Source of the DNA: a virus
Length of the DNA: 33,765 bases
Direction: 5' to 3' (one strand)
IMG/VR virus record: IMGVR_UViG_3300043411_000946
Location: 1 to 33,765 of that record
This document shows, in pieces, positions 1-33,765 of this stretch. The position numbers and the translations under genes are program-made. Each line of letters starts with the position of its first letter. The stretch's first letter is position 1. The notes below the pieces were generated by a model. That model worked only from the letters and a program-made list of their open reading frames with translations. It made no database searches and was not told where the DNA came from.

Positions 1-51
1 GTCAAGGTAAATGTTGCGGTTGTAGACGAGAGCCACTCCGACGACTTTTAG
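1..51 (+). CDS. 3' end of an upstream gene (partial)
   Basis: Frame 1 is open from the window edge to a TAG at 49-51 and encodes the tail VKVNVAVVDESHSDDF. The acidic ending and the position just ahead of a possible terminator and the next ribosome binding site make this the likely C-terminus of the preceding structural gene. Only 16 residues are visible, so no function can be given. Frame 3 is also open from the edge, but it runs through the next gene's ribosome binding site and ends at 163, so I prefer frame 1. Confidence 0.5.
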   Translation, partial: VKVNVAVVDESHSDDF

Positions 52-77
52 CCTCCTCTTCGAGGCAGAACCTTTTT
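51..77 (+). terminator. weak candidate terminator hairpin
   Basis: GCCTC (51-55) pairs with GAGGC (62-66) around a 6-nt loop, and a run of five T follows at 73-77. The stem is only 5 bp and 6 nt separate it from the T run, so it would be a weak terminator at best. The CCTCCT at 52-57 could instead pair with the AGGAGG ribosome binding site at 93-98, which would make this a translational control hairpin. Neither reading is secure. Confidence 0.3.
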
Positions 78-92
78 ATCTCTATTTCCGGT

Positions 93-98
93 AGGAGG
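93..98 (+). promoter_or_regulatory. ribosome binding site AGGAGG
   Basis: A perfect AGGAGG ends 4 nt before the ATG at 103 and fixes that start. It is the strongest ribosome binding site in the window, which fits a highly made virion protein. The hexamer is complementary to CCTCCT at 52-57. Confidence 0.8.
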
Positions 99-102
99 AA
101 TT

Positions 103-636
103 ATGGACATTCAAGAGTGCGTAAAGGGACCTAGAGCTAAGGCTGTTATTGTACACGAGAGGCCATACGACTACGATGAGAAGCGTGGGATCTGGATGCG
201 TCGAGTCATTGACGAGCAGGAATCCTCCAACATCGTTACGAATGCTGGTCGTGTACGAATCCACACCTATCTCTACGGGGCTGGAGGTCAGCGAGTAGGG
301 ATCGGGGCTGGGCTCAACTACATTGCCCTATCTAACAATGCAACCGCTCCTGCTCAGTCGGATACAGTCCTGACAGGGGAGATCACGAATACAGTGCCTA
401 CGGCTGGCCTACAGCGAGCACTAGGTACCGTGACTCTTCCTACTGGGTCAGGCACTCAAACGGTCATTCAGAAGGTCTTTACCTTCACGGGCACCCCAGG
501 CCCTCAAGGAGTCCAGAAGACGGCTCTGTTTGATGATGCAACAGCAGGAACTATGGCCCATGAGATCCAGTTCGCTCCTAGGACTTTGTTCACAAACGAT
601 ACACTTACTTGCACTTTCAGTATTTCCTTGTCATAA
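103..636 (+). CDS. small phage virion (tail-associated) protein
   Basis: A 177-residue protein with an ATG start behind AGGAGG. It has no signal peptide or membrane segment and is rich in Thr, Gly and beta-prone stretches after about residue 60. Its order of motifs is SNIVTNAGRVRI (about 42-53), then an alanine/asparagine-rich strand with LNYIALSNNATAP (about 70-82), then LTGEI, then a C-terminal TCTFSISLS strand. This matches the protein at 13213, which has RNLIVKDA, VLAVGTGDTG, LYSEL and EVTWRLSF in the same order. Small phage proteins of this kind commonly sit among tail fibre and baseplate genes. I read it as a structural protein of the tail periphery; the exact role is unknown. The TAA stop lies inside a 10-bp hairpin that precedes the endonuclease gene. 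Confidence 0.85.
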   Translation: MDIQECVKGPRAKAVIVHERPYDYDEKRGIWMRRVIDEQESSNIVTNAGRVRIHTYLYGAGGQRVGIGAGLNYIALSNNATAPAQSDTVLTGEITNTVPTAGLQRALGTVTLPTGSGTQTVIQKVFTFTGTPGPQGVQKTALFDDATAGTMAHEIQFAPRTLFTNDTLTCTFSISLS

Positions 637-658
637 CAAGTACTTACGGTACTTGTTA
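634..658 (+). other. 10-bp perfect stem-loop spanning the stop codon and gap before the endonuclease gene
   Basis: TAACAAGTAC (634-643) and GTACTTGTTA (649-658) are perfect reverse complements around a 5-nt loop TTACG. The left arm starts with the TAA stop of the gene at 103, and the right arm ends 10 nt before the ATG at 669. No T run follows, so it is not an ordinary intrinsic terminator. A 3' end stabiliser, an RNase site, or a structure limiting expression of the downstream nuclease are possible roles (inference). Confidence 0.7.
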
Positions 659-668
659 AAGATTCAAC

Positions 669-1553
669 ATGGACACTTACGGTCGCATTTACGGTCTACA
701 TGACCCGGCAACTGGGGAACTCAGGTACATCGGGCAGACCATCACGTCTCTTTCTAGGAGACTCACGTTCCATATCGCCCCAAGTATCCTTAAGTCTTCT
801 AGATGTCATCGGGCGAACTGGATTCTGACCTTGGTTAATGTAGGTCTTCGTCCAGTCATCAAGGAGATCGCTACAGCCTCTTCGAGGGAGGAGCTTGATC
901 GCCTTGAGGTTGAGCACATCTCCTTGGCTAGGTTGGGTCAGGTTCGTCTCGTCAACACTGATCCTGGTGGTAACTCACAATCACCTGAGCATTACAGGCG
1001 TCTAGGGGAATCGAAGAGAGGCATCCCCCGCACCCCAGAGGTACGAGCCAAAATCTCAGCAGCTAAGAAGGGCAAACCATCCTCCAAGCGTGGCCCGATG
1101 AGCGAGGAGCAGAAGGTCAAAGTCTCCGCTTCAAGGAAGGGCAAGCTTCTTGGGGCCACTCATCATCAGTACCGTGGCGACATCTCAACAGACTTCATCC
1201 TCCAGAGAATCGCTGAGGGTTGGACGAAGGTTCAGGTAGCTGAGGAGCTTGGTGTTTCCAGTACGTTCATTCACCGTAGGTTGAACCAGGCGGGGCTTAC
1301 GGGAGAGAGTCGACCCAAGGGTAAGCGAGAAGCCTGGAACAAGGGCAAGGCCCACTCAGCAGAGCATGTTGCTAACTTTGCCGCATCTAGGAGGGGTAAG
1401 GCGACCGGGACAGACCACCACTTTTACCGACATGACATCCTGGACGAAGACCTTCGTCAAAAGGTTCAGGAGGGTCTCACCCCCTCTCAGATTGCACAGT
1501 ACTACGGGGTAGCTCGAATTACTGTTGCTAGAAGACTTAGGAAAGTAGCTTAA
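669..1553 (+). CDS. GIY-YIG homing endonuclease with NUMOD3 and two HTH units
   Basis: A 294-residue free-standing nuclease. The GIY-YIG core is seen as RIYGL (6-10) and RYIG (19-22), with candidate catalytic Arg at 30/31, candidate catalytic Glu at 80 or 82 and a conserved Asn in LVNTDPGGN (about 96). Basic NUMOD3-like segments follow (about 105-160, for example GESKRGIPRTPEVRAKIS). Two helix-turn-helix units come next: about 176-207 (AEELGVSSTFIHRRL) and about 262-292 (IAQYYGVARITVARRL). Each is preceded by a similar basic stretch ending HHQYRGDI or HHFYRHDI, so the DNA-binding part is internally duplicated. The family cleaves DNA at specific sites and drives its own spread into phages that lack the gene. 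Neighbouring genes are intact, so it is not intron-borne as far as visible. The ribosome binding site is poor (AAAGA), and the next gene's site lies in its 3' end. Confidence 0.92.
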   Translation: MDTYGRIYGLHDPATGELRYIGQTITSLSRRLTFHIAPSILKSSRCHRANWILTLVNVGLRPVIKEIATASSREELDRLEVEHISLARLGQVRLVNTDPGGNSQSPEHYRRLGESKRGIPRTPEVRAKISAAKKGKPSSKRGPMSEEQKVKVSASRKGKLLGATHHQYRGDISTDFILQRIAEGWTKVQVAEELGVSSTFIHRRLNQAGLTGESRPKGKREAWNKGKAHSAEHVANFAASRRGKATGTDHHFYRHDILDEDLRQKVQEGLTPSQIAQYYGVARITVARRLRKVA

Positions 1554-1554
1554 C

Positions 1555-4500
1555 ATGGCGTACCCTCACACCCTTGTTTGGTCCGGGTACTGGAGTACGG
1601 ACTATGCAGGTTCGCCTTGGGTTGGAGAGGCGACTGCGGGAGCTAGCTCTGGTCGTAACTTAACGGAAGCTACAAACCCTCCAACCACTGGAACTGCAAA
1701 AAACAGCCACACGCCAGCTCACTTTGATGGGGTGAACGACACTCTCACTTCGGTAGAATACATAGAAGACTTCGCGACGACCTATGTTACCGTCGATGCA
1801 GTTGTGAAGATAAACAGTGCAATAGCACCAGCTGCTGTTGTCTGGGACGACCCTTGCATCATAACTGTATGGGCAACCGCAGCTTTTTCCCTTGGGGTAA
1901 CTACCTCTGGGGTCTCTTTTGGGGTTTATACTACGACAGGATATGGGCAGACGGCTTACGTGCCGTTATCTCTTGGGGTCGTACACTCTGTTCAAGGTCG
2001 GTACGATGGTACGAATTGTTCGGTACGTGTCGATGGTGGCGCTTGGGAAAATCTGGCTATTACAGACCCTCTTGTTAATGCACCAGGAGTCCAACTCCTG
2101 GTAGGAAAGGACTACGTCGCCTCTACATTTATGGATGGGGACATCTTCAGCTTAGGTGTAGCTCCATCTGCATTTTCGGACGGTACGCTTGATGCCTTGT
2201 ACGACTACGCTAGGGATCGTTACATACTCACTCCGCTCGATGCAGCTCCAGCTGGAGATGCTTCGGTCACTGCAAGCCTCGACTTACTAGGAGCCCTAGG
2301 TTCAGGTCTAACCGGAGATGCTTCGGTCACCGCAAGTCTTGATCTACTAGGAGCCCTAGACTCAGCTCCAGCTGGAGATGCTTCGGTTACTGCAAGTCTT
2401 GATCTGTTGGGAGCCCTAGACTCAAGCCTAACCGGAGATGCTTCGGTTACTGCAAGCCTCGATTTGATAGGGTCTCTTATTCCACTCGATGCCACCCTAA
2501 CTGGAGACGCATCGGTCACTTCAAGTCTTGATCTGTTGGGAGCCCTAGATGCGGCCCTCAGTGGGGATGCTACTGTCAACTCAAGCCTCGACTTACTAGG
2601 AGCCTTAGACTCAAGCCTAGCCGGGGATGCAACTGTTAACTCAAGTCTTGATCTACTAGGAGCCTTAGACTCAAGCCTAACCGGGGATGCCTCTACCACT
2701 TCGAGTCTTGATCTGTTGGGAGCCCTAGACTCAAGCCTAACCGGGGATGCTTCTGTAAATGCAAGCCTCGATCTTATGGGTAGCGTTAGCCTAGATTCAA
2801 GTCTAGTAGGAGATGCCTCTGTTACTTCAAGTCTTGATCTGTTGGGAGCCCTAGATGCGGCCCTCAGTGGGGATGCTACTGTCAACTCAAGCCTCGACTT
2901 ACTAGGAGCCTTAGACTCAAGCCTAGCCGGGGATGCAACTGTTAACTCAAGTCTTGATCTACTAGGAGCCTTAGACTCAAGCCTAACCGGGGATGCCTCT
3001 ACCACTTCGAGTCTTGATCTGTTGGGAGCCCTAGACTCAAGCCTAACCGGGGATGCTTCTGTAAATGCAAGCCTCGATCTTATGGGTAGCGTTAGCCTAG
3101 ATTCAAGTCTAGTAGGAGATGCCTCTGTTACTTCAAGTCTTGATCTGTTGGGAGCCCTGGACGCTACCTTAGCAGGGGGTGCCTCTGTAAATGCGAGTCT
3201 TGATACCAATTTGGTTGCAGCTCTAGTAGGGGATGCCTCTGTCACAGCTAGTTTGAGCTTACTGGGAGCTATAAGCTCTACAGCAAGTGGGGATGCTTCA
3301 GTAACCTCAACTCTAACTTTAGTAGGTACTTTGGCGTCAGCTCTTGTTGGAGGTGCGATTGTCACCTCAAGCTTGAGTACGTTAGGGGTTGCAGTGCCCC
3401 TAGATGCTACGTTAGTTGGGGGGGCTACGGTTGGTGCAGCGCTGGGGCTAAGTGCTAACATGTTTGCTACGTTAGATGGGTCAGCTACAATTGGGACCCT
3501 GTCTCTAACTACGGTATCCAGCTTTCTATCCGAGTATCTCACAGTCTCTGAGGAAGTTGGGTGTTCAATTCAAGGTACTGTTTCAGTAGCGGATACGTTA
3601 ACGCTATTCGAGGCTCTCCGTACAGGGCTCTCCTTGTTCGAGAGTCAAAGTAGCACCTCGCTTCAGGTCGACTTCCCAGAGGAGCTAAGACTCGATGGGG
3701 TATCGGATGTTACAAACTACTCTGTAGCTAGCTATGGGGGTGGATTTCCTATCTCCATCCTATCCGCTACTCCAATAATTCAGACAAAAAAGTCTGGAGC
3801 ACAGGGGCAAGTTGTGGAGTCAGCTCCTGGAGTACTGTACTCTAGAGTATTTGACCTCTACTCTGATACGGCCATTCCCTCGGATATCGGGGGTTACCTA
3901 GTGCTAGGTTCAGAGTCGTTCCAAGTTACCGCTGTAGCGGGGTCTCAAGTTACCGTGAGTCGTCCTATCCCAATCTCTGGGTTGAATGGGAATTACGTTC
4001 CAGGGTCTGGGTTCACTGCTGGAACAGGTCAGCTTGTTTGGAGTATCACCACCGGAGCCTTAGGGGCCACACTGACAGTCACTGAAGGTACAGATGGGGC
4101 AAGCTATCTAGGTAGAGTGACCCACCTTCAAAGAGCTGTTAGCGGTCAAGTGTACTCCAGTCCCAGCTCGTTTACGTTCCAGGCTATTGGCACGAAGCCA
4201 AGAGTTTCTAGCGTTCAATTGTCCTCAGAGGGTACCCTACTCATTACCTTCAATGAGGATATGCGAATCGACGCAGCACTACTGGATGTTGCTGAGTACG
4301 CAATTACGGGCCCTACTAGAGTGCAGGTTGAGTCTGTCTCTATGGTAAGCTCACGAAGTATAGCTCTTTTGACTTCAGGACTTGGAGTTGGGAGTTACAA
4401 TCTAACGGTCAACGCAACAGGTACTCCTAAAGACCTAGCTGGTAACCCCATTGACCCTACCTTCAATTTGGCAGCATTCAGTGGGTCTATTCCAATTACC

Positions 4501-7500
4501 AGTAAGTCCATTTTCACAGATAAGGGGCCGATCGTAAGGCCAGCACTCACCCTTCAAAGTGGAGTGAACGGGACCATTCAGACCTTTACGACAACAACAT
4601 TTGGAGCATCAAAGATCTTCACCTCGAACGAGGTAGTTCTTCCAGGAGGTGCATTCACTTCCAGTCATGTTGGATTGCAGCTTGAGCTAGGTAATTCCAC
4701 GGTTAATGGTGGTACCTACAAGGTACTTGGGGTGGTAGCTGCAAATCGCTTGAAGCTTCAGGCTAACCTTAGGCTACCAGATGTCAATAATGGCATCCTT
4801 ACTTGGAAGCTCGTAAATCCTAGAACGGGGGAGATAGCAGATGACCCTTCGGACGTGAGTGTTCGGGTGAATGGGGTAGCTGTAGTCCCTCTTGCTGTAG
4901 TTGGGCTACTAGGTCAGGTAGTACTGCCTAGTGTACCTGCACCTACAGATACCGTTAAAATAGACTACAGTTGGATCAGCGATCCTACCGTAGAGTTCAG
5001 GCGCTTGAACTCCAAAGAGTTTCGTCTCAATGCTTGTGGCAATAACGTAGGAACCGCAAGTGGAACTCAGCATAGCTATAGATACCGTAACACCACGGTA
5101 CAGCCAGCCAAGTTTGTACCAACCGCTACGACAGCAAGTCTAGTTCAACCACTCTTTAGGGAGTTGCACTATCGGGCATTCGAGCGAGCCTACTCGGTAG
5201 CACTCAACGATCCAAATCTACTGACTCTGAATTGTCCTACACATAAGATAGCCTATGCTCCGCTATCTCGTGAGATTGTTCAGACTACTGTCAACTACTC
5301 CGCAGACACACTACCGGAGGCAGACTCCGATCCCTGGGTACGTAAAGGTTCGGGTACGGCTACAGTCACTGCTGGAAGTCTTGTTATCCAAGACACCACA
5401 GAAGGTGGGTTCCCATCAGGTAACCCTCTGTTCTGGGTAAAGGATGTAGACCTAACCTACCCTCATGTGTTCGCAGCTACTTGGCGCATGCAGGTAAACT
5501 CCTTTACCGCAAATGGAGTATTTACTGGAGTGGGCATTGGGTGGTCTGGTGGCCGTACGGCGATTGTCCTAGGTTACCTCTACGACGGGGGTACTCGTAA
5601 GCTTGGGTTCCTCAAGCGTGGATTTGGAGATGACCCATCAGGTATTACCGCTTGGTTTGGAGGAGTAACCACGAACCTTCCAGTCAACTTTGATTGGTCC
5701 ACGAATCACAGTTACCGGCTGTTCCGTAGTCGGGATGGAGTGGTTCAGTTGTTTGTGGATGGGGAGGTTATCCCTAGTCTGCAAGTTGCAGAAGCAGACC
5801 TCCCATTCCTTGAAGAGTTGAATGATCCATTCGTGCAGCTCCAAGGGGTATTCTTTGGGTCTCTTAGCAGAGAGGCCAAAAACTCTAGTTCTTGGGACTT
5901 CGTACGATACTTAAGTCAGCCTACGAACCCATCTCAAACGGCACCGGCAATTTTTGCTGGGTATGAGGGAGATCTACTACCTGAGGTAACCGCAACTCCT
6001 TGGACGCCAGTGGGGTATCATGGTAACGAGACACTTCTTGCTACGGGGTCTCTTCTTCTTGATTCTACTTCTGCAACAACCCAGTCGACCTCTACCTCCG
6101 TGGGGCTTATCGGGGGGGATTTCAAAGGGTTTACCAGAATTGAACCGCTACTTTCGGTCTCTTCCAATGTAGTGCTCGACGTAAACGTACAGCTTCGGAC
6201 TCTAACTCATGGTATAACCCCCAATGCTCTGATGGCAGCGTTGGATGACGGTAACCGACTCATTCAGCTATGTCTGTTCCCTTATCAGTCTCAACCCAAA
6301 GTAAGCTACCCAGGTCGGTCCTTGCCACAGGAAGCCTCTACCCCATGGGCAGCTCTTGGAGCAGCCACTGGGAGCATGGTAGGGCGAACGCTTAGGGTCA
6401 CGGATACCTTGACCACAGGAGGGCTGGTGTACTTCCGGGAGGACCTGGGGGCAGTTAGTTCCCCTAGCCGTATCATTGAGGCCTCGGTAGACTCTACGGC
6501 AGAGTTCAAGGTCAAAGTAGTGTCCTTCACCCCAGATGGTACGTCGATTGGGTTTTGTGGGGCTACAGTAGACATCTTCGATGGGACCCGAGCCGTTGGG
6601 TTGATGCTACGCCAAACAACTCTAGGTATATTCCAAGTAGCCTTCCACTCAGATGGGTCCTTGTTGGGAGTGGGGTCTCAATTCCTATTCAATTGGAATG
6701 ATGGTGCAACCCATATCTACCGGGTCGTAAAGAGCGCTACCGGAAACCTCGTATCTCTCTTCATAGACAACAACTTGATTGGGTCGTTCCCGTACACCTC
6801 CTTCAATGTAGGGTTGGGCAACCCTACCATGTCTTTTGGTTCGGCTACGGGCTCAAGTGTGTCCTCAACCTCCGTTGTGGATTGGGTGTATGTGAATATT
6901 TGGAGAGGCCAGTCGGCTACTCCTACCCGATATGCGGGTATCTGGAAGGGCTCTGACTCAGACTCCCTTACAGGTTACCACCTCCCACTAAAGCTAGAGT
7001 CTAAAGCTGGGGTCGTAGCTGGCAATACCCTGACAGACTCTACGGTGGACTTCGTAGCTGCTTCTGTCTCTGTGGGTAACCACCTTGTCATTGACCTTGG
7101 CCCAGATAAAGGGACCTATACGGTTGCGAGTGTTAGCACGAACACTCTAACGTTTGTTGAGTCTTTTGCGCAGACCACTGAAATGGTTGAGTACCGAATT
7201 CCTCTTCAGGTGGATTGGACACTCGCACACAAGTACCGAATCGTAAGAGACCCAGATGGGTTTGTAGCTGTTCTTCTGGATGCTACCCCAACCCCCCTCA
7301 TGCGTGTTGACTATAGTTCCGTAACCCTACCTCCTAGCTCTGTTGGAGTACCTTACATAATCAACCGAGGGCTACCCTCCGTTTCGTGGGGTTGCTTTGA
7401 TCCTACGAACCTCTCTCAATCTGCTTGGGATTACGTGAGGTATGGGGTCACTAGCTCTCCAACAGAGACAAGAATTGCGCCACACCATCAAGTTCTAAAT

Positions 7501-8403
7501 CAGCGCAATGTCATGGCCTCTCCTGAGCACTTGACGACTACAGTTGCTCACGACCACACTCAGCACTCTTCCTCCTCCACTGGGATTCCCTACCCATGGA
7601 AGGACTTCACAGACAATACCCTTAATATTGCATTCACGCGGTTGAATGAGGGTACGCCTCTCATGCCTTCAACTCAAACCTATGAAGTTCGTAGACCTAC
7701 TCCAGTGTTCGAGTTTGTCTCGGGCCTCAATCGACCTGAAGACGTACTCAACAGTGACCCCGACTTCGTTCTGAACGATGCTTCCCAACGATCCAGACTC
7801 ATTGTCCCTAAGGATGTGCTATATGACGGGCTTCAGATTACGGAAGAGACCACAGGGGAAGCCGAGCACCTCTACCCATACTCAGATGGGAACATAACAG
7901 CACTTGGTAAGCTAAATTGGACGAAAGAGGTATGCGGTACTTACCTTGCTGACGTGCTTCCTGAGCTAGACCCCAATTTTGGCACCACCTGGGTCCTTCA
8001 GTCGGATAATCCTGGGGCCACCACAACAACCGTATCGGCAGGGGTATTGACCTACTCCACCACAGCGACCCCGAACAACAACACCATTTACCGCAATGCT
8101 ACGCCACTAACTGACTCTGTTGGACTACAAACACGAGTGGACTTCAAGATTAAAGTGGTAGCTGATTCATCTCTAGGGCTTGGAGACTCGGGTATACGAT
8201 TTGGTTTCAACGCGCTAGGGCTGACAGCTTCTTTGGCCTTCGTGACCACCCCACTTGGGGACCGAGAGGTACGGCTGCTGGATCTAAACACAAATCTTGT
8301 CCTTGGGGCGATTCCATTCGACTTTCTAGATGGCCTATTTCATGTGTACCGTCTAGAGAAGAACCCTGTAACGAGTATGCTTGACGTGTCCATCGACCCA
8401 TAG
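1555..8403 (+). CDS. giant modular phage tail fibre/adhesin-like protein (2282 aa)
   Basis: ATG at 1555 follows AGGAAAG (1539-1545). Visible layout: residues 1-222, concanavalin/LamG-like head; 228-655, 21 repeats of about 20 residues built on GDASVTASLDLLGALD; about 660-725, strands with a D-x-L-x-L-x-E pattern; about 880-980, an SbsA/Big_5-type Ig-like domain (ITFNEDM ... LAGNPIDP). The rest has four concanavalin-like domains marked by H-x-Y-R-(L/V/I) strands (SYRLFRSRDG, IYRVVKSATG, KYRIVRDPDG, VYRLEKNP); the first three close with WDFVRYL, DWVYVNIW and WDYVRYG. Three copies of a small beta module are embedded (nt 3850-4050, 4611-4815, 7018-7200). The last lectin-like domain stops early, without its closing strand. 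Such domains bind glycans in known families, so a role in host adhesion is inferred. No enzyme motif is seen. Confidence 0.9.
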   Translation: MAYPHTLVWSGYWSTDYAGSPWVGEATAGASSGRNLTEATNPPTTGTAKNSHTPAHFDGVNDTLTSVEYIEDFATTYVTVDAVVKINSAIAPAAVVWDDPCIITVWATAAFSLGVTTSGVSFGVYTTTGYGQTAYVPLSLGVVHSVQGRYDGTNCSVRVDGGAWENLAITDPLVNAPGVQLLVGKDYVASTFMDGDIFSLGVAPSAFSDGTLDALYDYARDRYILTPLDAAPAGDASVTASLDLLGALGSGLTGDASVTASLDLLGALDSAPAGDASVTASLDLLGALDSSLTGDASVTASLDLIGSLIPLDATLTGDASVTSSLDLLGALDAALSGDATVNSSLDLLGALDSSLAGDATVNSSLDLLGALDSSLTGDASTTSSLDLLGALDSSLTGDASVNASLDLMGSVSLDSSLVGDASVTSSLDLLGALDAALSGDATVNSSLDLLGALDSSLAGDATVNSSLDLLGALDSSLTGDASTTSSLDLLGALDSSLTGDASVNASLDLMGSVSLDSSLVGDASVTSSLDLLGALDATLAGGASVNASLDTNLVAALVGDASVTASLSLLGAISSTASGDASVTSTLTLVGTLASALVGGAIVTSSLSTLGVAVPLDATLVGGATVGAALGLSANMFATLDGSATIGTLSLTTVSSFLSEYLTVSEEVGCSIQGTVSVADTLTLFEALRTGLSLFESQSSTSLQVDFPEELRLDGVSDVTNYSVASYGGGFPISILSATPIIQTKKSGAQGQVVESAPGVLYSRVFDLYSDTAIPSDIGGYLVLGSESFQVTAVAGSQVTVSRPIPISGLNGNYVPGSGFTAGTGQLVWSITTGALGATLTVTEGTDGASYLGRVTHLQRAVSGQVYSSPSSFTFQAIGTKPRVSSVQLSSEGTLLITFNEDMRIDAALLDVAEYAITGPTRVQVESVSMVSSRSIALLTSGLGVGSYNLTVNATGTPKDLAGNPIDPTFNLAAFSGSIPITSKSIFTDKGPIVRPALTLQSGVNGTIQTFTTTTFGASKIFTSNEVVLPGGAFTSSHVGLQLELGNSTVNGGTYKVLGVVAANRLKLQANLRLPDVNNGILTWKLVNPRTGEIADDPSDVSVRVNGVAVVPLAVVGLLGQVVLPSVPAPTDTVKIDYSWISDPTVEFRRLNSKEFRLNACGNNVGTASGTQHSYRYRNTTVQPAKFVPTATTASLVQPLFRELHYRAFERAYSVALNDPNLLTLNCPTHKIAYAPLSREIVQTTVNYSADTLPEADSDPWVRKGSGTATVTAGSLVIQDTTEGGFPSGNPLFWVKDVDLTYPHVFAATWRMQVNSFTANGVFTGVGIGWSGGRTAIVLGYLYDGGTRKLGFLKRGFGDDPSGITAWFGGVTTNLPVNFDWSTNHSYRLFRSRDGVVQLFVDGEVIPSLQVAEADLPFLEELNDPFVQLQGVFFGSLSREAKNSSSWDFVRYLSQPTNPSQTAPAIFAGYEGDLLPEVTATPWTPVGYHGNETLLATGSLLLDSTSATTQSTSTSVGLIGGDFKGFTRIEPLLSVSSNVVLDVNVQLRTLTHGITPNALMAALDDGNRLIQLCLFPYQSQPKVSYPGRSLPQEASTPWAALGAATGSMVGRTLRVTDTLTTGGLVYFREDLGAVSSPSRIIEASVDSTAEFKVKVVSFTPDGTSIGFCGATVDIFDGTRAVGLMLRQTTLGIFQVAFHSDGSLLGVGSQFLFNWNDGATHIYRVVKSATGNLVSLFIDNNLIGSFPYTSFNVGLGNPTMSFGSATGSSVSSTSVVDWVYVNIWRGQSATPTRYAGIWKGSDSDSLTGYHLPLKLESKAGVVAGNTLTDSTVDFVAASVSVGNHLVIDLGPDKGTYTVASVSTNTLTFVESFAQTTEMVEYRIPLQVDWTLAHKYRIVRDPDGFVAVLLDATPTPLMRVDYSSVTLPPSSVGVPYIINRGLPSVSWGCFDPTNLSQSAWDYVRYGVTSSPTETRIAPHHQVLNQRNVMASPEHLTTTVAHDHTQHSSSSTGIPYPWKDFTDNTLNIAFTRLNEGTPLMPSTQTYEVRRPTPVFEFVSGLNRPEDVLNSDPDFVLNDASQRSRLIVPKDVLYDGLQITEETTGEAEHLYPYSDGNITALGKLNWTKEVCGTYLADVLPELDPNFGTTWVLQSDNPGATTTTVSAGVLTYSTTATPNNNTIYRNATPLTDSVGLQTRVDFKIKVVADSSLGLGDSGIRFGFNALGLTASLAFVTTPLGDREVRLLDLNTNLVLGAIPFDFLDGLFHVYRLEKNPVTSMLDVSIDP
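2236..3520 (+). repeat. 21 tandem in-frame repeats of about 20 codons
   Basis: About 60-nt units encode variants of SSLTGDASVTASLDLLGALD. I count 21, the last six being more divergent (for example GGATVGAALGLSAN). Units 4, 9 and 14 end with a variant linker (IGSLIP or MGSVSL), giving a higher-order period of five units. The alternating polar/apolar pattern suggests a fibrous beta structure, perhaps a stalk (inference). The same repeat occurs three times in the gene at 10919. Confidence 0.95.
2518..3158 (+). repeat. perfect 306-bp tandem duplication within the repeat region
   Basis: Bases 2521-2826 and 2827-3132 are identical throughout. A further 26 bp (3133-3158) begin a third copy before it diverges, and 3 bp before each unit also match. 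The period of 306 nt is 102 codons, so the reading frame is kept and exactly five protein repeats are doubled. Neighbouring single units differ by several bases, so this larger duplication is more recent than the units themselves. Confidence 0.97.
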
Positions 8404-8464
8404 TGGGATAAAGAACTTCTACGGAAGTCCAAGGGAGCGGTAGCTCCCAAGAGGGTAACTTAAC
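8404..8464 (+). other. intergenic gap with two small hairpins
   Basis: After the TAG at 8401-8403, ACTTC (8415-8419) pairs with GAAGT (8424-8428) around TACG, a UNCG-type tetraloop. GGGAGC (8433-8438) then pairs with GCTCCC (8443-8448) around GGTA. There is no T run. GAGG at 8451-8454 serves the ATG at 8465. The first hairpin resembles one in the gap at 13172. Confidence 0.5.
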
Positions 8465-9628
8465 ATGGGTGTCGCGACATGCCAATTTACGCAAGGTGCA
8501 GTTGTAGGAGGTAGCGGTCAATCCGTTTTTGGATTCGCTACCAATGCCGTTGCGACCATGACCGATAACGGTGGAGCTGGAGCTACTTCCTACCTATGGG
8601 AGATCATTTCTTGGCCTAGTCCACTTGCGTCAGCTCCTGCAATCACGAACTCTACCACGCAAGTTGCAACGGTCACACCCACTTTAGATGGGGTGTACAT
8701 CGTGAAACTCACCAGAGTAGAGGCTGCGATTACGACCACGGACATCAAGTTCTTTGGCGTCTCAGATGAGGACACACTTACGCTTCCTTCGGTGGGTCAG
8801 ACTGGGAACATGACCAACCAGTCTGTAAACGCTCAGAAGGCTGGTTGGGCCGGCCGTCAGAATGCGACCACGAACTTCCAGCTGGATGCGTACCTTCGGT
8901 TCCTCAAAGCTCGCGTAGGCCGATACACAGGGCATACTCTCGTTGTAAGTCACTCGTCTGGCGCCCCTGTGGTCCTAGCTATTGTCGAAGGGGTAAGCAA
9001 GCCTCTAAGGTTTGTTACGATGACAGGGGCTGGTACCTATACCGAGGAGCTTACAGCCTCAGCTAACGACGGCATGCGGGTTCGATATCGAGTCGTGATG
9101 ACCGCAGGGGCAGGTAACTTCATTCTCAAGAATGGGGTTGCAGGCTCGACTATCCTAACCTTGACCGCCCCTCCAACATCTACGTTCACCTATGATGTGG
9201 AAGCTGTCAATGACGGTACGAATTGGTCAATCACTAGGACCGGTACGGTAGACCCTAAGGCTGTTACCAAGGCTTACGTAGCAGAGCTGGTATCCGGTAC
9301 TCGCTCGACGGACCAGGTAACATTCACTCGAATTGGGGCAGTAACCATCGACCCATCCAAGTTCCCAACCTCTGAGATTAGGTTCCAGGCAGAGGTTGAG
9401 GCGACAACGGGGAAAACGGTTTCGATTCAACTGTACAATACAACAGATGGGTCGTTTGTTGGATCTCCACTGACCTCTACTTCGCTTACCCCAGCAGTCG
9501 TTGAGGCCGTCATTACGTTGCCAGCTTCCCTGAAGACCTATGAAGCGGTTCTACGTATGACAGCTTCAGGGGATGCTTCAGATAGGGTGACGTGCACGAA
9601 TGCTCGCATTGTATTGACTTGGGGCTAA
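8465..9628 (+). CDS. phage virion protein with Ig/PKD-like and beta-sandwich domains
   Basis: 387 residues, ATG start with GAGG 10 nt upstream. Residues about 20-105 look like a PKD/Ig-type fold (TSYLWEIISWPS ... VATVTPTLDGVYIVKLTR). Residues about 150-265 form a second beta domain with DGMRVRYRVVMTAGAGNF and FTYDVEAVNDGTNWSI, a pattern often seen near the ends of phage tail fibres. The last 110 residues form a third beta domain (VSIQLYNTTDG, YEAVLRMTASGDAS, RIVLTWG) like a carbohydrate-binding or jelly-roll fold. It has no signal peptide, membrane segment or catalytic motif. It lies between two other beta-rich structural genes, so a part in the tail fibre or receptor-binding complex is inferred. 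Moderately sure of structural role, not of fold names. Confidence 0.87.
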   Translation: MGVATCQFTQGAVVGGSGQSVFGFATNAVATMTDNGGAGATSYLWEIISWPSPLASAPAITNSTTQVATVTPTLDGVYIVKLTRVEAAITTTDIKFFGVSDEDTLTLPSVGQTGNMTNQSVNAQKAGWAGRQNATTNFQLDAYLRFLKARVGRYTGHTLVVSHSSGAPVVLAIVEGVSKPLRFVTMTGAGTYTEELTASANDGMRVRYRVVMTAGAGNFILKNGVAGSTILTLTAPPTSTFTYDVEAVNDGTNWSITRTGTVDPKAVTKAYVAELVSGTRSTDQVTFTRIGAVTIDPSKFPTSEIRFQAEVEATTGKTVSIQLYNTTDGSFVGSPLTSTSLTPAVVEAVITLPASLKTYEAVLRMTASGDASDRVTCTNARIVLTWG

Positions 9629-9655
9629 CCCCTACCACAAGGACTGGACGTACGA

Positions 9656-10636
9656 ATGGCTCTCCCAACTAAAGCAAAGACCTGGCAGTACAACGTTAAT
9701 CAGGCGGTTGCACTACAGGGTTCGATTATAGCTACTTCCCAAAGGCTTTGGCGGACAATCAAGAACTCCTTGGTTGGGTTCGCCACGTTACCTTGGACAG
9801 TTCGAGGGTCTAGTGACTCCGTGGCAGCGGGTATGGATGCCGTTGACCGATGGGCTGCGGATGCAAACTTGGTAAATGATACCGCAGGTAACGTACACTC
9901 CTGGATTGTACTTCGACAGACTGGGATTGCTACAAATTTCGAGATCTGTCTTGACCTCAACTCTAACAGCTCTGCTGGCAACTTTGACTTCGTCGTATCT
10001 CCTGGTGCTGGGTTCACAGGAGGCACTACAACGGCACGACCTACCGCAACAGATGAAGTGCTAACCCAAGCGAACTCGGCCTATGCGTGGTCGAACTTGG
10101 ATGCAAATCATGTTGTCCATGTAATGCAATCTACGGATGGACAGTGTACCCGAGTTGCAGTTTGGAGAGCCTCAACGAATTTGTGTACCTTCTGGATTCT
10201 AGATAAGCCCGCCAACCCAGTGACAGGTTGGACAAAGCCCAGCCTATTTGGAACGGTAGGAGTTAGCTCAGGAGTTGTGAACACTGCTGGTCTATTCGGA
10301 GATTTTGCGAATACGACCCTCAAGGGGTATGGCTCAGCGGCTATGGTGCTGGCAATGACAGGAGAGGGGTCTCAAGCTACGTCTGGACTCCTATCTAACC
10401 TTACTGGAATTGGTACCACTGCAAATAGTTTTGACAGTACTTGGCCCCTGTTCCCGATAGGTATTGGGTCAATTACTGTAACAATGCAGGGTAGGCACGG
10501 TACGGTGTTCGACTTGTGGTGGAGACCAACCTCTCTAGGTCAGATTGATACCTTCCCAAATGACACCTCTCGTCAATTTGTCGTGATGGGGGACTTTGTG
10601 CTCCCATGGGATGGGTCTGTACCTGTAATCACCTGA
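9656..10636 (+). CDS. phage structural protein, tail-associated family
   Basis: 326 residues, ATG start; AAGGA lies about 12 nt upstream. The N-terminus KTWQYNVNQAVA is followed by a region describing AGMDAVDRW (about 59-67), SWIVLRQTG (about 82-90), then a conserved-looking block FDFVVSPGAGFTGGTT and RPTATDEV (about 110-138), and a C-terminus with GRHGTVFDLWWRP and VVMGDFVLPWDGSVPV. I know this ordering from a family of phage and prophage structural proteins found next to tail fibre genes; its exact role is not established. No membrane or enzyme motifs. GGGGCTAACCCC straddles the previous gene's stop codon just upstream, a minor 4-bp hairpin. The next gene begins 6 nt after the stop. Confidence 0.85.
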   Translation: MALPTKAKTWQYNVNQAVALQGSIIATSQRLWRTIKNSLVGFATLPWTVRGSSDSVAAGMDAVDRWAADANLVNDTAGNVHSWIVLRQTGIATNFEICLDLNSNSSAGNFDFVVSPGAGFTGGTTTARPTATDEVLTQANSAYAWSNLDANHVVHVMQSTDGQCTRVAVWRASTNLCTFWILDKPANPVTGWTKPSLFGTVGVSSGVVNTAGLFGDFANTTLKGYGSAAMVLAMTGEGSQATSGLLSNLTGIGTTANSFDSTWPLFPIGIGSITVTMQGRHGTVFDLWWRPTSLGQIDTFPNDTSRQFVVMGDFVLPWDGSVPVIT

Positions 10637-10642
10637 GGTCCC

Positions 10643-10918
10643 ATGGCAACTGTAGACGGAAATAGTATGACCGTGGTGGTGTTAGACGTACTACCCGGTA
10701 CGAATCAAGCTCACTTCTCTACAAAGTCAGGTAACCTAAGGTCTTTTACGGTTACTTACTACAAGATGCGTGCGAGAGACGTAGATTGCGGCTCCCTTAC
10801 GTATCGTACTTGGGTGGTGTCCGGTGTTCCTGACCCTACGGGAGCGTTGTATGCTGGAGCCAGATGTGGAGCAACAGCTCTAGCCGATGTGATTATCGCA
10901 GAAACTTGGCAGGTGTAA
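10643..10918 (+). CDS. small phage protein of unknown function (91 aa)
   Basis: ATG at 10643 is preceded by GAGG (10635-10638), which overlaps the previous TGA stop, so the two genes are tightly coupled. The 91 residues are mostly predicted strands (TVVVLDVLPG, LRSFTVTYYKMRARD, DVIIAETWQV), with two cysteines (DCGS and RCGA). I do not recognise a family. It ends with TAA directly abutting the GTG start of the next gene. Its setting between two tail-type genes suggests a minor virion or assembly component (inference). Confidence 0.75.
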   Translation: MATVDGNSMTVVVLDVLPGTNQAHFSTKSGNLRSFTVTYYKMRARDVDCGSLTYRTWVVSGVPDPTGALYAGARCGATALADVIIAETWQV

Positions 10919-13171
10919 GTGTCCTTCGGGGTTAGCCCATACGGTACAACACCCTTTGGTGGAACTTCCTTGGTCTCAGGGGGGGTTTCTCTTGTCTCGT
11001 CGACTCCAGCCTCAGGGGCTACAGGAGTCTCTTCAAGTGCAAACGTAACCTTTCAGGTTAACGCTCCAGCTGAGTTTGATGAGCTAACGCTATCTGTCAA
11101 GTTCAACACAGTTGAGGTGATACGTAACGGAGAGTTCCTAGCTGGCTACAGTGGAACGATAGCGTTTGCAGGCCCAGACTTAGATGTGAGTGTAACCACC
11201 CACCCGGCCTTCTCCCTTGGGGCCGTGACCGTGGATATCACGGCTTACGACCTTGCAGGTACTCTAGGTTCTATTAGTTATAGTTTCGCTGTAGGGGTAG
11301 CCCTGGATGCGGCTCTCAGTGGTAGCGCCACCCTTGTAGGTGACCTGGTGGCTGGCGTCCAACCCCTGGATGCGGCCCTCAGTGGGGATGCTACTCTTGT
11401 TGGTGACGCCTACGTTACTCAGCCACTTGCTGCCACCCTCAGTGGCAGTGCTACGCTTACGGGGGACTTAAGTGGCGCCCTCTTTCAGGTTGTATCTGCC
11501 CAATCCATCAATTCCGTTACCCTTGTAGTTGTTTTCTCCAACCCACCAGACTTTACAGTAGCAAGCGTAGTCAACCCTGCGAACTACACCTTCAATGGTG
11601 GTTTGACAGCAGTTCGAGTTTTGCCAGATGCCAATCCTAACGCAGTTAGGTTGCTCACGGTAGAGCAAGACTACAAGTTGTATGTAGTCACCGTTGGAGG
11701 TACCGTTACGGCTGTAGGTGGGGCTACCGTAGACCCGCTAGCTAACTCCAGTACGTTTACAGGGTATCCTCTGACCCCAAAGTTCCTTGCGAGAGTGCAA
11801 GGACCTACAACGGTCAATGTCCTGTTCGCCCAACCTATGTTGGTCGATGCCGCACTAACGAATACCGCTAACTACACAATCCAGTCCTACTCTGGCGTAG
11901 CGATTCCAGTCCTCTCTGCTGTTGCCAATACTGGATCAAACGCGATTAGCGTAAGTCTGCGGGTAGGGGCGTTCCCTGCTGGAGTACCTCAGGTCCTCAC
12001 GGTATCCTCGAATGTAAAAGCGGCAGATGGGCGTATTACCCAACCCAACTCTGCGAACCTTACGTGGGGGAAGATTCAGAACAAGACCTCCATCTCCCTT
12101 TCGAGCTTTACTGGGGAGGTAAGAGCGAGGAAGTTCTCCCCACTGGGGCTGAGCGAGACCTTACAACTGGAAAGTTCTCTCTCCGTTGTCCTAGCTCCTC
12201 TAAGGGAGGGTCCGGTAGAGGTAGAGGCTCTTTACGACTTTATTGACCTAGCAGAGGCCGTGACTGTAACCGGGTCTGGGGACCCTACCACGAGTCACTC
12301 TATCTCAAATACAGACACGCTCCGAACCCATCTCTACGCCTCAGTTACGTCTCAGCCAGATCTTCGTAACACGAGCGAAGTAAGCCTAGTCGATGAGTTG
12401 TTCTTCCAAGAGGGGTTGACGATTCTTCCGGATCTGGCTCAGGGTTTGGACCCTGCAATCTCGGATCTGTTCGGAAACCCGAATGGTCTTGTGTTCTTCT
12501 CTCCCTCTCTCAAACCAGGAGGGGCTCCTAGTTCCTCGCTAGCGGTGGATGAGGTTAAGGCTTGCACCCAAACCTTTGACAAGTACGAATTCCCTAAGAT
12601 CCTAGACCCCAACCCGTTCTACACGCATGGGGGAGGGATCAAGCCAACTCCAATCGCAACCCTCAACAACTCAGTATTCTATGCGGACTTCTACCGCCTA
12701 AAAGAAGCGAAGTATGGGGTACAGGACAAAAGGCTAGATACAGTACCAACTGTAGTCGACCTTACCGCTAGCTTCACGTTTACGGAAGTCACTTATCCTC
12801 CAACGCGAGTAGCTCTACTGAACAACCCTGCTTGGGTGGTATTCAATAATGGGGTGGCCCCTCCCTATCCATTCATAACTACGGACAACTTAAGCCCTAT
12901 CCCAGTAGGAGCTGTAACTTACCGTAGACAGTACGCAAATCCGGCAGAGGTTCTATCGCTTGTTGAAGATGGTCTTCAGACCCTAACCGCAACGAGTGTG
13001 GCAGTTAGTGATACGCTCGCACTGTCTGAGGACTTCGACCTCACCCCTGGGGAGACCGTGGTTCAGGTTAACCTTGATGAGTCCCTATTGATAGTGGAGG
13101 ACGTTACGACGAAACTTGGGGTGAACTTCTTTGAGGTTTTGGAGCTGGTTGAAGGAGTCACGATCCTTTGA
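10919..13171 (+). CDS. Ig-like repeat-containing virion protein (750 aa), GTG start
   Basis: The GTG start follows directly after the previous TAA; AGGTG a few bases upstream is the likely ribosome binding site. Visible order: short glycine-rich head (VSPYGTTPFGG); residues about 24-120, a bacterial Ig-like domain beginning VSSTPASGATGVSSSANVTF; about 128-188, three units of the ALSGDATLVGDL repeat shared with the gene at 1555; about 190-285 and 290-385, two further Ig-like domains (INSVTLVVVFSNPP; TTVNVLFAQPMLVDAA). The C-terminal half has D-x-L-x-L-x-E strands (VAVSDTLALSEDF, DESLLIVEDV, EVLELVEGV) like those in the gene at 1555. No membrane or catalytic motif is seen. It is probably a partner or shortened relative of the 2282-residue protein in the fibre complex (inference). 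Confidence 0.88.
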   Translation: MSFGVSPYGTTPFGGTSLVSGGVSLVSSTPASGATGVSSSANVTFQVNAPAEFDELTLSVKFNTVEVIRNGEFLAGYSGTIAFAGPDLDVSVTTHPAFSLGAVTVDITAYDLAGTLGSISYSFAVGVALDAALSGSATLVGDLVAGVQPLDAALSGDATLVGDAYVTQPLAATLSGSATLTGDLSGALFQVVSAQSINSVTLVVVFSNPPDFTVASVVNPANYTFNGGLTAVRVLPDANPNAVRLLTVEQDYKLYVVTVGGTVTAVGGATVDPLANSSTFTGYPLTPKFLARVQGPTTVNVLFAQPMLVDAALTNTANYTIQSYSGVAIPVLSAVANTGSNAISVSLRVGAFPAGVPQVLTVSSNVKAADGRITQPNSANLTWGKIQNKTSISLSSFTGEVRARKFSPLGLSETLQLESSLSVVLAPLREGPVEVEALYDFIDLAEAVTVTGSGDPTTSHSISNTDTLRTHLYASVTSQPDLRNTSEVSLVDELFFQEGLTILPDLAQGLDPAISDLFGNPNGLVFFSPSLKPGGAPSSSLAVDEVKACTQTFDKYEFPKILDPNPFYTHGGGIKPTPIATLNNSVFYADFYRLKEAKYGVQDKRLDTVPTVVDLTASFTFTEVTYPPTRVALLNNPAWVVFNNGVAPPYPFITTDNLSPIPVGAVTYRRQYANPAEVLSLVEDGLQTLTATSVAVSDTLALSEDFDLTPGETVVQVNLDESLLIVEDVTTKLGVNFFEVLELVEGVTIL
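11304..11478 (+). repeat. three copies of the fibre repeat inside the 750-aa gene
   Basis: Three in-frame units encode DAALSGSATLVGDL, DAALSGDATLVGDA and AATLSGSATLTGDL. The middle unit contains 27 bases (11369-11395) identical to 2548-2574 and 2854-2880 in the 2282-residue gene, so the repeats of the two genes are related at DNA level. Confidence 0.85.
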
Positions 13172-13212
13172 TAACTTCTACCTCCATTGAAGTCCTAGGC
13201 TGAGGAGATGAC
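13172..13212 (+). other. short intergenic gap with hairpin and ribosome binding site
   Basis: ACTTC (13174-13178) can pair with GAAGT (13189-13193) across a 10-nt loop. The surrounding text, ACTTCTAC ... GAAGTCC followed by (A/T)AGG, also occurs in the gap at 8404, suggesting a shared intergenic element. GAGGAG just downstream serves the ATG at 13213. Confidence 0.45.
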
Positions 13213-13854
13213 ATGAAGGTAAATGAAGCTCTTAATCAGTTAGCAAGCCGCTTTTTTGGTGCTCTTCGTCCAAAGTATGAGGAGAATGCCAGACTAGGTA
13301 TCCGAGGGGATGTCTTTATCTCCTTGAGAGACGGGGCAAGTGGTGAACTTCAAGACTACCGAGAACGTCGGAATCTTATCGTAAAGGATGCCTCGATCCT
13401 CGTTGCTCGTCTGATGAAGGACAGCGCAGAGCCCACGAAGGGTATTTTTGTTCTAGCTGTAGGTACGGGCGATACTGGATGGAACCCTCTGGCTCCTCCT
13501 GCTCCTACAAACACTCAGAGGGCTCTTTACTCTGAGTTGACTCGTAAGACGTTTTCGCAGACCAGCTTCATTGACGCGGCTGGAATCCCGACTGCTACTC
13601 CAACAAATGTTGTGGACTTCACAGCAATCTTCACGGAGGCTGAAGCTGTAGGGCCACTTGTCGAGATGGGTTTGATTGGTGGGAACATCTCCACCAACCT
13701 TGCGGTTCGCAACCCAGTCCTTCCCCCGAATGGGCCTTACAACCCTCTGGTAGACCTCACTACCAAAGAGACTTTGTTGAATTTCCTTTCGTTTCCGATC
13801 ATAAGTAAGCCAGCTACTTCAAGTCTTGAGGTAACGTGGCGACTTTCGTTTTAG
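13213..13854 (+). CDS. small phage virion protein, relative of the gene at 103
   Basis: 213 residues, ATG start behind GAGGAG. Residues about 50-75 carry RERRNLIVKDASILVARLM, then VLAVGTGDTGWNP (about 80-92), RALYSEL, a strand DFTAIFTEAEAVG, the pattern VEMGLIGGN and a closing strand SSLEVTWRLSF. This is a familiar order for small phage tail-region proteins, and it parallels the 177-residue protein at 103. The ends look complete, so the endonuclease gene that follows has not disrupted it. Role: probably a minor structural part of the fibre or baseplate (inference). Confidence 0.87.
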   Translation: MKVNEALNQLASRFFGALRPKYEENARLGIRGDVFISLRDGASGELQDYRERRNLIVKDASILVARLMKDSAEPTKGIFVLAVGTGDTGWNPLAPPAPTNTQRALYSELTRKTFSQTSFIDAAGIPTATPTNVVDFTAIFTEAEAVGPLVEMGLIGGNISTNLAVRNPVLPPNGPYNPLVDLTTKETLLNFLSFPIISKPATSSLEVTWRLSF

Positions 13855-13871
13855 GTTGGTTGGATAGCGAT

Positions 13872-14831
13872 ATGAAAACCTGTTCTAAGTGCGGACGACC
13901 TGAAGGGGAGGTGACGTTCCAAGTTGAGAAGACTCGGAACGGAGGTCTCCGTTTGCGTCCTGATTGCAAGGAGTGCCGCAAGACGTACCAAGCTTCATTT
14001 CGAGCTGACAACCCCAATTACTTCACTGACTACTATGTCAACAACAAACGTCAGGTGAACGATAAATGCGTGGCGATCAATCGCCGTCGCCGTCACGAAC
14101 GTTACGGTCTCATCGCGAAGCTCAAATCAAATCCATGCGTGGATTGTAAGGGTTCCTTCCTCTCGTGTGTCATGGACTTCGACCACCGAGACCGCTCAAC
14201 CAAGGTGATGGACATTTCGATCATGGTGAGGCGACTCATCCCGTGGGAACGAGTCATAGAGGAAATTTCAAAGTGTGACCTCGTGTGCGTTTGTTGCCAT
14301 CGATTACGTACCTACCACGGCAACAACAGCTACAAGACACGACTCTTTGAGCACCATAGCCTTGTTTTGAGCACGCTCAAGTCAACCACGCCATGTCTTG
14401 ACTGCGGGGGTAAGTTCAGGTCATGTCAGATGGACTTTGATCACGTTACCCTTGACAAGGTATCCAATATTGCATGCCTGGTCGGAGGCTCTACTAAGGG
14501 ACTTCTTAGTGAGATTGCCAAGTGCCACCTAGTTTGCGCAAATTGTCATCGAGTTCGGGGTAGTACTGGCGTTCGACCGGATAGTCCAGGTCACTCAAAG
14601 GACTTGGTTAGTCAATTTCAAGATCTGATGAAAGACACACCTTTCCCCAAGGATGCCAGAGTCAACCCTTTTCCAAATCCTGAGCTATTAGGGACTGTAC
14701 CAGATAAGGAACTTGCTGTGATGACCGGCATTTCCCAATCGATGGTCGCATGGTATCGACGCAAAGCTGGAGTTGTTCTGAACCGTCAAGGTCAGCCCGT
14801 AAATAATCGTTCAATGGTGGAGACTCAGTAA
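13872..14831 (+). CDS. HNH homing endonuclease with two tandem HNH domains
   Basis: A 319-residue protein starting MKTCSKCG, the usual opening of phage HNH homing nucleases. An in-frame GTG at 13836 (GAGG upstream) would add 12 residues and overlap the previous gene. Order: N-terminal zinc-knuckle (Cys 4, 7, 32, 35); first HNH (Cys 89/92, Asp-His 104-105, Cys 139/142, His 143); second HNH (Cys 175/178, Asp-His 190-191, Cys 222/225, His 226); C-terminal helix-turn-helix about 278-300 (LAVMTGISQSMVAWYRRK). Both nuclease copies keep metal-binding cysteines and the catalytic His, so both may be active. The usual family member has one HNH. It lies between intact structural genes, supplies the ribosome binding site of the next gene and overlaps it by 1 nt (TAATG). 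Role: site-specific DNA cleavage for its own spread. Confidence 0.92.
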   Translation: MKTCSKCGRPEGEVTFQVEKTRNGGLRLRPDCKECRKTYQASFRADNPNYFTDYYVNNKRQVNDKCVAINRRRRHERYGLIAKLKSNPCVDCKGSFLSCVMDFDHRDRSTKVMDISIMVRRLIPWERVIEEISKCDLVCVCCHRLRTYHGNNSYKTRLFEHHSLVLSTLKSTTPCLDCGGKFRSCQMDFDHVTLDKVSNIACLVGGSTKGLLSEIAKCHLVCANCHRVRGSTGVRPDSPGHSKDLVSQFQDLMKDTPFPKDARVNPFPNPELLGTVPDKELAVMTGISQSMVAWYRRKAGVVLNRQGQPVNNRSMVETQ

Positions 14832-17464
14832 TGGGAACGAAAAACTACGGACCAGCAGTTAGTGGCTTCCTCGACTCTGAGGGTAGGAATTGGGAGAACC
14901 CGGTTTTCCAAGCAGGTAAGCCTGTTCTGGATAAGGAGCTGAATCTCAGTGAGGACATTGCTAACTCGTTTAGCTTGGGGCTCACGAAGCAGCTAGCCAC
15001 CTCAGGGTGGCTGACCGCAGACCACTTGAATAAGTCCAACCCAACTGCGGCAATGTTTGTGTCCTCAGCGACAGTAAACACTCTTGTCCTTGCGAACAAC
15101 CTTAAGGCGCTAGTTAACGGGTGGTTCTTAGATGTGGCTTCCACTGGGAACTTAACCCTAAATCAGATTAGTCTTGGGGCAGGGCCTGTAGGTAATGGAG
15201 CCAAGCGTACGGACCTCGTAATCCTTGAGGTTTGGCGCAAGCTTGTCTCAGCCTCGCCCAGTACGGATGGTAAGAGCCCACTAGGTAGAATCTGGAAGAA
15301 CGGTAACGTCAAGATTCAAGCTGCGGATGACGCAGTACTGAACTTTGCGGATGACATACTGGATGCGGTAGTCGCCTCTGAGACCGCAAAGAGAGTCCAG
15401 ATTCAATATAGACTGAGGGTTATCTCTGGGATAGACCTCTTTGCTTACCCAGCGGGCATTGACGACCCTGCCATTGTTGCAAATTCCACACCTGCTGGAG
15501 GAATTGCTGACGGCGTTGCAACGCTCTTCACTTACACAAATCAAAGCGCGAATGGCGACCCAGGTCTCTGGAGAGCTGGGGATGGAATTCCGAGCAACAC
15601 GATAAGCTCTGTTGACGGGTACATCTACGCGATTCCTCTATGTGCTGTTTTTAGGCGCAACACCACTGCTTGGGATCGCAACCTAAACCAAAATGGTGGC
15701 GCACCTTCTCCTGGCCCATCAACTCGGCCTGATGGCTATCTAACGGATGTCCTAGTCCAAAAGGATGTCGTAGACCTACGACAGGTGACTTCCGTACGAG
15801 GTTGGGAGAACTACCAGGAAATCGGGGAGAAGAACTTCAACTTCCTCCTTGACAACGCTTTGAAAACAGAGTGGGGAACATCTACCCTAGGTGGAGGTTC
15901 GGTAGGACACACATTTCTATGGGCGGATGAGATTGGAATTCTACCTGGGGACAGCGTAACGACTGGAGATACTCCAGGAGCCCAATTACTTGGTCAATTC
16001 GATTGTACTCGCAGGTTCATCTCGGATCGTTCCATCTACGAGGTTCTCACCTTCGTGGTGGCTCCTGGGGACCCACAAGTATCTACCGGCACCTGGCAAG
16101 CAGGGACTATTGTAACTGTAAACCCAACGATTCTAGCTCAGTATCCTTTCTCTGGTGCTGCCGTAGGGTTCATCAATCGAGCCCCAGCTGGGACGAGGAT
16201 TCTAGACCTACTAGGAGCTAGAATTGGCGGAGTCCTTGGAGGGGAAAAGTACCTTGACGTTGGGATTATCCAAGCAACAGCCCCCGCAACAACCTCTTCT
16301 GTTTACCCGGTAACGAATGTGACAGGACTTGGAGCGTACCCTCCTGGTAACGTAGCAATCACTCTAGGTACTCCTCCAATTGGTGGCTTGACTACGGAAG
16401 CAATCTACATTGACTTTCTTGTTGCCTACCCTTCCGGGGCAGGGTTGTCAAAGACCCCAACCGCAGACTTTGGGGCAGCTAGCTTTGAGGTAAACAACCC
16501 TATTGCCCTGACTGCTGGTGTACCTGTATCCTACGCTGCAATGCAAACCCGAGCCTATGACTATGCACATAGAGAGGCTCAGATTCAGTACAAAACTTCG
16601 ACGATCACTACAACCTTCTCAGCGTACTCGACCGTAAATCCTGGATCGAAGTACTTGATGCCTGAGCGAGTGCTCAATCTTGTCCAAGTTCGAGTCAATG
16701 GTGGAGCCCTTCCTGGTGTTGGTGGGACGGTAGACGCTAGTGGTCGATTGCTGACGCTTGTTGGCGGTACTACGGCCCCTGGGGATGTTGTAGCTGTAGA
16801 CTATGAGGCGATTCGACCTATGCCTCAGTGCGGCGTACAGATGACCCTATACTACGAGGCACGAGCAGCTCAGACTGTTCGCTCAAGCCTGTTAGGTACC
16901 AGCCAGGTTCTCCAACCACGTTGGGTCTCTCCCTTCTTGTACGTCTTTACTTCAGCCTCAGGGTCGCAAGGGGAAAGCTATCCCTTCCCTTATGGGTATG
17001 TTCAGACAGGTGGTCTGAACAAGTCTTCTGGTTCGTTTACTGGAGAGCATGAGCTAGACGGACCTCCCGAAATTTTCATCTCTGACTTTAACGCAAGTAC
17101 TGGCTTTTTGAGAGTACCTGTAGTACTACCCTATTCGCCAACAGACGAGGTGACTCTAACTCGTGCGCTAATCGATGCAGATATCGAGGATAGGACCTAC
17201 TTCACTGGCTCTTCATCTAGTTACAAGCCCAGTGCATTCGCGCAGAGTCTATCGGATGAACGAGTCCACAAGGTAGTGCTACCTATGGTCATGGAGACGA
17301 CGGTAGACACGACCTTAGGGCGTAAAGGGACTTTGGTCCTAGTCCTACTAAGCAGGTGGGCTGAATTTGACTCAGAGAACAGCGTCAAGTTTCTTGCGTC
17401 AGGTAACTCCACAACTGCAAGTATCTTCCGCCTCTCTGGAAATCTTCTCAACAGGAGAATCTGA
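14831..17464 (+). CDS. large phage tail/baseplate-type protein (877 aa), paralogue of the gene at 27201
   Basis: ATG overlaps the previous TAA; GGAG in the nuclease gene's 3' end is the ribosome binding site. The N-terminal domain carries QAGKPVLDKELNL (27-39), then LVILEVW, RIWKNGNV, a VQIQYRLRVISG strand, GDPGLWRAGDG (near 243), SVDGYIYAIPLCAVFRRN and a DLRQV motif. These appear in the same order in the protein at 27201. The LD-x-ELN opening is common in phage tail fibre and baseplate-associated proteins. The C-terminus (LVLVLLSRW ... SIFRLSGN) also matches the end of the 27201 product. No membrane or enzymatic motif is evident. Role inferred: structural, linking fibres to the tail. Ends with a TGATG overlap into the next gene. 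Confidence 0.88.
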   Translation: MGTKNYGPAVSGFLDSEGRNWENPVFQAGKPVLDKELNLSEDIANSFSLGLTKQLATSGWLTADHLNKSNPTAAMFVSSATVNTLVLANNLKALVNGWFLDVASTGNLTLNQISLGAGPVGNGAKRTDLVILEVWRKLVSASPSTDGKSPLGRIWKNGNVKIQAADDAVLNFADDILDAVVASETAKRVQIQYRLRVISGIDLFAYPAGIDDPAIVANSTPAGGIADGVATLFTYTNQSANGDPGLWRAGDGIPSNTISSVDGYIYAIPLCAVFRRNTTAWDRNLNQNGGAPSPGPSTRPDGYLTDVLVQKDVVDLRQVTSVRGWENYQEIGEKNFNFLLDNALKTEWGTSTLGGGSVGHTFLWADEIGILPGDSVTTGDTPGAQLLGQFDCTRRFISDRSIYEVLTFVVAPGDPQVSTGTWQAGTIVTVNPTILAQYPFSGAAVGFINRAPAGTRILDLLGARIGGVLGGEKYLDVGIIQATAPATTSSVYPVTNVTGLGAYPPGNVAITLGTPPIGGLTTEAIYIDFLVAYPSGAGLSKTPTADFGAASFEVNNPIALTAGVPVSYAAMQTRAYDYAHREAQIQYKTSTITTTFSAYSTVNPGSKYLMPERVLNLVQVRVNGGALPGVGGTVDASGRLLTLVGGTTAPGDVVAVDYEAIRPMPQCGVQMTLYYEARAAQTVRSSLLGTSQVLQPRWVSPFLYVFTSASGSQGESYPFPYGYVQTGGLNKSSGSFTGEHELDGPPEIFISDFNASTGFLRVPVVLPYSPTDEVTLTRALIDADIEDRTYFTGSSSSYKPSAFAQSLSDERVHKVVLPMVMETTVDTTLGRKGTLVLVLLSRWAEFDSENSVKFLASGNSTTASIFRLSGNLLNRRI

Positions 17465-19587
17465 TGCCATCGAATAAAGATCCTTCTGTAGTGCTTCCAG
17501 GTGCGGGTAGGCTTGCGGCTGGGCAAGTCAGCGCAAGCTCAATCTCCTTTCCCTTCGGCGGGGCTGGAGACCTCCTGAACCACCTTGCGGACCCTACAGA
17601 CGCTCACATGAGTGGGGCCATTGGTATCCCTGAGACCAACCCTGTCACGGGGCAGCCTCTGCTATCTAGCGTAAATGGTCCATATGATGGGGAGTCCGTG
17701 ATGGATGCCCTCACGGCCATTGCAGACCTGTTCCCAACCCGTCCAGATCGAATTGGATTTGATGGGTCAATTGTAAACTCTGGCCTTACGAATTGGTCGA
17801 ATGCTCTAAGTGCAAATGCGATCAAGGGTGGATGGACAGACGGAGCAAGTGGTATTGTGACCAAATACCTGACTCCAAACGGAAGTTTGGGGGCCCAGAC
17901 CATTGGAGGTATGGTATATCCAGCCGACCGAGGGGTTCTTGCGCTGTACAAGACGACAGCAGGTGACTTCTTCAATGCTGCTCAGACCACCCTTGAAATG
18001 GCTCTGTGGTTGGGGGTCAACCCTCCTCCTGCTGGCATCCCAGGGGCAGCGTTTGTAGAGGCCACGAGACCAACAGGTCAAACAGCGTACGTAGCCTCTG
18101 GGGCTGGTCTAGACAAGATTTCCTTGTCGGCTAGACTTCCTTATGCCGCATCCTACCCAGGACTAGAGTACACGGCTTTTGGTACGAACTTCTCGACCTA
18201 CCAACTAGGTAAATACAGCTTCAGTATCACTCTGATTGCTGGTGACAATGACAGCTACCTCCTAGTGCATTGGAAGCACACCTATGGGATATCCCTAGCT
18301 GCGATCCAACCTGCGAACTTGACTGCACTGACCCTAGTCGCCACCAACTGCTTTTCAGCGGTGCCATCGGATGGGACCAACTACGACAATGCAAACCGTT
18401 CATTGATTTTCTTGGATACTGCTTCTGGAAGCGGGCCTACTCCAACGACGATCACCTCAGCACCCGCTGGGACTGTAACGTCCACAAAGTACTCTGGGGT
18501 TGATCACTACAACTCCACAGGGCTTCAGTTCAACATTACAGCGAAGGCTACTGGCGTTTTCACGAACTCCTACTTCACGAATACCGTAGCCAGCGGTAGC
18601 GTTCCAGCGGCCTTCACGTCTGCTAGTACTCCAGTGCAAGTCGACATGTCAGCCTTTGGAGGTACAGTGCAGAATATTGCACTGTACAACAACACGAAGA
18701 TCGTGAATGACGCTGGAGGTGCTGTGTATACTACAGTGGCCCCTCCTGCAAGCGGACATACGGCTAGATTTGAGGATGCGACTCAGGGGATTGGCGCTCC
18801 TGGCAATGGTATTCCATTCCCGTATGCAAGCCTTTCCATCAACTGGAATGGCACCTTTACAGGGTCCGTCCTCCAGAGTAGTACAGAGGTGTATCTGTAC
18901 AATACGGTTGGGGGAACTCTAACCACTCAGACCTTAGAGCCTTTCAACGACGAAGGCTATAGGCACATTTCTACGTTTGCAGCTAACAACCCTGTAACCC
19001 CCATTCTCCCAGCGGGTGGAGATGTATACGTATCGGCTACAGCGCTAGCAGCGAATGATGGGAACCTTCAGGTACTCTCAGGTCGAATTGCTTACCCATC
19101 GATCGACTTTACTGTAGCTCCTGTAAATCCAGTGACTGCTGGGTGTAACTATGCTGCGGTCCTTGCGGGAGATGCTGCAAACCATAAGCGTAGGTATGTC
19201 AGAGCGTTCAACACTGGCTTTGCTAGAAACACGGGTAAGCTGCGAATCACTGGTTTGTCCTTCGCTTCTTTTGACACTGGAATTGCAGCTGTAGATCCAG
19301 CAGAGTTGACGGATCATCCTGGGGGCGCCATTGTCCAAATAAAGGTTCCTGGGGCTACCGGATGGCTTGACCTAGGTCGAGCAGACGGGCTACCAGACCT
19401 CGCTAAGATTGCGGACTTCCGTGGTTGTCGCACAGGAATTGCTGGGGACGTGTATACTTTCGATACAGGTGGGTTCACGTCCGATAACGGCAGTGGTTTG
19501 TTTTTGCTATTCGTTCGGGTGACCCTAATCAAGAATGGCACGGGTCAGACTCTTAACGTTCAAGAGATTGAGTGGCTTCCACCGTGA
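17464..19587 (+). CDS. phage tail fibre/spike-like structural protein (707 aa)
   Basis: The ATG overlaps the previous TGA by 1 nt, with AGGAG (17453-17457) 6 nt ahead. The N-terminal 80 residues carry LLNHLADPTDAHMSGAIGI and YDGESVMDALTAIADL, a pattern of phage tail-associated proteins that attach via this region. The remainder is strand-rich, with repeated beta-sandwich features (YSFSITLIAGDND, SLSINWNGTFTGSVLQS) and a C-terminal lectin-like domain with GKLRITGLSFASFDTG, VQIKVPGATGWLDLGRADG and LFVRVTLIKNGTGQTLNVQEIEW. Such endings often bind sugars, though that is inference here. No catalytic residues or membrane segments are seen. It lies between two genes of the same kind, so it is likely part of the same host-contact assembly. 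A 10-bp perfect hairpin lies within the gene at 18662-18687. Confidence 0.86.
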   Translation: MPSNKDPSVVLPGAGRLAAGQVSASSISFPFGGAGDLLNHLADPTDAHMSGAIGIPETNPVTGQPLLSSVNGPYDGESVMDALTAIADLFPTRPDRIGFDGSIVNSGLTNWSNALSANAIKGGWTDGASGIVTKYLTPNGSLGAQTIGGMVYPADRGVLALYKTTAGDFFNAAQTTLEMALWLGVNPPPAGIPGAAFVEATRPTGQTAYVASGAGLDKISLSARLPYAASYPGLEYTAFGTNFSTYQLGKYSFSITLIAGDNDSYLLVHWKHTYGISLAAIQPANLTALTLVATNCFSAVPSDGTNYDNANRSLIFLDTASGSGPTPTTITSAPAGTVTSTKYSGVDHYNSTGLQFNITAKATGVFTNSYFTNTVASGSVPAAFTSASTPVQVDMSAFGGTVQNIALYNNTKIVNDAGGAVYTTVAPPASGHTARFEDATQGIGAPGNGIPFPYASLSINWNGTFTGSVLQSSTEVYLYNTVGGTLTTQTLEPFNDEGYRHISTFAANNPVTPILPAGGDVYVSATALAANDGNLQVLSGRIAYPSIDFTVAPVNPVTAGCNYAAVLAGDAANHKRRYVRAFNTGFARNTGKLRITGLSFASFDTGIAAVDPAELTDHPGGAIVQIKVPGATGWLDLGRADGLPDLAKIADFRGCRTGIAGDVYTFDTGGFTSDNGSGLFLLFVRVTLIKNGTGQTLNVQEIEWLPP
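18662..18687 (+). other. 10-bp perfect stem-loop inside a structural gene
   Basis: GTACAGTGCA (18662-18671) and TGCACTGTAC (18678-18687) are perfect complements around the loop GAATAT. It lies in frame within the 707-residue gene. Function is unknown; it could be an RNA structure or chance. Confidence 0.6.
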
Positions 19588-19657
19588 CGGATAACGGCAT
19601 GAACCTTTTATCGTCTGAGCTAGAGAGTTAGCTAGAGAAGCTGAGTAGGAAATTTAC
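19588..19657 (+). other. 70-nt intergenic gap before the 2284-aa gene
   Basis: The longest gap between genes in the window. It holds an 8-bp direct repeat GCTAGAGA at 19619-19626 and 19631-19638 (12-nt spacing) and the ribosome binding site AGGAAA (19647-19652), 5 nt before the ATG. I see no convincing promoter or terminator. Confidence 0.5.
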
Positions 19658-22600
19658 ATGGCTGGCACTTTCACTGTCACTGGGAACGTATACTCCAACC
19701 TCACCAAACTAGAGCAGGAGCAGCTACGCAAGGCTGACTTCAGCTCTGGAGGTAAGGCTCTCACCGTTGGAGACGGTGAGGGTACAGTAGGAGTAGGCTC
19801 GATCAATGCTGAGCCTTACGGTACAGGACCCTCTGTAGCCCTTGACAACACCTACTCCCAAACTCCTCCAGGGTCTCCAGGGTTAGGGCTTGAGACGCTA
19901 ACTCAGGTTGGCTTAACGTCCGAGACTGTTCGCTGGTATGGGCCAACTCGTATTGCAGCAGGTACTACTGGGTTTGGGTTTAGTGCTAACCAGTGGAGAG
20001 ACCTCTCTGCTGACTTCGGGGCCCTTGGAGTCGTAGCTAACGATATCCTTCTAGTGAAGGGTGAGACGGCAGGCGCTGATAGTAACGAGTTTGCTGCGGC
20101 TACTATTACAGTTGTTGCAGGTAACACCTTAACTTGCTCTAACATCTACGCGCCAGACGTAGCAGTCGCAGGTCAATTCGATACGGCTGGGGACAGCTAC
20201 TCTTACCTCATTATTCGACCTAATGTGGTACAGTTGTTCGCTGTACCAGGGTCAGGCCCACTTGGAAGAGAGCAGTCGTTCATGATGGTGGCCCCTGGGT
20301 CCACCTTACATGTGAATCCGGCTCCGTCTCTGAATGCCATCAACGCTGATCGTATCAAGAACATTGTCCCTCCCGCATTCAATGGAAACATTGCGGTTGA
20401 CCGAGCAGACTCGGTCTACGGTCCTCCCAACACAGGTGGGCCAAGACTCCCCCTAGATACCCTAGGTTACCGTGTTGTTCTATACAAGAGCAACAACACA
20501 GGTACTGGTCCTGACCTAAATCAGCCTATTGCAACACTATCCCCTGTAATTGACAGTACGGTAGCTGCTGCGGATCAAAGGATGACCTTTGACTACCGAG
20601 CTGGCATCGTTAGGTTCTCTTGTGCACCTAGATCTGGGGATGCGATTAAGCCTACGGGTGGAAATCAAGGCGTCAACCCTACAACGGGTCGCCTTCAGCT
20701 CTATGCTATCTTTTGGGCTGTAGACCAGACGGCTACGATTGGTGCTTCTAGGTCTGTTTACACGGTCCGTAGTACAGAGTCCCTAGCTAAGGTGCCAGGG
20801 AAGGTCTACTACAACAACTCTGCTGAGGGTTGGATGATGGGGTCCTCCGTAAATGGCGGATTCTATGTTCAGTCCTACTCTCCAGCTGAAGTCCCCGCAG
20901 CGGACCCAGGCGAGAAGATCGATTTCGGTACTTACCTGTCTGCTGGGACCGACAGATTCCGAGGTCTCAGGCTAAGAGCCAGTGACCCTCGTATCAGTAT
21001 GATCCCTCGACAGAGGGTGAATACTACAACTGACCCTCTTAGCTCCACTGAGCTACGGGTTGCAGACAAGACCTCCTTCACCTTGGGTGGTGGAACCGCA
21101 CCTCCTCAGAATCAGGGTGCCGATTACTTCTCTGCTAGTACTACGAAGGGACTACGTCAGAGCGGATTGGCTATTCGAGATGCTGTTCGTGCAGCGGCTC
21201 TTGATGGGTATGGTACGGTCCACCTACGTCGTGGCAAGTACGTGGTACTTAACACGATCGTTGTCCCACCTGGTGTTATCGTAGAGGGGGAAGGGCAGTC
21301 GACTCAAATTGACTCACAGTATACCTCTGGGGTTGGCGTATGGCCCTCAGTCTTCAAGTTTGGACCTAACACCTCGTGGGGTGTGTACGACTTTGACTAC
21401 AACGAGCTAAACTCAACGTACACCCCAACGACAGAGTTCAACTACGGAGCCACAACAAAACTTGAGGGTATTGACGTTGTTTGGAACCCTACTCGTCGTG
21501 TATGGGGTATGGTCCAAGCCGACCTACTCACGAATGAGATTTGGTTCAACGAGGTACGTCCAGACGGTACGAAGGTGGTTTCTGGGTCTGGGTTTGCTGT
21601 AAAGAACAATGCAAACGTATTGTTCTCGAATGCCTCCACCAATTCAGATCAACACACCCCTTCGCACTACCCTAGAATTGCCTACCAGCAATGGTCAGAT
21701 GAGTACTCTGTCGTCTGGGTAGAGGAGGGTGGGGCACCTGTTGGACCTAAGACCAAACTACAAGTAGTTCAGGCAACCAACACCCAAGGGGTCGTTGCCT
21801 TTACTCGTAAGTTTGGCCCAGCCTTAGTACCCCCTGCTGGCGCTTATCAAGATCACCCAAGTGTGGCTGTAGACAATAGCGTCACAGACCCAGCTGTGTC
21901 GTATCGGATTGCGATATCGTACACAGGACATGATGCTCCGCATAACAATGCAACCCTAAGTCAAGGAATACTTGACTCGATTACCGGAGCTACTTTAGCG
22001 TCTGGGGTAAACGCGCTTACCAGCTACATTGTAGTATCTTCTACAGATGTGTCCTCGGATGACCAAGGTAACTTCCTGTTCGCTTACAGTGTTCGCAAAC
22101 ACAAGCTCATTCTGGGTACAACAGGGAATATTGTTGGTGAGACTTTGGTGGATGCGGGCATTCCGGATTTCACTGCGGTTGGCGTAGAGATAGGGTCTAG
22201 GTTCCTTTACGTTAACGGCACTTCGGTGGACTATGGTACCTCTGGAGTTGTTGCTGCTATAGCTCCAGCCTCCACACTAACGATTCAAAACGACACGCTT
22301 GCAGCGTGGACAAACCACACTCCTGTAACCTACTACCTAGCTCCAACTTCTACTATCTACACAGTAAGAAGCAGTGGTCTATCTTTTGGGACCGTGAATG
22401 TGGTATCTGGTACAGCTCCAGTAGCCAGCTCCTACATCTTTGATGTGAGAGAACCTGATTACGTCAGACTTTCACGAGGGGTGGGTAGCTGGGCAGTGGT
22501 CTACCAGTCCTTTGATACGACCGCCATCCTAGCTGCAAGTTCGATCAAAAACTGGGATAACAACCTAAACACTGGTTTCATTGACCAAGTTTGGGGGACA

Positions 22601-25600
22601 TGTCGAGATCTCACTCCACGTAGACTGCATCTTGCTACTTGCTATGCTCTAGTGAATGACTTCGGGGTAGACATTAGTCCGCGTAGTCCATTAACAGCTT
22701 CAAGTGACGACTTCTACACAAGAGCCGGTGCTGACACGACTACTTGCCAAAGGTCTCTTGGAGGTCGAGTAGTCCCTCTTCCAAACCACAACGCTATCCT
22801 CAACGTCAACCGTCCTGGTGGGTACTGGGAGATGGAAGTTGCGGCTCGCAACTACTCGCAGCCTTGGACCACCACAAAGGTACCGTCTCTCATTCCAGAC
22901 GTTACCTGGACGGGGCAGGATTGGGTTGTCGTCAGTCCATCGGTAAATCATATCGAGTCTGCAACCGGGACTTACCTTCAAAGCGGCCCTGACTTTTACC
23001 TTGCGGATCCATCGTTCATTTTCGGATCTGGCGGGTCTAGCGTTGATGGGAGCTACCTACCGGCTACCGTAGCTGTAGGGGACTGGATTTACTTCCCATC
23101 GGTTACGCAGTATGCTCAGATTGCTGCAATATCCTCTGAGCACGTAGTCAAATTTACCGGACCGGTAGCAGGTCTTGTTCTAACGACTACCTATTCGTGG
23201 TACCTAGTTCGCCCAAGTAACCTTGGTGTCTCTGGTGGAATTAAGAACCCAGGATTTAGAATCAGCGCAAGAGGCGAAGTTACGGTATCTACCAACTTCT
23301 TCACATTCGCAGATGAATTGCCAGATGCCACAACTCACGTCCCAACTCTAAGGCACCAAGAGACGATTTGGCGGCCCAAGCTGTGGGGAGATTACACAGT
23401 TAACAATCTGTTTGGTGCAGGGTATCAGGCTCCAACTTCGGATGTTAGCCTCAACTGGAACGATGTCTGGACAACATCTAGGCTTGAACTCAACCTGTTC
23501 TACCGTGGAGTAGCGGTAGGGGCTCCAAAGGGTTGCAGTGAGTTGATAACCACTGAGTTCCCTATGGTGGCTCTTGCTTGGGGGGAGAACTTCTACGGAT
23601 TCCTTGACCGGAATGTTTCTGGAAGTACTGGAGCACCAGGTAACTTCAAGAACCAAACCGTGTTCTACCGTCAGAGCTTTGGACCATGGGAAGGCGGTCT
23701 GAAAGACCTAGCTATCCAGGGATCCAAGTCGAGTACTTTGAAGATAGAAAGCTCTCACCATATCTTTACAAGACACGGGCTTCTACCGAACTCAGGTAGC
23801 CCATTCTTTGCTACCGATGGGTACCGAAATTGCTTTGCTCACTTGGCTCCACAGCAGCTTTCGAATAGTTTCGAGCCACGGGAAGCATCTACGTACCGTT
23901 CGGGGATGCAGTCGATCTACACAGACGTGACAGGTAGAGACCCAGTTCGGATTCGAGAGGGGCTCTACATGGGGCTTACTTCGGCCGAGTTTGACGACTC
24001 GACCTTCTCTCCTGTCGTAGGGTCGGTTGTAACTGCAAAACAACTTAACGGATCTAGTCCTCGCGTACTATGGGACGGTCAAAACTTCGTAGCGTTCGTT
24101 GGTACGACGGTACTTCAAGCTGCGACTGTACTTGCTGGAGTCACTACGGTATTCGCAACTTCTGGAAGTAATCCTAAGTTGCGCGGTCTAATTTCCATGT
24201 TCCGTTTCACGGGAGGTGATCACAGTAACTCCAACCCAGATAACATCCTTGGAGGTGGAGTCTCTGAGGTAGGGGCTTCTACAGTTAGGTTGGGAAGCTC
24301 TACAGCTGTAGCTTCTACCGTGATATCCACAGGAGCGAGTGCAGATGCTGAGGTAAGAGACGCACTTACGTTCGATGTGGCCTTCTCTGGTAAGGTCTTT
24401 TGCGTTGCCTGGTCGATGGGATACAACGCCTCTCCTGGGGATGGGGCAGACGTAACGGGTGGTTGTATGGTTGGTTACAGCCTATTCGAAAATGGGTTGA
24501 ACACTCCAGCTAACTCTCTGGGTGGGTATGGCTATGGAGTTGAGGCTACGCCATTGGATGTGGCATTCGTAACGAACTCATTCAAAGAGAAGATGACGCT
24601 AATTCACCCCAAGGTAACTTGGGATGGAAATCAGTTTGTTATCTGTTTCGTCCACTACGATGACGCCACTCATCGCAACATTAAGTATGTTACGATCCCT
24701 GAGTACGGGGTAGGCTCGAATGTAACCTTCAAGGCCCTTGGGGCAGATAACGTAAGTAGGGGGGATTCTGGAATAGAAATGAAGTTAGGTAGTATTGCCA
24801 GTACTGGCAATATTGTTATGACTCAGAACGGTATTCTGTACATAGGAATGAGGCCCCAACCTGGCGATTTGGTTTGCATTAACCGAAGTGGTGACATTGC
24901 AACGACGATAGCAAATGCAGTGGATATCGCTGGCTGGTACACAGTGGTAGATTACGACCCAGTTTCAAATGAGATAAACATAGGTCGTGATCTCACTGCT
25001 TACGTCGGTCTAAACGTGTATGGCGTATTGATGTCGGGTGGAGTCATGGGAGGCAGGAATGCTCCCCTCCTTGACAATCAGTTTACGGCTGGTGTAGACA
25101 CTGCAACTTTGGGCAGATCTGCCTACGGTAACTACCTACAGAAAGCTGGAGATGGGGTTCTTGTCCAAGAGGACCCTAGGAGTGTGCTAAGGATTTGGGG
25201 GCTAGAGTTCGACCCCTCTACCAACTCCTTCTTCATTCTCTATGAAGAGTCTACGAACGACCTGTGGGTGACGTCCTTTAGTCTACAGTCAGGAGTGTCT
25301 ATCCGTGAGCCAGTGAGGATTGCCTCTACAGCCACCACAACCTACGCAGCTATAGGCATGAATGGGGACTCTCTTCTTGTAGTTTACGCCAAGACAGACA
25401 TTGTGTACTACGCTGAAGTGAGTAAGGGACTGATTGCTACGCCAAATGCTTCCCGAGTCAACTTCAGTTACACGGATGTGCTTGGGAACACAGCTGGTAA
25501 AATGCCAGGACCTACTTACGGTACGGGAGCTTATGGGGCTGTCCGAGGTATTCAGGTCAACTGGAATACGGCTCTAGGGCGTTGGCAAGTTGCTGTATCC

Positions 25601-26512
25601 TTTGGGACAACAGCTTCGACTATTCGACACCCTAATTACAACGACTACACTCCGTTTGATAGTCTGAAGGCAGGTACTTCCCTTACAACTTGGGTAGATA
25701 GGACTGTGACCTACGGTAGCGCGTTCAACCCAACTGCTGGTCAAAGGTTAATGGTTATCCGCAACCTACCTGTAACAGGTGGCCCACTAGGTGTGTTGAA
25801 CTTTGACACCCCCGATCGATTCACGATGCAGGATTCTGGTCAAAACTTTACCACAGCGGGTGTCGTTAGTGGGGACTGGTTAAGCGCCTTTTGGATTGAT
25901 ATCACACTTAAGACTGCCCGTCGTCCGCTCACCTCAGTGTCGCACGCAGGTAACGTTACGCGATGCAAGTACACCTATCCGATCCTTACTAATCCTCCGA
26001 GTACGTACCTACCTAACTATACACCTACGTATGAGATATACCGCTCGTCGATGTACTTCTACTGGAACTTGAAGGCTAACTCCGCTGGTACGACTCACAC
26101 GATTGACGTAGATACGAGTGAGACAACCCAAGAGGCGGCATTCCTTGCAGCAAAGGCACAATGCGAGATCTACGCAATGCCTAGAGAGGATGTGTTCCTA
26201 TTCACGCTCTCTCCTGGACAGCCTACGGTCAAGATCAAGGATGCCGATGGAGTGACCTTCTCCAACCTCAAGTTGGCAGGGTCCGTAGATATCTCAGAGG
26301 AGTACTTGAACCTAGCTAGAATGGTTCAGAAGTCTGGCGGTATCGAAGTTGGAGAGGTTACGGGTGGAGTAGCAGCTGCTCTTGTCCGTAGACTCTCCAG
26401 ACCTAAGATGCACAACCAGTTGCTCACTCCAGTGAACAAGGTGAGCACTCTGGTTTGCTCGAATGTCAAGTCTGGGGCCCTAGCTAAGTACACGGCAAAG
26501 GGAGGTAAGTGA
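19658..26512 (+). CDS. giant tail spike-like protein with beta-helix and propeller-like repeats (2284 aa)
   Basis: ATG behind AGGAAA. Residues about 490-560 have the pectate-lyase-3 type opening of phage spikes: GLAIRDAVRAAALDGYGTV, LRRGKY, VVPPGVIVEGEGQSTQI. Further helix-like turns reappear near 1345 (LKDLAIQGSKSSTLKIESS) and 2197 (GVTFSNLKLAG). Between and around these are at least eight motifs of the form P-x-(V/I)-x-W-(D/N)-x-x-x-F-V, for example SPRVLWDGQNFVAFV, HPKVTWDGNQFVICFV and QVNWNTALGRWQVAV. These are typical of beta-propeller blades in secreted proteins. Copies of the small recurring beta module lie at about 19996-20220, 22169-22350, 23008-23215, 24849-25010 and 25795-26050. 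Role inferred: receptor-binding spike, perhaps depolymerising. No catalytic residues can be assigned. The gene contains a perfect 20-bp palindrome. Confidence 0.88.
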   Translation: MAGTFTVTGNVYSNLTKLEQEQLRKADFSSGGKALTVGDGEGTVGVGSINAEPYGTGPSVALDNTYSQTPPGSPGLGLETLTQVGLTSETVRWYGPTRIAAGTTGFGFSANQWRDLSADFGALGVVANDILLVKGETAGADSNEFAAATITVVAGNTLTCSNIYAPDVAVAGQFDTAGDSYSYLIIRPNVVQLFAVPGSGPLGREQSFMMVAPGSTLHVNPAPSLNAINADRIKNIVPPAFNGNIAVDRADSVYGPPNTGGPRLPLDTLGYRVVLYKSNNTGTGPDLNQPIATLSPVIDSTVAAADQRMTFDYRAGIVRFSCAPRSGDAIKPTGGNQGVNPTTGRLQLYAIFWAVDQTATIGASRSVYTVRSTESLAKVPGKVYYNNSAEGWMMGSSVNGGFYVQSYSPAEVPAADPGEKIDFGTYLSAGTDRFRGLRLRASDPRISMIPRQRVNTTTDPLSSTELRVADKTSFTLGGGTAPPQNQGADYFSASTTKGLRQSGLAIRDAVRAAALDGYGTVHLRRGKYVVLNTIVVPPGVIVEGEGQSTQIDSQYTSGVGVWPSVFKFGPNTSWGVYDFDYNELNSTYTPTTEFNYGATTKLEGIDVVWNPTRRVWGMVQADLLTNEIWFNEVRPDGTKVVSGSGFAVKNNANVLFSNASTNSDQHTPSHYPRIAYQQWSDEYSVVWVEEGGAPVGPKTKLQVVQATNTQGVVAFTRKFGPALVPPAGAYQDHPSVAVDNSVTDPAVSYRIAISYTGHDAPHNNATLSQGILDSITGATLASGVNALTSYIVVSSTDVSSDDQGNFLFAYSVRKHKLILGTTGNIVGETLVDAGIPDFTAVGVEIGSRFLYVNGTSVDYGTSGVVAAIAPASTLTIQNDTLAAWTNHTPVTYYLAPTSTIYTVRSSGLSFGTVNVVSGTAPVASSYIFDVREPDYVRLSRGVGSWAVVYQSFDTTAILAASSIKNWDNNLNTGFIDQVWGTCRDLTPRRLHLATCYALVNDFGVDISPRSPLTASSDDFYTRAGADTTTCQRSLGGRVVPLPNHNAILNVNRPGGYWEMEVAARNYSQPWTTTKVPSLIPDVTWTGQDWVVVSPSVNHIESATGTYLQSGPDFYLADPSFIFGSGGSSVDGSYLPATVAVGDWIYFPSVTQYAQIAAISSEHVVKFTGPVAGLVLTTTYSWYLVRPSNLGVSGGIKNPGFRISARGEVTVSTNFFTFADELPDATTHVPTLRHQETIWRPKLWGDYTVNNLFGAGYQAPTSDVSLNWNDVWTTSRLELNLFYRGVAVGAPKGCSELITTEFPMVALAWGENFYGFLDRNVSGSTGAPGNFKNQTVFYRQSFGPWEGGLKDLAIQGSKSSTLKIESSHHIFTRHGLLPNSGSPFFATDGYRNCFAHLAPQQLSNSFEPREASTYRSGMQSIYTDVTGRDPVRIREGLYMGLTSAEFDDSTFSPVVGSVVTAKQLNGSSPRVLWDGQNFVAFVGTTVLQAATVLAGVTTVFATSGSNPKLRGLISMFRFTGGDHSNSNPDNILGGGVSEVGASTVRLGSSTAVASTVISTGASADAEVRDALTFDVAFSGKVFCVAWSMGYNASPGDGADVTGGCMVGYSLFENGLNTPANSLGGYGYGVEATPLDVAFVTNSFKEKMTLIHPKVTWDGNQFVICFVHYDDATHRNIKYVTIPEYGVGSNVTFKALGADNVSRGDSGIEMKLGSIASTGNIVMTQNGILYIGMRPQPGDLVCINRSGDIATTIANAVDIAGWYTVVDYDPVSNEINIGRDLTAYVGLNVYGVLMSGGVMGGRNAPLLDNQFTAGVDTATLGRSAYGNYLQKAGDGVLVQEDPRSVLRIWGLEFDPSTNSFFILYEESTNDLWVTSFSLQSGVSIREPVRIASTATTTYAAIGMNGDSLLVVYAKTDIVYYAEVSKGLIATPNASRVNFSYTDVLGNTAGKMPGPTYGTGAYGAVRGIQVNWNTALGRWQVAVSFGTTASTIRHPNYNDYTPFDSLKAGTSLTTWVDRTVTYGSAFNPTAGQRLMVIRNLPVTGGPLGVLNFDTPDRFTMQDSGQNFTTAGVVSGDWLSAFWIDITLKTARRPLTSVSHAGNVTRCKYTYPILTNPPSTYLPNYTPTYEIYRSSMYFYWNLKANSAGTTHTIDVDTSETTQEAAFLAAKAQCEIYAMPREDVFLFTLSPGQPTVKIKDADGVTFSNLKLAGSVDISEEYLNLARMVQKSGGIEVGEVTGGVAAALVRRLSRPKMHNQLLTPVNKVSTLVCSNVKSGALAKYTAKGGK
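24793..24812. other. perfect 20-bp palindrome
   Basis: TATTGCCAGTACTGGCAATA equals its own reverse complement with no spacer, centred on a GTAC. It is in frame in the 2284-residue gene (encoding SIASTGNI). In random sequence of this length a perfect 20-bp palindrome is expected about 0.03 times. It could be a protein-binding site or an RNA hairpin. Confidence 0.7.
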
Positions 26513-26513
26513 A

Positions 26514-27170
26514 ATGTCCACCCACGTACTAGTCGGGCTGTTCGACGACCAAATCAACGGAGTTCTCACCACGAGTGGGACTCCTCCCATGTCAACGATT
26601 ACCGGGAACTACGTAATTCGAGTACCGGATGACATCCCAGTGCGAAACCCAACGAGCGTTGCAGACTTAATCACAAAGAAGTATGCAGGCACCCTAGGTA
26701 TGCATGCCCTATTCACCCAGATCATCTATGATGACATGCTGGATGGGTTGGGGATGAATGCAGGGGCTAGTAACGGGATTACGTTGGGGGATAGGGGTAC
26801 ATGCGGCCTCTACCCTGTCAATGGAGCTGTAATCCCGATTCTCCAGACCGCACCGTACGGTATTGTCTGGGGAGGTACTCCTCCAGGGCCTGCTCAGGCC
26901 ATCGTGACCTACGAGCTTTTTGAGTACGTGGATGTAGACGACAAGGGTTTAGTGTACGTACGTAAGTACCGTGAGGTCACCCCAGATACGAATGTGTCTG
27001 TTCAGGTTAGCTTCAACGGGGGGACCACTTTTTTTGCAGCTACCGATAAAGCATTAGTCTCAATCCCATTGGTGTCACGAGGGGCCTCAGTTGTTCTCAA
27101 GTTCACTAGGACAACCAATATTGCAACTAAGGGTCGGGTCTTGATCGGGTCTTGGGCGGTTCTTTTTTAA
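26514..27170 (+). CDS. phage structural protein of unknown role (218 aa)
   Basis: ATG lies 1 nt after the previous TGA; AGGGAGG inside the upstream gene is its ribosome binding site. The 218 residues include an N-terminal strand HVLVGLFDDQ, a mixed middle with KKYAGTLGMHALFTQIIYDDM (near 56-76) and a C-terminal beta sandwich (YVRKYREVTPDTNVSVQVSF, KGRVLIGSWAVLF). It has no membrane segment, signal peptide or enzyme motif. I do not recognise the family with confidence. Placed between two very large tail genes, it is likely a small structural or assembly partner (inference). The stop lies in a T-rich stretch (TTTTTTAA) with no visible hairpin before it. Confidence 0.82.
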   Translation: MSTHVLVGLFDDQINGVLTTSGTPPMSTITGNYVIRVPDDIPVRNPTSVADLITKKYAGTLGMHALFTQIIYDDMLDGLGMNAGASNGITLGDRGTCGLYPVNGAVIPILQTAPYGIVWGGTPPGPAQAIVTYELFEYVDVDDKGLVYVRKYREVTPDTNVSVQVSFNGGTTFFAATDKALVSIPLVSRGASVVLKFTRTTNIATKGRVLIGSWAVLF

Positions 27171-27200
27171 TGCTTTGTTGGTAGATGGAGATCAGATTTC

Positions 27201-30200
27201 ATGTCGGATAACTACGGTACAGGCGTATCTCGTGTTCTCGACCCAAAACAAGCTTCTATCCTAGGGGTTATCTGGCAGCAAGGTAAGCCCCCACTGGATA
27301 GCGAGTTGAACTTGGCTCAGCAGCTTCAAGCTAACTGGAGTCAGCAACTATGTCTGAGGGGCACCCCCTCTGGATTTTTGGGTAACGATGCGAACACCTC
27401 CAAGGACTACCTGACCAATCCAAGCTGGTCTAACTGGTTCCAATTTGGACGCCAACGATCTGGAGAGAAGCAGGCCATTGCATGGGCAGTGGTTAACGGC
27501 TGGCTTATCCCAGTGACGGGGACACGCACGGGTACTCCACCAGGATCTCCGAACAACACGGACACCTGGAACAAGATTGCACTGGACCCCCCTCCAGCAA
27601 ACAGTGGGGACTTCCGAGCAGACTTTACGTTCCTGGAAGTGTGGGTTGCGAGAGTTCCTCCAGGACCCTCTACGCTCAACAAGCCAAGTGCTTCGGCTGT
27701 CTACCGTTACGGAAATGTTGAGGGTGGTTACAGTTACCTACCTGACGATATTCAGGACCCTCAAATCGGGGTAGAGACAACGCAGAGAGTTCAAGTCCAA
27801 TACCGAATCCGAGTAGTCAAGGGACTCATTGGGCTAGCTACCTACCCGGATGGGTTTGACCCGACCCTCGTGAAGGGCCGAGGAGCCGCCACAGCTGACA
27901 CAGCCTTCACCTTCACCAACATGCGTCAGGAACTCGGGGACCCAGGTCTCTGGAGGGCTGGAGATGGAACTGCAAACTCACTAGGTACCGTGGATGGGTA
28001 TGTCTATGCCATCCCGCTTTGTGCTGTCTTCCGTCGTAACTCTGTCGTGTGGTCAGGAGACCCATCGCAGAACCTCAATGGGGGGTTCAATCGTAACCCG
28101 GTCGCTACAGACCGAACGGGAGTGCAGACCTTTTCTACCGTAGCTACGCTTGCGGCTGGGATAACGGATGTCGCTACCTCGCTCACGATTGTATCTGCTA
28201 CGAACATTCCGCTACCCACATCTCCAGCGTCCCCTGTTCTCATTCAGATCGGGGATGAGTTACTCACCTACACGTCCATTTCAGGGACCACCCTTAGTGG
28301 GCTAACCCGAGGTGTGAACGGAACCCAGAAGGAAGCTCACCTAATTGGGCGGACCATCAAGGTTGTGTCTAGTCGTCCTGACGGGCTCTTCTCGGATCAG
28401 ATCGCAGCTACCGATATTCTGGACCTACGCCATGTGGTTAGCCCCAACGGGTTCGACTACTCCGCGCTATTGGCCGGGAGTCTCGACAAGCTCTTGAAGG
28501 GCCAGCTGAGGTCCAACTGGAAGAGAACTGGAGGAGGGCCGCAAGGCACCTTCATCACGTACCAGGATAAGGTGTCCGCTTCGGCTGCGGGTATGGGGAT
28601 CACGAAGGTCGACTCCCCTGACGGCATCCGTATGATTTTCTCGGATGCAGCGGCCATGCAAAAGGTGGAGGTACTCTGCACTCCATTTACAGCAGCTGTA
28701 GCTATCCCAGCAACTCAACCTATCGGCACGTCTTGGTCGCTTGCGATCAACGCGCTAACGACAAGACAACGATCCGGTAACCAGTGGGACACAGAGTTGT
28801 CCGCAGGCGATGGGTTGGGGGATCGCATCAATATTCTTGTCGCTCAATTCAAGAACACTGTACCTGGAGCAGATGCAGATCAGGTGCGACTCTTGAATGA
28901 GTCTCCAGCAGCTAGCTCTGCGGGGCAGAGTGCGGGTGGAGCTACCTTCACGGATGCAACGAGTGACCTTTCGAAGGTACAGCCTGGAGACACCTTGGTG
29001 ATTTACCAAGGTACCAATCGAGGGTCCTTTCCGGTCCTCAGCTCCGTTGCACAAGTTGTAACTGTCGATGGAGTCTTGGTGGCAGGATCTGGGATCACCT
29101 ACGAGATACGTCGAGGTGTGGGGTCAATCCAAGTTCGGATCGATGGTATGGAAGAGCCCCTTCCTCAGCATCGCTTCAAGGTTACACCGCTCAACCCAAC
29201 ATCGAGCGATGACCTTACGATCGAGTTCATTGGGGTAGGTGTTCCCTTCCCAATTGCAAAGACTGTCTACGTCACTTCGCACGTACAGTACGGAGCGGGT
29301 AGAGGTCTCTCGCACAGGCCTGACTCGATCCATAACCTTGCAATGTACAACCCAGCAGCGGACATTCTTGTCCCATCGATTGGGGTACCGTCCACGAACT
29401 ACACCTTGGGTACGACGTGGGCTCTACTCTGGAGCAAGTATCGATCGGCAGCTTACAAGAACTTGCTACCGGTCACAGCAGGGTCCTATGCCGACCTTGG
29501 AAGTAAGACCGTCATCCTTACTCCGTTCCGTCGTATCGCGTACCCTGCGACACCAACAGGAGTGAGAACTCAAGATGGTGAAAGTACGAACCGCTACACG
29601 GCTACCGTCACAACGGGCACGGCTGGTTCGTCTGTAGGAACGACTACCTTCACAGATGCTGGAGCTGGATTTGGGGTCAGTGGAGTTGTTGCGAACGACA
29701 GCTTCGAAGTGACCAAGGGCCTAGCCGCTGGCAAGTATCGTGTGGTCACCGTTAGTCCAACGACGTTGGTTCTAGACCGCCCGATCCCAACCGCATCGAA
29801 CATTGCCTACAGCGTGTATCATACACAAGGCTTGATGCCCTTCAAGAAGCGGGACGGACTAACAGCGAAGTGGACCACGACAGACCCACTAGGTCTCTTC
29901 TCAGGCTCGTCAGATCCTGATGCAAACCGGAAGAACTTTTTCGTCTCTCTGCCTCGACACTTGGTGCCTGGTTGGGGAGAGGTTCATGCTCCAATCCTCG
30001 CAACTAACGGAGCCCTGTTTCATCGTGGTGTAAACTACATGCTTCAAGCTCGTGAGGGTCTTAACACCAACACGACAGATGCTGACCACTGCAAGCAGTT
30101 CATCAACTACACCTCGAACGTTCCGTTGTCCTACGCCTCCATGTCTACGGGTAACTTTTCTGGCCCTACGACAGTACCTGCAACCTACAACTCCACCTTC

Positions 30201-31754
30201 TCGTATGGCGGAGTCACGCAAGCAGGTGCAAGGCTCTTCACGGATCAACGAGGTCTAGGTCGCCAAGGAATTGAGCTGCCTCCTTTCTATGGCATCGCAC
30301 GACTGTTTGGAGTCTACGAGTCCAGTGACTACAAGACGAACGGATCTGCCTTCAACCCATCGACCCGAGAGTTGACCGGAGGTGGAGCTAAGAATCTACT
30401 TCGTGCAAACTTCACGGGTCCAACCTTTTGGGTTGAGATCGATGACGATGGGGACTCAACCTTCGTCGTCAACGCAAACGCTCTAGACCTAGACAAGTCC
30501 CCCGTGGCCATCCCAAGTTTTGCTTCGAAGCACTACGTGGTGGAAGCTTCTGTGTTTGGTTTTGACCGAGACTCGTTTGATCTCACGAAGCCCTTCCGAC
30601 TTGTCCTGTCGAGAGATCGAACCGCTGCAAACACTGGGGTGCGTGCAACGAATACGGATGCCATCGTGGTGGGTCCTGTATGCGTGCTACCTGGACCTCT
30701 GACAACGTCAGATACGGTACTTGTAAACTACAGCCGAACTCCTTACCAAGGCGACCCTTGGGGAAGTCAGTTGAACTACCTCGATGTAGGGTACAGTCCT
30801 GGACCGCTTCAGACATCGACGGCCTACCAACTGGTCTCGTCTCAACTAGACGAGTCTGCCCTTACTCGACCGAACCAAACCTCGCTTGAGGTCCTGGCCT
30901 CGAAGGGGTTCATTACGTCACTCGGGTCTGGACGCCTTAGTGGTGACGTGGTTGCAGGCAACGCTTACGACTTCCGAAATGTCGGATTTGAAGAGCCTAC
31001 AACTTACCCTCCTGTGAGTGGGGTTACGCCTCGCCCAAGAGTCAACATGGGAGCCATCCACCCATTGGTCGCTAGTGATGTGAACCCAGAGTACCTAGGG
31101 GCATCCGAGCGTCTACCCATGGGCGCGCTATGGCGAGACAAGGACTTCCGAGGGGACGCCTTCACGAAGACCAACCAAGCACCTCTTGTGTACACTGCAT
31201 CCACTGGCGTTGGCGTTGGTGGTGCGAGCTTGGCAAGAACCAAGACTCTAGACCAGGAGGAGATTGCGCTCGTGACGGCAACTCAATCCTCAGGCCAAAC
31301 CGGAGACGTTCTAGTGCACGTTGACGGAGAGGTTGGTAACTACGCTGCTCTCACGAACTTCCGAACCTACCGTGGTGGGTCGGCATTCATGGGTAGTGGA
31401 GAACGACCGGGAGGTGAGATCTTCACCTCATTCGATGCCCTCACAGACTTCAGTCAGGTTCTGGTTGGCCAAGCCTTCCTTGTTCGCAACACGGTTACGA
31501 CTGTAGGTGCGAACGAGGTCTCAGCTGGAGACGAGTTGCTTATGGCAATCGTCACGACTCGCATCCGCAACGCACAAGCCGCTGGAGTGTCTACCTCGTC
31601 TACGTCCGTGGTAGGAACGAACGGTACAGCAGAGGGTTACTCTGCTGTAGCCCTCTACCGTATCGACGGCCATCCTCTACTCTCGGACAACGTGAAGTAC
31701 GAGGTCGACCCAACTACTGTCCTTCTTCCCAAGAAGTTTAGCTTCGGAGGCTAG
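27201..31754 (+). CDS. giant phage tail/baseplate-type protein (1517 aa), paralogue of the gene at 14831
   Basis: ATG with GGAG 10 nt upstream. The N-terminus QQGKPPLDSELNL (26-38), FLEVW, YRYGNV, RVQVQYRIRVVKG, GDPGLWRAGDG (near 247), TVDGYVYAIPLCAVFRRN and LDLRHV repeat the order seen in the protein at 14831. Residues about 330-395 hold a phage tail module with IGDELLTYTSISGTTLSGL followed by TRGVNGTQKEAH. Two copies of the recurring beta module follow (28935-29118 and 29638-29829). A late block (RPRVNMGAIHPLV ... ASERLPMGALWRDKDFRG) resembles conserved parts of large phage baseplate-region proteins. The end (LLMAIVTTRI ... VALYRIDGHPLLSD) matches the end of the 14831 product. Structural, probably baseplate or fibre-anchoring (inference). 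Confidence 0.9.
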   Translation: MSDNYGTGVSRVLDPKQASILGVIWQQGKPPLDSELNLAQQLQANWSQQLCLRGTPSGFLGNDANTSKDYLTNPSWSNWFQFGRQRSGEKQAIAWAVVNGWLIPVTGTRTGTPPGSPNNTDTWNKIALDPPPANSGDFRADFTFLEVWVARVPPGPSTLNKPSASAVYRYGNVEGGYSYLPDDIQDPQIGVETTQRVQVQYRIRVVKGLIGLATYPDGFDPTLVKGRGAATADTAFTFTNMRQELGDPGLWRAGDGTANSLGTVDGYVYAIPLCAVFRRNSVVWSGDPSQNLNGGFNRNPVATDRTGVQTFSTVATLAAGITDVATSLTIVSATNIPLPTSPASPVLIQIGDELLTYTSISGTTLSGLTRGVNGTQKEAHLIGRTIKVVSSRPDGLFSDQIAATDILDLRHVVSPNGFDYSALLAGSLDKLLKGQLRSNWKRTGGGPQGTFITYQDKVSASAAGMGITKVDSPDGIRMIFSDAAAMQKVEVLCTPFTAAVAIPATQPIGTSWSLAINALTTRQRSGNQWDTELSAGDGLGDRINILVAQFKNTVPGADADQVRLLNESPAASSAGQSAGGATFTDATSDLSKVQPGDTLVIYQGTNRGSFPVLSSVAQVVTVDGVLVAGSGITYEIRRGVGSIQVRIDGMEEPLPQHRFKVTPLNPTSSDDLTIEFIGVGVPFPIAKTVYVTSHVQYGAGRGLSHRPDSIHNLAMYNPAADILVPSIGVPSTNYTLGTTWALLWSKYRSAAYKNLLPVTAGSYADLGSKTVILTPFRRIAYPATPTGVRTQDGESTNRYTATVTTGTAGSSVGTTTFTDAGAGFGVSGVVANDSFEVTKGLAAGKYRVVTVSPTTLVLDRPIPTASNIAYSVYHTQGLMPFKKRDGLTAKWTTTDPLGLFSGSSDPDANRKNFFVSLPRHLVPGWGEVHAPILATNGALFHRGVNYMLQAREGLNTNTTDADHCKQFINYTSNVPLSYASMSTGNFSGPTTVPATYNSTFSYGGVTQAGARLFTDQRGLGRQGIELPPFYGIARLFGVYESSDYKTNGSAFNPSTRELTGGGAKNLLRANFTGPTFWVEIDDDGDSTFVVNANALDLDKSPVAIPSFASKHYVVEASVFGFDRDSFDLTKPFRLVLSRDRTAANTGVRATNTDAIVVGPVCVLPGPLTTSDTVLVNYSRTPYQGDPWGSQLNYLDVGYSPGPLQTSTAYQLVSSQLDESALTRPNQTSLEVLASKGFITSLGSGRLSGDVVAGNAYDFRNVGFEEPTTYPPVSGVTPRPRVNMGAIHPLVASDVNPEYLGASERLPMGALWRDKDFRGDAFTKTNQAPLVYTASTGVGVGGASLARTKTLDQEEIALVTATQSSGQTGDVLVHVDGEVGNYAALTNFRTYRGGSAFMGSGERPGGEIFTSFDALTDFSQVLVGQAFLVRNTVTTVGANEVSAGDELLMAIVTTRIRNAQAAGVSTSSTSVVGTNGTAEGYSAVALYRIDGHPLLSDNVKYEVDPTTVLLPKKFSFGG
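31625..31649 (+). other. 10-bp perfect stem-loop near the end of the 1517-aa gene
   Basis: TACAGCAGAG (31625-31634) and CTCTGCTGTA (31640-31649) are perfect complements around GGTTA. An outer pair ACGGTA/TACCGT could extend it with a bulge. It is coding, 105 nt before the stop. Purpose unknown. Confidence 0.55.
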
Positions 31755-31756
31755 TC

Positions 31757-32056
31757 ATGGCGCGTGGAACCATAACGGTCTATGACATCCCCCCCGAGGT
31801 TCGGTCCAAGGGGGCGGCACAGGCCCGACAGCAGTTACACACATTGCTCTCTAACCCACACCTTACGGCAACTCAACGAGCTGAGTTGCTCGATCGGTTG
31901 GCCTGGGTAGCTAAGTGGGAGGAGGCAGATGTTGGTGAGATTCTACCTAGGCCTGTGCCAACTGTTGTAGTGGCAGAGCAAGTTCCGGAGACTCAACGAG
32001 CTGCTCAACACCACTCAGTTTTCATTGATGAGTCTCTGAGTGTAGAGGAAACCTAA
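31757..32056 (+). CDS. small hypothetical protein (99 aa)
   Basis: ATG 2 nt after the previous TAG, with CGGAGG 6 nt ahead. The first two thirds is helical and charged (RSKGAAQARQQLHTLLSNPH, TATQRAELLDRLAWVAKWEE), the last third is acidic and likely disordered, ending DESLSVEET. No membrane segment, zinc site or known motif is seen. I do not recognise it. It is the first small soluble gene after the structural block and sits next to two membrane-protein genes, so it may be an assembly or lysis accessory (inference only). Confidence 0.78.
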   Translation: MARGTITVYDIPPEVRSKGAAQARQQLHTLLSNPHLTATQRAELLDRLAWVAKWEEADVGEILPRPVPTVVVAEQVPETQRAAQHHSVFIDESLSVEET

Positions 32057-32057
32057 C

Positions 32058-32534
32058 ATGGCCATGGACCTAGATACCGTAATGAATGCATTCGTCAATG
32101 TGCAGACGATAATTATCTGCCTCTCAATCTACTTGATGACTTACGTGATTCGTAAGGTTGTTGAAGGGGTTTGGAAGGGAGCTAAGACAAATCGTATCTG
32201 GCGAGAGGTATGGCTGCCTATCGGACCTATCGTAAACGGAGGTCTTGTTGGGGTCATGGCCAAGACGTTCGTTTGGCCTACCGTCGTAGATACCTCCCTT
32301 TCGGGTAGGATCATGTATGGTGCGATTTGCGGTGTATTCTCTGCTCTGCTTTACAGCAGGGTTAGGTCCTTCATCCAGAGCACCCCAGCTCAATCGAAGG
32401 GTCATGGGGGTTTACTAAAGCCAGTAAACCCCCATGACCCACCTCCAGCGGATGAGGATACCTCGGACTCGGATCCTCCTCCAGCGGATGACCTAACCCC
32501 GGAAACTCCTCCACCACCAGACGAGAAACGGTAA
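32058..32534 (+). CDS. small membrane protein, holin-like candidate (158 aa)
   Basis: ATG at 32058, one base after the previous stop, with GAGGAA in the upstream gene. Apolar segments lie at about 15-32 (VQTIIICLSIYLMTYVIRKV), 52-70 (LPIGPIVNGGLVGVMAKTF) and 83-103 (GRIMYGAICGVFSALLYSRV), suggesting two to three membrane spans. The tail from about 113 is proline- and acid-rich, with a doubled 14-nt DNA repeat (32442-32455 and 32478-32491) encoding PPAD. Small size, several spans and a charged tail fit phage holins, but no sequence family is recognised and another membrane role is possible. A perfect 18-bp hairpin lies where the membrane part meets the tail, encoding GHGGLLKPVNPHDP. Confidence 0.82.
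   Translation: MAMDLDTVMNAFVNVQTIIICLSIYLMTYVIRKVVEGVWKGAKTNRIWREVWLPIGPIVNGGLVGVMAKTFVWPTVVDTSLSGRIMYGAICGVFSALLYSRVRSFIQSTPAQSKGHGGLLKPVNPHDPPPADEDTSDSDPPPADDLTPETPPPPDEKR
32399..32440 (+). repeat. perfect 18-bp inverted repeat (hairpin) inside a coding gene
   Basis: GGGTCATGGGGGTTTACT (32399-32416) and its exact reverse complement (32423-32440) flank a 6-nt loop AAAGCC. The structure is in frame and does not break the protein. No T run follows (ACCTCC), so it is not a normal intrinsic terminator. It would form a very stable RNA stem, suitable for RNase III processing, ribosome slowing or transcript protection. It could also be a short palindromic insertion. The function is unknown. Confidence 0.95.
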
Positions 32535-32543
32535 GTGAACTCC

Positions 32544-33077
32544 ATGGCTGACGAAGTCTCGTTTGGTGCCCGTCTTTGGGCCTCAGTAAAGTCTGGTCTT
32601 AGTTGGCTAGGCGTAAAAGTTCTGGGGCCCATTCTGGTTGTACTTCTCGTTATCGTGGCCGTGATTCTTGTGTCCATGGGGTTCAAAGAGCTTCAAATTG
32701 GTGGGCTTATTGGACGACTGTTAGGTAGGAACTCCCCTCAAAAGGGGTCCGTGGATGTGACCAACACTATCGACCCCAATAGGGTTGGTCCTGACGGTAA
32801 GCTGATTCAGCCGAACACTCCTGACACGAAGGGTCAGACTCAAGCGGTTGTTGTGCCGATAAATGAACCTGGGTTGTTCTCCGACCCAAATAAGGTGGTC
32901 TTTACTCCTCCAGGAGCTGACAAGCCGATTGAAGTAGTACTTCCGGATGGAGTTACGTCTTCTGACGTGGCTCAAGTTGTGGTTATTGAGCCAAACATCA
33001 CGGTTGTTACAGTTCGTGATAGCTCTGGGGTGCCAACATCAAAGATTGACGACCTATTGCGAAAGTACTCACTTTGA
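32544..33077 (+). CDS. single-span membrane protein of unknown function (177 aa)
   Basis: I prefer the ATG at 32544 (MADEVSFGARLW). An in-frame GTG at 32535, abutting the previous TAA, would add three residues, and neither has a strong ribosome binding site. Residues about 26-47 form one strong membrane span (LGPILVVLLVIVAVILVSMGF), preceded by an amphipathic, basic start. The remaining 130 residues are polar with a proline-rich linker (TIDPNRVGPDGKLIQPNTPD) and a beta-type end (IEVVLPDGVTSSDVAQVVVI). The topology, a short N-terminus, one span and a long soluble tail, is compatible with an inner-membrane spanin or other envelope protein, but the long coiled-coil expected of many i-spanins is not visible. 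It pairs with the upstream multi-span gene. Its end overlaps the next gene. Confidence 0.78.
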   Translation: MADEVSFGARLWASVKSGLSWLGVKVLGPILVVLLVIVAVILVSMGFKELQIGGLIGRLLGRNSPQKGSVDVTNTIDPNRVGPDGKLIQPNTPDTKGQTQAVVVPINEPGLFSDPNKVVFTPPGADKPIEVVLPDGVTSSDVAQVVVIEPNITVVTVRDSSGVPTSKIDDLLRKYSL

Positions 33078-33765
33078 CTCATCCCTGCGTGTACTTGATT
33101 ACTTGTAGCTATAACGGTAAGTTGTATGTAGGTAAGACCACCAATGCTAAACTGCGTTGGACCCAGCATATGTCAGCTTCTCGGAAGCCAGCCCCTCGGA
33201 TGGTTATCTCGCGTGCCATGCGAAAACATGGAGTGGGTAGTTTCACATTTGAGGTGTTAGAAACCTTTCAAACAGAAGAAGACGCTCTTTGGTGGGAGGG
33301 TTGGTACATTGAGTACCTCGGATCTCACCTTAGGGGAGTAGGGTATAACCTGGATTCTGGTGGCCATGGTGGGAAAAAACTAAGCTTAGCTACTCGACAG
33401 AAGCTGTCTAAGTTGCACCAAGGCAAAAAGCTATCCCATGAGACTCGTGCAAAATTATCGACAGCAAAGTTAGGAAAGCCCCAAACCTTAGAACATATCG
33501 AAAAGGCTGCTGCAACAAGACGTGGAAAGAAACGATCTCCAGGTACCATAGCTAAGTTACGTGCTGCGAATATAGGGAAGAAGCTATCAGTCGAGCATAG
33601 GGCTAAGCTATCAGAGTCCCACAAAAATAGCGAAGCTAACATTGTACAGATTGCAAAATTGGCAACCGCTAACAGAGGGAAAAAACGATCTCCTGAGGCC
33701 CTTTTCAAAATGCGTGTAGCTCAACAGGCAAGACGTACTAAAGAGAGAGTTGGAGGACAAGTGAT
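33074..33765 (+). CDS. GIY-YIG homing endonuclease with NUMOD3 repeats (partial, cut by the window)
   Basis: Translating from a TTG at 33074, which overlaps the previous TGA, gives 230 codons with no stop before the edge. The GIY-YIG core is CVYLI (5-9) and LYVGKT (17-22), with candidate catalytic Arg 28, candidate Glu 75 in WWEGWYIEYLG and Asn 92 in GYNLDSGGHGG. From about 100 on, at least four lysine-rich NUMOD3-type units follow (for example KLSHETRAKLSTAKLGK, KLSVEHRAKLSESHK). The start codon is uncertain: a GTG at 33089 would open just before YLITC. The gene is visibly richer in A and in lysine codons than its neighbours, a sign of separate origin. It is free-standing after an intact gene. 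Role: site-specific cleavage and self-spread. Confidence 0.88.
   Translation, partial: MTHPCVYLITCSYNGKLYVGKTTNAKLRWTQHMSASRKPAPRMVISRAMRKHGVGSFTFEVLETFQTEEDALWWEGWYIEYLGSHLRGVGYNLDSGGHGGKKLSLATRQKLSKLHQGKKLSHETRAKLSTAKLGKPQTLEHIEKAAATRRGKKRSPGTIAKLRAANIGKKLSVEHRAKLSESHKNSEANIVQIAKLATANRGKKRSPEALFKMRVAQQARRTKERVGGQV

What the first reader, a model, noticed from the sequence alone, without database searches (positions are those of the whole stretch)
32399..32440. Perfect 18-bp hairpin embedded in a holin-like gene
Two exact 18-bp arms around a 6-nt loop are far beyond chance in a 34-kb window (random expectation for one such pair is well below one in a million). It sits exactly at the junction between the membrane part and the acidic tail, and has no T run, so it is not a standard terminator. 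A stable RNA stem there could control the amount of this membrane protein or of the next gene, for example by RNase III processing or ribosome slowing. It may also be a palindromic insertion that created the PHDPPP linker.
Basis: partly seen in the sequence, partly recalled or inferred. Interest (0 to 1): 0.65.

Follow-up and report, generated by a model that had tools for sequence, protein, structure and literature searches.

The report
Chance-made palindrome inside phage holin gene
A real, perfect 18-base-pair hairpin sits in the floppy tail of a phage membrane (holin-like) gene; relatives of the gene lack it, and this phage group has many such hairpins inside genes, so it most likely arose by a DNA-copying slip and is not a regulatory switch.

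Summary
The hairpin is real: 18/18 Watson-Crick pairs, 6-nt loop, at 32399-32440, about 9e-6 expected in this window for loops of 3-20. It encodes residues 114-128 of a predicted holin (phrog_1299), at the start of a tail predicted to be disordered. It has no T run, no second copy and no target-site duplication. All seven distinct relatives of the gene lack it, and tail lengths in the closest two do not suggest a 14-codon insertion. Across about 1.07 Mb of this huge-phage group, perfect hairpins inside genes are common: 29 with arms of 11 bp or more against 2.3 expected from synonymous shuffling, and 3.5 times the rate in six other phages. The excess is strongest for perfect arms; G-U pairs are not significantly favoured over A-C mismatches; homologues do not keep the pairing. 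That pattern fits template switching at quasi-palindromes better than selection for an RNA stem. My best explanation is a recent coding palindrome in a tolerant linker. A regulatory mRNA role is not excluded but has no support here. Side finding: four distinct relatives (one weaker fifth) carry a hairpin just upstream of the holin start codon.

The parts
32399..32416 (+). left arm of the perfect inverted repeat
32417..32422 (+). 6-nt loop AAAGCC
32423..32440 (+). right arm of the perfect inverted repeat
32058..32534 (+). predicted holin (158 aa; relatives start at the ATG at 32064); the hairpin encodes residues 114-128 KGHGGLLKPVNPHDP
   Evidence: phrog_1299 'holin' E 1.8e-5; relatives 35-68% identical; helices end at residue 106 (MDLD numbering), then pLDDT below 50
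32535..33077 (+). downstream 180-aa protein with one N-terminal hydrophobic stretch, next to or near the holin gene in relatives

Best explanation
The hairpin is a coding palindrome made at the DNA level. During phage DNA replication the polymerase briefly switched template at a short imperfect inverted repeat, so one arm was copied as the exact reverse complement of the other (quasi-palindrome correction, also called sequence-directed mutagenesis). It persists because the affected codons lie in a disordered, poorly conserved linker between the last membrane helix and the Pro/Asp/Glu tail of the holin. No regulatory function is needed to explain it. Shown: perfect arms, open frame, disordered variable linker, absence in relatives, and a group-wide excess of perfect hairpins in genes without signs of selection on RNA pairing. 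Inferred: the template-switch event itself at this site, and that it is recent.
For: (1) All seven distinct homologues lack the pairing: 0-4 Watson-Crick pairs of 18 in the five that align here by tblastn; the rest by alignment. (2) In the window and seven related contigs, in-gene hairpins with arms of 11 bp or more number 29 against 2.3 expected from synonymous codon shuffles, P about 4e-22; six other phages (T4, lambda, phiKZ, phage G, Tunturi_5, LR745208) give 7 against 2.8; rate ratio 3.5, Fisher P 0.001. (3) The excess is steepest for perfect arms: 34 vs 1 with 0 mismatches, 135 vs 66 with 1, 935 vs 724 with 2; G-U (32) and A-C (22) mismatches do not differ significantly, P 0.22. (4) Where both sides of a pair changed in a homologue, 34.6% still pair against about 33% by chance. 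(5) The hairpin codes for a region with pLDDT below 50. (6) Published precedent: template switching turned a 5-bp-arm repeat in yeast REG2 into a perfect 16-bp arm/5-nt spacer repeat inside the coding sequence (PMC8604942); the mechanism was proposed from bacteriophage work and can make perfect hairpins in one event (PMC8794818).
Against: No relative is close enough to show the imperfect ancestor of this palindrome. A test for one arm being ancestral (unequal identity of the two arms to homologues) gave no signal across the class, though homologues at about 60% DNA identity have little power for it. An 18-bp arm is longer than any other in-gene case found in the relatives (maximum 15 bp, or 14 bp if the L011 case at the holin start codon is left out). 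Gene calls were heuristic.
Confidence: 0.63

Rival explanations
1. A functional mRNA stem in the holin message that sets holin level or timing: RNase III cleavage, transcript-end protection or pausing, or slowing of ribosomes before the tail.
For: Very stable fold (-35.7 kcal/mol, z -8.3). It lies in a lysis-type gene where dosage matters. Several relatives carry strong hairpins near the same gene, at its start codon.
Against: Pairing absent in all seven distinct relatives. It lies at codons 114-128, too far in to cover the holin start, and 94 nt upstream of the end of the gene. No T run. No Rfam match. No pairing-selection signal in the class.
Confidence: 0.2
2. A small palindromic mobile element (REP/MITE-like or byp-like hairpin) inserted in frame into the gene.
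For: Sharp ends, 42 nt (14 codons, in frame). Homing endonuclease genes are nearby (GIY-YIG at 33077-33763).
Against: Single copy in the record. Arms with 3 or fewer mismatches occur only three times in the relatives, all in one genome, none of them part of a pair. One exact 18-mer match in IMG/VR, in an unrelated gene without the second arm. No target-site duplication. No gain of 14 codons relative to the nearest relatives. No stop codon inside, so no need for bypassing.
Confidence: 0.07
3. A DNA-level site: operator, cruciform or recombination site recognised by a dimeric protein.
For: Perfect symmetry at DNA level.
Against: Unique in the record and not found at this place in relatives; inside a gene.
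Confidence: 0.05
4. An assembly or amplification artefact (fold-back chimera) in the metagenome contig.
For: The window is a single virus fragment record.
Against: The frame is kept exactly through the hairpin, and the tail, stop codon and next gene continue normally. Similar hairpins occur in contigs from other metagenomes.
Confidence: 0.05

Closest known systems
Perfect inverted repeats in coding genes made by template switching (yeast REG2, PMC8604942; RNA-gene stems, PMC8794818)
   Same: Perfect arms (16 bp vs 18 bp), short spacer (5 vs 6 nt), inside an open frame, absent in relatives, frame kept.
   Different: The ancestral imperfect form is known for REG2 and not here; the host is a phage, not yeast.
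Excess of short inverted repeats in prokaryotic coding sequences attributed to sequence-directed mutagenesis (Ladoukakis and Eyre-Walker, as discussed in PMC4060949)
   Same: Excess of perfect inverted repeats in coding DNA over a null model.
   Different: They reported 6-9 bp repeats; here the excess is measured at 9-13 bp arms and this case has 18 bp.
Coding palindromes in Nematomorpha mitochondria (PMC6649704)
   Same: Perfect palindromes inside translated genes; template switching is suggested there too.
   Different: Those reach 284 bp and some recur at the same places in several species; this one is single and not conserved.
byp elements of Magnusiomyces mitochondria and T4 gene 60 bypassing (from memory; byp-type elements also mentioned in PMC6649704)
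   Same: A hairpin within a gene.
   Different: No stop codon, no take-off/landing pair noticed, no extra length; the frame is open.

Membership tests
Template-switch (quasi-palindrome) coding inverted repeat | Perfect arms with a short spacer | tested here: met
   18/18, 6 nt
Template-switch (quasi-palindrome) coding inverted repeat | Lineage-specific: absent in homologous genes | tested here: met
   absent in seven distinct relatives
Template-switch (quasi-palindrome) coding inverted repeat | An ancestor or relative with an imperfect repeat at the same place; one arm unchanged | tested here: inconclusive
   linker cannot be aligned reliably; class-wide arm-asymmetry test showed no signal
Template-switch (quasi-palindrome) coding inverted repeat | Excess strongest for perfect arms, no RNA-specific preference (G-U vs A-C) | tested here: met
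   34 vs 1, 135 vs 66, 935 vs 724; G-U 32 vs A-C 22, P 0.22 (class level)
Intrinsic terminator | Stem followed by a run of T | tested here: not met
   ACCTCCAG on +, TTCGATTG on -
REP/MITE-type palindromic repeat | Several copies in the genome | tested here: not met
   one copy in the record, no intact copy in relatives; the record is a fragment
REP/MITE-type palindromic repeat | Target-site duplication at the ends | tested here: not met
   no direct repeat of 3-9 bp directly at the ends
RNase III processing site | Cleavage of the stem in the transcript | not testable with these tools
   needs RNA end mapping
byp / programmed bypass element | Non-coding gap interrupting the frame | tested here: not met
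   frame open through the hairpin; tail length like relatives
Holin (phrog_1299) | Match to the family profile with several membrane helices | tested here: met
   E 1.8e-5 over residues 26-114; helices 13-36, 44-65, 79-106; lysis function not tested; no Pfam match above cut-off

The most novel reading that the evidence does not exclude
This huge-phage lineage replicates with an unusually high rate of template switching at quasi-palindromes, so that long perfect hairpins are continually written into its genes (about 34 per Mb of coding DNA, 3.5 times that of six other phages), rewriting short protein stretches such as this holin linker.
Probability: 0.3. Interest if true: 0.45.

Novelty: new member of a known kind. 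Interest (0 to 1): 0.25.

Why it matters
As a single feature it matters little: it is a clear example of how a striking hairpin in a gene can arise without selection on RNA. If the group-wide excess holds up with more genomes, these phages would be a good natural system for measuring how template switching changes coding sequence, and hairpins in their genes should not be read as regulatory without further proof.

Tried and rejected
Exact arm search in IMG/VR gave one hit in an unrelated gene without the second arm, about what chance would give. No related DNA or holin protein in the phage collection and none in genome contigs. Rfam: nothing. Terminator scan: nothing at the hairpin. Arm asymmetry to find the donor arm: no signal. 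Codon usage of the two arms did not single out a donor arm: one rare codon on the left (TTA 0.05), one uncommon on the right (CCC 0.12). A promoter-like motif GGTTYGTTTTATR upstream of holin in some relatives did not recur beyond shuffled expectation. A hairpin in the downstream gene of L003/L008 was put down to the protein motif N-T-V-D-x-D-R-V, whose codons are naturally near-palindromic (by eye; not tested further).

Full report
Observation. The inverted repeat is exactly as described: arms 32399-32416 and 32423-32440, 18 of 18 Watson-Crick pairs, loop AAAGCC. The next longest perfect hairpins in the window have 10-bp arms. Expected number in a sequence of this length and composition: 5e-7 for loop 6, 9e-6 for loops 3-20. 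As RNA it folds to -35.7 kcal/mol, z -8.3. It is not a terminator: neither strand has a T run after the stem, and nothing in Rfam matches.

Setting. The window is one IMG/VR fragment of 33,765 bases. One of its tail-fibre-like proteins matches huge phages (LR745208.1, 485 kb; Bacillus phage G), and its relatives include contigs of 286 and 512 kb. The gene holding the hairpin (32058-32534) matches phrog_1299 'holin' (E 1.8e-5). AlphaFold2 on eight relatives gives helices 13-36, 44-65 and 79-106, and pLDDT below 50 for residues 109-152 and 154-156, so the hairpin encodes the first part of a tail predicted to be disordered (residues 114-128 in the longer numbering).

Relatives. Seven distinct homologues were found: directly, through the conserved downstream gene, and by profile search in the same records. 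L014 and L015 carry the same holin protein and are counted once. None has the hairpin at this place. The membrane part is conserved (nearly all of the 23 invariant columns in A3); the linker is not. The tail after the conserved R-x-R-S-x-x-Q-S is 50 aa here and 51 and 54 aa in the two nearest relatives (counted), so there is no sign that 14 codons were added. There is no target-site duplication and no second copy of the palindrome in the record; arms with up to three mismatches occur three times in one relative, none paired with another. The single exact match of the arm in IMG/VR lies in an unrelated gene without the second arm.

A class of such hairpins. I read seven related contigs (about 1.04 Mb: six whole, 400 of 513 kb of the seventh) and counted perfect hairpins (arms of 11 bp or more, loop 3-12) within genes, using heuristic gene calls and shuffles that keep each protein and its codon set. 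In genes of at least 150 aa the window and relatives give 29 against 2.3 expected; T4, lambda, phiKZ, phage G, Tunturi_5 and LR745208 (whole or in part) give 7 against 2.8. The rate ratio is 3.5, Fisher P 0.001. One of the 29, in L011/G004, is on an ORF called on the opposite strand and is really the hairpin at the holin start codon. The window's own hairpin is another of the 29.

Function or mutation? Three class-level tests. First, in homologous genes the pairing is not kept: where both sides of a pair changed, 168 of 486 still pair (34.6%, chance about 33%; arms of 9 bp or more). Second, the excess is greatest for perfect arms (34 vs 1) and falls off fast with mismatches (135 vs 66; 935 vs 724). 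Third, mismatches that an mRNA stem tolerates (G-U, 32) are not significantly commoner than the mirror type that it does not (A-C, 22; P 0.22). This is what DNA-level copying of one arm from the other predicts, and selection for an RNA stem does not. These tests speak for the class; they do not prove the history of this one hairpin. A fourth test, for one arm being ancestral, gave no signal, but homologues at about 60% DNA identity have little power for it.

Literature. Template switching between short inverted repeats was first proposed from bacteriophage work (cited in PMC8604942). In yeast it turned a 5-bp-arm repeat into a perfect 16-bp/5-nt repeat inside REG2, changing five amino acids. 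It can create perfect hairpins in a single event (PMC8794818), and it is one explanation offered for the excess of inverted repeats in prokaryotic coding sequences; selection for stable mRNA is the other (PMC4060949). Long coding palindromes are known from Nematomorpha mitochondria (PMC6649704).

Verdict. The most likely account (0.63) is a coding palindrome written by template switching into a tolerant linker. A regulatory stem (0.2) remains possible because no close relative or RNA data are available. The finding is a new member of a known kind. The group-wide excess is the more interesting part, and it needs more genomes.

Noticed in passing
L010 about 2135-2180, L011 3540-3574, L012 about 2960-2988, L014 102-130 and L015 3463-3491; weaker in L013: Just upstream of the holin start codon, four distinct relatives (L014 and L015 share one holin) have a strong hairpin, with different sequence in each; in L011 the ATG overlaps the end of the 3' arm and the stem contains the GAGAGGG ribosome-binding-like sequence. 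This could be a terminator or start-site lock before the lysis gene. The window lacks it.
   Followed up: partly
L122 3452-3498 and 8733-8778; L126 980-1034 (LR745208.1): Perfect hairpins with 20-22 bp arms in another huge phage, in or beside open frames of 97-144 codons on the minus strand.
   Followed up: no
G002 45134-47779 (minus strand); homologous gene in window 14831-17464: A 13-bp palindrome over the peptide EFDAENSVKF is nearly kept in G001 (12/13) and partly in the window (9 plus 2 G-U); probably because of the peptide, but it is the one in-gene hairpin with kept pairing.
   Followed up: partly
window 669-1553, 13836-14831, 33077-33763: Three homing-endonuclease-like genes (phrog_314 match; HNH; GIY-YIG with NUMOD3) lie between tail and lysis genes.
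   Followed up: no
window 634-658: A 10-bp perfect hairpin (TAACAAGTAC/GTACTTGTTA) overlaps the stop codon before the endonuclease gene at 669.
   Followed up: no
window 2253-3204: Tandem repeat of 60 bp (15 copies) and 306 bp (3 copies, 90% match) inside a 2282-aa structural protein (GDASVTASLDLLGALDS units).
   Followed up: no
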